Below, one piece after another: positions 1-53,315 of a stretch of 53,315 bases of DNA (the first letter of the stretch is position 1; each line of letters opens with the position of its first letter). This stretch comes from Eudoraea sp. Lineage in GTDB: Bacteria; Bacteroidota; Bacteroidia; Flavobacteriales; Flavobacteriaceae. A program made the position numbers and the translations under genes. The stretch covers positions 1-53,315 of the forward strand of contig JAHEHU010000008.1 in NCBI GenBank assembly GCA_024639765.1, given 5' to 3'. Below the pieces are notes generated by a model. That model was not told where the DNA came from, did no database searches, and was given only the letters and a program-made list of their open reading frames with translations.

Positions 1-72
1 CGAAATTTTGGAGATCTATATGATGGCATCATAGGCATAGGCACTGCCAATTCAAGGGCCATAAGCAATTAA
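1..72 (+). CDS. possible 3' end of an upstream gene (partial)
   Basis: Frame 1 is open from the window edge to a TAA at 70-72 and would give 23 residues ending in ARAISN-like sequence (read: NSRAISN). The stretch is too short to recognise a family, and an open frame of this length can occur by chance. It is listed only because a neighbouring gene may enter the window here; nothing else was recognised between 73 and about 230. Confidence 0.2.
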   Translation, partial: RNFGDLYDGIIGIGTANSRAISN

Positions 73-310
73 AAGAAGCTTTTATAGCAGAAAAAAATAT
101 CGCTACACCGAATAACTATTCCATTTTTACTTCATTTTATCCATAATTATTAACTTGCTCTGGTAAAGTTGATTACGATGAAGATATGTGAGTCTTTTTT
201 AATCGCTAAATGCGCGTAAAATTACACACGGTTACGTTTATCAAAGAATTTATATCTTCACAGCTATTATTTCCTTTTTGAGGGATAATTTAAAGCCGCT
301 TCTTGAAAAC

Positions 311-703
311 ATGAAAATGATTACACAAGTTACCAAAGGAATTAAAATTTCTGTTGCTACGAGTTTTGAAGGTACATTTTTCAAAAACTATAAAACTCAT
401 TTTGCATTTGGTTATACCATTACCATTGAAAATCAAAGCAAAAACTCGGTACAACTAACTTCTCGTCATTGGCAAATCTATGATGCCCTGAATGAAATGG
501 AAATTCTGGACGGCGAAGGGGTCATCGGGAAAAAACCGGTGATAAAACCAGGCCAGTCTCACACCTATAGTTCTGGCTGTTTATTATCTGCCCCCATCGG
601 ATCAATGAAAGGATATTATAATATGGTTAATTTTTCAACTACAGAAAAATTCAGGGTCTATGTCCCCGCCTTCAAATTTAGTGCCCCTTTCGCTCTAAAT
701 TAG
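311..703 (+). CDS. apaG: ApaG-family protein
   Basis: ApaG proteins are small single-domain beta-sandwich proteins of the fibronectin-III-like fold; in enterobacteria apaG sits beside ksgA and apaH and mutants affect cobalt resistance and magnesium efflux, but the molecular role is not settled. The protein shows the family core: TKGIKISV near the start, a central TIENQSK strand, the RHWQIYDA motif, then GVIGKKPVIKPGQ and a C-terminal FRVYVPAF strand. Length (131 residues from this ATG) is normal. The frame is open further upstream to a TTG at 278, but that adds residues not expected in the family; ATG 311 or ATG 317 is the better start. It is followed by pruA on the same strand after 80 bp, which has its own promoter box. 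Confidence 0.85.
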   Translation: MKMITQVTKGIKISVATSFEGTFFKNYKTHFAFGYTITIENQSKNSVQLTSRHWQIYDALNEMEILDGEGVIGKKPVIKPGQSHTYSSGCLLSAPIGSMKGYYNMVNFSTTEKFRVYVPAFKFSAPFALN

Positions 704-748
704 AGTATTTTTAGAGGATAAGTATTTTCTAAACCTACCCCCTTTTAG

Positions 749-756
749 TACCTTTG
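749..756 (+). promoter_or_regulatory. -7 promoter box (TACCTTTG) for pruA
   Basis: Exact match to the Bacteroidota housekeeping -7 consensus TAnnTTTG, 27 bp before the pruA ATG. No convincing -33 TTG was found at the usual distance. Confidence 0.6.
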
Positions 757-783
757 CATGATTTTTAACCAAAATAGCATGTC

Positions 784-2412
784 ATGGGTAAAGGATTTTT
801 TCAAGTTCCAGTAGCAGTTAATGAACCTATTAAGGGCTATGCCCCGGGATCTCCTGAAAGAGACACCGTCTTACAACAATACAGGGCATATTATAAAGGA
901 TCGGCAGACATTCCCTTATTCATAGGCTCAAAAGAGATCAGAACCGGGAAAACGAAACCCCTTTCACCCCCACATGACCACAAACACCTTGTTGGCCAGT
1001 ATCATATAGCAGAAAAGAAACATGTGCAAGAGGCAATCAGCACCGCCTTAGAAGCCAGAACTGAGTGGGCAGATCTTGCATGGGAACAACGCGCGGCCAT
1101 CTTTTTAAAAGCAGCAGAACTGGTAGCCGGACCTTACAGGGCAAAGATCAATGCAGCTACTATGATAGCGCAATCCAAGACCATTCACCAGGCAGAGATA
1201 GATGCCGCCTGCGAATTTATAGACTTCCTGCGATTCAATGTGGAGTATATGTCACAGATCTATCAGGAACAACCAGATTCTGCAGAAGGCATTTGGAACC
1301 GGGTAGAATACCGACCCTTGGAAGGATTTGTTTATGCCATCACTCCATTTAATTTTACGGCTATTGCAGGAAATTTGCCTGCCAGCGCGGCTATGATGGG
1401 AAATGTAGTGGTTTGGAAGCCAAGTGATAGTCAGATATTTTCTGCAAAGATCCTGGTCGATATTTTTAAAGAGGCCGGACTACCAGATGGAGTGATCAAC
1501 GTGATATATGGCGATCCTGTGATGATCACGGAGACGGTTTTGGGCCACCCGGATTTCTCCGGAATTCACTTCACCGGCTCAACAGATGTTTTTAGAAATT
1601 TATGGACCCAAATAGGGAACAATATTCATACATACAAAACCTATCCCAGAATTGTAGGGGAAACCGGGGGGAAGGATTTTATTGTAGCGCATCCTACGGC
1701 CAAACCCAAGCAGGTAGCTACTGCCATTGTGCGTGGAGCATTCGAATTTCAGGGACAGAAATGTAGTGCAGCATCGCGGGTGTACCTGCCAAAATCTACA
1801 GCTGAGGAAATCTTATCTGAAGCCAAGAAAGATATTTCTTCTTTCAATGCTCCGGGGTCGCCAGAGGATATGAATAATTTTATTACCGCTGTGATCCATG
1901 AAAGCTCTTTTGATAAATTGGCAGGTTATATTGAGAGCGCAAAAAAGGACAAAGAAGCAACGATTGTGGCCGGCGGAGGATATGACAAATCCAAAGGATA
2001 TTTTATTGAACCCACAATCATCCTTACAACAGACCCTCATTATGTTACTATGGAAACTGAATTATTTGGTCCTGTGGTTACCATTTATGTCTATGAGGAC
2101 AAGGATTGGAACAAGGTATTACAATTAGTAGACAAGACCTCTCCCTACGCCTTAACGGGGGCAGTAATGGCTACTGACAGATATGCCATAGAAGAAGCCA
2201 CCAAAGCACTGCAGAACTGTGCAGGTAATTTCTATGTCAATGACAAGCCAACCGGCGCTGTTGTGGGGCAGCAACCCTTTGGAGGTGCCAGGGCGTCGGG
2301 CACCAATGACAAGGCAGGATCCGCTCAAAACTTAATGCGCTGGGTATCCCCTAGACTGATCAAAGAGACTTTTGTGACCCCTGAAGATTACAGGTACCCA
2401 TTTTTGGGATAA
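784..2412 (+). CDS. pruA: L-glutamate gamma-semialdehyde dehydrogenase (P5C dehydrogenase)
   Basis: This NAD-dependent aldehyde dehydrogenase oxidises glutamate semialdehyde, in equilibrium with pyrroline-5-carboxylate, to glutamate as the second step of proline catabolism in the cytoplasm. The 542-residue protein is a stand-alone enzyme, not fused to proline dehydrogenase. The general base Glu293 lies in the VGETGGKDF motif and the catalytic Cys327 in FQGQKCSAASR; the cofactor region has the YAITPFNFTAIAGNL motif. The N-terminal region (PVNEPIKGYAPGSPER type) and the C-terminal QPFGGARASGTNDKAG motif are those of the eukaryote-like P5CDH subgroup common in Bacteroidota. ATG 784 directly follows the promoter box, and a hairpin terminator closes the unit, so it looks monocistronic. 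Confidence 0.95.
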   Translation: MGKGFFQVPVAVNEPIKGYAPGSPERDTVLQQYRAYYKGSADIPLFIGSKEIRTGKTKPLSPPHDHKHLVGQYHIAEKKHVQEAISTALEARTEWADLAWEQRAAIFLKAAELVAGPYRAKINAATMIAQSKTIHQAEIDAACEFIDFLRFNVEYMSQIYQEQPDSAEGIWNRVEYRPLEGFVYAITPFNFTAIAGNLPASAAMMGNVVVWKPSDSQIFSAKILVDIFKEAGLPDGVINVIYGDPVMITETVLGHPDFSGIHFTGSTDVFRNLWTQIGNNIHTYKTYPRIVGETGGKDFIVAHPTAKPKQVATAIVRGAFEFQGQKCSAASRVYLPKSTAEEILSEAKKDISSFNAPGSPEDMNNFITAVIHESSFDKLAGYIESAKKDKEATIVAGGGYDKSKGYFIEPTIILTTDPHYVTMETELFGPVVTIYVYEDKDWNKVLQLVDKTSPYALTGAVMATDRYAIEEATKALQNCAGNFYVNDKPTGAVVGQQPFGGARASGTNDKAGSAQNLMRWVSPRLIKETFVTPEDYRYPFLG

Positions 2413-2435
2413 TTCATATTCATTTACACCATTAA

Positions 2436-2468
2436 AGACCCTTAAGGCCATCGTCTTAGGGGTTTTTT
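2436..2468 (+). terminator. rho-independent terminator after pruA
   Basis: Imperfect stem ACCCTTAAG / CTTAGGGGT followed by seven T residues, 24 bp after the pruA stop codon. Confidence 0.7.
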
Positions 2469-2569
2469 TAATGATCTTGCTTAGCACTTTCATAGAAACC
2501 CATATTAAATGGTCCAATACTTTTATACGATTAATGTAAACTTAACGTTAATTAATTGTAATAATTACG

Positions 2570-2577
2570 TAAATTTG
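2570..2577 (+). promoter_or_regulatory. -7 promoter box (TAAATTTG)
   Basis: Exact TAnnTTTG match, 17 bp upstream of a short open frame starting at 2595. It supports transcription of the short gene after the pruA terminator. Confidence 0.5.
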
Positions 2578-2594
2578 TTTAAACTTTATTCACT

Positions 2595-2723
2595 ATGAAA
2601 GCAAGACAGCACTTAGAAAATGCGATGGAAGAAGATAAGGGGCTTTGGAGTAGCCTACATTTGGCAATGGTAACATACGCCCGTAAGTGCAGAAATTCTT
2701 ACTTATCTATGTTTAGTATTTAG
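2595..2723 (+). CDS. possible small protein, 42 residues
   Basis: An ATG at 2595 opens a 42-residue frame ending in TAG at 2721-2723. The product begins MKARQHLENAMEEDKGLW and continues as a mixed amphipathic helix rich in Lys/Arg, Tyr and Ser; there is no signal peptide or membrane segment. Support comes from a perfect -7 box at the right distance, a terminator between it and pruA, and protein-like composition. Its last 21 bases overlap the convergent 3' end of rsmG, so part of the frame is constrained by that gene. I do not recognise a family. It could instead be the 5' part of a non-coding transcript. Confidence 0.45.
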   Translation: MKARQHLENAMEEDKGLWSSLHLAMVTYARKCRNSYLSMFSI

Positions 2724-3359
2724 GTTTCCCTGATATTTCAAAGGGAGATATACCACCTTTTTAGTTTCAAAGAATTCTTCTGAAAAGTATTGGGACAAGC
2801 TGTAGATCTCTGCATTTCTATAGGTCTTCAACTCCTCTGTAAGATCCCCTCCTTTTAAGTAAAATATTCCATTTTTAATAGAATGCCTGGATTGTTTTGC
2901 TATCTTACCTTTAACCCAATGTACAAATGTTGGCATTGCTGCCACCGCCCTGCTTACAATAAAATCGAATTGCTCATTCAGATCCTCTACTCTGGTATGT
3001 AAAGCCCTTGTATTGGTGATTCCCAACCCATCAACTACCTCTTCCACAACCCGAATCTTCTTCCCTATGGCATCTACCATAGTTACATGGATTTCCGGAA
3101 AAAGAATGGCCAACGGTATACCTGGAAATCCGCCTCCGGTTCCAACATCAAGAATGCGGGCTTCCGGTAGAAAAGCCATGACCTTGGCAATGCCAAGACT
3201 GTGCAATACGTGCCTAAGGTACAACTCATCAATGTCCTTACGGGATACCACATTGATCTTCTTATTCCAATCCTGGTATAATTCACCTAAGGACCTAAAC
3301 TGTTCCTTCTGTAATTCAGTGAGTTGCGGAAAATAACGAAAGATGATCTCTGGGTTCAT
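2703..3359 (-). CDS. rsmG: 16S rRNA (guanine527-N7)-methyltransferase RsmG
   Basis: RsmG (GidB) transfers a methyl group from S-adenosylmethionine to N7 of G527 in the 530 loop of 16S rRNA; loss gives low-level streptomycin resistance in several bacteria. The 218-residue protein has the class I methyltransferase glycine motif DVGTGGGFPG at residues 71-80, preceded by LYLRHVLHSL and followed by the DFIVSRAVAAMPTF motif of the family. Length is normal. ATG 3359 is used because an exact -7 box on this strand lies just upstream. It runs convergently toward pruA and is divergent from the desaturase gene. Confidence 0.93.
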   Translation of the reverse strand: MNPEIIFRYFPQLTELQKEQFRSLGELYQDWNKKINVVSRKDIDELYLRHVLHSLGIAKVMAFLPEARILDVGTGGGFPGIPLAILFPEIHVTMVDAIGKKIRVVEEVVDGLGITNTRALHTRVEDLNEQFDFIVSRAVAAMPTFVHWVKGKIAKQSRHSIKNGIFYLKGGDLTEELKTYRNAEIYSLSQYFSEEFFETKKVVYLPLKYQGNLNTKHR

Positions 3360-3376
3360 TCTGGATTTGATTAGAG

Positions 3377-3384
3377 CAAAAATA
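3377..3384 (-). promoter_or_regulatory. -7 promoter box (TATTTTTG) for rsmG
   Basis: On the minus strand this reads TATTTTTG, an exact TAnnTTTG match, 17 bp upstream of the rsmG ATG. Confidence 0.55.
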
Positions 3385-3479
3385 CCATAATTAGTGGCAC
3401 CTTTTAATCATATTTTATGAGTTTTCGGGTATTATAAAGTAAGATTAAACGTTATCTTTACATCTTTGAATTCAATTTT

Positions 3480-4583
3480 ATGGAGAAGACTACAATAAAA
3501 TTTTCTAGAAAAGACTCTGCAAATTTCTTTAGGACTCTCAACAAACGAGTAAATGAATACTTTGCAGACAATAATTTAAAGAAGACAGGTAATTGGAAAC
3601 TGCACCTTAAAACAGCTGTAATGTTTTCCCTTTTCCTCGCTCCTTACTTTTTGATCCTAACCCTTAATTTGCCAACCTGGGCAAATTTATTGCTGACGAT
3701 CACTATGGGTGTTGGAATGGCAGGAGTAGGTATGAACGTAATGCACGATGGTAACCACGGGTCATATTCTACCAAGAAATGGGTGAATAAACTTATGGGA
3801 AGCAGCATCTATATCCTCGCCGGCAATGTATACAATTGGCAGGTACAACACAATGTCTTGCACCATACCTATACCAATATTCACAACCACGATGAAGATC
3901 TGGAAGCAGGAAGGGTACTGCGATTCTCAAAACACGCCAAATGGCATAGGTTTCATAAATTTCAACATTTTTATTCTGTTTTCCTGTATGGCTTGCTAAC
4001 GTTTAACTGGGCCATTACCACAGATTTTCAGCAAATGTACCGCTACACCAAACGGAAACTTTCCTACGGCAAGTTTCCCAATCCATTCCTTAATTGGACG
4101 GTACTTTTAGGGACCAAGGCCATTTATCTTACCATATGGATCGTCTTACCCATGTTAGTGTTAAGTATTTCCTGGTGGAAAATTCTTTTGGGCTTTTTTA
4201 TTATGCACTATGTGGCAGGGGTTATACTCAGTGTGGTATTTCAATTGGCGCATGTAGTAGATGAGGCAGAAACGCCCCTACCCGAAAAAGATGGCACCAT
4301 GAAAAATACCTGGGCCATACATCAATTGTTTACCACCGTTAATTTCGGGACAAAAAATAAGATTGTTAATTGGTTTACAGGAGGATTGAACCATCAGGTA
4401 GAACACCATATCTTTCCTAACATCAGTCACATTCATTACACAAAAATTTCTAAAATTGTGAAGGAAACGGCTAAAGAATTTAATTTGCCGTACAATGAAT
4501 ATAAAACTACGCGAAAAGCCATAATTTCGCACTTCAAACATTTGAAAGAACTGGGTAAAAATCCCCGTTTGCAATACCAATAA
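3480..4583 (+). CDS. membrane fatty acid desaturase (acyl-CoA desaturase type)
   Basis: A di-iron integral-membrane desaturase that introduces a double bond into acyl chains and so adjusts membrane fluidity. Three histidine boxes bind the iron pair: HDGNH at residues 89-93, HNVLHH at 124-129 and HQVEHH at 305-310; the last has the Gln spacing found in front-end and linoleoyl-CoA-type desaturases, but no cytochrome b5 domain is fused. Hydrophobic segments lie around residues 47-65, 68-87 and 200-250. Length (367) is normal. An aminotransferase gene follows after 12 bp, so the two are probably co-transcribed although they share no obvious pathway. Acyl position and donor cannot be told from sequence. 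Confidence 0.88.
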   Translation: MEKTTIKFSRKDSANFFRTLNKRVNEYFADNNLKKTGNWKLHLKTAVMFSLFLAPYFLILTLNLPTWANLLLTITMGVGMAGVGMNVMHDGNHGSYSTKKWVNKLMGSSIYILAGNVYNWQVQHNVLHHTYTNIHNHDEDLEAGRVLRFSKHAKWHRFHKFQHFYSVFLYGLLTFNWAITTDFQQMYRYTKRKLSYGKFPNPFLNWTVLLGTKAIYLTIWIVLPMLVLSISWWKILLGFFIMHYVAGVILSVVFQLAHVVDEAETPLPEKDGTMKNTWAIHQLFTTVNFGTKNKIVNWFTGGLNHQVEHHIFPNISHIHYTKISKIVKETAKEFNLPYNEYKTTRKAIISHFKHLKELGKNPRLQYQ

Positions 4584-4595
4584 ACCTGAGCAGGC

Positions 4596-5780
4596 ATGAG
4601 CAACCAACTATCCGATAGAATTAACAAATTATCTACTTCGGCCACCTTGGCTATGGCCGCAAAGGCCAGAGAATTGAGAAATGAAGGTAAAGATATCATT
4701 GGCCTCAGTCTTGGAGAACCAGATTTTAACATCCCGGATTTTATAAAGGAGTCTGGAAAAAAAGCCATAGACGATAATTATAGCAGTTATTCCCCGGTGG
4801 ATGGTTATGCTGATTTGAAACAGGCTATTGCTACAAAATTCAAAAGAGACAATCAGCTTACTTATAACCTCAACCAAATTGTAGTATCCACCGGAGCTAA
4901 GCAATCGCTAGCAAATGTAGCTATGGTAATGCTGAACAAAGGAGACGAGGTTATCTTACCGGCACCTTATTGGGTGAGTTACAGCGATATCGTTAAATTG
5001 GCAGAAGGATCACCAGTTGAAGTGCCAACGTCTATTGAAACTGATTTTAAAATGACACCGGCTCAACTGGAGGCAGCTATAACACCTAAGACAAAAATGC
5101 TATGGTTCAGTTCTCCTTGCAATCCTAGTGGCTCCGTCTACAGTGAAGAAGAACTAAAAGGATTAGCCGAGGTACTTAAGAGACATCCTAACATATTTGT
5201 GGTATCGGATGAAATCTATGAGCATATTAATTTTAGGGGCAAACATGCCAGTATTGCGGCAATTGATGGCATGTACGACAGAACCATTACCGTAAATGGC
5301 GTATCCAAAGCCTTCGCTATGACCGGATGGCGTATAGGATATATTGGTGCGGCCGACTGGATCGCGAAAGCCTGTACAAAATTTCAGGGTCAGATCACCA
5401 GCGGAGCAAATGCCATTGGACAGCGTGCTACCATTACCGCATTGGAAGCACCAGTGAGCAAGATCCAGTTTATGATCGATAAATTCAAAGAAAGAAGAGA
5501 TCTCATTCTTGGCTTATTAGCTACCATTGACGGCTTTAAACTTAATGTCCCTGAAGGTGCTTTTTATGTCTTCCCGGATGTTTCCAGTTATTTTGGAAAA
5601 GAATTGCAGGGTACCCCCATCAACAATGCATCCGATCTAGCCATGTATCTTCTGGAACATGCTAATGTGGCAACTGTTACAGGAGAAGCTTTTGGCAATC
5701 CCAATTGTATCCGGATTTCATATGCGGCTTCTGAGGAGGAAATAAAGGAGGCTGTGGCCAGGATCAAAAAGGCTCTTTAA
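4596..5780 (+). CDS. aspC: pyridoxal-phosphate aminotransferase, aspartate aminotransferase type
   Basis: A fold-type I, class I aminotransferase that moves the amino group of aspartate to 2-oxoglutarate, giving oxaloacetate and glutamate. The cofactor Schiff-base lysine is Lys238 in VNGVSKAFAMTGWRIGY; the SSPCNPSG motif (residues 172-179) and SDEIYEH (204-210) carry the expected Asn and Asp. The N-terminal LSLGEPDFNIPDF motif places it in the Bacillus/Thermus-like Ib subgroup, 394 residues long. Members of this subgroup also act on prephenate or aromatic amino acids, so the substrate is inferred. Its stop is only 8 bp from the convergent trkH stop. Confidence 0.85.
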   Translation: MSNQLSDRINKLSTSATLAMAAKARELRNEGKDIIGLSLGEPDFNIPDFIKESGKKAIDDNYSSYSPVDGYADLKQAIATKFKRDNQLTYNLNQIVVSTGAKQSLANVAMVMLNKGDEVILPAPYWVSYSDIVKLAEGSPVEVPTSIETDFKMTPAQLEAAITPKTKMLWFSSPCNPSGSVYSEEELKGLAEVLKRHPNIFVVSDEIYEHINFRGKHASIAAIDGMYDRTITVNGVSKAFAMTGWRIGYIGAADWIAKACTKFQGQITSGANAIGQRATITALEAPVSKIQFMIDKFKERRDLILGLLATIDGFKLNVPEGAFYVFPDVSSYFGKELQGTPINNASDLAMYLLEHANVATVTGEAFGNPNCIRISYAASEEEIKEAVARIKKAL

Positions 5781-5788
5781 TAGCAACC

Positions 5789-7279
5789 TTAGGTTTTCTT
5801 CCAGAAATAGGGAGTCATCAGGATTAGGACGGTAAATAATTCCAGTCTTCCGGCAAGCATCAGAAATCCACACCACCACTTCCCTAAAGCAGGCAGGCTG
5901 TTAAAATTATTAAGCGGACTGAGCGATCCGAAAGCCGGTCCGACATTGCCCAGGGCAGATGCCGCCCCTCCGATGGAAGAATCAAAATCGAGCCCCAGAA
6001 ATCCAAGTACCAAAGCGCCTATTACAAATAGCAGCATATACAGCACAAAAAATCCGATCACATTGTACACCACATGCTCGGTAACTGTCTTATTATTGAA
6101 CCTAACCGGGATCACTGCATTTGGATGGAGTGTTCGTTTAAACTCCAGCAAGCCATTCTTAATAATGAGTATATGACGCATTATTTTGATGCCCCCTGCC
6201 GTGGAACCGGCTGATCCTCCCATGAACATCAATCCAAAAAAGAATACGGTTATAAAAGGTGTCCATGCTGTAAAGTCGGCCGTTACAAATCCAGTTGTGG
6301 TGACAACGGCTACTACCTGGAACAATGAATGTCTAAAAGAACTTTCTCCATTTCCCAGCACCATTGGATGGTAATCGGATATTGGCACATTGGCTTTGTA
6401 GAAGATCACAAAACCAACAATGATGGAAAAGATGACAATTAGTACCGTATAATATTTAAACTCTTCATCGCGTATGATCTTTTGAACCTTCCCTTTGAAA
6501 GCAAAATAGCTTAGAACGAAATTACTCCCCGCCAAAAACATGAAAAAGATAACGATGTATTGAATTAGCGGCTGATTATTCCAATAGGCCAGGCTTGCGT
6601 TCTTAGTAGAAAATCCGCCTGTGGATAAGGTAGCCAAAGAATGATTCATCGCATCAAAAAAAGACATACCCGCCAGTTTCAAAAGGATGGTTTCTGCTAC
6701 AGTATAACCAAAATAAATAAGCCATAGTCTTTTGGCGGTATCTGTTATCCTTGGATGCAATTTATCTGCGTTGGGACCCGGAGCCTCTGCTGCGAACAGT
6801 TGCATCCCACCAATACCTAGTAAGGGCAAAATAGCTATGGCCAAAACAATGATCCCCATACCCCCTATCCAGTGGGTTAAACTTCTCCAAAATAAGATCC
6901 CTTCCGGAAGTATTTCTATATCGTCTATGATAGACGCACCGGTTGTGGTATAACCAGACATGGTTTCAAAAAATGCATTGGTAATATTAGGGATGGCGCC
7001 CGAGAACAGATATGGAAGCACCCCTGAGACAGCCATAATGATCCATCCAAAGGTGACTATGATATACCCTTCTTTTCTGTTTACTTCTTTATCATGCCCC
7101 CTCGTAAAGAACATGGCCAAAACGCCAATGAACATGGTTACGATGGCTGCCAAAGTAATCTCAAGTGTAACACCGTCCTGATAGATGCCGCTTACCAATG
7201 CAGCAAGGATCATAAAGCCCCCATTACATAAAAGGAGCAACCCCATTAGGTGCGTAATTATTTTGGCATTGAATCCCAT
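5789..7279 (-). CDS. trkH: Trk potassium uptake system, channel subunit TrkH
   Basis: The membrane pore of the Trk/Ktr potassium transporter in the inner membrane. Four K-channel-like pore loops are visible by their filter motifs: TTTGAS at residues 111-116, STGGFST at 219-225, TTTGF at 327-331 and a final GNVGPAFGS loop; the conserved GGSAGSTAGGIK motif is at 354-365. About ten hydrophobic segments span the 496 residues, a normal length. It lies 1 bp downstream of trkA, so the pore and its gate are translated from one message. Confidence 0.93.
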   Translation of the reverse strand: MGFNAKIITHLMGLLLLCNGGFMILAALVSGIYQDGVTLEITLAAIVTMFIGVLAMFFTRGHDKEVNRKEGYIIVTFGWIIMAVSGVLPYLFSGAIPNITNAFFETMSGYTTTGASIIDDIEILPEGILFWRSLTHWIGGMGIIVLAIAILPLLGIGGMQLFAAEAPGPNADKLHPRITDTAKRLWLIYFGYTVAETILLKLAGMSFFDAMNHSLATLSTGGFSTKNASLAYWNNQPLIQYIVIFFMFLAGSNFVLSYFAFKGKVQKIIRDEEFKYYTVLIVIFSIIVGFVIFYKANVPISDYHPMVLGNGESSFRHSLFQVVAVVTTTGFVTADFTAWTPFITVFFFGLMFMGGSAGSTAGGIKIMRHILIIKNGLLEFKRTLHPNAVIPVRFNNKTVTEHVVYNVIGFFVLYMLLFVIGALVLGFLGLDFDSSIGGAASALGNVGPAFGSLSPLNNFNSLPALGKWWCGFLMLAGRLELFTVLILMTPYFWKKT

Positions 7280-7280
7280 G

Positions 7281-8630
7281 CTATAAAAATAACCTTTCTA
7301 TTTTCTGAATAGCCTGTGGTAAACAGCAAACAACTACCCTGTCTCCTTCCACTATTTCAAAATCTCCCAGGGCTACCATTCCTTTGTCTTTACGTATAAT
7401 ACCCCCTATGATGGCATTTCTGGGAAAGTCGATTTCCTTAATGATCTGACCATTCATTTTCGACGAAGGTTTTACCACGAATTCCAGAATCTCCGCATTA
7501 AGGTTATTAAGCCTTGTCAACGCCACAACCTCTCCTTTTCTGATATAACGAAAGATATTATTGGCTGCCAGCAGTTTTTTATTGATCAACGTATCGATCC
7601 CTATGGATTGTGATAACTGAAAATAGTCCATATTCTCAACCAGGGCGATGGTCTTTTTTATGCGTTTTGATTTTGCCACCAGACAAGACATGATATTGGT
7701 CTCCGAATTTCCTGTGACCGCAATAAAAGCGTCCATGGATTCCAGACTCTCTTCTTCCAATAATTCCACATTCCTCCCATCTCCGTTGATGACCAGGGCA
7801 TTGGGCAAAATATCTGCAAGATCAAAGGCCTTTTCTTTGCTCTTTTCAATCAATTTTACATTGAATTTCTGTCCGCACAGATCGCGCGCTGCTTTGAAGC
7901 CAACTTTACTCCCCCCCAGTATCATAACGTTTTTTAGATCTTCCTTCTTCTTCCCGGTGAGCTTATAAAGTTCATCCACTCCCTTTTTGTCAGTGATAAA
8001 ATACACCTGATCATCTGCCTTAAAAACAGTATCCCCTCTGGGGATCAGGGTAAATTGGGTACCCCCGCGTTGCATCGCAATTGGCATAAAATGCAATTCG
8101 GGAAAGACAGAAGCAGCTTCCTTAACCGTCTTACCTATAAAGGGAGCGCTCTTTGGCAGGGAAACACCCACCATGATAAGTGCTCCATTTTCAAATTCGT
8201 AAGTATCGTGGAATGCCGATTGATTTAAGAGAAGCTGTATTTCTGAAGCAGCCAATTCCTCAGGGGAGATCAACTCATCTATTCCCAATTCTGAGAAGTT
8301 TATTTTTTCCCGGTGATCTAAAAATTCAGTATTGGAGATCCTCGCAATGGTTTTCTTAGAACCCATCTGTTTGGCCAACATACACAAGGTAATATTGGTT
8401 GTTTCGGATGATGTGACTCCAATTACCAGATCGGATTTATCTACCTGTGCCTCCTGCAAGATAGATATAGAAGTGGCGTCGCCCCTTAATACTCTTATAT
8501 CCAAATGATTGTCTGCGTATATAAGACTTTCTTTATTGGTATCAATTAAGGTGATATCCTGTGATTCATAGGAAAGCAATTTTGCCAAATGAAAGCCTAC
8601 TTCACCTGCACCAGCGATTATAATTTTCAT
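7281..8630 (-). CDS. trkA: Trk potassium uptake system, NAD-binding regulatory subunit TrkA
   Basis: Cytoplasmic gating ring of the Trk transporter. The protein is a tandem of two RCK modules: nucleotide-binding motif GAGEVG at residues 7-12 with the acidic LIDTN strand end near 28-32, a first RCK_C domain around 140-220, then a second motif GGSKVG at 239-244 and a second RCK_C domain to residue 449. Nucleotide (NAD/NADH, ATP or ADP) binding controls opening. It is the first gene of trkA-trkH. The leader of about 100 bp upstream holds a promoter box, a six-codon open frame and a weak hairpin, described separately. Confidence 0.93.
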   Translation of the reverse strand: MKIIIAGAGEVGFHLAKLLSYESQDITLIDTNKESLIYADNHLDIRVLRGDATSISILQEAQVDKSDLVIGVTSSETTNITLCMLAKQMGSKKTIARISNTEFLDHREKINFSELGIDELISPEELAASEIQLLLNQSAFHDTYEFENGALIMVGVSLPKSAPFIGKTVKEAASVFPELHFMPIAMQRGGTQFTLIPRGDTVFKADDQVYFITDKKGVDELYKLTGKKKEDLKNVMILGGSKVGFKAARDLCGQKFNVKLIEKSKEKAFDLADILPNALVINGDGRNVELLEEESLESMDAFIAVTGNSETNIMSCLVAKSKRIKKTIALVENMDYFQLSQSIGIDTLINKKLLAANNIFRYIRKGEVVALTRLNNLNAEILEFVVKPSSKMNGQIIKEIDFPRNAIIGGIIRKDKGMVALGDFEIVEGDRVVVCCLPQAIQKIERLFL

Positions 8631-8635
8631 GAGTT

Positions 8636-8665
8636 AAAAAGGTCTTTTATCATATTGTACAGACC
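8636..8665 (-). promoter_or_regulatory. weak hairpin with T run in the trkA leader
   Basis: On the minus strand GGTCT (8665-8661) pairs with AGACC (8645-8641) and is followed by five T residues, immediately before the trkA ATG. The stem is only 5 bp, so a terminator or attenuator role is speculative. Confidence 0.25.
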
Positions 8666-8704
8666 ATCTAGGAAGTTCTCTTCTGATCTATAAAGCCACG
8701 GCAC

Positions 8705-8725
8705 TTACCTAAGAAAGAGTTGCAT
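8705..8725 (-). CDS. possible six-codon leader peptide ahead of trkA
   Basis: Within the probable trkA 5' leader a minus-strand ATG opens MQLFLR followed by TAA. It begins 12 bp after the -7 box at 8738-8745, so it would lie very near the 5' end of the message. Such short frames arise easily by chance; it is listed because position and the downstream hairpin resemble a leader-peptide arrangement. Confidence 0.2.
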   Translation of the reverse strand: MQLFLR

Positions 8726-8737
8726 GGTTTTGCGCGT

Positions 8738-8745
8738 CAAAATTA
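8738..8745 (-). promoter_or_regulatory. -7 promoter box (TAATTTTG) for trkA-trkH
   Basis: Exact TAnnTTTG match on the minus strand, 107 bp upstream of the trkA start; it implies a leader of roughly 100 nt. Confidence 0.5.
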
Positions 8746-8842
8746 CGGAAATTTTCAACCCATCCTAAAAAACCACAACACTTTCTTTTGTTCAAGCATG
8801 TGCGTTAAGAAAATAGCCTTTAAGATTACGGAGGCATTGTAG

Positions 8843-8850
8843 TATCTTTG
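8843..8850 (+). promoter_or_regulatory. -7 promoter box (TATCTTTG) for ubiE
   Basis: Exact TAnnTTTG match, 16 bp before the ubiE ATG. Confidence 0.65.
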
Positions 8851-8866
8851 CCGCAAAATTTATGGA

Positions 8867-9595
8867 ATGGCCAAGAATGTCACCCCTTACAAGGACTCTG
8901 CAAAAGGTAAGAAAGAACAGGTTACCACTATGTTCGATGCAATTTCAGGAGAGTACGATGGTTTAAACAGAGTTATTTCCTTTGGAATTGATGTAAAATG
9001 GCGAAAGAGGGTTGTTGCCATTCTGAAAGAACGAAAACCAAAAACCATACTTGATATAGCAACAGGAACAGGTGATCTTGCAATTAATCTGGTTAATACA
9101 GGTGCCGATAAAATAGTGGGCTTGGATATTTCAACCGGAATGTTGTCTGTAGGAAAGAAAAAGGTGGTCCAAAAGCATTTACAGGAAACTGTGGAAATGG
9201 TTGTTGGAGACAGTGAAAATTTACAATTTGAAGATGCCAGCTTCGACGCTGTAACAGTGGCTTTCGGAGTACGTAATTTTGAACATTTGGAAATTGGGCT
9301 TCAGGAGATTCACAGAGTACTAAAACCAGGTGGAACCTTGGTGGTTCTGGAGACATCTGTCCCCACGAAGACCCCATTTAAACAGGGGTATGCTTTTTAT
9401 ACAAAATACATACTTCCCGGAATCGGAAAAATCTTCTCGAAAGATCGTTCCGCCTATCAATATTTGAGCGATTCAGCTTCGGTTTTCCCACACGGCATGG
9501 AATTCAACAATATTTTAAAGAAAATCGGGTTTATAGGTATGGAGAATAGGCCCCAAACATTCGGAGTGGCGTCTATTTATATTGCCACAAAGTAA
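8867..9595 (+). CDS. ubiE: demethylmenaquinone methyltransferase (UbiE/MenG)
   Basis: Methylates demethylmenaquinone with S-adenosylmethionine to give menaquinone, the last step of respiratory quinone synthesis; Bacteroidota respire with menaquinone, so MenG activity is the likely one. The 242-residue protein has the class I methyltransferase motif ILDIATGTGDLAI from residue 61, the acidic strand VGLDIS near 84-89, and the family signatures FGVRNF at 133-138 and FGIDVKWRK at 39-47. ATG 8867 is in frame; an overlapping ATG at 8862 is out of frame. The next gene (PorT-like) starts 4 bp after the stop, so they are probably co-transcribed. Confidence 0.93.
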   Translation: MAKNVTPYKDSAKGKKEQVTTMFDAISGEYDGLNRVISFGIDVKWRKRVVAILKERKPKTILDIATGTGDLAINLVNTGADKIVGLDISTGMLSVGKKKVVQKHLQETVEMVVGDSENLQFEDASFDAVTVAFGVRNFEHLEIGLQEIHRVLKPGGTLVVLETSVPTKTPFKQGYAFYTKYILPGIGKIFSKDRSAYQYLSDSASVFPHGMEFNNILKKIGFIGMENRPQTFGVASIYIATK

Positions 9596-9599
9596 GCTT

Positions 9600-10298
9600 A
9601 TGAGAAGATCTTTCTTCCTTTTGGTCCTGTTGTTTTTGATAAAAGGACAGGACTTACAGGCTCAATTTAATGAAAAGCCCATCCTGAATCTGGAAAATGA
9701 GGACAAGGCATTCTTGAATTGGGGTTACTTTTTGGGCTTTAACCAATACGATTTCAAGTTTGAGTATAAGAATGATCTTCAGGATATTTTAGTAGATAAA
9801 ACTATGGGGTTCAATGTTGGTCTCATAGGCGAACTAAGACTCAATGAATTCTTGGATCTACGTTTTGAACCCGGCTTATTTTATGGATCAAGAACTCTCG
9901 GATTTCCGGGTTTTTCTGAAGAGAATGATGCCATTAGAGAAGTAAAATCTACCTATATCAATTTTCCTCTACTTTTAAAGGTGAGCACCAAGAGATTGGG
10001 CAACTGGAAACCATTTCTCGTGGGAGGGGTTTCTGCCTCAATGAACCTGGGAAGTAACGAAACCAGCCTGGACGACAATAGCAGCGGTACCTTTAGAATG
10101 AAAAAACAGGTATTTAATTACGAATTGGGGTTTGGGATTGATTTTTATACGGAATACTTCAAGTTTTCTCCCTCCATAAGAGGGGTCTTTGCCATTACAG
10201 ATGAATTAATTCCGGATAATGATCCCAACAGTCCGTGGACAGGTAATATTGATGCGCTTAAAACACGAGGGGTTTTTGTGAATTTCACATTTGAGTAG
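9600..10298 (+). CDS. porT: PorT/SprT-like outer membrane protein of the type IX secretion system
   Basis: PorT (SprT in gliding flavobacteria) is an integral outer-membrane beta-barrel needed for type IX secretion of adhesins and enzymes. From ATG 9600 the protein begins with a clear signal peptide (MRRSFFLLVLLFLI, cut after AQ near residue 22) followed by the family's NWGYFLGFNQYDFKF motif, alternating barrel strands, and a terminal VNFTFE strand with penultimate Phe. Length is 232 residues. The frame is open to 9582, overlapping ubiE, but that start would bury the signal peptide behind six extra residues. The ubiE-porT order is common in Flavobacteriaceae, which supports the call; other porin-like small barrels cannot be fully excluded. 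Confidence 0.78.
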   Translation: MRRSFFLLVLLFLIKGQDLQAQFNEKPILNLENEDKAFLNWGYFLGFNQYDFKFEYKNDLQDILVDKTMGFNVGLIGELRLNEFLDLRFEPGLFYGSRTLGFPGFSEENDAIREVKSTYINFPLLLKVSTKRLGNWKPFLVGGVSASMNLGSNETSLDDNSSGTFRMKKQVFNYELGFGIDFYTEYFKFSPSIRGVFAITDELIPDNDPNSPWTGNIDALKTRGVFVNFTFE

Positions 10299-10306
10299 CC
10301 CCATTT

Positions 10307-11029
10307 TTAATTCCTTCTTAATTCGTTCAGTAATATAGCAGTGGCGGTGGCTACATTAAGACTTTCTGTGGTAGGGTGACCAAATTGTGGTATACTCACT
10401 TTATTAGTTGATTCCCTCTCCAACTCTTTAGATATCCCGTGTGCCTCGTTTCCCATAATCAACATCCCCTGTGCCGGCCACTTGAAACGATATACAGGTT
10501 CACCTTCCATAAAAGCCCCCACTACCGGAACACCCGAATTTTTAACCAGGGTTTTCACATTCATATACACAATGTTAACCCGTGCAACAGAACCCATAGT
10601 TGCCTGTAATACCTTGGGATTATAACAATCAACCGTATCATTGGAGCATACCAGGTGATCTATTCCGAACCAATCGCATAGCCTAATAATGGTGCCTAAA
10701 TTACCAGGATCTTTTACCCCGTCTAACACCAGGAGCCAGCCATTAAAGTTGAGGGGCGCCGCATCGGGTATATGAAATACAGCCAGAACCTTATTTGGAG
10801 ATTTTAAACTGCTTATTTTTTTTAGATCTGCGTCACTGATCTTTTCGTATTTAAACTCATTGGAAGGGAGCAGTTCTGGATTTGTTGTATAAAGACTATG
10901 TAGCTTCAACTCTGTTTGCAGCAACTCATTTACCATCTTCACCCCCTCAGCTACAAACAGGCTGTTCAACATCCGGTATTTTTTTTGTTGCAAGCTTTTT
11001 ATAAACTTTATTTGACTTTTTACAACCAT
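10307..11029 (-). CDS. TrmH/SpoU family RNA 2'-O-methyltransferase
   Basis: A SPOUT-fold enzyme that methylates a ribose 2'-OH in rRNA or tRNA. The N-terminal part (residues 1-95) resembles the SpoU substrate-binding domain with FVAEGVKMVNELL; the catalytic knot domain has LDGVKDPGNLGTIIR (conserved Asn and Arg), LIMGNEAHGIS and the last motif IPQFGHPTTESLNVATATAI. The target base is not predictable from sequence; RlmB- and TrmH-like members look alike. The frame is open to 11071, but that start overlaps the tamL promoter and adds 14 unlikely residues, so ATG 11029 is preferred (240 residues). It converges on porT and is divergent from tamL with a 24-bp gap. Confidence 0.85.
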   Translation of the reverse strand: MVVKSQIKFIKSLQQKKYRMLNSLFVAEGVKMVNELLQTELKLHSLYTTNPELLPSNEFKYEKISDADLKKISSLKSPNKVLAVFHIPDAAPLNFNGWLLVLDGVKDPGNLGTIIRLCDWFGIDHLVCSNDTVDCYNPKVLQATMGSVARVNIVYMNVKTLVKNSGVPVVGAFMEGEPVYRFKWPAQGMLIMGNEAHGISKELERESTNKVSIPQFGHPTTESLNVATATAILLNELRRN

Positions 11030-11039
11030 CCAAATAATG

Positions 11040-11047
11040 TATTTTTG
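11040..11047 (+). promoter_or_regulatory. -7 promoter box (TATTTTTG) for tamL
   Basis: Exact TAnnTTTG match ending only 6 bp before the tamL ATG, implying a transcript with almost no 5' leader. Confidence 0.55.
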
Positions 11048-11053
11048 GTTCTT

Positions 11054-13645
11054 ATGAATACCCCCTTTCATCTTAAAGGCTACACTGCTAAAATAGGTAT
11101 CTTCTTGCTTATCGCAGTGCTAACTTCTTGCAATGCCTTAAAAAGAGTGGAAGAAGATGAATTACTCCTCACAAAAAATAGCATAATCACTAATGGTGAA
11201 AAAGTGGTAGATGAAGATATCAAAAGTCTTATAGTACAGGAACCCAATACCCGTGTCCTTGGCTATCCACTCCGACTTAATTTGTACAACCTGGCCAAAA
11301 AAGATCCCGATTCCCTGTATCAGGAATGGTTACACAGAAAACCAAATAGGGAAGAGCGCCTGGCATCTTTCTTATCACAAAAACAAGTGGACGCACTAGG
11401 GGAATCCTTTTTGGTAAAAGGTTATAGTGAATGGTTAAAGAAAATTGGTGAGGCTCCGGTTGTCATAGACACTTCCCGAACAAAAAAGACATTACAGCGA
11501 CTAAGTGCATACTATGGCAGCAAAGGCTATTTCAATAACTCAACCACTTTTGAGATCATTGAGGAAAGGAGAAGTCAGCGAGCGGCCATTGATTACCTCA
11601 TCACCTTAGGAAAACCATATATCATTGATTCTTTATCCAATAAAATAGCATCCCCGGCAATAGACTCCATCTATGCGCTGAACAAGGAGTCATCGTTTAT
11701 TAAGGCGAACAAACAATTCGATCTGGCCGATTTCAATAATGAAAGACAACGTTTAACAGAACTTTTCAGAAATACCGGGGTCTATAATTTTCAGGAAAGT
11801 TCTATCACCTATGATATTCTTCGCGATACCACAGAACTTATGGACGATCAGAAGATGAAGGTTGAATTGAATATTGAAAACCTGCGGAGAAGGGGCGATA
11901 GTGCAGTAACAACTTCAGAATACAAGGTATTTTCCATTGATAAGATCAATATTTATGCAGGGTATGAGTTTGGAGATGACCCTGCAGCCCTTCAATCTCA
12001 GGATTTTGAAAATCATACCATCTTCTTTAAGGATAAACTACGCTATAAACCTAAGGCGCTGACAGATGCTATCTTCTTTGAAAAAGATAGTGTGTATCGT
12101 GATCTGGACAGGCTCCGTACATATCGTCAAATCACGAATTTGAATACCTTCAAATATCCCAATATTCAAATACAGGAAGACAGCACACAAAACAAACTTA
12201 TTGCCAACATATTTCTTACGGCAAGACCAAAATATTCCCTCGGACTAAACTTTGATGTTACCCATTCCAATATACAGCGCCTGGGTATTGGTTTTAGCAG
12301 CTCCCTAATTACTCGAAACGTGTTCAACGGTGCCGAAACCTTAAGTTTGTCGGCCAGAGGCACTTTCGGTTTATTAGGCGACACTTCACTTTCCGAAGAT
12401 TTTTTCTCTGAAATTGGAGCTGACATTAATTTAACCTTTCCCAGACTCTGGTTTCCACTGTTCGGCATGAGAAAACTTGTTCCCTACTATATGCTTCCTC
12501 AAACCAGGATCTCGGCAGGAACCAGTTTTCAAAAGAACATTGGCCTTGACAAACAAACACTAAATACTATTCTGGGATACAGTTGGACACCCGATAATAA
12601 TCGAAAAAACACCATAGAACTTTTAAATATTCTATATGTAAAAAATGTAAATCCGGATCGCTTTTTTAATGTATACGGAAGTAGTTACAGGCAATTAAAT
12701 AATATCGCAAGTGCAGATACCTACACAAACAACCCATTACTAGCTGATCTTTATGACACTCCAATTGATCCGAATGATCCCAGATTAACAATTCCAGAGG
12801 GCACTGCCGGTTTTACCGAGGCAATTATAGACGGAACCGTTCCTTCCAGTACAGATGATTTTATTGAGGTTAGTAGAATTGAGGAGCGCCGAGCGCGTCT
12901 CACGGAGAACAATTTAATTTTTGCGAGCAACTATACATTTACAAAGAACAACAAAAGCGGGTTCAATGATAATAGTTTTTATCAGTACCGATTAAAGTTA
13001 GAGAGCGCCGGTAATCTTCTTTCGGCCTTGTCCTATGTTTTTCCGTTCAATGAAAACGATAACAACAATTTATTGGTATTTGGAGTTCCCTATTCACAGT
13101 ATGTAAAAACGGAGTTCGATTTTATAAAACACTGGGACCTAAATAGGTCTAATGTTCTGGCTTTCCACAGTTTCATTGGAATAGCAGTGCCCTATGGGAA
13201 TTCAGAAAGTGTTCCTTTTGTACGCAGTTATTTCGCAGGAGGCTCTAATGATAACAGAGCCTGGTTTCCGTATTCACTGGGTCCGGGTAGTTCCAGGGAT
13301 ATAAATGATTTCAATGAGGCCAATCTCAAACTCGCTTTTAATCTTGAGTACCGCTTCCCAATTGTAGGGGACATAAAAGGGGCCCTATTTGCAGACGCAG
13401 GTAATATCTGGAATGTCTGGGACAATGTGGATGACCCTGCTAAAACCTTTAGTGGTTTTGACTCCCTGGGCGATATTGCTCTTGGGACAGGCCTAGGTTT
13501 GCGCTATGATTTTACCTATTTTGTATTCAGGGTAGATGCTGGTTTTAAGACGTATAATCCTGCTGAAGTACCTTCTAAAAGGTGGTTTAGAGAATATAAT
13601 TTCGGTAATGCGGTCATACAAATAGGGATCAATTATCCCTTTTAG
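11054..13645 (+). CDS. tamL: TamL-type outer membrane lipoprotein, BamA/TamA family
   Basis: Bacteroidota carry a lipid-anchored version of the translocation-and-assembly module barrel, TamL, that helps insert or export proteins at the outer membrane. The 863-residue protein has a signal peptide ending in a lipobox (LLIAVLTSC, Cys near residue 24), a long POTRA-bearing periplasmic region (roughly residues 30-400), and a C-terminal Omp85 barrel with the FVRSYFAGGSNDNRAW motif (the lid-loop type (V/I)RG(F/Y) region reads VRSY here) and a final strand AVIQIGINYPF. The frame is open to 10916, but upstream codons overlap trmH and precede the signal peptide, so ATG 11054 is the start. A tamB partner was not seen in the window. 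Confidence 0.82.
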   Translation: MNTPFHLKGYTAKIGIFLLIAVLTSCNALKRVEEDELLLTKNSIITNGEKVVDEDIKSLIVQEPNTRVLGYPLRLNLYNLAKKDPDSLYQEWLHRKPNREERLASFLSQKQVDALGESFLVKGYSEWLKKIGEAPVVIDTSRTKKTLQRLSAYYGSKGYFNNSTTFEIIEERRSQRAAIDYLITLGKPYIIDSLSNKIASPAIDSIYALNKESSFIKANKQFDLADFNNERQRLTELFRNTGVYNFQESSITYDILRDTTELMDDQKMKVELNIENLRRRGDSAVTTSEYKVFSIDKINIYAGYEFGDDPAALQSQDFENHTIFFKDKLRYKPKALTDAIFFEKDSVYRDLDRLRTYRQITNLNTFKYPNIQIQEDSTQNKLIANIFLTARPKYSLGLNFDVTHSNIQRLGIGFSSSLITRNVFNGAETLSLSARGTFGLLGDTSLSEDFFSEIGADINLTFPRLWFPLFGMRKLVPYYMLPQTRISAGTSFQKNIGLDKQTLNTILGYSWTPDNNRKNTIELLNILYVKNVNPDRFFNVYGSSYRQLNNIASADTYTNNPLLADLYDTPIDPNDPRLTIPEGTAGFTEAIIDGTVPSSTDDFIEVSRIEERRARLTENNLIFASNYTFTKNNKSGFNDNSFYQYRLKLESAGNLLSALSYVFPFNENDNNNLLVFGVPYSQYVKTEFDFIKHWDLNRSNVLAFHSFIGIAVPYGNSESVPFVRSYFAGGSNDNRAWFPYSLGPGSSRDINDFNEANLKLAFNLEYRFPIVGDIKGALFADAGNIWNVWDNVDDPAKTFSGFDSLGDIALGTGLGLRYDFTYFVFRVDAGFKTYNPAEVPSKRWFREYNFGNAVIQIGINYPF

Positions 13646-13660
13646 ACCTAATTATTTTAT

Positions 13661-13668
13661 TACTTTTG
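13661..13668 (+). promoter_or_regulatory. -7 promoter box (TACTTTTG) for fbaA-accD
   Basis: Exact TAnnTTTG match, 36 bp before the fbaA ATG. Confidence 0.6.
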
Positions 13669-13704
13669 CCCGAGTAACCTTACTAACAAATCAAACAGAA
13701 TACT

Positions 13705-14772
13705 ATGTCTCACAATATAAAACCGGGTGTTGCCACTGGTAATGAAGTTCAGGAAATCTTTAATTATGCTAAAGAAAAAGGATTTGCGCTTCCCGCGGTA
13801 AATGTTACCGGTTCCAATACTATCAATGCAGTACTCGAAACCGCTGCTGCGCTCAATTCTCCGGTGATCATCCAATTTTCTAATGGTGGATCCCAATTTA
13901 ATGCAGGGAAAGGGCTTTCTAATGAATCACAACAGGCCGCTATCAAAGGGGCCATAGCAGGGGCCAAACATATTCATGAATTAGCAGAAGCCTATGGTGC
14001 CACGGTGATCTTACATACAGACCATTGTGCCAAGAAACTTCTTCCTTGGATAGACGGACTTCTTGACGCAAGTGAGGCCCATTTTAAGGCAACGGGGAAA
14101 TCGCTCTACAGCTCACATATGATAGACCTTTCCGAAGAACCTATTGAAGAGAATATCGAGATCTGTAAAAAGTATCTTTCCCGAATGAGTAAAATGGATA
14201 TGACCCTCGAAATTGAACTTGGAATTACTGGGGGTGAAGAAGATGGAGTAGATAACACAGATGTGGATGATTCCAAATTGTACACCCAGCCCGAAGAAGT
14301 GGCCTATGCCTATGAAGAACTGTCAAAAGTTAGCCACAGATTTACGGTAGCCGCAGCCTTTGGAAATGTGCATGGCGTTTACAAGCCGGGAAATGTGAAA
14401 CTAACTCCTAAGATCCTTAAAAATTCTCAGGAATACATTACAAAAAAATACGGTGTAGAACACAATCATATAGATTTTGTCTTCCATGGTGGATCTGGCT
14501 CTACCGTAGAGGAGATCAGAGAAGCTATTGGTTATGGCGTCATAAAGATGAATATTGACACCGACCTTCAATATGCTTTTATGGAGGGAATCAGGGATTA
14601 TATTGAAGGGAAAGGAGCTTATTTGCAGGCTCAGATCGGTAATCCTGAGGGTGATGATCAACCAAATAAGAAATACTATGATCCAAGGGTTTGGTTACGT
14701 GAAGGGGAAAAAACCTTCGTTACCCGCCTAAAGAAAGCCTTTGAGGATCTGAATAATGTGAATACCCTATAG
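13705..14772 (+). CDS. fbaA: class II fructose-bisphosphate aldolase
   Basis: Zinc-dependent aldolase that splits fructose 1,6-bisphosphate into dihydroxyacetone phosphate and glyceraldehyde 3-phosphate in glycolysis and runs in reverse in gluconeogenesis. Catalytic Asp106 and zinc ligand His107 lie in ILHTDHCAK; further zinc ligands are His223 (GNVHGVYK) and His261 (VFHGGSGS), with Glu171 at the equivalent of the E. coli Glu174 position. Length (355) and the GVDNTD loop place it in class IIA. accD follows after 30 bp in the same direction and both appear to share one promoter and one terminator. Confidence 0.95.
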   Translation: MSHNIKPGVATGNEVQEIFNYAKEKGFALPAVNVTGSNTINAVLETAAALNSPVIIQFSNGGSQFNAGKGLSNESQQAAIKGAIAGAKHIHELAEAYGATVILHTDHCAKKLLPWIDGLLDASEAHFKATGKSLYSSHMIDLSEEPIEENIEICKKYLSRMSKMDMTLEIELGITGGEEDGVDNTDVDDSKLYTQPEEVAYAYEELSKVSHRFTVAAAFGNVHGVYKPGNVKLTPKILKNSQEYITKKYGVEHNHIDFVFHGGSGSTVEEIREAIGYGVIKMNIDTDLQYAFMEGIRDYIEGKGAYLQAQIGNPEGDDQPNKKYYDPRVWLREGEKTFVTRLKKAFEDLNNVNTL

Positions 14773-14802
14773 GTTTATTCTTGCATCTTAAATGTAGACA
14801 CT

Positions 14803-15660
14803 ATGACGGCTTGGTTTAAACGAAAAGAAAAAGGAATTCAGACTGCCACAGAGCAGAAAAAAGATACCCCAAAAGGGCTATGGTATAAATCTCCAACAGG
14901 GAAGATCGTAGAATACGATGAACTCGCAAAGAATTTTTATGTAAGTCCGGAAGATGATTACCATGTCAGAATAGGAAGTAAGGAGTATTTTGAAATTCTT
15001 TTTGACGACAACGAATTCAATGAATTAGACATAAAACTCACCTCAAAGGATCCGTTAAAGTTTGAGGATACCAAGAAATACGGAGATCGCCTAAAGGCAG
15101 CCCAAAAGAAGACAGGGTTAAAGGATGCCGTGCGTACAGCGATAGGTAAATCCATGGGCAAGGAACTGGTGGTGGCCTGTATGGATTTCACCTTTATTGG
15201 TGGGTCCATGGGAAGCGTTGTAGGGGAAAAGATCGCACGAGCGATTGATTTTGCCATCAAAAAAGACTTACCCTTTGTGATGATATCTAAATCGGGAGGC
15301 GCCAGAATGATGGAAGCGGCCTTGTCTCTTATGCAGTTGGCCAAGACCTCTGCGAAACTCGCACAGCTGGCCGAGGCAAAGATCCCGTACATTTCTTTAT
15401 GTACCGATCCCACTACTGGAGGTACAACAGCCTCATATGCTATGCTGGGCGATATCAATATCTCAGAACCCGGGGCCTTAATAGGATTTGCAGGACCTCG
15501 TGTTGTTAAAGAGGCTACTGGTAAGGATCTGCCAAAGGACTTCCAAACCGCCGAATTCTTGAAAGAACATGGGTTCCTTGACTTTATTGTTCACAGAAGT
15601 GAACTTAAAAAGAAGATCAATCTATATATAGATCTGATCCAAAATAATCCAATACGATAA
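14803..15660 (+). CDS. accD: acetyl-CoA carboxylase carboxyltransferase subunit beta, zinc-ribbon ligands absent
   Basis: With AccA it transfers carboxyl from carboxybiotin to acetyl-CoA, giving malonyl-CoA for fatty acid synthesis. The carboxyltransferase core (residues about 90-280) is intact: [34 protein letters not shown], and [15 protein letters not shown] with the oxyanion-hole glycines. The N-terminal region that normally forms a four-Cys zinc ribbon keeps its outline ([12 protein letters not shown] and [10 protein letters not shown]) but has no cysteine in the first 60 residues; Ser30, Gly33, Ser48 and Asp51 stand near the expected ligand places. Family length (285) is normal. A hairpin terminator follows. 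Confidence 0.93.
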
Positions 15661-15692
15661 AAAAAAAGCCCTGAGTTGATCAGGGCTTTTTC
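15661..15692. terminator. bidirectional rho-independent terminator
   Basis: Perfect 8-bp stem AGCCCTGA / TCAGGGCT (15667-15674 with 15680-15687), flanked by seven A on the left and a T run on the right, so it can serve accD on the plus strand and the convergent lipoprotein gene on the minus strand. Confidence 0.85.
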
Positions 15693-15707
15693 ATTAAATA
15701 GCGTGTA

Positions 15708-16568
15708 TTAGTTTTTAAACCTTCGGAGAAAGATCTCCTCCATAGTTCCGTCGGGGTACGTGAGCATCCCTTTTGCATCGCAACTTCCATCACCAAAATC
15801 GAGACTTGCCGTGGCGTCATTTCTTGAAATATTCAAAATTCCGCTTACTATGAATCGGCAGGAAAGTTCTCTCCTCAAAGGTGTAACTGTCTCTTTCATA
15901 AAGACATTGCCCAATGGACCTGTAAAGGTGCCCTGTCCGGAAATAAGATATACATTATCTCCCCAGAAACCGGTACCCACACCTTCTATCCATTCTCTTG
16001 TTCTATTCCCCGAAAAGCTAGCGGTATCACCATTTGGCCAGGTAGCGGAATAGCCCGCACTAGCATCCGATTGTGGATTTCCATTCTCATTAGAACGCAT
16101 CCTTTCAATGGAAGCACCTCCTTCAATGGCCACTCCATTAAACACAAAATTTTCCAACGATAGACTTAAGGTGTTTGTGGCCTGTTCCATGTCTTTGTCA
16201 TAACTAAGAAAAATAATACCACTTAACACATTACCATTGGGCAATTCACAACCGTCACCAAAATCGATAGTGCGTTCTTTCGAAGTAGAAGTAACAACTG
16301 TAGTAATACTTACACAGTCTGGCAAGAAATCTGAATTGTACGAAAACTTAGAGGTAGATAATACCTCATCTGCAGTATAGACATCTTCTGCAATATTCAG
16401 GATCTCCTCAGAGATCAATTCAGATTCATCACTGGCCTTTAGCTCGGCCACTTCAAATGTTTCTTGTTCCACAAATGGTGTGGATTCTTCTTTGTTACAG
16501 GAAAATAGTAAAGCAGCTGCCATAAGCATACCTCCTGCATAGTTCAATGTTTTGAGACTCTTTTTCAT
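15708..16568 (-). CDS. lipoprotein of unknown function
   Basis: I do not recognise the family. The 286-residue product starts with a lipoprotein signal (MKKSLKTL, hydrophobic stretch, lipobox LLFSC with Cys24), followed by an acidic linker (residues 27-65) and a beta-rich domain. Two similar patches occur, ERTIDFGDGC near residue 104 and TASLDFGDGSCDAKG near 255, each followed by a strand, suggesting an internal duplication or a paired-sheet fold with a possible disulfide. After the lipobox Cys, the other cysteines are few and lie in these patches and near CVSI and CRFIV. It has no operon partner: the terminator separates it from accD, and rpsO diverges. Probably an envelope lipoprotein. Confidence 0.8.
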   Translation of the reverse strand: MKKSLKTLNYAGGMLMAAALLFSCNKEESTPFVEQETFEVAELKASDESELISEEILNIAEDVYTADEVLSTSKFSYNSDFLPDCVSITTVVTSTSKERTIDFGDGCELPNGNVLSGIIFLSYDKDMEQATNTLSLSLENFVFNGVAIEGGASIERMRSNENGNPQSDASAGYSATWPNGDTASFSGNRTREWIEGVGTGFWGDNVYLISGQGTFTGPLGNVFMKETVTPLRRELSCRFIVSGILNISRNDATASLDFGDGSCDAKGMLTYPDGTMEEIFLRRFKN

Positions 16569-16671
16569 AATGTAGTTTTAAAGATTACCCATCTAGGACA
16601 CTTATCTTTAAGAAAGGTTTAATGACCTAGCAAAAAAATTGTATCCCCAAGGTGTATTCTAAAAATATTCC

Positions 16672-16679
16672 TATCTTTG
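16672..16679 (+). promoter_or_regulatory. -7 promoter box (TATCTTTG) for rpsO
   Basis: Exact TAnnTTTG match, 54 bp before the rpsO ATG, leaving a leader of about 50 nt in which S15 autoregulation could act. Confidence 0.65.
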
Positions 16680-16733
16680 CCGCTCGATTGAAAATCAATC
16701 AGATACATAATAATCATTAAATAAAATATTGGC

Positions 16734-17003
16734 ATGTATTTAACCAAGGAAGTGAAGAAAGACATCTTCAAAAAATATGGTGGAGACGAGAACAATACCG
16801 GTTCCACAGAAGGTCAGATAGCGTTGTTTACCCATAGGATCAACCACCTGACAGGTCATTTAAAGAAAAACCATAAGGATTTCAATACAGAAAGATCCCT
16901 GGTAATGCTCGTAGGTAAAAGAAGAAGTCTTTTAGATTATCTAAAAAAGAAAGACATCGAAAAATATCGCCAGCTAATCGTAGAATTGAATATCAGAAAA
17001 TAA
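16734..17003 (+). CDS. rpsO: 30S ribosomal protein S15
   Basis: S15 binds 16S rRNA helices 20-22 early in assembly of the small subunit platform. The 89-residue sequence is full length and shows the family signature from DENNTGSTEGQIA through HLTGHLKKNHKDFNTE to LLDYLKKKDIEKY. It has its own promoter and is followed by a strong hairpin terminator, so it is separated from pnp although the rpsO-pnp order is the classic one; some readthrough could still feed pnp, whose upstream region shows no clear -7 box. Confidence 0.97.
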   Translation: MYLTKEVKKDIFKKYGGDENNTGSTEGQIALFTHRINHLTGHLKKNHKDFNTERSLVMLVGKRRSLLDYLKKKDIEKYRQLIVELNIRK

Positions 17004-17007
17004 TAGG

Positions 17008-17038
17008 AAAGGGGAGGACACGTCTTCCCCTTTTTTTT
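17008..17038 (+). terminator. rho-independent terminator after rpsO
   Basis: GC-rich stem AAGGGGAGGA / TCTTCCCCTT with loop CACG (one mismatch) followed by eight T residues. Confidence 0.85.
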
Positions 17039-17188
17039 ATTCTCAAGTCCCTGCGAAGGGCAACATTAAAAAGCTTACACTCAGTTTTTCATTGGTCAAC
17101 AACACAACAACACAACTTCGGCCGACCATGAGGGCGGCAGACCATTGTTTAACAATCCTGTAAAAATAGACAGGTTTAATTAAAAAGT

Positions 17189-19399
17189 ATGATTCCAAAA
17201 ACATTTAAAGAGGTCATAGACCTTGGTGATGGTAGAACTATTTCTATCGAAACCGGAAAACTCGCAAAACAGGCCCACGGTTCTGTTGTTGTGCAATCGG
17301 GAAAATGTATGTTACTATGTACTGTAGTATCTAATTACAAAGCATCCGATGTGGATTTTCTGCCTCTTACGGTAGATTATCGCGAAAAATTTGCAGCCTC
17401 TGGTCGTTATCCAGGTGGTTTTTTCAAAAGAGAAGCAAGACCGAGTGACGGTGAAGTGCTTACCATGCGTTTAGTAGACCGCGTACTTCGTCCTTTGTTT
17501 CCAAAAGACTACCATGCGGAAACACAGGTTATGATTCAATTAATGTCTCATGACGATGATGTTATGCCAGATGCCATGGCCGGTTTGGCCGCTTCGGCAG
17601 CTATACAGCTTTCAGATTTTCCTTTCGAATGTGCTATCTCCGAAGTACGTGTAGGAAGAATTAATGGCGAATTTATTATTAATCCAACCCGTGCTCAGCT
17701 GGAAGAATCGGATATCGACATGGTCATTGGAGCCTCTGCAGATTCGGTTATGATGGTTGAAGGTGAAATGGGTGAGATCTCTGAGGAAGAGATGGTAGAA
17801 GCCATTAAGTTTGCACACGAAGCGGTTAAGGTACAGGTTGCAGCGCAAATGCGCCTTGCAGATGCCTTTGGAAGAAAAGAAGTTCGTGAATATGAACAAG
17901 AAGAGGAAGATGAAACCCTGGCTAAGGACATTCATAAAATGGCCTATGACAAGGTTTATGCTGTTGCCAAAGCAGGTTCTTCTAAACATGAACGCAGTGC
18001 AGCTTTCTCAGAAATTAAGGAAGAAATCATTGCATCCTTTTCTGAAGAAGAAATAGAGGCCAAAAGAGATTTGATCAAAAAATACTATTACAAGGCTGAA
18101 AAGGCGGCCGTACGTGATCTAACATTAAGCGAAGGACTTCGTCTCGATGGCCGGAAGACGGACGAGATCAGACCTATCTGGTGTGAGATAGACTATCTTC
18201 CTTCCACCCATGGTTCTGCGATCTTTACAAGAGGTGAAACCCAGGCGTTGGCTACAGTTACATTAGGAACGTCTAGAGAGGCTAATCAGATAGACATGCC
18301 ATCTTATGAAGGAGAAGAAACCTTCTACCTGCATTATAACTTCCCTCCTTTTTCAACCGGGGAAGCAAGACCTATAAGGGGAACATCGCGCAGGGAAGTA
18401 GGCCACGGAAACTTGGCTCAACGGGCCTTAAAAGGAATGATCCCTGAAGATTGTCCCTATACCGTGCGGGTAGTTTCTGAAGTCCTGGAAAGTAACGGTT
18501 CCTCATCTATGGCTACTGTTTGTTCGGGTACTATGGCACTGATGGATGCCGGGGTTCAATTAAAGAAACCCGTTTCAGGGATCGCAATGGGACTTATCAC
18601 TGATACTGATACCGGTAAATATGCAGTATTATCAGATATCCTTGGAGATGAAGATCACCTGGGAGATATGGACTTCAAAGTTACAGGTACACAGGAGGGA
18701 ATTACTGCCTGTCAAATGGATATCAAGGTAAAAGGGTTGTCTTATGAGATCCTTGTAAAGGCCTTAAAGCAAGCAAGGGATGGAAGATTACATATTCTTT
18801 CCAAGCTAACAGATACCATTGACGCTCCAAAACCAGAAGTGAAGGCACATGCTCCTAAAATGGTTACTACCACTATTCCAGGAGAGTATATTGGTGCCTT
18901 AATTGGTCCGGGAGGTAAAGTGATCCAGGAATTACAGAAAACTACAAAAACCACTATCGTGATCAATGAAGATCCTGTCACGGAAGAGGGATTGGTAGAG
19001 ATATTGGGAACAGACCAGGATGGTATAGATGCCGTATTGGCCAAAATAGATTCTATTACCTTCAAACCTGAGGTTGGCAGTGTCTATGAGGTTAAGGTGA
19101 TCAAGATCCTTGATTTTGGTGCTGTTGTAGAATATATGGATGCTCCTGGAAATGAGGTATTGCTCCATGTTTCTGAGTTAGCCTGGGAGCGCACAGAAAA
19201 AGTGACCGATGTTGTAAACATGGGTGATGTTTTTGATGTGAAATACTTTGGTATAGATTCGAGGACCCGAAAGGATAAAGTTTCGAGAAAGGCCCTACTA
19301 CCAAAACCTGAAGGCTACAAAGAAAGACCTCCAAGAAGCGACCGGAATGATCGTGGCAGAGGCAATGATCGAAGAGGTCCAAGACAGCGAAGAGATTAA
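17189..19399 (+). CDS. pnp: polyribonucleotide nucleotidyltransferase (PNPase)
   Basis: Phosphorolytic 3'-5' exoribonuclease that degrades mRNA to nucleoside diphosphates and can add tails; acts as a trimer in the cytoplasm. The 736-residue protein has two RNase PH domains (residues about 5-230 and 310-545) around a helical linker, a KH domain with GPGG near residue 573, and an S1 domain from about 629 ([22 protein letters not shown] region). It ends in a basic, Arg/Gly-rich tail ([12 protein letters not shown]) after residue 710. Phosphate-binding [17 protein letters not shown] residues are present. A terminator follows directly. Confidence 0.96.
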
Positions 19400-19421
19400 T
19401 ATTTTCCTGATAAATAGTGTA

Positions 19422-19447
19422 AACCCTGACCATTGGTCGGGGTTTTT
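19422..19447 (+). terminator. rho-independent terminator after pnp
   Basis: Stem AACCCTGACC / GGTCGGGGTT (one G-T wobble), loop ATT, followed by a T run. Confidence 0.85.
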
Positions 19448-19565
19448 TGATTTTTTTAACATTTTATTGAAAATATCGTACCCTAATTGTAACATTCCTT
19501 CTTTTTTTACGTATAAATATATGCAGCCTATGCACATTGAACCTAAATAGAAAGGAACTTAACAG

Positions 19566-20429
19566 ATGAGACAGTTAAAGATTACTAAACAGGTGACGAA
19601 TAGGGAAACCGCGTCACTAGACAAATACTTACAAGAAATTGGAAAAGTAGACCTGATCACGGCTGATGAAGAAGTAGAATTGGCACAACGAATTAAGGCG
19701 GGTGATCAAACAGCATTGGAAAAACTTACCAAGGCGAACCTGAGGTTTGTTGTTTCTGTAGCGAAGCAATATCAAAATCAAGGGCTTACCCTACCCGATC
19801 TTATCAATGAAGGAAATCTAGGTCTTATAAAAGCCGCTCAGCGTTTTGATGAAACCCGTGGATTTAAATTTATATCCTATGCAGTATGGTGGATTCGTCA
19901 GTCTATTTTGCAGGCACTGGCAGAACAATCAAGAATTGTTCGCTTGCCGTTAAACAAGATCGGATCTATCAATAAGATCAATAAGACCTTCGCATTTCTA
20001 GAGCAAGCCCATGAGCGTATGCCGTCTGCTGAAGAAATAGCCAAGGAATTAGACATGACTGTGGAAGACGTTAAGCAGTCATTAAAGAATTCAGGGCGTC
20101 ATGTATCCATGGATGCACCACTGATAGACGGTGAAGATTCTAATCTATACGATGTACTCCGAAGTGGTGAATCACCTAATCCGGATAAGGATCTACTGCA
20201 CGAATCGCTGAGAACAGAGATTGAAAGAGCATTAGAAACCCTTACACCCAGGGAAGCAGATGTCATAAGGTTGTATTTTGGCCTGGCCGGACAACATTCT
20301 ATGACGCTGGAAGAAATTGGTGAGACATTCGACCTTACAAGAGAACGTGTACGTCAAATAAAGGAGAAGGCTATCAGAAGGTTGAAACATACCTCAAGGA
20401 GCAAGATCTTAAAAACGTATTTGGGATAA
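19566..20429 (+). CDS. rpoD: primary RNA polymerase sigma factor, RpoD/SigA type
   Basis: The housekeeping sigma factor of Bacteroidota, which recognises TAnnTTTG -7 elements such as those listed here. The 287-residue protein lacks region 1.1 and starts almost directly with region 1.2 ([20 protein letters not shown], residues 17-36). Region 2 has the core-binding [15 protein letters not shown] and the melting segment [20 protein letters not shown], region 3 lies around 130-205, and region 4 ends with the helix-turn-helix [20 protein letters not shown]. The short length is the usual flavobacterial form. It stands alone between two terminators. Confidence 0.95.
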
Positions 20430-20509
20430 ATATCCCCAGGGCAATTGGTTAGATGTCTGTATCCAAAATTGGAATACTGGAGTTTTTAACTTAATTTGCA
20501 TACGATAAC

Positions 20510-20537
20510 AACAGTTTATCATGACTGTTCGTTTTTT
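20510..20537 (+). terminator. rho-independent terminator after rpoD (first of two)
   Basis: Stem AACAGT / ACTGTT (20510-20515 with 20524-20529), 8-nt loop, followed by CG and six T residues. Confidence 0.6.
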
Positions 20538-20549
20538 GATTGATGAATA

Positions 20550-20577
20550 AACTCCGGCTGATTACCGGAGTTTTTTT
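20550..20577 (+). terminator. rho-independent terminator after rpoD (second of two)
   Basis: Perfect stem AACTCCGG / CCGGAGTT with loop CTGATTA followed by a T run; lies only 12 bp after the first hairpin. Confidence 0.85.
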
Positions 20578-20664
20578 ATTTCTGGAACAATTGAATATTG
20601 TACCTTTATTCATGACGGTGACTAAATTCAATACCAGATTTATATGAATGGCTCTGCAACGAAC

Positions 20665-21609
20665 ATGACCTTCTTTTTGACAACGGCCATTTGGTCTCTC
20701 CTGATACTTTCTTCATGCAAGGCTGAAAATTCTCATAAACCGGTTACTCCTGAACCCTTTACAACCCCCCTGGGCAAGGTTTATCAAAGAAATAAGGCCA
20801 GTGGTAAGTCATTACAACAATATCAGAAAGCCAGAGCGGCTTTTTTGGAGGACACCTCAGATGTGGACCTGCTCATTTGGTATGGTCGTAGAACCGCTTA
20901 TCTGGGCAATTACGAAGACGCAATAGCGATCTACTCAAAAGGGATCCAAAGATTTCCGGAGGATGCCCGTCTTTACAGGCATAGAGGGCATCGTTATATT
21001 TCTTTACGGGAATATGACAAGGCCATTAATGATCTGGAACAAGGAGCCGAACTAATTAAAGGGAAAGCAAATGAAATAGAACCAGACGGTATGCCCAATA
21101 CCCTGAACATACCCGTCAGTACGTTGCACGGAAATATATGGTACCACCTGGGACTTGCGTATTACCTGAAACACGATTATGAAAAAGCCTATCGAGCTTA
21201 CCTCAAATGCCGGCAAAGCGGAACTAATCCTGACAACCTGGTATCGAGCACGCACTGGCTCTATATGATACAGCGGCGTATGGGAAACAAAGAACGTGCA
21301 GATAGTCTTTTGCTCCCAATCACCCCTGAGCTTGAGGTCATTGAAAACAACAATTACTACGATCTTTGCAAATTTTACAAAGGCCTGTTAAACGAGAAGG
21401 ACCTTGCCCAGGAAGAGGGGTCAACAGCGGCCTCAGATGCCATACTTTATGGCCTGGCGAACTGGCATTTATATGAAGGAAATCTTGAAAAAGGTGAAAC
21501 ACTATTGAATGATATTATTGCAGGGGATTCCTGGACGTCATTTGGATATGTAGCCGCAGAGAGTGACCTTATGGCAATGGATTCTTCAAAAGTAGCCCCT
21601 ACAAAATAA
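20665..21609 (+). CDS. TPR-repeat lipoprotein
   Basis: A probable envelope lipoprotein: signal peptide MTFFLTTAIWSLLILSSC with lipobox Cys18 when started at ATG 20665 (an ATG at 20644 adds seven residues and is also possible). The mature part contains tetratricopeptide-like helical repeats between about residues 70 and 200 (ARTAYLGNYEDAIAIYSKGI-like pattern, reading RRTAYLGNYEDAIAIYSKGI; then YRHRGHRYISLREYDKAIND; then YHLGLAYYLKHDYEKAY). TPRs mediate protein-protein contact. Such free-standing TPR lipoproteins are common in Flavobacteriia; no partner is evident here. It precedes rpe by 64 bp in the same direction. Confidence 0.75.
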   Translation: MTFFLTTAIWSLLILSSCKAENSHKPVTPEPFTTPLGKVYQRNKASGKSLQQYQKARAAFLEDTSDVDLLIWYGRRTAYLGNYEDAIAIYSKGIQRFPEDARLYRHRGHRYISLREYDKAINDLEQGAELIKGKANEIEPDGMPNTLNIPVSTLHGNIWYHLGLAYYLKHDYEKAYRAYLKCRQSGTNPDNLVSSTHWLYMIQRRMGNKERADSLLLPITPELEVIENNNYYDLCKFYKGLLNEKDLAQEEGSTAASDAILYGLANWHLYEGNLEKGETLLNDIIAGDSWTSFGYVAAESDLMAMDSSKVAPTK

Positions 21610-21673
21610 TACCAGTTGCTATCATAATCCCTTGCATTTGTTTATTTTTATAGACTGAAATCCCGGAACCTTC

Positions 21674-22336
21674 ATGAATCCCGTAAAAATAGCCCCCTCT
21701 CTCTTAGCAGCCGATTTTGGCAACCTTCAAAGAGACGTAGAAATAGTCAACCAAAGTGAAGCAGCATGGCACCATCTAGATATCATGGATGGCCTTTTTG
21801 TACCTAATATTTCTTATGGGATGCCCGTGATCAAAGCAATATCCAAATTTGCTACCAAACCTTTAGATACACATTTAATGATCATGGATCCGGATCGGTA
21901 TATCCAAACCTTTGCAGATCTTGGTATCTACATGCTAACTGTACACTATGAGGCATGCACACACTTGCATAGAACCATACAAGCCATACGAGCAACAGGA
22001 ATGAAAGCAGGTGTTGCATTAAATCCGCATACAAGTGTTGAGTTGTTGAAAGATATTATAGGTGATCTGGACCTGGTGCTTATTATGAGTGTCAACCCCG
22101 GATTCGGAGGACAGTCCTTTATTCCCAATACCTATGAAAAGATTAGGACATTAAAGAAAATGATCAAAGAACAAAAGGCTTCTGCCTTAATTGAAGTAGA
22201 TGGTGGTGTAAGCATGGAGAATGCCGCGAAGCTCATAGAAGCCGGGGCAGATGTTTTGGTCGCAGGGAGTGCCGTCTTTAAGTCGGAAAAACCTTCAGAA
22301 ACCATTTCGAAACTGGCTCATGCTGCCGTTTCCTAA
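21674..22336 (+). CDS. rpe: ribulose-phosphate 3-epimerase
   Basis: Interconverts ribulose 5-phosphate and xylulose 5-phosphate in the pentose phosphate pathway. The 220-residue TIM barrel carries all family motifs: SLLAADFGNLQ with the catalytic Asp, HHLDIMDGLFVPNISYG (metal-binding His and Asp), LDTHLMI, MSVNPGFGGQSF for phosphate and metal binding, and EVDGGVS with the second catalytic Asp. Length is normal. Its 3' end overlaps by 4 bp the convergent CBS-domain gene, and no hairpin separates them. Confidence 0.95.
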   Translation: MNPVKIAPSLLAADFGNLQRDVEIVNQSEAAWHHLDIMDGLFVPNISYGMPVIKAISKFATKPLDTHLMIMDPDRYIQTFADLGIYMLTVHYEACTHLHRTIQAIRATGMKAGVALNPHTSVELLKDIIGDLDLVLIMSVNPGFGGQSFIPNTYEKIRTLKKMIKEQKASALIEVDGGVSMENAAKLIEAGADVLVAGSAVFKSEKPSETISKLAHAAVS

Positions 22337-22758
22337 AACATGGACAAATAATATTTCAAAAGATCGGTTGTGGTTACCATCCCAACAATTTCATCATTAT
22401 CTACCACAGGAAGGGCATGAAATTTTCGATTAGTGAGTAATGAGGTTACCTCTCTTACCGTATTTTTTGGGCTAATGGTCTCAGGAGTGCGAACCATAAG
22501 GTTACCTATGCTAAACATATCATAGATATCAGACTTTATTTCTCCTTCCTCCCGATAGGCACCATCGGCAAAACTGATTCGAAGCAGATCATTCATACTA
22601 AGCATGCCCACAATCTTTTTATGGTCTGTAACAGGCATATGCCTTATTTTATGCTTTTTGAATAAATGTTCTGCCTTGGCCAAACCATCTTTGACATCAA
22701 CAGAAATAATATTTTTAGTCATTATGGTTGTTACGGGTATATCTATTGAAATTGTCAT
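22333..22758 (-). CDS. tandem CBS-domain protein
   Basis: A stand-alone pair of CBS domains (Bateman module), 141 residues, no catalytic or membrane part. First CBS at residues about 9-66 (PVTTIMTKNIISVDVKD; HKIRHMPVTDHKKIVGMLS), second at about 85-141 (VRTPETISPKNTVREVTSLL; HALPVVDNDEIVGMVTTTDL). Such modules bind adenosyl nucleotides and often act as energy or redox-state sensors; the partner is unknown. It is divergent from the YpdA-like gene and convergent with rpe, so it is a single-gene unit. Confidence 0.85.
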   Translation of the reverse strand: MTISIDIPVTTIMTKNIISVDVKDGLAKAEHLFKKHKIRHMPVTDHKKIVGMLSMNDLLRISFADGAYREEGEIKSDIYDMFSIGNLMVRTPETISPKNTVREVTSLLTNRKFHALPVVDNDEIVGMVTTTDLLKYYLSMF

Positions 22759-22913
22759 GATGCTATTCTTTTAATTTGACATCTTAAATATCCGATTCTT
22801 TATTTCTGGAAAGAATGATAATTATCAGGTTTAGTAAACCCTTGTATTTTCTGGTATATTATTTAATGCCTAGTTTTGTGATGACGTATATTAAAGAAGA
22901 CCTGTTATAAAAA

Positions 22914-23897
22914 ATGATTAAGAACATAGATCTTATCATCGTTGGAGGGGGGCCAATTGGAATAGCATGTGGCCTGGAAGCCCAGAAAAAAGGTATTAGC
23001 TACCTAATTATAGAAAAGGGACCTATTGTTAATTCACTTTTTAATTATCCGGTGAATATGCAGTTCTTTTCTTCTTCTGAAAAATTAGAAATAGATGATA
23101 TACCCTTTATTAGTAAGGAAGCCAAGCCCAAGCGTAATGAAGCCTTGGAATATTATCGAAGGATCGTTACCTCCAATAAGTTGAATATTCAACTTTTTGA
23201 AAAAGTTACTTCCATTGAAAAAAAGGAAGATATTTTTGAAGTGGAGACAGCCAAACAAGCATACAAAGCAAAAAACGTTGTCATCGCAACAGGTTTTTAT
23301 GATCTCCCAAATACACTGGATGTTCCAGGCGAAGACCTCGCAAAGGTGTCTCACTATTACAAGGATCCTCATTTTTATGCCAGTCAGAAATTAGCGGTGA
23401 TCGGAGCCAGTAATTCTGCAGTAGATGCAGCGCTGGAATGCTGGCGGAAAGGTGCTGAGGTAAGCATGATCATTAGAGGACCAGAGGTAGGACAACGGGT
23501 CAAATACTGGGTGCGACCGGATATTATGAACAGAATCAAAGAAGGAAGCATCAAGGCCTATTACAATACTACAGTCTCCGAAATACGGGAAAAGGAATTG
23601 ATTCTCAACACACCAGAGGGTACGCAAAAAATTGAGAACGACTTTGTCCTGGCACTTACAGGCTATAAACCCAATTTTCATTTTCTTGAAGCTTTGGGAA
23701 TTCACTTAACTAATGATAAAAAGCGATTACCTTCGTACGATGAGGATACCATGGAAACAAATATTGCTGGGCTGTACTTGGCTGGCGTTATCTGTGGAGG
23801 GATGGAGACCCATAAATGGTTTATTGAGAACTCACGCATCCATGCGAAGATCATAATGAACCACATTGTAAAAAAACGTTCGGTCCCGGCTTTATAA
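22914..23897 (+). CDS. ypdA: YpdA-type FAD/NAD(P)-binding oxidoreductase, putative bacillithiol disulfide reductase
   Basis: Resembles YpdA (Bdr), the NADPH-dependent flavoenzyme assigned to reduction of bacillithiol disulfide. The FAD motif GGGPIG is at residues 11-16, the family motif NYPVNMQFFSSSEKLEI follows at about 42-58, and a second dinucleotide motif IGASNSAVDAALE lies around 162-174. There is no CxxC pair, which separates it from thioredoxin reductase and agrees with YpdA. The C-terminal LAGVICGGMETHKWFIENSR motif is characteristic. The function implies a bacillithiol system elsewhere in the genome; the bsh genes are not in this window. Length 327 is normal. Confidence 0.85.
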   Translation: MIKNIDLIIVGGGPIGIACGLEAQKKGISYLIIEKGPIVNSLFNYPVNMQFFSSSEKLEIDDIPFISKEAKPKRNEALEYYRRIVTSNKLNIQLFEKVTSIEKKEDIFEVETAKQAYKAKNVVIATGFYDLPNTLDVPGEDLAKVSHYYKDPHFYASQKLAVIGASNSAVDAALECWRKGAEVSMIIRGPEVGQRVKYWVRPDIMNRIKEGSIKAYYNTTVSEIREKELILNTPEGTQKIENDFVLALTGYKPNFHFLEALGIHLTNDKKRLPSYDEDTMETNIAGLYLAGVICGGMETHKWFIENSRIHAKIIMNHIVKKRSVPAL

Positions 23898-24021
23898 TAA
23901 TATCCTCAGCGCTCAGCTCTAGGTCACCACTCGCCTTCATTAGCCAAAAAAACCAAGTATTAGCAATATACAAGACATCAGGATTTTTAAAGAAAGTGTT
24001 ATTATTTACCAATGATGTTCT

Positions 24022-24082
24022 ATTAAAAAACCCTCTTTGAGGTACCGGAAAAGCATCCCTGGCAACTCTGCAAAGAGGGTTT
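24022..24082 (-). terminator. long-loop hairpin terminator after the lipoprotein gene
   Basis: A perfect 12-bp stem (24028-24039 with 24071-24082; CAAAGAGGGTTT on the plus strand) encloses an unusually large 31-nt loop that contains GGTACC. On the minus strand it is followed by six T residues, so it can terminate the metal-uptake operon. The loop size is atypical and is discussed under findings. Confidence 0.7.
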
Positions 24083-24129
24083 GACTGTTATCCAAAATAG
24101 GATAATTTCAGAATTTAATAAATCTTATA

Positions 24130-24684
24130 CTACTGTATGGACACACTAAAGGTAACGGCAATATCTGTCTCGCCACCGGCATCTGCCAGATCCGTGTTAG
24201 GTTTCGTAGGTTCATGACGAAGTGTGAAACCAAGAGTACCACTACTGGCTGCTCCCGTAGAGAAAGTAAAAGCTGTTCCTAAGGGATTGCCATCATCATC
24301 AAAATTTGCATATTCGGTAGATGCATTGAGTCCTCCACCAATAGTATAAAAAAATTGGTGTTCCTCATCCTCTGCTTCCACCTCATTGGTAATGTTTTCT
24401 GAAGGTGTTTCTGTTTCATTCAGTAGAACCAGTGAACCATTGTAAACCGAATTGGGAACAAAATCCCCTGAAACTGTGACCTCAGGTGGATTAGGACCAT
24501 CGCCGTCTAGATCTCTTGTTTGAAGAGTTATGGTTGTGCCGCCGCCATCGGGCACTAATGTTGCGGTAAAAGTTGTAATAATTTCTTCCTCATTAATTGG
24601 CTCTGGTGCCGGATCATCATCTGAGCAAGAGCTAAAAGTTAGAAGACCTAGAAAAAAAATAGAAAAATATTTACTGCTTTTCAT
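24130..24684 (-). CDS. acidic lipoprotein paired with the TonB-dependent receptor
   Basis: A 184-residue secreted lipoprotein: signal MKSSKYFSIFFLGLLTFSSC with Cys20, then a strongly acidic spacer (SDDDPAPEPINEEE) and a beta-rich domain with TATLVPDGGGTTITLQTRD, DLDGDGPNPPEVTVSG and a C-terminal TDIAVTFSVSIQ strand. I recall closely similar small lipoproteins next to TonB-dependent receptors in other Flavobacteriaceae, but no biochemical role. Its Asp/Glu clusters (DGDGPN, DDDG) could bind divalent metal. It is the last gene of the operon, 14 bp behind the receptor gene, and may act as a surface or periplasmic capture partner; that is inference. Confidence 0.8.
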   Translation of the reverse strand: MKSSKYFSIFFLGLLTFSSCSDDDPAPEPINEEEIITTFTATLVPDGGGTTITLQTRDLDGDGPNPPEVTVSGDFVPNSVYNGSLVLLNETETPSENITNEVEAEDEEHQFFYTIGGGLNASTEYANFDDDGNPLGTAFTFSTGAASSGTLGFTLRHEPTKPNTDLADAGGETDIAVTFSVSIQ

Positions 24685-24698
24685 GATAAAATAAGGAT

Positions 24699-27101
24699 TT
24701 AGTAATTAACAATTATTTGTATTTGAACGTTTCTTCCAAGACCGTCTGCAAAATACCGTTGCCGGTTCAAGTAGTCCCTGTAAGTAGTGTTGAGCAGATT
24801 ATTCACAACGACGGATGTAATTAATTTGCCGAATCCTCCTAGCGAAAATTCAGCCTTTGAATTCAGCCCTAACAGATGGTATGCCGCGGGCGGAGAATTG
24901 ATCTCCAGCAGCACGTCTTCCTGCTGTTCCGGAGAGAACACCACTATATTTGGTGGAAATTCGTTTTGTCTGAGGACCAGGTCACTTATCAGGGACACCT
25001 CAAAGTCTTGCCAATTCTCCTTGTAAAAATTGAGACTATTTCTAAGATTAACTGGTGGAATATTGATCAATGCAAGGTCCTGTTCAAGGTCGTTTCCCTT
25101 TACCAGAGAGATTTGGTGTTCTGATCTCCAGTTGGGATGCCAGTCTGCATAGGCAGATGCATCTATCCCGAGCAATCGGGCGTCAGTCTGGCGATAACTC
25201 CAGACGGGAAAAGCCCCCCGAATCGTAAATTCTACACCGGTAGGCTCCAGAACTATAAAATCCTTTAAGAAATTGGCGTAGGGCTCTACTGAAAATCCCC
25301 AAGTATTATATCGCCTTTCATAGGAAAGGGAAAATTTATTCGATATTTCACTTTTTATCCTTAGGTCTCCCAGTTCAATACGGGCTGCAGAATGGTGGAG
25401 GCCGTCGCTGAAAAGTTCCGATGGGTTTGGGGCTCGCTGGGCAAGCGCATAATTGAACCTCAAAAAGGTAGTGTTGTTTTTCGAATAATTTAGCCCCGTA
25501 GTACCAGAAAAATTATGGTATGTAAATACCGGATTGGTAAGTAATTGATTTCCTATCTCTTCAACTACCAGGTCGGAGAATTCCTGATCATACCCTCTTT
25601 CCTCCCAACGTGAGGTTTGATAAAATTTAGTGGCATCTATGTTAACGAAATCATATCGAATACCTGCGTCTATGTTCCAGTTAGGTTTAAGTTTGTATTC
25701 TCCCGTAAGAAAACCCCCAAGCTCTGTCTTGTTGTAATCTGGTATCAATCTTCGAACTCCTGTGGCCGGGTTAGGAAAATTTACCTGGTACCTGCCTATG
25801 AGTCCTGCCTGCCACTCATATTTTTCTGCGGCATCCCATTTAAAATCCGTACTTAATGAATGCGTGGTGAGCTCAAGGTCTAGCGAGGCCCTGTCATTCA
25901 ATTCACCTCTCCTTACATCATATTCACGTCTTCGATTTTGTTGAAAATCGTATTGAACATTCCATTTTCCCATTCCCTCAAACCGTTTATAGAAAGAAAG
26001 TTTTCCAAGGTGGTGTGTTACATCCTGTCTGGGATTCTGCAGATCATAGGTGAAAGGCCTTATTATTTCAGGTTCCCCGCTATTGATACTTCGAATCAAA
26101 TCATCTATATTTCCAATATGAGAAGCGCGCAAAATAGCTATTTCTGCATCATAGAAGGAATAGCGGGCCTGTACTCCCCATTCTAAGGTCTTTCTGCCAA
26201 ATTGTATGGAAGAAGCGGTCTCCGCTATGCCGGTATTGGACAAAATATAATCTGGTGCTTCCTGATCCCCGAGACGTTTATAAGAACCTTGAACCCTCAG
26301 GAACCATTGATCTCTAAATATTTTTGTCAGATCTGAAGAAATACTCCCTCCTCTACCGTTTGATATCCCATTAAGGACAGTTTTTCCATAGAGCGTATCT
26401 CTTACAGGAAGAATAGATTGTTCCATAACAATTACTCCTCCTATAGCATCTCCACCATACTGAAGTGCCGAGGCCCCTTTGATCACAGAAATGCTCCCCG
26501 CCGAATTAACATCTACATTTGGAGCATGTTCATCACCCCATTCCATGTCCTGCATCCGAACACCATCATTTAGTACCAAAATACGGCTACCATTCAATCC
26601 GTGTATAGCAGGCTTAACAATAGTGGCACCCGTATTTAAGCTCGAAACACCGCTCAACTCTTTAATGGCGTCCCCAAGACTAGCCCCACTGTTTCGTAGA
26701 AGTGATTCCTCTGAAACTTGTTCTTCTAGTCCTGAATTTGTTTTATTAGTGAAAAGACTACCAACTACTTTCACCTCATCAAGCTTTTCCAAATGGTGCT
26801 CCATTAAGAAATCCCTGGTATCAGATCTTGTAATTATCACAGGGAATATCAAGGTCCTGCATTCAGGATGCATAATCTCAATTTCGAAATTCCCTGCACA
26901 TAGCTTTTCAAAAATATATTCACCGTTCAGATCTGTAATAGCTGAGACCTCTAGTTCAGGGATATATAGAGTAGCTCCCACCAATGGCGATTTGTCATGG
27001 AAATCCTGAACCTTCCCTCTTAGAGAAAAGGAACATTCCTGGCCATGGCCCCAAAAAGATAGAAGCAACGTTGCAAGCAACACAAGCTGTCTGAACGACA
27101 T
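24699..27101 (-). CDS. TonB-dependent outer membrane receptor, ZnuD-like candidate
   Basis: An 800-residue energy-coupled importer of the outer membrane. Order: signal peptide (residues 1-20, ending near GHGQ), a carboxypeptidase-regulatory-like domain (about 27-110; GKVQDFHDKSPLVGATLYI), the plug (about 125-235) with VKPAIHGLNGSRILVLNDGV and QYGGDAIGGVIVME, then a 22-strand barrel ending in the aromatic terminus IQIIVNY. The plug loop RMQDMEWGDEHAPNVD contains Asp/Glu/His like that of zinc receptors such as ZnuD, and the upstream gene encodes a His/Cys small protein, so a transition metal (zinc or copper) is the most likely cargo. No SusD-like gene is present, which argues against glycans. 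Substrate remains inferred. Confidence 0.85.
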   Translation of the reverse strand: MSFRQLVLLATLLLSFWGHGQECSFSLRGKVQDFHDKSPLVGATLYIPELEVSAITDLNGEYIFEKLCAGNFEIEIMHPECRTLIFPVIITRSDTRDFLMEHHLEKLDEVKVVGSLFTNKTNSGLEEQVSEESLLRNSGASLGDAIKELSGVSSLNTGATIVKPAIHGLNGSRILVLNDGVRMQDMEWGDEHAPNVDVNSAGSISVIKGASALQYGGDAIGGVIVMEQSILPVRDTLYGKTVLNGISNGRGGSISSDLTKIFRDQWFLRVQGSYKRLGDQEAPDYILSNTGIAETASSIQFGRKTLEWGVQARYSFYDAEIAILRASHIGNIDDLIRSINSGEPEIIRPFTYDLQNPRQDVTHHLGKLSFYKRFEGMGKWNVQYDFQQNRRREYDVRRGELNDRASLDLELTTHSLSTDFKWDAAEKYEWQAGLIGRYQVNFPNPATGVRRLIPDYNKTELGGFLTGEYKLKPNWNIDAGIRYDFVNIDATKFYQTSRWEERGYDQEFSDLVVEEIGNQLLTNPVFTYHNFSGTTGLNYSKNNTTFLRFNYALAQRAPNPSELFSDGLHHSAARIELGDLRIKSEISNKFSLSYERRYNTWGFSVEPYANFLKDFIVLEPTGVEFTIRGAFPVWSYRQTDARLLGIDASAYADWHPNWRSEHQISLVKGNDLEQDLALINIPPVNLRNSLNFYKENWQDFEVSLISDLVLRQNEFPPNIVVFSPEQQEDVLLEINSPPAAYHLLGLNSKAEFSLGGFGKLITSVVVNNLLNTTYRDYLNRQRYFADGLGRNVQIQIIVNY

Positions 27102-27184
27102 ATTTTATATAATTAAGTGTGAATATCAGTCTAAGGACTTCAAAAAAAGTAAGACTCCAAAAGACCAAGAAGTCTTGAAAAGTG

Positions 27185-27487
27185 TTAGGAAATAGTTGGT
27201 GGGGGCCTTCCGAAGAGGATGGTGTAAGTGAATTCCTCAATCGTAATCACCTTGTGAAGATCGCGGACGTGCTGATTGGGATTGTCCCAAGAAAACAACG
27301 AAATAGATGAGTCCGTTACATTGTTGAAGGAAACCGCCTCATTAAGATGGGAGAACAAGCAGAGTTCACACCTTACCGGATCGGAATCCTCGGCATGCGT
27401 AAATGTATGGAAGTCCATGGCTTTGATCCCGAGGATCACCCCCAGGAAAAGGATCGCCAGAATTGTCGTCCACTTATTACTCCTCAT
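27185..27487 (-). CDS. small membrane protein with His/Cys metal-binding-like motif
   Basis: A 100-residue protein, first gene of the operon with the TonB-dependent receptor (84 bp gap). A single N-terminal hydrophobic helix (about residues 6-24; TTILAILFLGVILGIKA) is either an anchor or an uncleaved signal. It is followed by His27 and His31 (HTFTH) and a Cys40-x2-Cys43 pair (RCELC), then His47; this is a plausible metal site at the periplasmic face. Small periplasmic His/Cys proteins of similar layout, DUF2946-like, occur beside metal TonB receptors in other bacteria; I cannot assign the family firmly. The ATG at 27487 lies only 4 bp after a perfect promoter box, suggesting a leaderless message. 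Confidence 0.65.
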   Translation of the reverse strand: MRSNKWTTILAILFLGVILGIKAMDFHTFTHAEDSDPVRCELCLFSHLNEAVSFNNVTDSSISLFSWDNPNQHVRDLHKVITIEEFTYTILFGRPPPTIS

Positions 27488-27491
27488 AATT

Positions 27492-27499
27492 CAAAAATA
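27492..27499 (-). promoter_or_regulatory. -7 promoter box (TATTTTTG) for the metal-uptake operon
   Basis: Exact TAnnTTTG match on the minus strand ending 4 bp before the ATG of the first gene. Confidence 0.55.
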
Positions 27500-27514
27500 G
27501 ATAATGATTTACTC

Positions 27515-27525
27515 TTAACTGTTAA
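27515..27525. promoter_or_regulatory. inverted repeat TTAAC-T-GTTAA upstream of the metal-uptake operon
   Basis: A 5-bp inverted repeat with a 1-bp centre placed about 16 bp upstream of the -7 box, i.e. over the -33 region on the minus strand, where a repressor could act. It is short, so the call is tentative. Confidence 0.3.
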
Positions 27526-27849
27526 CAAAGTGCTAATTCTCAAGTCAGGAATACCATAATGCTCTCATGAACCACTCAGATACAGATTGATTTTCAGACT
27601 GATAGGTATTATTCCCTTCATATCTTATCCAACGCATAGTGCATTTACGTTCTGTTTAAGAGAACATCCCATTATTAGAAAGAAACCCTGCTCTACTAAT
27701 GAAGATAGCTGTTGTATTGTAACAGTTTGAAGAGTTTAGAATGACAATTTAGGGAAATAGCTGAACGTGTTCCTGATTGGAAGCCAGCGATCCCCTAGAC
27801 GACCAACTTATAAAGACTCTCTTGTCTTTTGCAATTTTTAATCTCCTCC
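27526..27849. other. gene-free stretch, nothing recognised
   Basis: AT-rich DNA between the operon promoter and the tandem array. I see no convincing open frame, RNA gene or terminator here. Confidence 0.5.
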
Positions 27850-28169
27850 CAACGCTACGCAATGGATTACCTCACTTACGTTCGGTATTCCCGCAACGCT
27901 CCGCAATGGATTACCTCACATACGTTCGGTCTTCCCGCAACGCTCCGCAATGGATTACCTCACATACGTTCGGTCTTCCCTCAACGCTCCGCAATGGATT
28001 ACCTCACTTACGTTCGGTATTCCCGCAACGCTCCGCAATGGATTACCTCACATACGTTCGGTCTTCCCTCAACGCTCCGCAATGGATTACCTCACATACG
28101 TTCGGTCTTCCCTCAACGCTCCGCAATGGATTACCTCACATACGTTCGGTCTTCCCTCAACGCTCCGCG
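27850..28169. repeat. 44-bp tandem repeat array, seven units plus a partial eighth
   Basis: Units begin with CAACGCT at 27850, 27894, 27938, 27982, 28026, 28070, 28114 and a partial one at 28158. Each unit reads CAACGCTCCGCAATGG, then ATTACCTCAC(A/T)TACG, then TTCGGT(C/A)TTCCC(G/T). Two versions exist: units 1 and 4 have T and A at the first two variable sites, the others A and C, which suggests duplication of a three-unit (132-bp) block. Units abut without spacers, so this is not CRISPR. The unit has no plus-strand stop in any frame, so long open frames run through, but the translated sequence changes frame every unit and is not protein-like. Confidence 0.95.
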
Positions 28170-28173
28170 TTGA

Positions 28174-28263
28174 AAACCAAAAAAAGGAAGACAGTGCTTC
28201 CCTTCAAAAAAAAAGCGAGCTTCTTTTTTGAAACTCGCTTGTCTTCTGCTCTTTTTTTGGTTT
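28174..28263. repeat. 13-bp inverted repeat enclosing the tRNA terminator
   Basis: AAACCAAAAAAAG at 28174-28186 is perfectly complementary to CTTTTTTTGGTTT at 28251-28263; GAAGACA and GTCTTC extend the outer stem inward around the terminator hairpin. Confidence 0.75.
28206..28240 (-). terminator. rho-independent terminator after tRNA-Arg
   Basis: On the minus strand AAGCGAG pairs with CTCGCTT across a 14-nt loop and is followed by a run of T residues, 29 bp beyond the tRNA 3' end. Confidence 0.8.
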
Positions 28264-28268
28264 ATGAG

Positions 28269-28342
28269 TGACCGCGGAGGGATTCGAACCCCCAACCCTC
28301 AGAGCCGAAATCTGATATTCTATCCAGTTGAACTACGCAGCC
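28269..28342 (-). tRNA. tRNA-Arg, anticodon UCG
   Basis: The minus strand folds into a full cloverleaf of 74 nt. The acceptor stem GGCTGCG / CGCGGTC has two G-U pairs; the D arm contains GTTCAACTGGATAGAAT; the anticodon arm is TCAGA-TTTCGGC-TCTGA, giving anticodon TCG in a 7-nt loop; the T arm reads GGGGGTTCGAATCCCTC. Discriminator base is A and CCA is not encoded. It reads CGA and, depending on wobble modification, other CGN arginine codons. Confidence 0.92.
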
Positions 28343-28431
28343 ATTTGGTATTTGCCTTCTTAGCGAGCGCAATTTACGCAAAAAGAACTTTCTGGTACCA
28401 ATAAAATAGGTTGCTTTTCATAAGCCTCACT

Positions 28432-28881
28432 CTAGCTGAGATGCTTACGCACAATATTTGATATGGTCTTTCCGTCTGCCTGACCAGCAAGTTCTTTACT
28501 GACCATACCCATAACCTTCCCCATATCCTTCATCCCACTGGCCCCAATCTTGTTGATGGTTGCCAACACAACTTTTTCAACAGCCTCTTCACTAAGCTGC
28601 TCTGGTAAGAATTTCTCTATAATTGCAATCTGTGACAATTCTGTTGCAGCCAGATCATCCCTGCCCTGGTCAACATAAATGGCAGCACTATCTTTGCGCT
28701 GCTTTACCAATCGTTGCACCATTTTCACCTCTTCCTCTTCAGATAAAGAACTTCCTTTACCTTTTTCGGTCTGTGCCAATAACATGGCCGATTTAATTGC
28801 TCGCAGTGATTCTAATGCCACCGAATCTTTGGCCTTCATGGCAGATTTCATTTCTTGCATTACCTTTTCCTGTAAATTCAT
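28432..28881 (-). CDS. yqeY: GatB/YqeY-domain protein
   Basis: YqeY-like proteins match the tRNA-binding tail domain of GatB, the amidotransferase subunit; their cellular role is unclear. The 149-residue protein begins MNLQEKVMQEMKSAMKAKDSVALESLRAIKSA-like helices (family start), has the EEEVKMVQRLVKQRKDSA helix and ends with the characteristic MKDMGKVMGMVSKELAGQADGK and VRKHL. The frame is open to 28938, but ATG 28881 matches the family start and lies downstream of the ftsZ terminator and a near-consensus promoter box (TATCTTCG, 28901-28908), so it is a separate unit. Confidence 0.9.
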   Translation of the reverse strand: MNLQEKVMQEMKSAMKAKDSVALESLRAIKSAMLLAQTEKGKGSSLSEEEEVKMVQRLVKQRKDSAAIYVDQGRDDLAATELSQIAIIEKFLPEQLSEEAVEKVVLATINKIGASGMKDMGKVMGMVSKELAGQADGKTISNIVRKHLS

Positions 28882-28910
28882 GGCGTCTAATTTTAACCAC
28901 ACGAAGATAA

Positions 28911-28946
28911 AAAATAAACCCGAAATGATGGGGATCATTCCGGGTT
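28911..28946 (-). terminator. terminator of the dcw cluster after ftsZ
   Basis: On the minus strand a 13-bp stem with one mismatch (AACCCGGAATGAT / ATCATTTCGGGTT, loop CCCC) followed by TATTTTTT. It closes the thirteen-gene transcript. Confidence 0.85.
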
Positions 28947-28980
28947 CTGGCTAGGTTAAATAACCTTACAAAAAAACTAA

Positions 28981-30906
28981 CTAATCCACATTATCATGTA
29001 AAAAAGAATTATTAGAACGCAATTGTATCTCATCATTGCTATCCTCTCCTAAAGTTGTTCTGGACACCTTACCGTCCTTTGGATTTTCATTCAGATTAAT
29101 CCCTTGGCGCTTATACGCCGGCTCTTTCTCAATTTCTTCTATATGGCTAAGGCTGTTTTGGAATTTGTAATTAAAATCCTTTAGTTTTCGTCTTCTTTCA
29201 TCAGCCCTTGCCTTGAGTAATTCTTCAATGGGTGAACTCATAGGATCTATTTCTCCCTTATCCTTGCTCTCACTTGCTTGTTCAAATGCACTTACCGTTT
29301 TTTGTTCAAATACCAGTTCATCTCCCTCAATCTTGGGATCATAATCCTCTGCTTTAGATCGGGCACCGGTTAGTTGTGACTCCAGTTCCATATAGTCGTC
29401 CAAACTGTAACGGGTTTCACCTTCTTTGTTGTATTCTAATACAGGTATTACTTCTATATGTTCATTAACATCTATGTCATTGATCTCCTCATCCAAGGTA
29501 AAAGTGATCACATGTTCTTTCTCATCCTCTTCCTGATTGTTCTCAACAATAGGCAGATCAAAACTAAAAGCAATCTGCTCTTTACTGTCATCTTTTGCCG
29601 AAACTGTTACTGGATCCACTACTTCAATGTCGAAAAGCGCTTCTTTAGAATCAACAATCACAAAATCATTTTCATGTACCTCTTCAGCCACTACCTCCTC
29701 GCAGAAAACGTTGAAGTTGCGAATATAATTAGTGGTTGGGATCAGATCCATCTCCTCTTCTATTTCCAAGGTGTGTTTCACTATAGGTTCAAAATCTTTT
29801 TCAACCTCTTCCAACTCATGCACTACGGCCGGAGCTTCTGTTAAGTTATGCACCGCCTTCTGCTCGTCTTCTAGGGTATGAATTATCTTCTTAGACTCCG
29901 TATTGACGATCTCATCTTGCTGATCCACATTAAAACCAGTAGCGATCACCGTAACGGCAATGGCGTCTCCAAGGGTCTCATCCTCTCCTACACCCATAAT
30001 GATATTGGCACCATGACCTGCTTCAATCTGAATATGGTCATTGATCTCTCCAATCTCATCAATCGTGATCTCCTTAGTACCGGATACGATCAGTAACAAT
30101 ACGTTCTTTGCACCGGTGATCTTGTTGTCATTTAGAAGGGGGGAATCTAAAGCGGTCATGATGGCCTCTGTGGCCCTTGAGGTACCAGATGCCATGGAAG
30201 ATCCCATAATGGCCGTTCCACTATTTGAAAGTACCGTCTTGGCATCCCGTAAATCTATGTTTTGGGTATAATGGTGGGTTATAACTTCAGCAATTCCTCT
30301 TGCCGCGGTAGCAAGCACTTCATCTGCTTTGGAGAATCCGGCTTTAAAGCCCAGGTTGCCATATACCTCACGCAGCTTATTGTTGTTGATAATGATCAGA
30401 GAATCTACATGGTCTCTTAGACGTTCAATTCCTTTTTGCGCCTGCTGACACCTCATTTTTCCTTCAAACTGAAAAGGCATGGTCACAATTCCTACCGTAA
30501 GGATGTCCATTTCCTTAGCCTGTTTTGCAATGACAGGAGCTGCACCAGTACCTGTGCCCCCACCCATTCCGGCCGTGATAAAGATCATTTTGGTAGTAGT
30601 ATCGAGCATTGTTTTAATGTCTTCCATGCTCTCAATGGCAGCTTGCTCACCTACCTCGGGATTTGCCCCGGCTCCCAAACCTTCAGTAAGGGAAACCCCT
30701 AATTGAATTTTATTGGGTACTGCACTATTTTGAAGTGCCTGGGAATCTGTATTGCAGATAACGAAATCTACTCCGTTTATTCCCGCCTGGAACATATAAT
30801 TTATGGCATTACTGCCTCCGCCTCCAACGCCGATCACTTTTATTACATTGCTTTGATTCTTGGGGAGGTCAAAGGAAATACTTTCAAATTCGGTGTTCTT
30901 GCTCAT
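28981..30906 (-). CDS. ftsZ: cell division protein FtsZ, long C-terminal linker
   Basis: Tubulin-like GTPase that polymerises into the division ring at midcell. The GTPase part occupies about residues 20-325, with VGVGGGGSNAINYM and the tubulin signature GGGTGTG at 115-121. Residues from about 330 to the end (641) form a long, acidic, low-complexity linker ending in IQLRSNNSFLHDNVD; the linker is roughly three times longer than that of E. coli FtsZ (383 residues in all). Long FtsZ tails are usual in Flavobacteriia. It is the last gene of the cluster, 37 bp after ftsA, and is followed by a strong terminator. Confidence 0.97.
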   Translation of the reverse strand: MSKNTEFESISFDLPKNQSNVIKVIGVGGGGSNAINYMFQAGINGVDFVICNTDSQALQNSAVPNKIQLGVSLTEGLGAGANPEVGEQAAIESMEDIKTMLDTTTKMIFITAGMGGGTGTGAAPVIAKQAKEMDILTVGIVTMPFQFEGKMRCQQAQKGIERLRDHVDSLIIINNNKLREVYGNLGFKAGFSKADEVLATAARGIAEVITHHYTQNIDLRDAKTVLSNSGTAIMGSSMASGTSRATEAIMTALDSPLLNDNKITGAKNVLLLIVSGTKEITIDEIGEINDHIQIEAGHGANIIMGVGEDETLGDAIAVTVIATGFNVDQQDEIVNTESKKIIHTLEDEQKAVHNLTEAPAVVHELEEVEKDFEPIVKHTLEIEEEMDLIPTTNYIRNFNVFCEEVVAEEVHENDFVIVDSKEALFDIEVVDPVTVSAKDDSKEQIAFSFDLPIVENNQEEDEKEHVITFTLDEEINDIDVNEHIEVIPVLEYNKEGETRYSLDDYMELESQLTGARSKAEDYDPKIEGDELVFEQKTVSAFEQASESKDKGEIDPMSSPIEELLKARADERRRKLKDFNYKFQNSLSHIEEIEKEPAYKRQGINLNENPKDGKVSRTTLGEDSNDEIQLRSNNSFLHDNVD

Positions 30907-30943
30907 GTTATACTTGTTACTGGTTAATGTGCTATACTTTTAT

Positions 30944-32266
30944 TTATTCTGCGTTATCTAAGAAATCCTTGAGTTTTTCGGACCAACGGTCAAAAACTGA
31001 TTTACGTTCCCTTGTAGTGGCTGTTGCCGTAGCCATGTTTTCATGACCTTCCAGGACCATTTCCCGCTCCTTCTCTTCTTCTAGTGTCTTCAATCTTCGT
31101 TTGTCCTTATTTTCCACGGCATTCATTAAAAGTCCAACCGCTGTAGCATAAAGCGGACTTGCAATTTCTGCATCTGAGTCTCCTGCCAAATGTTCGTTGG
31201 GATACCCTATTCTGGTATCCATCCCCGTAATGTATTCAACCAATTGCTTCAGATGTTTTAATTGACTACCTCCACCTGTCAATACTATTCCGGCGATAAG
31301 TTTCTTCTTTTGTTCTTCGTGGCCATAGTTCTTGATCTCCACATAGACCTGCTCTACGATCTCAACTACACGAGCGTGAATGATCTTAGAGAGGTTTTTT
31401 AAAGTGATCTCCTTGGGCTCCCTTCCCCTCAATCCCGGGATAGATACGATCTCATTATCTTTATTTTCACCCGGCCATGCAGACCCGAATTTCATCTTTA
31501 ATAATTCCGCTTGTTTTTCAATAATGGAACAGCCTTCCTTGATGTCCTCTGTAATGACATTCCCGCCAAATGGTATCACCGCAGTATGCCTAATTATTCC
31601 ATCCTTGAAAATGGCAAGATCTGTGGTACCACCACCTATATCTATTAAGGCTACACCGGCTTCTTTCTCTTCCTGACTCAGCACTGCTTCTGAGGAGGCA
31701 AGTGGTTCGAGCGTAATATTATACAGATCAAGGCCAGCACTTTTAATACATCGTCCTATATTTTTTATGGAGGATACCTGCCCTACAACCACATGAAAAT
31801 TAGCTTCCAGTCTGCCACCATACATACCGATAGGTTGTTTTATTTCGGCTTGCCCGTCCACCTTGTATTCCTGAGGCAGTACATGGATGATCTCCTCACC
31901 CGGGAGCATTACCAACTTATATACCTGATTACAAAGTTTTTCCAGATCGTCCTCATTGATCACTTCTTCTGAATTGGCTCTGGTGATATAATCACTATGC
32001 TGCAGACTACGGATATGTTGCCCTGCTATACCCACCACAACAGATCCTATTTTTAATCCTGAATTGGCCTCCGCCTGTTCTACAGCTTGTTGAATGGACT
32101 TGATGGTTTGAGTAATGTTATTAACCACGCCTCTATGAACCCCTAAACTCTTGGAACGTCCTATACCAAGTACTTCTATTTTCCCGTACTCGTTTTCCTT
32201 CCCAATAATGGCTACAATTTTGGTTGTTCCAATATCTAAGCCTACTGAATAATTATCTTGTTCCAT
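30944..32266 (-). CDS. ftsA: cell division protein FtsA
   Basis: Actin-like ATPase that tethers FtsZ filaments to the inner membrane. Nucleotide-binding motifs are SVGLDIGTTKIVAIIG (residues 7-22), ALIDIGGGTTDLAIF near 205-219 and IVLTGGGSQLKHL near 330. Residues 420-440 (SVFDRWSEKLKDFLDN) form the amphipathic membrane-targeting helix. At 440 residues it is slightly longer than the E. coli protein because of a charged stretch (about 390-415) before that helix. It lies 6 bp downstream of ftsQ. Confidence 0.96.
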   Translation of the reverse strand: MEQDNYSVGLDIGTTKIVAIIGKENEYGKIEVLGIGRSKSLGVHRGVVNNITQTIKSIQQAVEQAEANSGLKIGSVVVGIAGQHIRSLQHSDYITRANSEEVINEDDLEKLCNQVYKLVMLPGEEIIHVLPQEYKVDGQAEIKQPIGMYGGRLEANFHVVVGQVSSIKNIGRCIKSAGLDLYNITLEPLASSEAVLSQEEKEAGVALIDIGGGTTDLAIFKDGIIRHTAVIPFGGNVITEDIKEGCSIIEKQAELLKMKFGSAWPGENKDNEIVSIPGLRGREPKEITLKNLSKIIHARVVEIVEQVYVEIKNYGHEEQKKKLIAGIVLTGGGSQLKHLKQLVEYITGMDTRIGYPNEHLAGDSDAEIASPLYATAVGLLMNAVENKDKRRLKTLEEEKEREMVLEGHENMATATATTRERKSVFDRWSEKLKDFLDNAE

Positions 32267-32272
32267 AGTTAT

Positions 32273-32992
32273 TTATATTTTGGTGCACACTACCTGATTA
32301 TCAAATTCTAAACTGACCACGGCATAATCCCGTAGTGACTTATCCTTCATCGCTTTTGCATAAAATGCTTTGAAGTTCTTAAACTTGCCCTCCAGATCCT
32401 CTACATTGCCCAGATCAACAATAAAATCTTCCACGCGAAATTTTAATTGGTATCGTTCTTCTGATTGAATATGTATACCAATTATATTCTTCCTTAAAAA
32501 GTCGTCCTGGTTTATGAACTTCAATATCTCGAATACATCATCCAGACTTTTGCCCGTAATCTCTCCTGTAATAATTGGCACTCTGGCGGAGTGCATCTTG
32601 GATAATGGCATAGATTTACCATCCTCGTCCAGGTAAAATTTTGTACTTCCCTCTACACGTCCTATGGGCTGCCTTTGGAAAATCTTAGATGTAAGTCTAC
32701 CATTGATAGTAAGATATACTTGGGCACTTTTTACCATATCATTGGCCTCAATGACCTTTTCTATAGTATTCAAAACTAATTTTTCTTTCTCCACATTGAG
32801 GACAGTGCCATAATTTTGTATTAACAATTTATTAACCATATCCTGAGATAGGTATAAATTGTTATTTCCTTCAAAAATAATTTCCAAATTCTGTACGGGC
32901 CTATTGTGACTTCTTTTGTTAGAAAAAGCATATAGTCCTGTTATGCAGCATATTAGTGCCAATAATTTAAAATAGTTCCAATTAATTTTCAT
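32273..32992 (-). CDS. ftsQ: cell division protein FtsQ
   Basis: Bitopic inner-membrane divisome protein that bridges early and late division proteins together with FtsL and FtsB. From ATG 32992 it has 239 residues: a short cytoplasmic N-terminus, one membrane segment (about residues 8-25; LLALICCITGLYAF), a POTRA-like domain (LEIIFEGNNNLYLSQDMVNKL) and the FtsQ domain. Sequence identity to proteobacterial FtsQ is visibly low; the assignment leans on topology and on position between murC and ftsA. The frame is open to 33037, but ATG 32992 gives the normal 11-bp overlap with murC. Confidence 0.88.
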   Translation of the reverse strand: MKINWNYFKLLALICCITGLYAFSNKRSHNRPVQNLEIIFEGNNNLYLSQDMVNKLLIQNYGTVLNVEKEKLVLNTIEKVIEANDMVKSAQVYLTINGRLTSKIFQRQPIGRVEGSTKFYLDEDGKSMPLSKMHSARVPIITGEITGKSLDDVFEILKFINQDDFLRKNIIGIHIQSEERYQLKFRVEDFIVDLGNVEDLEGKFKNFKAFYAKAMKDKSLRDYAVVSLEFDNQVVCTKI

Positions 32993-34334
32993 ACTCCAGT
33001 GCTTTTTTAAGTGTATTAATTTCCAGGCCGATATCACCTGCTCCCAGGGTTACCAGCACCTGTGGTTTTTGTGCTTTGATCTCCTCTGCCAACTCTTTTT
33101 TGGAAACCAATTTTTTCTGAGGGTTAGTGATCTTATCGAGTAACCATTGTGAGGTTACCCCAGGCAAGGGTTTTTCTCTTGCCGGGTAAATATCAAGTAA
33201 TATGATACTATCAAATCTGGAAAGACTCTGCGCAAATTCCTCTACAAAATCTCTTGTCCTAGTAAACAAATGAGGCTGAAAAACCGTCAGTACCATTTTG
33301 CCGGGATGCATCTCCTCTACTGCTTCAAAAATTGCATCTATTTCGGCCGGATGATGTGCGTAGTCATCAATAAAGACCAAATGCTCATCCTTGATCTTAT
33401 ACGAAAATCGTCTTTGTACTCCTTTAAAGGTTTCCAGTGCCTCAGCGAGGCGATCCAGCGGGGGTCCGGCTTGGATCGCCATCGCAAAAGCCACTAGTCC
33501 GTTCAGCAGATTATGCCGACCAGGTTTGTTGAATTTAACTCCTTTAAGGGTAGCCTCAGGAGTTCCCAAATCAAAAATGTAGGTGCCATGTTCAATCTTT
33601 ATATTTCGTATACAATAATCTGAGTCGTCCTCAATTCCATAGGTGATTCCTTGCAAAGCCAGGCCGTTTCGCACAAACAACTTTCCATCTGGTTTTAACT
33701 TCGATGCAAATGCCCTGAAAGATTCCTGCAGGGATTCATTGTCTCCATAAATATCCAAATGATCGGCATCCATGGAAGTTATACACGCAACATTTGGCGT
33801 AAGTTGAAGGAACGATCTATCGAACTCATCAGCCTCTACAACAGAGAATTCATTTCCTTCCCATAGGAAGTTGCTATTGAAGTCCTCTGAAATGCCTCCT
33901 AAAAAGGCAGTAACAGGCGTACCGGTTTCTTTTAAAAGGTGTGCTAAAATACAGGAGGTTGTTGTCTTCCCATGTGTTCCGGCGACGGCAAAGCAAAAGG
34001 TATCTCTGGTGATCATCCCCAATACCTCAGACCGTTTTTTGACAATAAATCCGTGTGTGGTGAAATACTCCCACTCCGTATGATCACTTGGCACCGCCGG
34101 GGTATACACTACAAGGGTGTCTGCCGGTGAGAGAAAAGACCTTGGTATTTGAGCAACATCATCCTCATAATGGATCGTCATCCCCAGGGCTTCCAATTCA
34201 TTGGTGAGTGGCGTTTTGGTCTTGTCATAACCGCCCACCTCCTTGCCAAGGAAGGTATAATATCTGGCAAGGGCAGACATTCCTATGCCTCCTATGCCGA
34301 GAAAATATACATTATGAAATGAAATACTATTCAT
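32982..34334 (-). CDS. murC: UDP-N-acetylmuramate--L-alanine ligase MurC
   Basis: ATP-dependent ligase adding L-alanine, the first residue of the peptidoglycan stem peptide, to UDP-MurNAc. Motifs: GIGGIGMS at residues 13-20 (UDP-MurNAc domain), the ATP loop GTHGKTTT at 119-126, EADEFDRSF in the middle domain and DDYAHHP near 317-323. Length 450 is normal. It overlaps murG by 8 bp and ftsQ by 11 bp. murB and ddl, which often separate murC from ftsQ in Proteobacteria, are absent, as is usual in Bacteroidota. Confidence 0.97.
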   Translation of the reverse strand: MNSISFHNVYFLGIGGIGMSALARYYTFLGKEVGGYDKTKTPLTNELEALGMTIHYEDDVAQIPRSFLSPADTLVVYTPAVPSDHTEWEYFTTHGFIVKKRSEVLGMITRDTFCFAVAGTHGKTTTSCILAHLLKETGTPVTAFLGGISEDFNSNFLWEGNEFSVVEADEFDRSFLQLTPNVACITSMDADHLDIYGDNESLQESFRAFASKLKPDGKLFVRNGLALQGITYGIEDDSDYCIRNIKIEHGTYIFDLGTPEATLKGVKFNKPGRHNLLNGLVAFAMAIQAGPPLDRLAEALETFKGVQRRFSYKIKDEHLVFIDDYAHHPAEIDAIFEAVEEMHPGKMVLTVFQPHLFTRTRDFVEEFAQSLSRFDSIILLDIYPAREKPLPGVTSQWLLDKITNPQKKLVSKKELAEEIKAQKPQVLVTLGAGDIGLEINTLKKALEYEN

Positions 34335-35427
34335 CTTCCTCCGGGATTAATTCTACGATCTCATCCACTATATGTTCGGTGGCCTTTGGTAAAGCCAATT
34401 CTTTAATTTTTCTCCCTAGTTCATCCATCTTTTCTTTGGAAGCAAGGAGTTCTTCAAAGTGTGGTCTAAATTCGTTTTCAAGATTTTTCTCCTGTATCAT
34501 AAGAGCAGCCCCAGCATTGACCAATGCGCGTGCATTCTTCGTTTGATGATCTTCTGCCACATTAGGCGATGGTATAAATACAACTGGCTTGCCAACCAAA
34601 CATAGCTCAGATACCGATCCTGCCCCTGATCTTGAAATAATAATATCAGCAACCCTGTAGGCATGTTCCATCTTGTTTAGATATCCTTTTACTTTCACTG
34701 ATTCGGACCCATATTGTTTGTACCGGTCATAGTATAAGGAACCACATTGCCAGATGAGTTGTAAGCCCAGGTTCTTTAAATTTGATAATTGATCTTCAAT
34801 AAGTTCATTGATCCTTTTTGCTCCCAGACTACCACCTAATACCAACAGCGTCTTCTTCCCCGGATCCAAATCGAAATGAGCAAAAGATGCTGTACCTTCT
34901 TTAGGTAAATTCACCAGTGAAGCGCGTACAGGGTTTCCTGTTTTTACCGTCTTTTCTATTGGAAAGAATTTTTCCATTCCATCATAGGCAACACAAATTC
35001 TTTTAACCTTTGCCGCCAGGATCTTATTGGTGATTCCTGCGTATGAATTTTGTTCCTGTAATACACATGGAATTCCCTTTTGCGATGCTACTCGTAATAC
35101 CGGTCCACTGGCATAGCCCCCGGTACCAATCGCGACATGCGGTCTAAAATTGCTTACTATATTGCGTGCTCGTATCAAACTACTGATCACTTTTATTGGG
35201 AACAATAGATTCTTCCAGGTTAATCTTCTTTGTAATCCACTGATCCATAATCCTTTTATTTCATATCCCGCTTGTGGCACTTTTTCCATTTCCATGCGGT
35301 CCGAAGCACCCACAAACAGTATTTTGGCATCCGGATACCTTCTTTTCAATTCATTTGCGATGGCGATCGCCGGATAAATATGACCGCCTGTCCCTCCTCC
35401 CGAGAGTATAAATCTATAGTTGTCCAC
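34327..35427 (-). CDS. murG: UDP-GlcNAc:undecaprenyl-PP-MurNAc-pentapeptide transferase MurG
   Basis: Peripheral inner-membrane glycosyltransferase that adds GlcNAc to lipid I to make lipid II. The GT-B fold is marked by the first glycine loop SGGGTGGHIYPAIAIA (residues 9-24), a second glycine loop LVLGGSLGAKRINE near 195, and the UDP-GlcNAc-binding ISRSGAGSVSEL near 262. Length 366 is normal. It overlaps ftsW by 14 bp, the usual tight packing in this cluster. Confidence 0.97.
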   Translation of the reverse strand: MDNYRFILSGGGTGGHIYPAIAIANELKRRYPDAKILFVGASDRMEMEKVPQAGYEIKGLWISGLQRRLTWKNLLFPIKVISSLIRARNIVSNFRPHVAIGTGGYASGPVLRVASQKGIPCVLQEQNSYAGITNKILAAKVKRICVAYDGMEKFFPIEKTVKTGNPVRASLVNLPKEGTASFAHFDLDPGKKTLLVLGGSLGAKRINELIEDQLSNLKNLGLQLIWQCGSLYYDRYKQYGSESVKVKGYLNKMEHAYRVADIIISRSGAGSVSELCLVGKPVVFIPSPNVAEDHQTKNARALVNAGAALMIQEKNLENEFRPHFEELLASKEKMDELGRKIKELALPKATEHIVDEIVELIPEEDE

Positions 35428-36610
35428 TTAAGACTTCTAAAGGGTTATTCTCATCTATTTCCTGCCTCTCCAGGCCTGTTTTTGATCTCTTGATGCTGGC
35501 ACTGAGTACTACCCCTATCGCCAGACATGTCATCCAAATAGAGGTACCCCCACTACTGATAAGTGGAAGTGTCTGACCCGTTACAGGAAACAATTCCACC
35601 GCCACTGCCATATTGATAAAAGCCTGAAAAACAATGGGTAATCCTACCCCTACAACCATTAATTTTCCAAAGAATGATTCATTCGCATTGGCCACCACTA
35701 TGATCCTAAAGAGCAATAAGAGGTAAAAAAACATCAGCACAAAGCCTCCTATCAAACCATATTCTTCTACTATGATCGCATAAATAAAATCTGAGGAACT
35801 CTGTGGCAGGAAATTCTTCATTACACTTTTACCTGCCCCATTACCTACCAGACCACCGCTGGCAATGGCTATTTTTGCTTTTTCTATTTGATAATCGGCT
35901 TCAGTATCTGCAGGGTCCCAGAAACTTTCTATTCTGCTCATCCATGTATCTACCCTGTTAGGGAATAGATCTGGGGCGGCTTTGGCGATCAACACAAAGA
36001 AGACAAGACCCAAAAGTCCGAACCCCACCATTGCCGTTAAATATTTCAAAGGATATCCCCCTAAAAAACACAGAACAAGGACCATAAAAAACAATATAGC
36101 TGCAGTAGAAAAATTAGCAGGAAGTATCAGTACTACAATCAAGAATACCGGAGACCACAATGGGAGTACACTTTCTTTAAAAGTAATGGTCCTATCCTTG
36201 ATCTTTGAAAGGTACCGGGCTATATATATCATTAAAACCACAGATGCCAGGGTAGAGGTTTGAAAAGTGATTCCTACCAATGGTAATCGAATCCACCTAC
36301 TGGCGTTGGCCCCTTCTATAGTAGTGCCCTGTGCAAGGGTATAGACCAAAAGAGCAATCACCACAGGCATGGCTATGATGGCCAGGCCTTTGAAATAATG
36401 AGCGGGGATCTTATGTATTCCATATATGATACCAAAGCCTAAAAATAGTAACAGACCGTGTTTCATCAGATGACCCATAGTGGTGCCATTTCCTACCACA
36501 TACACTAAATTACTACTCGCACTATAGACAGGCAGGAATGAAAATAAGGCGAGAAGTGCTACCACTGCCCAAATGACCTTATCTCCTTGTATGTGTTGAA
36601 GAAATTTCAA
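35414..36610 (-). CDS. ftsW: peptidoglycan glycosyltransferase FtsW
   Basis: SEDS-family polymerase that builds septal glycan strands from lipid II together with the PBP encoded by ftsI in this cluster. The 398-residue protein has about ten hydrophobic segments and the SEDS signatures: an Asp-containing extracellular loop (WDPADTEADYQIEKAKIAIASGG region), the GGLVGNGAGKS motif and the C-terminal TGQTLPLISSGGTSIW motif. The final 25 residues are cytoplasmic and polar. It lies 3 bp after murD. Confidence 0.95.
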   Translation of the reverse strand: MKFLQHIQGDKVIWAVVALLALFSFLPVYSASSNLVYVVGNGTTMGHLMKHGLLLFLGFGIIYGIHKIPAHYFKGLAIIAMPVVIALLVYTLAQGTTIEGANASRWIRLPLVGITFQTSTLASVVLMIYIARYLSKIKDRTITFKESVLPLWSPVFLIVVLILPANFSTAAILFFMVLVLCFLGGYPLKYLTAMVGFGLLGLVFFVLIAKAAPDLFPNRVDTWMSRIESFWDPADTEADYQIEKAKIAIASGGLVGNGAGKSVMKNFLPQSSSDFIYAIIVEEYGLIGGFVLMFFYLLLLFRIIVVANANESFFGKLMVVGVGLPIVFQAFINMAVAVELFPVTGQTLPLISSGGTSIWMTCLAIGVVLSASIKRSKTGLERQEIDENNPLEVLSGQL

Positions 36611-36613
36611 AAT

Positions 36614-37948
36614 CTATAAATTCTTTATTGCTTCTTTAAATTGATTGCCTCTATCCTCGTAGTTTTTAAAAAGATCAAAACTTGCGCAGGCCGGAGATAA
36701 TAATACGGTATCACCACGTTCCGCTATCTTGTAAGCAACTTTAATCGCTTCACTCATTGCATATGTTTCTACAAAAATATCCACCGCATTCCCAAAGGCA
36801 TGTCTCAGTTTGGAGTTATCCATTCCCAGGCAGATTATGGCTTTCACCTTTTCGCGCACCAAGGGCATGAGGACCTTGTAGTCATTCCCCTTGTCTACAC
36901 CTCCAACGATCCACACTGTAGGGGTAGACATGCTGTCTAGCGCATAATAGGTTGCATTAACATTGGTCGCTTTGGAATCATTGATGTATTGCACATGGTG
37001 TATCTTCAGTACCTTTTCCAATCTATGCGCTGCACCCTGGAAGTTTTGAATACTATCTCTGATCGCTTCCTTGCGAATACCCACCAGCTTGGCTGCTGTG
37101 ATCGCCGCCATAGTGTTCTTGAGGTTGTGCCTTCCTTCTAATGCCAGTGAATTTGATGTGATTTCCATAGTTCCTTGTTCTGTCTTAATTACAAAGTGTT
37201 TATCTTTTAAATAGGTTCCCTGCAGCCCTTCTTTTTCCAAAGAAAAAGGCAGCGTTTTGGCTTTAATTGGGTGTTCTTTTAAATAGTTGCTGATCACTTC
37301 ATCATCTGCATCATAAATGAAATAGTCTTCCTCTTTTTGGTTCATAGCTATCCTGAATTTGGAGGCTATATACTTCTTAAAATCATACTCGTACCGGTCC
37401 AGATGATCTGGTGTAATATTGGTTAGTATTCCAATATGCGGCTTGAATTTGCTTATACCATCGAGCTGAAAACTGCTGATCTCTAATACATAAAAGTCAT
37501 AAGAGTATTCGGCCACCATCTTTGCAAAACTGTCTCCAATGTTTCCCGCCATACCAACGTTATATCCCGCTTGTTTTAGGATATGATGAACTAACATAGT
37601 GGTCGTGGTTTTCCCATTACTTCCTGTAATGCCAATAATGGTAGCTTTTGTATATCTGGCAGCAAATTCAATCTCTGATACTACAGGGATACTATTGGCT
37701 ATCAGTTTCTGCACCATTGGAACCTTATCAGGTATTCCCGGGCTTTTCATGACCAGATCAGCATTCAGGATCTTCTCCTCAGAATGACCTCCTTCTTCCC
37801 AATCAATTCCAAAATGTGTAAGAACGTCCTTGTATTTATCTTTAATCTCGCCTTTGTCTGAAACAAAGACCTCATATCCTTTTTGTTTCCCCAGAATGGC
37901 GGTCCCGGCACCACTCTCTCCTCCACCCAGGATCACTAGCCGCTCCAT
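36614..37948 (-). CDS. murD: UDP-MurNAc-L-alanine--D-glutamate ligase MurD
   Basis: Adds D-glutamate to UDP-MurNAc-L-Ala using ATP. Motifs: GGGESGAG at residues 8-15, the ATP loop GSNGKTTTT at 109-117, EISSFQLD and GILTNITPDHLDRY in the central domain, NDSKATN near 313 and LSPACASFDLFKNYEDRG at the C-terminus. Length 444 is normal. No gap separates it from mraY upstream (0 bp) and only 3 bp from ftsW downstream. Confidence 0.97.
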   Translation of the reverse strand: MERLVILGGGESGAGTAILGKQKGYEVFVSDKGEIKDKYKDVLTHFGIDWEEGGHSEEKILNADLVMKSPGIPDKVPMVQKLIANSIPVVSEIEFAARYTKATIIGITGSNGKTTTTMLVHHILKQAGYNVGMAGNIGDSFAKMVAEYSYDFYVLEISSFQLDGISKFKPHIGILTNITPDHLDRYEYDFKKYIASKFRIAMNQKEEDYFIYDADDEVISNYLKEHPIKAKTLPFSLEKEGLQGTYLKDKHFVIKTEQGTMEITSNSLALEGRHNLKNTMAAITAAKLVGIRKEAIRDSIQNFQGAAHRLEKVLKIHHVQYINDSKATNVNATYYALDSMSTPTVWIVGGVDKGNDYKVLMPLVREKVKAIICLGMDNSKLRHAFGNAVDIFVETYAMSEAIKVAYKIAERGDTVLLSPACASFDLFKNYEDRGNQFKEAIKNL

Positions 37949-39169
37949 TTACCTCACTTTTAAGGTTACTATGGTAACAATCGCCAGCAGTATCCCAATG
38001 ATCCAAAATCTGGTTACAATCTTACTTTCGTGATATCCTTTTTTTTGATAATGGTGGTGAAGCGGTGACATTAAGAAAATGCGCCTTCCTTCCCCGTATT
38101 TGCGTTTTGTGAATTTGAAATAACTTACCTGCATCATCACAGACAACGATTCCGCAAAAAAGATCCCGCACAGAAGCGGAATAAGTAATTCCTTGCGAAC
38201 TATAATGGCGATCACTGCAATGACCCCCCCAATCGTTAAACTGCCGGTATCTCCCATAAAAACCTGAGCGGGATAGGCATTATACCAAAGGAACCCTACC
38301 AGAGATCCTACAAATGCCGAAATAAAGACCACTAGTTCTCCTGCCCTTGGGATATAAAAAATATCGAGGTAGTTGGAGAAAATAATATTACCAGATACCC
38401 AGGCAAATATGCCAAGGGTAAGGACTATAATTGCCGAGGTCCCTGCGGCCAGACCATCAATACCATCCGTAAGATTGGCGCCATTGGAAACAGCTGTAAC
38501 AATAAAAATAACAATGGGAATAAAGATCAACCAAGCATAGGATTGAGCTCCTTCTCCTATCCAGGAAATAAAATCGGCATAGTCTAGCTCGTTGTTCTTA
38601 AAAAAAGGAATATTGGTCTTTGTCGACTTATGTTCTTTACCTTCTACCTCTTTAACCTCAAAATTCTCAGTGATAATGGACTTATTCTTCTCTTTCATGG
38701 TAACCCCAGGATGAAAGAAGAGGGTAGCTCCCACCATAAGTCCGAGTACCACCTGGCCTAATATTTTAAAACGACCTTTTAGTCCTTGTTTGTTTTTTTT
38801 GAAGATCTTGATATAGTCATCAATGAACCCTATTATACCCATCCATATGGTGGTTATGATCAGCAGTATGACATAAATATTATCAAGTCTAGCAAAAAGG
38901 AGTACCGGTATAAGAGTAGACATGATGATGATGAGTCCTCCCATAGTTGGGGTTCCCTCCTTTTCTTGTTGTCCATCCAGTCCCAGATCGCGTACCGTTT
39001 CACCAATTTGTTTATGACGAAGAAAAATAATGATCCGTTTTCCAAGTGTTGTTGCGAGAATCAAAGAAAGCAACACTGCCATGGCCGCACGGAACGATAA
39101 GAACTGGAACAGCGTAGCGCCGGGGAATTGGTATTGCTTTTCTAAATATTCAAATAAGTAGTACAACAT
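37949..39169 (-). CDS. mraY: phospho-N-acetylmuramoyl-pentapeptide-transferase MraY
   Basis: Integral-membrane enzyme that transfers phospho-MurNAc-pentapeptide to undecaprenyl phosphate, forming lipid I. Catalytic and metal motifs are DDYIKIFKK (Asp117, Asp118), [10 protein letters not shown] at 232-241 and the C-terminal [12 protein letters not shown]. About ten membrane segments. At 406 residues it exceeds E. coli MraY (360); the extra length sits in a charged loop at about residues 157-208 ([20 protein letters not shown] onward), an insertion I know from other Bacteroidota. It lies 19 bp after murE. Confidence 0.96.
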
Positions 39170-39188
39170 ATAGTGTCTCTTGGTGCTC

Positions 39189-40652
39189 TTATTTATTTAA
39201 ATCCTCTAGGACCTTTCTGACGATCTTAAAATCATCGAACTCTATTCTATTCCCATTGGTCTCCTGGTAGGTCTCATGACCTTTCCCTGCCAACAGAATG
39301 ATATCTTGTGCATCGGCCAGTTGGCATGCTGTTTTTATAGCTTGCTCTCTATTCTCAATGGCCAGCACCTTCTTTGCATTTTGTGGTTCCACCCCTGCTT
39401 CCATATCCGAAATTATGGTAGTAGGTGGTTCAGTTCTAGGGTTATCCGAGGTGAAAATAACCTTGTTGCTCATGGATGAAGCGATATGCCCCATTACCGG
39501 ACGCTTAGACTTGTCACGATCACCACCACACCCCACTACGGTGATGACGTTTTCATTTCCAGTCCTCAATGCACTGATTGTATCCAGCACATTTTTTAAG
39601 GCGTCCGGCGTATGGGCATAATCAACAATAGCCGTTATGCGTTGCTTTGATATAAAGTATTGGAACCTGCCATCCACATTTTCCAATTCACTTAATAGTT
39701 TTAAAATTTCAAATTTTTCAAGCCCTAAAAGATCTGCCGTGGCGTAAATTGCCAGGATGTTATAGGCGTTGAAGTGACCAATGAGTTTGGTCCAAAGTTC
39801 ATTGTTATCAATTTTTAGCAATTGTCCGCTAAATTGATTTTCGAGTATCTGAGCCCTGTAGTCTGCATATGTCTTTAAGGCGTACGTATATTTTTTAGCT
39901 CTTGTATTCTGTAACATGACCAGCCCATTCTTATCATCAATATTGGTAAGAGCAAAAGCTGTTTTTGGCAAATCATCGAACAAGCGCTTTTTGGTATCTC
40001 TGTATTCAGCAAAGGAGTTGTGATAGTCTAAATGATCGTGAGTAAGGTTGGTGAAAATGGCACCTGCAAAAAGAAGTCCATTGGTTCTTTTTTGATCAAT
40101 ACCGTGCGAACTGGCTTCCATAAAACAGAACTCCACCCCTTCCTCATTCATCAAGGATAGATGTTTGTTGATAGTAAGTGCATCGGGCGTTGTATGCATA
40201 GTGCTATATTCTTTTTCATCCACCATGATCCTGATGGTTGATAGCAATCCAACCTTATATCCTGCTTTTTTAAATAATTGATAAAGCAAACTGCTTACGG
40301 TAGTCTTGCCGTTAGTCCCGGTGACACCAACTAATTTTAAGTTCTTCGATGGATTCCCATAAAAATTGGACGCCATGATGGCCAGTGCCTTTTTGGAATC
40401 CTCTACTTCAATATAACTTATCTCATTGATGAGTTCTTCGGGCATTTTTTCACAAACAATGGCATTTGCACCCAGATCGATGGCTTTTTTTATATAGGCA
40501 TGACCATCAGATTGCGTGCCTTTTATTGCTACAAAGACATCGTCTAAACCTACAGAGCGGGAATCAAAACAAATGTGGTTCACCAACTTTGCTGTGGTGC
40601 CGCTCACCGCTGTTAAGCCTACTCCATATAATATGTCCTTTAAAGATGTCAT
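39189..40652 (-). CDS. murE: UDP-MurNAc-tripeptide synthetase MurE (meso-diaminopimelate type)
   Basis: ATP-dependent ligase that adds the third residue to UDP-MurNAc-L-Ala-D-Glu. The ATP loop is GTNGKTT at residues 112-118. The specificity motif reads DNPRTE near residue 405; DNPR is the signature of enzymes that take meso-diaminopimelate rather than lysine, so the peptidoglycan should be of the DAP type. The HDHLDYH and YAHTPDAL motifs are present. Length 487. The start codon overlaps the ftsI stop by 4 bp (ATGA type). Confidence 0.96.
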
Positions 40653-42655
40653 GATAGGTCCAATACTATTTTGGATACTTTACTTAATGCAGTACCCTCT
40701 GTGATCGATTGTTTTTTTACTTTACCATTGCCTTTTATTTCTACCTGCAACCCAAGATTTTCCAGGATAGAAATAGCATCCATGCCACTCATGCCTTTAA
40801 GGTTTGGCATAATGGTTAAGGATTTGCTTGCCTCTTCATAATAGCCTTCATAGGCTTCATTTAATACCTTGTTGAAAGGTTCCAGGGAAGCAACTTCATC
40901 TATCAAAGGATTGTTTGCATATATCTTTTGCGCTATTGATTTGAAAACCGGTCCTGAAACATCGGCACCATAATAGCCTACACTCTTGTCTGGTTCATGA
41001 ATTACCACGATGCAGGAATACTTTGGGTCATCTGCCGGAAAATAGCCCGCAAAAGTTGAAATATATCGCAGTTTGTCCGGGTCCTTCCCAACGTAATTCT
41101 TTTGAGCGGTACCTGTTTTACCTGCCATAGAAAAATTGGGTGCGTAAAGCCTGTGCCCTGTTCCATGTTCTTTTTCCACTACATTCTTAAGTAGCTGTTG
41201 AACTTTTTGGGCAGTTTCCTGGGAACAAATAGCCGGGTTAATCACTTCCTTTTCAAACTTTCGGATTGTAGTGTTCCATTCTTTAACCTCTTTTATTAAG
41301 CGAGGTCTTAGTAGTTCACCATCATTGGCAATGGCGTTGTAAAAGGCCAGGGTTTGCAGTGGGGTTAATGATACCTCGTATCCGTGAGACATCCAGGCCA
41401 GGGAAATGCCAGACCATCCTTTATCACCCGGATTTCGGATCACTGGCTTCCCCTCTCCCTTAATAGGCATTTCCAATTCTTTATGAAGGTCCATCCGCAT
41501 CAATCTATTCACATATGCTTGTGGCTTATCCTTATAGTTATTGTGTATCATTTTTGCGAAGGCGGTATTGGAGGACACCTCAAAAGCCCGCGCCACGGAG
41601 ATCTCTCCATAACCCCCATGCTTAGAATCGCGCACGGTACGATCATAAAGCCGCCATTTACCTTTTTCGGTATCAATGACGCTGCTGGTATCAATTACCT
41701 TGTCTTCAAGGGCCGCTACCAATGACATTAATTTAAAGGTAGAACCAGGTTCATGCGATTCGCCGATGGCATAATTCAGCCGTTCGTAATACTTATTATC
41801 TTCTGTCCTTCCCAGATTTGAGATCGCCTTAATCTCACCTGTCCTAGTTTCCATGACGATCACACAACCATGATCTGCTTTATATTTTTCCAATTGCCCC
41901 AGCAACGCATGATGGGCAATATCCTGAATATTGATATCGATAGTGGAAATAACATCGTACCCGTCCTTAGGTTCTATTATATTGTCCAAACCAATTGGTT
42001 TCCATTGTCCTTTGGCTATTTTTTGTTTGAGACGCTTCCCTTCCTTACCTCTCAAATACTGACCAAATGCGCCTTCCAACCCTACACGGGTAGCATAGCC
42101 ATTCTCATCAAAACGTTCATAACCCACGCTTCGTTCAGCAATCTTTCCCAGGGGATGTTCACGGACCGTTTTCTGATCTACAATAAGTCCTCCGCGATAA
42201 GGCCCCATATTAAAGAGTGGAAAGTCTTTCACACTTATATACTGGGAATAGTCAAGATTTCTGGCAATTAATGCATACCTGCTTTTATTGGTTTTTGCCT
42301 TTCGCAGCAATTTTTCATAATAAGAAGATGGCTTGTTTAATAGGCCACCTAATTTCGCAGCAAGTGGATGCACAAACTTTTTAAAATCTTCATCCTTTAC
42401 GGTAACGGCATCGAATCGTATGGTGTATTTAGAGACCGACGTAGCAAGCAAACTACCATCATCAGAATACAGATTACCCCTATTAGGCGGTATGGTAAAC
42501 ATCTTTTCCGTTCGCTTCATAGCCAAGGCCTTGTACTTGTCTCCATGCACCATTTGGATGGATACCAGCTTAAATAAGACAAATCCAGCAAAAAGGAATA
42601 GACCCCCCGAAACCAGATACAACCTTGTTAATATGTGTTTACTTGAAAAGGCCAT
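40649..42655 (-). CDS. ftsI: septal penicillin-binding protein FtsI (PBP3-like), one PASTA domain
   Basis: Class B transpeptidase that cross-links septal peptidoglycan with FtsW. Order: short cytoplasmic tail, a single membrane helix at about residues 12-32, a pedestal domain with FTIPPNRGNLYSDDG at 53-67, and the transpeptidase domain with the active-site motif Ser305-T-F-Lys308, SSN at 361-363 and KTGTA at 513-517. Residues about 610-668 form one PASTA domain (IMPNLKGMSGMDAISILENL), not found in E. coli FtsI but common in Bacteroidota and Gram-positives. 668 residues. Confidence 0.95.
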   Translation of the reverse strand: MAFSSKHILTRLYLVSGGLFLFAGFVLFKLVSIQMVHGDKYKALAMKRTEKMFTIPPNRGNLYSDDGSLLATSVSKYTIRFDAVTVKDEDFKKFVHPLAAKLGGLLNKPSSYYEKLLRKAKTNKSRYALIARNLDYSQYISVKDFPLFNMGPYRGGLIVDQKTVREHPLGKIAERSVGYERFDENGYATRVGLEGAFGQYLRGKEGKRLKQKIAKGQWKPIGLDNIIEPKDGYDVISTIDINIQDIAHHALLGQLEKYKADHGCVIVMETRTGEIKAISNLGRTEDNKYYERLNYAIGESHEPGSTFKLMSLVAALEDKVIDTSSVIDTEKGKWRLYDRTVRDSKHGGYGEISVARAFEVSSNTAFAKMIHNNYKDKPQAYVNRLMRMDLHKELEMPIKGEGKPVIRNPGDKGWSGISLAWMSHGYEVSLTPLQTLAFYNAIANDGELLRPRLIKEVKEWNTTIRKFEKEVINPAICSQETAQKVQQLLKNVVEKEHGTGHRLYAPNFSMAGKTGTAQKNYVGKDPDKLRYISTFAGYFPADDPKYSCIVVIHEPDKSVGYYGADVSGPVFKSIAQKIYANNPLIDEVASLEPFNKVLNEAYEGYYEEASKSLTIMPNLKGMSGMDAISILENLGLQVEIKGNGKVKKQSITEGTALSKVSKIVLDLS

Positions 42656-42976
42656 TTATGGGTTTTCAGATGTTACTTTTATTTTTTTTGGAGGTGTTTC
42701 AGAAGGGAGCAACCCTTCCTCTGCCACAGTGAGACGTATGGTAGACTCTAATTTTAGTCTTTGCACATCAGATCGCATGTCTACGAATTCACTTCGCAAT
42801 TCCTTTACCTCTTCATTTAAGGCAGCCAAGCGATGTACTTTCCTGTCTGCGCTATGAGAACTGGCGATCATAACGGTAGCCAAAAAAGAAGCGAAGATCA
42901 GAAAGAGCCAATTTTTGGGGGCATCGCCACTTACAAGAAACTTTCCTTTTAAGATGGCAACTATTCCGTTTTTCAT
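42656..42976 (-). CDS. ftsL: FtsL-like cell division protein
   Basis: Small bitopic divisome protein that with FtsB and FtsQ activates FtsW-FtsI. The 106 residues comprise a short N-terminus, one membrane segment (about 22-40; NWLFLIFASFLATVMIAS) and a periplasmic coiled coil (about 48-85; RLAALNEEVKELRSEFVDMR with hydrophobic heptads). FtsL sequences diverge strongly; the call rests on topology, size and position between rsmH and ftsI with no gap to ftsI. Confidence 0.85.
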   Translation of the reverse strand: MKNGIVAILKGKFLVSGDAPKNWLFLIFASFLATVMIASSHSADRKVHRLAALNEEVKELRSEFVDMRSDVQRLKLESTIRLTVAEEGLLPSETPPKKIKVTSENP

Positions 42977-42991
42977 ATCTCTACCTGCTAT

Positions 42992-43888
42992 TTAACTACG
43001 TTCAGCTATTCTAAGTTTTGCACTCCGTGCTCTATTATTGTGTTTTATCTCTTCTTTTGTTGGCACTATCAGCTTCCCAATTTTTTTGAAAGGAGTGATG
43101 GGTGCACCATAAAAATCCTTTTCTACTTCACCTTCGAACTTCCCCATTTGAATAAATCGTTTTACCAATCGGTCTTCTAACGAATGGTAGCTAATTACAC
43201 TCAACCTTCCTCCTTTTTGCAACAACGCGGGGGTTTGCATCAAAAATTCCTTAATTGCTTCTAGTTCCTGGTTCACCTCTATTCTGATGGCCTGATAAAT
43301 CTGAGCCAATATTTTATGTTCTTTATGAGCGGGCAAAAATCGTTTCAGCACCGCTTTAAGTTCCGCTGATGTTTTTACAGGCTCTTTCTCACGAGCGGTA
43401 ATAATTTCACTGGCAATGGCTTCTGCATTTCTCAGTTCACCATACTCATAGAATACCTTTCTCAGCTGCTTGTGTCCATATTGATTGATCACTTCATAGG
43501 CCGATAGTTCATTCCGTTTAGACATCCTCATATCCAGTTCTGCCTCAAATCGGGTTGAAAATCCACGTTCTGCACTATCGAACTGATGTGAAGAGACACC
43601 AAAATCTGCGAGTATCCCATCTACTTTCTTTACACCAAAGAACTTTAAAAACTGACCCAGGTACCTGAAATTTTCATTTATCAGTGTAAACCGGTCATCC
43701 TGTATTTCATTCGCTACTGCCTCCTCATCCTGGTCAAAGGCGATCAATCTTCCTGCATCCCCCAGGTTCTTCAGGATCTCTCTGGAATGTCCTCCACCTC
43801 CAAAGGTGATATCCACATAGATCCCATTCTTTTTTATACTCAGCCCTTCAACAGACTCTTTTAGCAATACCGGATTATGATACTTCAT
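42992..43888 (-). CDS. rsmH: 16S rRNA (cytosine1402-N4)-methyltransferase RsmH
   Basis: Methylates N4 of C1402 in the ribosomal P site with S-adenosylmethionine. From ATG 43888 the protein starts MKYHNPVLLKESVEGL, the canonical family beginning, has the cofactor motif DITFGGGGHSREIL, DGILADFGVSSHQFD, and ends with the SYHSLEDRLVKRF and NNRARSAKLRIAER motifs; 298 residues. The frame is open to an ATG at 43900, four codons further upstream. It overlaps the mraZ stop by 14 bp. Confidence 0.96.
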   Translation of the reverse strand: MKYHNPVLLKESVEGLSIKKNGIYVDITFGGGGHSREILKNLGDAGRLIAFDQDEEAVANEIQDDRFTLINENFRYLGQFLKFFGVKKVDGILADFGVSSHQFDSAERGFSTRFEAELDMRMSKRNELSAYEVINQYGHKQLRKVFYEYGELRNAEAIASEIITAREKEPVKTSAELKAVLKRFLPAHKEHKILAQIYQAIRIEVNQELEAIKEFLMQTPALLQKGGRLSVISYHSLEDRLVKRFIQMGKFEGEVEKDFYGAPITPFKKIGKLIVPTKEEIKHNNRARSAKLRIAERS

Positions 43889-44339
43889 CACCATCTTCAC
43901 CCATTACCTGCTCAGCTAATTCTGCAAAATTCTCAGCTGTTTCATCCAGCACCTTCTCATAACTATCTTTATCCCAGATCTCGATAATATTGATGGCCGA
44001 ACTCAAAACCACTTCCTTAGATATCCCTGCAATGGCAATCAGATTCTTTGGTATCAAGAGTCGTCCAGTAGCATCAATCTCAACAGGTTTTACCCCTGCC
44101 GAAAATCTTCTTATAAAATCGTTGTTCTTTTTCTTGAAACGGTTCTTGCGATTCATCTTCTGCATCAACAAATTCCATTCTTCCATAGGATACAATTCCA
44201 GACATGGCTGAAACACAGAACGCTTAATTACAAAGCCCTTGTTGATCACAGGGGCCATCTGATTCTTAAGGGTAACAGGTATCATTACCCTGCCCTTGAC
44301 ATCTGCCTTGCAATCGTATGTCCCAATGAAACTGATCAT
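43875..44339 (-). CDS. mraZ: transcriptional regulator MraZ
   Basis: DNA-binding protein with two AbrB/SpoVT-like swapped-hairpin domains that usually represses its own dcw operon. The first domain starts FIGTYDCKADVKGRVMIPVTLK (conserved DxKGRxxIP-type motif), the second has PVEIDATGRLLIPKNL around residues 80-95. It is the first gene of the cluster and is preceded by three direct 7-bp repeats at 10-bp spacing across the promoter, the expected MraZ target layout. Length is 154 residues. Confidence 0.95.
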   Translation of the reverse strand: MISFIGTYDCKADVKGRVMIPVTLKNQMAPVINKGFVIKRSVFQPCLELYPMEEWNLLMQKMNRKNRFKKKNNDFIRRFSAGVKPVEIDATGRLLIPKNLIAIAGISKEVVLSSAINIIEIWDKDSYEKVLDETAENFAELAEQVMGEDGDEVS

Positions 44340-44369
44340 TTAAATCTGGTTGGTACTTATATATAAACT

Positions 44370-44377
44370 CAAATATA
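44370..44377 (-). promoter_or_regulatory. -7 promoter box (TATATTTG) for the dcw cluster
   Basis: Exact TAnnTTTG match on the minus strand, 30 bp upstream of the mraZ ATG. Confidence 0.6.
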
Positions 44378-44386
44378 TATAAATTA

Positions 44387-44413
44387 TTACCACTATTTAC
44401 CACAAATTACCAC
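44387..44413 (-). promoter_or_regulatory. putative MraZ operator: three GTGGTAA repeats, 10-bp period
   Basis: On the minus strand GTGGTAA occurs three times; plus-strand positions of the complement TTACCAC are 44387-44393, 44397-44403 and 44407-44413. The repeats fall on one face of the helix and lie 9-36 bp upstream of the -7 box, over the -33 region. Confidence 0.75.
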
Positions 44414-44519
44414 TTTGTTGATAAAATCAGCAACTTTTTGCCTCACAAATAATAAATAAGCAACTAAACAGAAGTTCTTAACCCTTGCAGAGCTTGTAAG
44501 TTTTAGTTCCATGGAATGA

Positions 44520-44527
44520 TAAATTTG
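44520..44527 (+). promoter_or_regulatory. -7 promoter box (TAAATTTG), distal, for the hydrolase-engB pair
   Basis: Exact TAnnTTTG match, 78 bp before the hydrolase ATG; second of two candidate boxes. Confidence 0.4.
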
Positions 44528-44571
44528 CATGGCCATACCTCAATTAAATGGCGGCATAAGATGATAATGCC

Positions 44572-44579
44572 TATATTTG
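44572..44579 (+). promoter_or_regulatory. -7 promoter box (TATATTTG), proximal, for the hydrolase-engB pair
   Basis: Exact TAnnTTTG match, 26 bp before the hydrolase ATG; the better placed of the two. Confidence 0.55.
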
Positions 44580-44605
44580 CCAACTGACAACAGAAGCTGT
44601 CTTGC

Positions 44606-45370
44606 ATGGAGAATAACATAAAGACCGACGGTAAATACAGATATATAGAGGTAGGTGAGGGAACCCCAATGATTATACTTCATGGCCTCATGGGTGGTTT
44701 AAGTAATTTTGAAGGTGTGACCAACCATTTTCCTCATTTGGGGTACAAAGTATTGGTCCCTGAATTGCCTATTTACGACATGCCCATGCTCAAGACCAAT
44801 GTCAAGAATTTTGCAAAATTCCTGGAACGTTTTATTGAATACAAAGGCCTAAAAGATGTCATCCTTTTAGGAAATTCTCTTGGAGGTCATATTGGTCTGT
44901 TACATACTAAACTTTATCCAAATTTGGTCAAAGCTCTTGTTATAACGGGAAGTTCTGGCCTTTATGAAAGCGCAATGGGTGACGGCTACCCCAAACGTGG
45001 TGACTATGAGTTCATTAAAAAGAAAGCACAGGATGTCTTCTATGACCCGGCCGTTGCAACAAAGGAAATTGTAGATGAAGTATTCGCTACGGTGAATGAC
45101 CGCATGAAACTTGTTAAAACCTTAGCGATCGCAAAAAGTGCCATACGTCACAATATGTCGAAAGACCTGCCACATATGCATACACCAACCTGCATCATCT
45201 GGGGTGAAAACGATTCTGTAACACCTCCCAAGGTAGCTAAAGAATTTCATGAACTCTTGCCAGACGCAGACCTATTTTGGATCAAAGAATGTGGTCATGC
45301 TCCCATGATGGAACACCCCAACGAATTTAACGAGGTGTTAGAAAAATGGTTGATAGAACGAAAATTCTAA
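44606..45370 (+). CDS. alpha/beta hydrolase
   Basis: Single-domain alpha/beta hydrolase, 254 residues, cytoplasmic (no signal peptide). The oxyanion region is LHGLMGG near residues 25-31, the nucleophile elbow GNSLGG places Ser91, the acid is the Asp of WGENDSVTPP near 203, and the His is in ECGHAPMMEHP near 231, so the triad is complete. Substrate is not predictable; esterases, C-C hydrolases and haloperoxidase-like enzymes share this core. engB follows after 12 bp and is likely co-transcribed, a pairing I recall from other Flavobacteriaceae. Confidence 0.85.
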   Translation: MENNIKTDGKYRYIEVGEGTPMIILHGLMGGLSNFEGVTNHFPHLGYKVLVPELPIYDMPMLKTNVKNFAKFLERFIEYKGLKDVILLGNSLGGHIGLLHTKLYPNLVKALVITGSSGLYESAMGDGYPKRGDYEFIKKKAQDVFYDPAVATKEIVDEVFATVNDRMKLVKTLAIAKSAIRHNMSKDLPHMHTPTCIIWGENDSVTPPKVAKEFHELLPDADLFWIKECGHAPMMEHPNEFNEVLEKWLIERKF

Positions 45371-45382
45371 GGATCCTACGTC

Positions 45383-46000
45383 ATGAGAATAAAGTCGGCC
45401 GACTTTGTAGTAAGCAATACCCAGGTTGCCCAATGCCCTTCAGATCCTATCCCTGAATACGCTTTTATCGGAAGGTCTAACGTAGGGAAGTCATCACTGA
45501 TCAACATGTTGACTGAACGAAAATCCCTTGCCAAAACATCGGGGAGACCCGGAAAGACCCAACTTATTAATCATTTTAAAATTAATAATAACTGGTTCCT
45601 GGTAGACTTGCCAGGATATGGATATGCGCGGGTTTCAAAAAAGGAAAAGAAGACGTTTCAAAAATATATTACAGATTACTTTCTTCAACGCAAACAACTG
45701 TTAAGTGCTTTTGTTCTCGTAGATATTCGCCACGAACCTCAACCTATAGATCTGAAGTTCATGCAATGGCTCGGGGAGCAATCCATCCCTTTTTCGATTA
45801 TTTTTACAAAAGCCGACAAACTTAAACCCAATGCCATTGAAAGAGAGGCAGAGGCCTATCTCGCTGCCATGACAAAAGATGTCTGGGAACAAGCTCCCCC
45901 TCATTTTATCACTTCTTCAACACATTCCGTAGGGCGGGATGAAATTTTGGAATACATAGACGGGATCAATAAAGCTTATTATCAGGAACAAACCAGATAA
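45383..46000 (+). CDS. engB: ribosome biogenesis GTPase YihA/YsxC/EngB
   Basis: Essential GTPase that helps late assembly of the 50S subunit. G1 is GRSNVGKSS at residues 30-38, G2 Thr lies in LAKTSGRPGKTQ, G3 is DLPGYGYA, G4 is TKADK and G5 TSSTHSVGRDE. The 205-residue length is normal and there are no extra domains. It is the second gene of a two-gene unit with the alpha/beta hydrolase. Confidence 0.96.
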   Translation: MRIKSADFVVSNTQVAQCPSDPIPEYAFIGRSNVGKSSLINMLTERKSLAKTSGRPGKTQLINHFKINNNWFLVDLPGYGYARVSKKEKKTFQKYITDYFLQRKQLLSAFVLVDIRHEPQPIDLKFMQWLGEQSIPFSIIFTKADKLKPNAIEREAEAYLAAMTKDVWEQAPPHFITSSTHSVGRDEILEYIDGINKAYYQEQTR

Positions 46001-46025
46001 TTAGCTAGGCATTCAATCAAGAAAG

Positions 46026-46415
46026 TTATGAGCCATAGCTCGTTAACCTATATTGAATGTCATCTATAAATTTTTGAGTGTCCGTAAAGGTATTGAGATC
46101 TTTGGTCCCCATAAATATATCCATAGAGTGATCCGTGACTTCCAGGATTATAGGAAACGAGTATGCCGGCATAAATTTGGAGGCGTAGACCTTTAGGAAT
46201 TCATCTTTGTGCAGGAACTCCATTTCAATTTTATGATCCGTGCGAAATTTCTTCCAGCGCGATTTTTCTCTGAATGTTCCAAAGGTAAGTTCACAAAGTT
46301 TACAGTCATAAGTGCTCGGATCAATTATCTTATGTGCAATGTCTAACAGCCCATTCTTAATTCCGGTGTTCGCATTGTAAACAAAAATCAACTTTTTAAT
46401 TGGATCTTTAGTCAC
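46026..46415 (-). CDS. conserved protein of unknown function with a CxxC motif
   Basis: I recognise the general pattern (LIFVYNANTG near residues 9-18, YDCKLCELTFG with Cys38 and Cys41, then RSRWKKF-like and EFLHKDEF) from proteins in several phyla annotated as hypothetical, but know no function. 129 residues, no signal peptide or membrane segment, GTG start at 46415. The early strand, a CxxC after a helix, and FPIILEV look somewhat like a thioredoxin-type alpha/beta layout, which is only a suggestion. It is divergent from the pirin gene. Confidence 0.75.
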   Translation of the reverse strand: MTKDPIKKLIFVYNANTGIKNGLLDIAHKIIDPSTYDCKLCELTFGTFREKSRWKKFRTDHKIEMEFLHKDEFLKVYASKFMPAYSFPIILEVTDHSMDIFMGTKDLNTFTDTQKFIDDIQYRLTSYGS

Positions 46416-46427
46416 GCTTAATATTTT

Positions 46428-46435
46428 TACTTTTG
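46428..46435 (+). promoter_or_regulatory. -7 promoter box (TACTTTTG), possible promoter for the pirin gene
   Basis: Exact TAnnTTTG match, 91 bp before the pirin ATG, which would give a leader of about 85 nt. Confidence 0.4.
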
Positions 46436-46526
46436 TTGGTCATAAATACCTTTTTTTTCAATTGTTTAGACGAAAGGTACATCACTTCCTTACGACAAAG
46501 GATTTAGAACAAAAATAGCGCGAAAA

Positions 46527-47240
46527 ATGAAAAAAGTAATTCACAGGGCCTCCAGTAGAGGGCATGCTGATCACGGTTGGCTTAACAGTTATCACACCTT
46601 TAGTTTTGCAAATTACTATGATCCAAATCGAATGAATTTTGGGGTGTTACGTGTGTTAAATGACGATGAAGTTGATCCCGGCATGGGGTTTGGCACACAT
46701 CCTCACAACAATATGGAGATAATTTCCATTCCACTGGAAGGTGATCTGGAACATAAGGACAGTATGGGAAATACGGCGGTGATTAAACAGGGAGATATTC
46801 AAGCCATGAGTGCGGGAACAGGAGTTAGTCATAGCGAACGGAACAAGAACCGGGATAAAAAAGTGAAATTTCTTCAGATATGGGTGGTACCCAACAAGAC
46901 AAATGTGGCGCCCAGGTATGATCAGATTACGCTACAGCCCGAAAGTCTGAAGGATCAATTTCTACAGATCATATCTCCAGATGCTGAAGACGAAGGAATA
47001 TGGATCCACCAGAACGCATGGTTCCATTTGGGCGAATTCAAAGAAGGTTCAAGGGTTATCCACACCCTGAACGACACGGAAAACGGACTGTATATTTTTC
47101 TTTTAGATGGTAATTGTAAGGTGGCAGGAGAGACCTTATTTAAACGCGATGGATTGGGGGTTTGGGAAGCTGATCAATTCCAATTTGAAATGATCACTGA
47201 CAGTAAGATATTACTCATGGAAGTACCTCTGGCAAACTGA
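46527..47240 (+). CDS. pirin-family bicupin protein
   Basis: Pirins are double-cupin metalloproteins; bacterial members have been linked to quercetin 2,3-dioxygenase activity or to control of metabolic enzymes, and the role of most is unknown. The metal ligands of the N-terminal cupin are all present: His58, His60, His102 and Glu104 in FGTHPHNNMEI and TGVSHSERN. The N-terminal RGHADHGWLNSYHTFSFANYY is the family signature. 237 residues, cytoplasmic. It stands alone between a divergent gene and convergent gldC. Confidence 0.92.
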   Translation: MKKVIHRASSRGHADHGWLNSYHTFSFANYYDPNRMNFGVLRVLNDDEVDPGMGFGTHPHNNMEIISIPLEGDLEHKDSMGNTAVIKQGDIQAMSAGTGVSHSERNKNRDKKVKFLQIWVVPNKTNVAPRYDQITLQPESLKDQFLQIISPDAEDEGIWIHQNAWFHLGEFKEGSRVIHTLNDTENGLYIFLLDGNCKVAGETLFKRDGLGVWEADQFQFEMITDSKILLMEVPLAN

Positions 47241-47259
47241 CCACTCCAATACGGAGATG

Positions 47260-47595
47260 CTATGATTTTAATTCAAGTTTTTCAGCAAAATAATCACAGA
47301 AATCCTTCATGGTGGCCGTCATTTTTTCATCTTGTGTAGCCTTCATAAAAGTATCGGATAATGCCACAAGGGTTTGATGAAAAAAGATCTTCATCTCGTC
47401 CACAGGCATATCCTTGGTCCATAGGTCTATCTTTAGTGATTCTTTGTTCTTGCTATCCCAAACAGATAGCAACATAGCCTTGGCTTCTTCGTCTAAAATT
47501 CCCCCATCCTGGGCAGACCAGGTTAGTTTTTCCGGAATTCTATTCTCATCAAGGGCTATGCTTAAGGTTATTTCTGAGGTCTCTTGCTGGGCCAT
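47260..47595 (-). CDS. gldC: gliding motility protein GldC
   Basis: Small soluble protein of the flavobacterial gliding apparatus; in Flavobacterium johnsoniae gldC affects colony spreading without being strictly needed. The 111 residues match the family pattern: ITLSIALDENRIPEKLTWSA, EEAKAMLLSVWD and KIFFHQTLVALSDTFMKAT. It follows gldB by 4 bp, the conserved gldB-gldC order. No signal peptide. Confidence 0.9.
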   Translation of the reverse strand: MAQQETSEITLSIALDENRIPEKLTWSAQDGGILDEEAKAMLLSVWDSKNKESLKIDLWTKDMPVDEMKIFFHQTLVALSDTFMKATQDEKMTATMKDFCDYFAEKLELKS

Positions 47596-47599
47596 ATCT

Positions 47600-48562
47600 T
47601 TACTTCTTGGGTTTGTAATTTGCTTCTTTAAATATGGTCTCTGCAGGTAGATTCCATAATTCCTTTTCCGGAATATCAGTTTTGTCCATAAAGGCCCTTA
47701 CGATCTGCCAGCCAATATATCTCCCTAATCTTCCTGGTGATTCATTATCTAATTCCAATCTAAATTTTGAAAACGGAGCGGGATCGAGGAATCTGGGTCC
47801 TAGCATCACATCAGTGCTATATAAAAGTTCACGTTCTACGAAATAACGCCATATCTGTTCTTCATTAGCCTGTGCCCAGTTGTATTCCTGTTCATCATAA
47901 CCAATTTTCTGAAGATCTGTTTGCCACGTCAACAAAAGGTCCTTTAAATAAAGTTCTTTCCCATAATAGATCATTTGTGCGAGAAAAGAACGATCTCCCG
48001 GATATGGGATCACTTTTTTCGAAAATGCACTGGCGATATCACTTTCCAGGTATTGTTTATCCAATCCTTTAGAAATATAGCGGTCTATCCCCTGGTAAAA
48101 GCGGTGATCTTTTCCTAGGTAATTATCTAGTCCCACAAGAAGCAGGCTATCTGTTAAGATAATCCTGTTTTCATAATCCACGTCAGTGGTAAGGGTCACT
48201 ACGGTTGGAATTTTATAGTACGGGAAATAATAGGCAATATGCTTAAACAACAAATTGATCTCTTCCTGCTCTTCCTTAAAATCTACAAACGCACTGTCTA
48301 CAGCTTGCCTTAATTCTATCTGAAGTGTGTCTTGCATCTTACTTACCCATATACTATCCGTGTATTGCGCCGGAAAAAAGTATGGATACTTCTCTTTAAT
48401 TTCAGATAGGTTGTCTGGAGTAGTCTGAGCAAATTCTTTATCAAAACGCAGTACATCAATAGTCACGGCTTGGTTGGCAATAGCCTGCGGCACTTCTTTG
48501 TTTTTTTTGCATGCAGTTGTCAGACATAGCATACAAAATATCCAAAATGTTGTTCTGTACAT
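47600..48562 (-). CDS. gldB: gliding motility lipoprotein GldB
   Basis: Lipoprotein required for gliding in Flavobacterium johnsoniae. The signal ends in a lipobox with Cys18 (MYRTTFWIFCMLCLTTAC), followed by a charged linker and the globular domain with RFDKEFAQTTPDNL, YPYFFPAQYTDSIW and ESPGRLGRYIGWQIVRAFM. 320 residues. A good AAAGGAG Shine-Dalgarno-like sequence precedes the ATG, unusual for this phylum. First gene of gldB-gldC and divergent from nadE, the arrangement known in other gliding flavobacteria. Confidence 0.92.
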   Translation of the reverse strand: MYRTTFWIFCMLCLTTACKKNKEVPQAIANQAVTIDVLRFDKEFAQTTPDNLSEIKEKYPYFFPAQYTDSIWVSKMQDTLQIELRQAVDSAFVDFKEEQEEINLLFKHIAYYFPYYKIPTVVTLTTDVDYENRIILTDSLLLVGLDNYLGKDHRFYQGIDRYISKGLDKQYLESDIASAFSKKVIPYPGDRSFLAQMIYYGKELYLKDLLLTWQTDLQKIGYDEQEYNWAQANEEQIWRYFVERELLYSTDVMLGPRFLDPAPFSKFRLELDNESPGRLGRYIGWQIVRAFMDKTDIPEKELWNLPAETIFKEANYKPKK

Positions 48563-48591
48563 GGAAAGTTCTCCTTTAACTGTTTTAATAT

Positions 48592-48599
48592 TACGTTTG
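48592..48599 (+). promoter_or_regulatory. -7 promoter box (TACGTTTG) for nadE
   Basis: Exact TAnnTTTG match, 58 bp before the nadE ATG. Confidence 0.5.
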
Positions 48600-48657
48600 C
48601 AGAGGTTATTTTTACGAGGCCAAAGTTACAGTATTTCAAATTAAATAAAACGCCAAG

Positions 48658-49446
48658 ATGCAAACAGAAAAAGTAGTAAATCATATTGTTGAATGGTTGA
48701 AGGACTATGCTACCAGTGCAAAGATGAAGGGTTTTGTAATTGGTGTCTCCGGCGGAATTGACTCTGCGGTAACATCCACCCTATGCGCCCGTACAGGTCT
48801 GGACCTGTTATGCGTTGAAATGCCTATTCACCAGGGTGAGAATCAGGTGACCCGTGCAGACCGCCATATAAAGTGGTTACAAAAGCACTACCCCAATGTT
48901 AGCAGGCAGCCGGTAGATCTAACGCCTGTTTTTGATAATCTGGTGGCAACGCTGCCAGCTGTGGACAATGAAGAAGAAAGATTTATGTCGCTCGCGAATA
49001 CTAGGGCCAGATTACGAATGACCACACTCTACTATTTTGCCGCTCTATTGCGCTATCTGGTAGCAGGTACCGGAAACAAAGTAGAAGATTTCGGTATCGG
49101 ATTTTACACCAAGTATGGGGATGGCGGAGTAGATCTTAGCCCAATTGCAGATCTCCTTAAGACTGAAGTATATGAAATTGGCTCCTTTTTAGGTGTCCAC
49201 AAGGAAATTCTGATGGCTCCCCCTACAGATGGCCTATGGGGTGATGATAGAACGGATGAAGATCAGATAGGCGCTTCATATCCTGAATTGGAATGGGCCA
49301 TGGCGATGGAAGCTGAAGGAAAACACATACATGACTTCGAAAACAGGGAAGCAGAAGTTTTCCAGATCTACAAGAAGTATAATTCAGCTAACAGACATAA
49401 GATGATTCCTATACCCGTTTGTAAGATTCCTGAGACACTAAAATAA
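48658..49446 (+). CDS. nadE: NAD+ synthase, ammonia-dependent
   Basis: Amidates nicotinic acid adenine dinucleotide to NAD+ with ATP, the last step of NAD synthesis. The ATP pyrophosphatase loop SGGIDSAV is at residues 31-38; the GTGNKVEDFGIGFYTKYGDGGVD region and the PTDGLWGDDRTDEDQIG motif complete the active site. At 262 residues it lacks the N-terminal nitrilase domain, so it takes ammonia directly rather than glutamine. It is divergent from gldB. Confidence 0.95.
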   Translation: MQTEKVVNHIVEWLKDYATSAKMKGFVIGVSGGIDSAVTSTLCARTGLDLLCVEMPIHQGENQVTRADRHIKWLQKHYPNVSRQPVDLTPVFDNLVATLPAVDNEEERFMSLANTRARLRMTTLYYFAALLRYLVAGTGNKVEDFGIGFYTKYGDGGVDLSPIADLLKTEVYEIGSFLGVHKEILMAPPTDGLWGDDRTDEDQIGASYPELEWAMAMEAEGKHIHDFENREAEVFQIYKKYNSANRHKMIPIPVCKIPETLK

Positions 49447-49610
49447 CCGATCACCTAATAATCAGGTATTTAAGACGAAATTGCGGAGGTAAATTGTAGT
49501 AAAACCATAAAAAAAGTACAGTTTTGCCATAGAATTTAGATATTAAAACCCTACATTGCGTAGTAGGATTATGCATAAACCAAGGCATAATGTCTAGAAA
49601 AAACCGCCTA

Positions 49611-50240
49611 ATGATTAAAATTTTAATTGCCGACAACCATCCCATTGTCCGCCTGGGAATTAAAGAAGTACTAAATACGGTCCCAGATTTCGACGTTTTA
49701 GGAGATGTCTCAACTACCACCGAACTTTTCAATTTTTTATCGAATTCCGTACCAGACGTAGTAATTCTGGAAATGGATATTCCAGAGATCAATGGAATAG
49801 CCACGTTGAGAAAAATAAAAAAGGAATTTCCCGATGTAAAGGTTCTTATCTATAGCGGACAGTCTGAGGATGTCTATGCTTTGAGCACCATTAGAGCAGG
49901 AGCTTTTGGATATCTTTCCAAGACCTCCGAATTAGACTACATCATCAGTGCAGTAAAAAAAGTGGGGCAGGGAAAGATGTTTATTACGAACGAATTGGCC
50001 CAACGCCTCGCGTTTGATGAAGGAACTCAAAAACAACGTAGATTTTTTAGAAAACTTTCAACCAGGGAAGTAGAGGTACTTAAACTTCTTGCGAGCGGTA
50101 AACGCAACAAAGATGTTGCCGAGGGACTCAATTTAAATGAAAAGACCGTGAGCACATACAAATCCCGATTAATGAAAAAGTTAAATGTAGATAACCTGGT
50201 AGACCTTTTGCAACAGGCTAAGGCACTGGAACTCTATTAA
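49611..50240 (+). CDS. LuxR/NarL-type response regulator with non-canonical receiver
   Basis: Receiver domain (residues 1-120) followed by a LuxR helix-turn-helix (about 145-205; STREVEVLKLLASGKRNKDV, LNEKTVSTYKSRLMKKL). The receiver keeps Lys104 and Ser82 but the phospho-acceptor is Glu54 (ILEMDIPEING, where DxxxP is expected) and the acidic pair near the N-terminus is Asp8-Asn9 instead of Asp-Asp. Conventional phosphorylation is therefore unlikely; Glu may mimic the phosphorylated state. ATG 49611 is preferred over ATG 49590 because it gives the canonical MIKILIADNHP start. No histidine kinase gene is adjacent. 209 residues; a terminator follows. Confidence 0.9.
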   Translation: MIKILIADNHPIVRLGIKEVLNTVPDFDVLGDVSTTTELFNFLSNSVPDVVILEMDIPEINGIATLRKIKKEFPDVKVLIYSGQSEDVYALSTIRAGAFGYLSKTSELDYIISAVKKVGQGKMFITNELAQRLAFDEGTQKQRRFFRKLSTREVEVLKLLASGKRNKDVAEGLNLNEKTVSTYKSRLMKKLNVDNLVDLLQQAKALELY

Positions 50241-50261
50241 GACCAAGAACCAAACTTTAAG

Positions 50262-50289
50262 AACCCTCTGAACTTTCAGGGGGTTTTTT
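50262..50289 (+). terminator. rho-independent terminator after the response regulator
   Basis: Stem AACCCTCTGA / TCAGGGGGTT with loop ACTT (one G-T wobble), then a T run; it faces the dnaG 3' end. Confidence 0.8.
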
Positions 50290-50333
50290 ATTGGCAAGAA
50301 CTGAATTTCCCTTTAAAATCTCCGTTAGAATTA

Positions 50334-52313
50334 TTAAGACAATACCCTATTTAGCTTATTATTCAACAATTTGTTCAATTGAAGGTAGTTCACGATCTCC
50401 TCTAATACCTCCTGGTTATCATCCGTATTGTGCTCTGTGTCTTTCTGTAAATTATTGATCCTTTTTTTGATGAGATAACACCGTAAGGTGAGGATGGTTT
50501 CGCTTACCAATTGAGAAATTGATGTAGCTTTATCCTTGGGGTAAATATCTTTGCTTTCCCAATTGTGGAGTCTGTACTTTTCTTCCTCCATTAAAATAGA
50601 GGAAATATTATTAACCAATTCCTGATCTAGTTCATTTAAAAAGGAGGCAATACTAAAATCTTCTTTTTCATTCAGCGTCTCTATCAGGCTGTAATAGATC
50701 TTTCTGAAATGGTCATGTGTCATTTCGATCTCATCTTCCTGAAGATCCAAATAGATCTTTTCATATACCCTCGATTCAATGCGTTCCGGTTCATGAACAA
50801 GTTCTCCAAATTCATTTTCCTTTAAAACAACATCTTCGAATACTTCATGCTCTTTCCCGTAGAGAAGTAATATCTCGATGATCTTTCTCTCCAATTCATA
50901 TTGTACATCCACCTTCGTTTCTCTGGGTGTCTCACGGATCACCTCAAAGGCTTTTTGCTCGTTCTTTGCTTGTTTACTGGCCTCGTTATAAGCCTTTTTA
51001 CTAATCTGGGCCAGGGTGTTGAACAAAACCTCCTCAGAGATATTCATCATTGCAGCACATTGTTGAATGTAGAGCTCCCGTTTAATACGGTCCGGGATCT
51101 TGGCTATACTCCCAACAATATCGCGTATAGTATCTGCTTTTTTTATGGGATCATTGGCGGCTTCCTCTGCCAGTAGAGAGGTTTTGAATTGGATAAAATC
51201 CTTGGCTTGTTCCTCCAGATACAGGACAACCTCTTCATATGAATTGTTCTTGGCGAAACTATCCGGGTCCTCTCCCTCCGGGAACGTACAAATGCGCACA
51301 TTCATTCCCTGTTCCAGAATCAGATCTATACCACGCAAAGATGCCCTTAGTCCGGCTGCGTCACCATCAAACAATACGGTAATATTTCTTGTCAGCCTAT
51401 TGATCATTCGGATCTGTTCCGGTGTTAAGGCCGTTCCACTCGAAGCCACTACATTATAAATGCCTCGTTGATGTAGTTGTATGACATCCGTATACCCTTC
51501 AACAAGGAAACAGTTGTCTTCCTTGGCTATGGCCTGTTTTGCATAATAGATACCATACAGAACCTTACTTTTATGATAGATCTCGCTCTCGGGCGAATTC
51601 ACATACTTGGCAGCTTTCTTATCACTGGTGAGGATGCGACCTCCAAATCCCAGGACCCTTCCACTTAGGGAATGGATAGGAAATAATACCCTTCCTTTAA
51701 ATCGATCAAATTTTCTGGTCTGTCCGGGTCTTGAGGTGTCTTCCTTAACAATGCTAAGTCCTGTTTTTTCCAGAAAAGACAGCTGATAGCCGTTATCAAT
51801 GGCGTGATTCGTAAATGCATCCCACTCATCGAGCCCGTATCCCAGGCCAAACTTACGGATGGTCTCTTCCGTAAAGCCACGTTCCTTGAAATAACTAAGG
51901 CCTATTGCCTTTCCCGGTTCTGAATTCCATAAAATGTCTGAAAAATATCCCTGGGCAAATTCCGAGACAAGATACAGACTCTCTCGTTCGTTGGCCTGTT
52001 CTTTCTGCTCATTGGTTTGCTGTGTTTCCTCAACCTCTATCTGATATTTTCTGGCCAGATACTTAATGGCCTCCGGGTAGGTGAAATGCTCATGCTCCAT
52101 CAAAAAAGCCACCACATTACCACCCTTGCCACTACTAAAATCCTTCCATATCTGTTTTACAGGCGATACCATAAAACTAGGAGACCGTTCATCAGTGAAC
52201 GGACTTAAGCCCTTGAAATTAGAGCCCGACTTCTTAAGGTTCACAAAATCGCCGATAACCTCCTCTACGCGGGATGTTTCGTATACCTGATCTATGGTGT
52301 TTTTTGATATCAA
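50334..52313 (-). CDS. dnaG: DNA primase DnaG, zinc ligands of the CHC2 domain absent
   Basis: Synthesises RNA primers at the replication fork. The toprim catalytic core is intact: LVEGYTDVIQLHQ with the catalytic Glu near residue 270, and LFDGDAAG near 315. The N-terminal domain keeps the CHC2 fold pattern (GLSPFTDERSPSF, IWKDFSSGKGGN, FLMEHEHFTYPEA) but the four zinc ligands, Cys40, His43, Cys61 and Cys64 in E. coli, are Ser37, Thr40, Asp58 and Ser61 here, with identical spacing. The C-terminal helicase-interaction region is divergent and acidic. Start is TTG 52313: it gives the canonical MISKNTID beginning and no ATG is available upstream. 659 residues. Confidence 0.95.
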   Translation of the reverse strand: MISKNTIDQVYETSRVEEVIGDFVNLKKSGSNFKGLSPFTDERSPSFMVSPVKQIWKDFSSGKGGNVVAFLMEHEHFTYPEAIKYLARKYQIEVEETQQTNEQKEQANERESLYLVSEFAQGYFSDILWNSEPGKAIGLSYFKERGFTEETIRKFGLGYGLDEWDAFTNHAIDNGYQLSFLEKTGLSIVKEDTSRPGQTRKFDRFKGRVLFPIHSLSGRVLGFGGRILTSDKKAAKYVNSPESEIYHKSKVLYGIYYAKQAIAKEDNCFLVEGYTDVIQLHQRGIYNVVASSGTALTPEQIRMINRLTRNITVLFDGDAAGLRASLRGIDLILEQGMNVRICTFPEGEDPDSFAKNNSYEEVVLYLEEQAKDFIQFKTSLLAEEAANDPIKKADTIRDIVGSIAKIPDRIKRELYIQQCAAMMNISEEVLFNTLAQISKKAYNEASKQAKNEQKAFEVIRETPRETKVDVQYELERKIIEILLLYGKEHEVFEDVVLKENEFGELVHEPERIESRVYEKIYLDLQEDEIEMTHDHFRKIYYSLIETLNEKEDFSIASFLNELDQELVNNISSILMEEEKYRLHNWESKDIYPKDKATSISQLVSETILTLRCYLIKKRINNLQKDTEHNTDDNQEVLEEIVNYLQLNKLLNNKLNRVLS

Positions 52314-52344
52314 TTTTGATATATATAGAATAGTAAAAATACAT

Positions 52345-52378
52345 AAACAGGGACTGTATAAAAAACAAATCCCTGTTT
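52345..52378. terminator. hairpin between the barrel gene and dnaG
   Basis: Perfect 9-bp stem AAACAGGGA / TCCCTGTTT with a 16-nt loop, 56 bp after the stop of the barrel gene on the minus strand. The downstream T run is poor, so termination efficiency is uncertain. Confidence 0.5.
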
Positions 52379-52433
52379 AATGATTTAAATCAGTGCTACC
52401 GGGCACAGCTATTCCAGATCCCGTATATTTTCC

Positions 52434-53315
52434 TTAGTTAAGATCAAATCGCAAACCGAAGGAAATATTTCTTTGCTCAATAGTTGCATCCTGAAATATA
52501 GGATTCAGATCGTATTTTGCATAGAGCAATACTCCATCTATACCCATATAAGCACCCAAACCATATACCAGATCATTAGTATTATAGCCACGTTTTAGTT
52601 TGTCTTTGGCCCGTTCTCCATTACGGTCGTATTTTAGTTTTTGACGGGCACTTAAATTGAAACCTCCATACGCCCCGATCCCTATCCTAAATTGATTTCG
52701 AATCGAATATCTTATTTTACTATCTGTTTTGGTGAATTTTGAAGGGCCAAACTCCAGATAAAGCGGTACCACCAGATTATCCATTCGCAATTTTGACTTC
52801 CTTAGATCTACATCAAAGGTTTCCAGAGTGGTCTCGGGGCCGGTACTCACAAAATATTGGTTGTCTTTTGGTTGCAAGCCATTAAATTGTAAGGACAGAC
52901 CATAACTAAAACGCATAAAGTTTGAATTTTTAAAGACCCTTGTGCGCCATGCAACGCCAATCTCAAAAAATCTGCTTCCTCCCAGCTCATATGGAGAATC
53001 ACTGAAGGACTCACCATCAATAATGGCATTGTTTAAACCAAAGGCAAGGACAAGATCAGAATATGTTCTCCGGTCGTAAACAACAGGGCGAGGTTCACTC
53101 CTGTCCGAATACTTTACCCCAAAAATGCGACTGTTGTCCTTGTCTTTATGACCCCATCCAATCTCTATCTTACTCACATAGGGCAACGTATCTTGTTCCA
53201 TGAGCTGTTCACCGTCATTTCGTTCTAAAAGGGCAATTGTATTATCTAATATTGCCAGTTTGTTTTCAATATTCAAAGCTCTTTTCTTTGCTGCTTCCTG
53301 CTTCAGTTCACGAGC
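52434..53315 (-). CDS. outer membrane beta-barrel protein, 5' end outside the window
   Basis: The frame stays open to the window edge, so the start is missing; a TTG at 53276 is probably internal. Before it lies ARELKQEAAKKRAL, a charged helix that continues into NIENKLAILDNTIALLE, together a likely coiled coil of at least 30 residues. The rest is a beta-rich barrel of about 240 residues (FGLNNAIIDGESF, RFFEIGVAWRTRVF, LVVPLYLEFGP, FRIGIGAYGGFNLSARQK) ending in QRNISFGLRFDLN. It resembles porin-family barrels of the PorT/outer-membrane-protein-beta-barrel group, of unknown cargo. Helix-plus-barrel fusions suggest a periplasmic contact in front of the barrel. Confidence 0.75.
   Translation of the reverse strand, partial: ARELKQEAAKKRALNIENKLAILDNTIALLERNDGEQLMEQDTLPYVSKIEIGWGHKDKDNSRIFGVKYSDRSEPRPVVYDRRTYSDLVLAFGLNNAIIDGESFSDSPYELGGSRFFEIGVAWRTRVFKNSNFMRFSYGLSLQFNGLQPKDNQYFVSTGPETTLETFDVDLRKSKLRMDNLVVPLYLEFGPSKFTKTDSKIRYSIRNQFRIGIGAYGGFNLSARQKLKYDRNGERAKDKLKRGYNTNDLVYGLGAYMGIDGVLLYAKYDLNPIFQDATIEQRNISFGLRFDLN

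Follow-up and report, generated by a model that had tools for sequence, protein, structure and literature searches.

We asked whether a replicative DNA primase can carry a CHC2-type N-terminal domain that has none of its four zinc ligands. The question is raised by the dnaG gene that closes the window (the whole stretch of DNA analysed, 53,315 nucleotides of one Eudoraea sp. contig, JAHEHU010000008.1). The gene is an open frame of 659 aa on the minus strand, with a TTG start, and its parts are the following:

50334–52313, minus strand: dnaG, DNA primase, 659 aa (translation and profile matches)
52311–52313, minus strand: TTG start of dnaG; many relatives have Met at the aligned position
52020–52307, minus strand: CHC2-type N-terminal domain (PF01807), residues 3–98, without zinc ligands (94.4 bits and predicted fold)
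51537–51908, minus strand: DNAG_N (PF08275), residues 136–259, with KYVNSPES at 51585–51608 (domain profile and motif search)
51255–51509, minus strand: Toprim_2 (PF13155), residues 269–353, with EGYTD at 51486–51500 and DGDAAG at 51351–51368 (domain profile and motif search)
51030–51176, minus strand: DnaB_bind (PF10410), residues 380–428 (38.3 bits, cut-off 20.6)

On every sequence test that we applied, the Eudoraea protein is a DnaG primase. It scored 417.8 bits with the TIGR01391 dnaG profile (cut-off 283.6) and 94.4 bits with PF01807 (cut-off 24.9), both TOPRIM motifs and the basic motif KYVNSPES were found, and the DnaB-binding region scored above its PF10410 cut-off. With the frame open, the core motifs intact and the TIGR01391 cut-off passed, we agree with the first-pass annotation that the gene is not a pseudogene. 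Matches reported by PADLOC to reverse-transcriptase-linked primases were due to the common DnaG part only and were set aside.

The translation of 50334–52313 (minus strand) contains KGLSPFTDERSPSFMVSPVKQIWKDFSSGKGGN in the N-terminal region of the zinc positions. Its HMMER alignment with Aquifex DnaG (2au3) pairs CPFH with SPFT and KCFGCG with KDFSSG and has no gap. Thus the ligand spacing of 3, 18 and 3 is retained while all four CHC2 ligands are absent, both as the first-pass annotation had read them, and the span 52131–52205 corresponds exactly to residues 37–61. The first-pass annotation places the counterparts in E. coli DnaG at Cys40, His43, Cys61 and Cys64. In the list below, as throughout, zinc-less is defined by sequence (none or one of the four ligands kept), and the counts refer to the 204 zinc-less proteins described further on:

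52203–52205, minus strand: Ser37 for ligand 1 (Cys), from translation and alignment; Ser in 204 of 204
52194–52196, minus strand: Thr40 for ligand 2 (His), from translation and alignment; a variable site in zinc-less primases
52143–52145, minus strand: Lys57, aligned with the Lys before the third Cys of Aquifex DnaG
52140–52142, minus strand: Asp58 for ligand 3 (Cys); Asp in 174 and Cys in 30 of 204
52134–52136, minus strand: Ser60 for the zinc-knuckle Gly; Ser in 202 and Ala in 2 of 204
52131–52133, minus strand: Ser61 for ligand 4 (Cys); Ser in 140 and Thr in 64 of 204

Because Ser, Thr, Asp and Ser take the place of the defining Cys-His-Cys-Cys, the alignment makes the domain a member of its family by descent and not a zinc ribbon.

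The predicted structure is consistent with the fold having been kept. An AlphaFold model of residues 2–99, made from 48 aligned zinc-less sequences, had a mean pLDDT of 94.6 and a pTM of 0.84, and its only two significant Foldseek matches were solved zinc domains, 1d0q_A (E 3.8e-11, rmsd 1.1) and 2au3 (E 2.7e-9). The first-pass annotation had proposed a comparison with Geobacillus DnaG; in VIA-align the model superposed on this structure (1d0q, Z 16.6, rmsd 1.3 over 97 residues) and on 2au3 (Z 15.8), and the next rows were T4 primase and Twinkle (Z 5.6–6.2). The zinc-domain fold is therefore predicted to persist without the ligands. As no metal was modelled, as the method tends to return the family fold and as the input rows came from zinc-less relatives, the model cannot speak to the stability of the domain.

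The first-pass annotation had named a second dnaG with intact ligands in the same genome as one finding that would overturn its claim. A profile search of the Eudoraea genome, a draft of 225 contigs and 3.19 Mb (completeness 99.59, contamination 4.21), returned a single PF01807 match, dnaG itself. A second dnaG was thus not found in this draft, and the genome does not hold the pair of C-plus and C-minus forms. We also considered a general avoidance of Cys or zinc motifs and rejected it, since the zinc domains of DNA ligase (two frames) and the zinc motif of RecR, the two families compared, keep their Cys in Eudoraea, and relatives with a zinc-less dnaG also encode other primases with CHCC (L182, L183, L184 and L193). 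Zinc is therefore apparently in supply, and within these comparisons the loss concerns dnaG specifically. The two Eudoraea ligase frames (L412 and L413, 627 and 669 aa) represent either a paralogue or contamination. Separately, five Flavobacteriaceae genomes carry second DnaG-like proteins in frames of 1065–1186 aa (L177–L181), which are also without zinc ligands (SVDS, STCS, STDS, SSDS and SACT at the ligand positions).

How far does this state extend? In the family of Eudoraea, 119 of 120 genomes matched PF01807, with best scores of DnaG-length proteins between 92 and 104 bits, and all 30 loci that were returned and read letter by letter were zinc-less, which goes beyond chance. All 98 genomes searched in its order also matched; among the loci read there, families f108, f111, f113 and f115 have the four ligands, and f2, f104–f107, f109, f110, f112, f114 and f116 are zinc-less. 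Family f111 also holds one zinc-less frame, L162, of only 457 aa. The suggestion that the pattern is probably clade-wide in Flavobacteriaceae was right about the state shared within the family. It was too narrow in extent, as zinc-less primases occur far beyond the family and do not form one clade.

Our survey covered one phylum, Bacteroidota. At the class level 148 of 149 genomes matched PF01807; letters were read in about 76 of the 148, mostly those with the lowest and highest scores, so that three-ligand forms could sit among the unread middling scores, and G412, G419, G410 and G367 (≤113 bits) belong to the unread part. Zinc-less primases were read in families f3, f6, f7, f8, f51, f54, f61, f65, f81, f85, f90 and f102, and both states occur within f3, f8, f61 and f81, and also within f32 of another class. 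A scan of named genomes with the pattern K[QG]I[FWY]K[DC]FS, which selects zinc-less forms, identified f3 as Sphingobacteriaceae and its genus g28 as Mucilaginibacter among the best 80 of 540 confirmed matches; in the same best 80 the holders were genera of Flavobacteriaceae, Riemerella, Chryseobacterium, Crocinitomicaceae and Cryomorphaceae. The state is also found in Weeksellaceae. In Sphingobacteriaceae, 60 of 61 genomes matched PF01807; g28, g372 and g374 scored low and were zinc-less in the letters read, and the other genera scored 118–128 bits. For Mucilaginibacter, PF01807 was found in 97 of 100 genomes, and the 40 distinct primases read were all zinc-less.

A short stand-alone PF01807 match is also present in at least 43 of the 100 Mucilaginibacter genomes, in some cases with a stop inside the match. 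These domains of about 90–120 aa (L312–L323) had intact CHCC in 12 of 12 loci read, from 11 genomes, and the matches listed for g372 and g374, the zinc-less sister genera, included none. They could act in trans on priming.

In other classes we searched 45 lower-scoring genomes and found zinc-less forms in 14 of 14 distinct primases of f17 and 2 of 2 of f28. These two families are taken to be green sulfur bacteria, because the FMO antenna protein was found in 7 of 7 of their genomes tested (against 0 of 4 of the others). At the f17 and f28 loci (L395–L429) the zinc-less dnaG keeps only Cys58 (STCT, STCS or SKCT). At another locus, L424 (G179, family f39), the dnaG frame is interrupted within the zinc domain, with CHCC letters upstream, likely through an assembly or sequencing error.

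The comparison took in 326 distinct proteins of DnaG type. All four ligands are present in 122 of them, a single one in 37 and none in 167, and no form with two or three occurred in the set. The first-pass wording, a primase without any of the four ligands, therefore holds for Eudoraea and most of its relatives, but 37 of the 204 zinc-less proteins retain exactly one. The numbers 122 and 204 are not frequencies, since sampling was biased to the ends of the score range, Mucilaginibacter alone gave 40 rows and 76 of the 326 proteins came from the pattern-selected scan. The picture was the same in the 250 proteins that remained without the pattern-selected rows (122 keep four, 36 one and 92 none). 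The filter had left out 83 PF01807-like frames that were short, cut or not of DnaG type; among these were one CHCS (L433, phage-like, 448 aa), one CCCC, one NEDT and L162. The lack of two- and three-ligand forms among the proteins compared points to instability of a ribbon with an incomplete ligand set, and to a loss that is all-or-nothing. Some twelve per cent of the zinc-less forms have Cys58 as their sole remaining ligand.

The substitutions follow a fixed pattern. Besides Ser37, all 204 zinc-less proteins have Lys57, Phe59 and Gly65; at residue 57, 98 of the 122 intact proteins have Lys, 19 His and 5 Tyr. Residue 60, Ser in nearly all of them, is Gly in 115 of 122 intact proteins. At residue 40 Thr, Ser, Ala and Val predominate, and 7 of the 204 retain His. 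Seven independent pairs were taken at starred (well-supported) branches. In all seven, Ser37 and the loss of His40, Gly60 and Cys61 track the state (sign test 0.0156; up to 0.0312 for His40 and Gly60 in some pairings); Cys58 tracks it in about six of them and Tyr56 in about five.

To count the switches between the two states we used trees of the catalytic core (own residues 105–440), from which the N-terminal domain was excluded; all were quick trees without bootstrap. Ligand loss, mapped among the relatives as the first-pass annotation had proposed, took 10 state changes in a tree of 75 rows (L039, L042 and L050 dropped as short), 19 in one of 109 rows (rows below 200 aa dropped) and 15 in one of 68 rows (16 named rows dropped because the filtered set did not contain them), and the least numbers forced by starred branches were 3, 7 and 7, respectively. 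A single zinc-less clade was rejected (84 rows, with 25 long or odd rows dropped; lnL 402 lower, p-AU 1.1e-54), and with it one origin of the loss. However, the number of losses is uncertain, as independent loss fits the columns flanking the ligands in the alignment no better than does transfer of the domain or compensation by linked changes. For the 65 domain columns that lie outside residues 34–66, 8 changes were enough (9 by FastTree), and six random draws of 65 core columns needed 17–28. This means that the domain moved as a 5' segment or that linked substitutions accompanied each switch. Both may be true.

One reading of these counts is that the zinc-less domain originated on only a few occasions and that homologous recombination then carried it from one lineage to another with the 5' segment of the gene, as a C-minus cassette, so that it did not have to evolve afresh in each; we give this somewhat less than an even chance. 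Besides the low number of changes in the flanks, it would explain why the domains of Mucilaginibacter and g374 are 0.80–0.91 identical while the g374 core lies beside that of the intact g377 (starred 98) and the Mucilaginibacter core elsewhere in the family. There is also a precedent in ribosomal protein S4, for which the sections available of one study describe movement of zinc and non-zinc genes between bacteria (PMC3087516). On the other hand, linked compensatory substitution (Ile20, Leu71, Thr69) would yield an identical signal in the flanks. Furthermore, residues 1–33 of the zinc-less L162 are closer to its intact f111 neighbours (0.80) than to Flavobacteriaceae (0.64), as a change in place would give; its middle part is at 0.87 and 0.82, respectively, and its C part is tied (0.61 and 0.61). 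L162 is weak evidence, because its 457-aa frame does not have the core motif pattern.

The remaining alternatives concern the domain itself. Its site might bind another metal, e.g. Mg or Ca, or might still hold zinc by way of different residues, and the Ser, Thr, Asp and Ser side chains are indeed of the hard-metal type, with Glu42 invariant in the 204 zinc-less proteins. Yet Glu42 is also present in 115 of 122 intact ones, residue 58 is Cys and not Asp in 30 of the 204, and position 40 is unconstrained, so that a shared hard-metal set is missing. New zinc ligands fare no better: residues 1–100 of Eudoraea DnaG contain no Cys, and their only His are His74 and His76, the only two positions at which more than 30% of the zinc-less proteins have Cys or His (His in 119 and 98 of 204), with no shared new ligand set among the 204. 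We regard metal binding of either kind as improbable. Decay of an unused domain, with priming left to the core and the helicase, appears a shade more improbable. It would account for the loss of all zinc ligands, and in T7, according to the sections available of a review, removing the domain or its ligands abolishes template-directed priming (PMC6163395); but 32 of 99 columns are invariant in the 48 aligned zinc-less sequences, Lys57, Phe59 and Gly65 never vary, and the domain passes the PF01807 cut-off throughout the 119 matching family genomes. An artefact is very improbable, whether it came from an error in sequencing, from contamination or from overlooking a second, intact dnaG. The 225-contig draft, its contamination value and its two ligase-type zinc domains leave some room for one, but the same letters recur throughout the family and in named genomes, whether finished or draft.

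We therefore favour, with good confidence, a reading drawn from sequence and model, in which the protein would be a replicative DnaG with a working zinc-free template-reading domain, a state arrived at more than once through a stereotyped set of substitutions and, probably, also disseminated as a 5' segment. The first-pass statement that the domain must fold and recognise the template without zinc is a fair inference from the retained predicted fold and the conserved Lys57. The zinc-less state has itself been conserved over long periods. According to this proposal, the domain would bind no zinc, still select the trinucleotide at which the template is started and hand it to the catalytic core as usual. 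Ser37, Asp58, Ser60 and Ser/Thr61 may form a putative hydrogen-bonded cluster joining the two loops formerly clipped by zinc, with a larger aromatic residue (Phe/Trp56) beneath it. The Gly of the zinc knuckle would no longer be needed and could give way to Ser60, and Lys57 would stay to read the template. The sections available of a study on C. difficile report that a Lys adjoining the ribbon contributes to trinucleotide preference, a feature common to Aquifex (PMC5204125). That this Lys corresponds to Lys57 rests on the Aquifex alignment, and we predict a trinucleotide preference similar to the one in C. difficile and Aquifex (5'-CCC). Repeated loss, together with a probable passage of the 5' part of the gene from one lineage to another, would have spread the zinc-less form in Bacteroidota, and the likely advantage, at a guess, is independence from zinc supply or from thiol oxidation.

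These observations can be set beside known systems. According to the sections available of a 2018 review, conservation of the three Cys and the single His is high in primases, and the role of the zinc motif is unresolved (PMC6163395). Published tests of T7- and E. coli-type primases, which speak against the proposal, tie zinc or its Cys to template recognition (PMC6163395, PMC3610141, both in part). Geobacillus (1d0q) and Aquifex (2au3) DnaG share with the Eudoraea protein the domain order, the N-terminal fold (as predicted here), the catalytic motifs and the DnaB-binding region, and Aquifex also the Lys before the third ligand, whereas in Eudoraea the four ligands are replaced and the knuckle Gly is Ser. 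Metazoan Twinkle likewise has a T7 gp4-type zinc domain without Cys (Foldseek rank 3, non-significant, E 0.17; Z 5.6), but its primase motifs and activity are lost, as described in part of PMC3610141, and the core motifs of Eudoraea DnaG are intact. Small mobile-type primases of Flavobacteriaceae (L185, L186, L190 and L192), with SPFR or SPLR and YDFG or YDHG, are also zinc-less and have Ser at ligand 1 and Asp at ligand 3; they differ in being a separate family with frames of about 285–320 aa, Arg at ligand 2 and Phe, Ile, Leu or Glu at ligand 4.

A further parallel is in C-minus ribosomal proteins such as S4, L31 and L36, where ligands were also lost recurrently from an essential housekeeping protein, with patchy spread and signs of transfer. 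Zinc-free forms of ribosomal proteins are well known, those of S4 having been transferred, and in Table 2 of the same source, as far as available, 7 of 8 ribosomal proteins are C-minus in Bacteroidetes and L32 is mixed (PMC3087516). DnaG differs in being a single-copy enzyme of DNA replication, unaccompanied by a C-plus partner in the Eudoraea genome. We found no report of a zinc-less DnaG in the literature on primase, zinc, Bacteroidetes or ligand loss, in a coverage that excludes most subscription journals; in their available sections, a Flavobacteriaceae study with DnaG as a tree marker (PMC4164334) and a review of replication proteins (PMC3290774) make no remark on the ligands. The zinc-less DnaG is thus a real and recurrent variant of a universal enzyme, and apparently an unreported one.

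More tentatively, and as an idea that we think rather less probable than its opposite, zinc may be dispensable for template reading by DnaG altogether: a second, zinc-free design (S-P-F-x ... K-[D/C]-F-S-[S/T]-G-K-G-G) would have changed places with the zinc form on many occasions within one phylum, in part as a mobile 5' cassette and with no viable state in between, and a separate intact ribbon, as in the stand-alone CHCC domains of Mucilaginibacter, may act on priming in trans. Natural primases without zinc ligands, beside close relatives that have them, would allow a direct comparison of metal and no metal on the same fold and core, and the theme of zinc-free housekeeping variants extends with them from ribosomal proteins to the replication fork. 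The finding also bears on primase as a drug target, because compounds directed at the zinc site would miss bacteria with a zinc-less DnaG.
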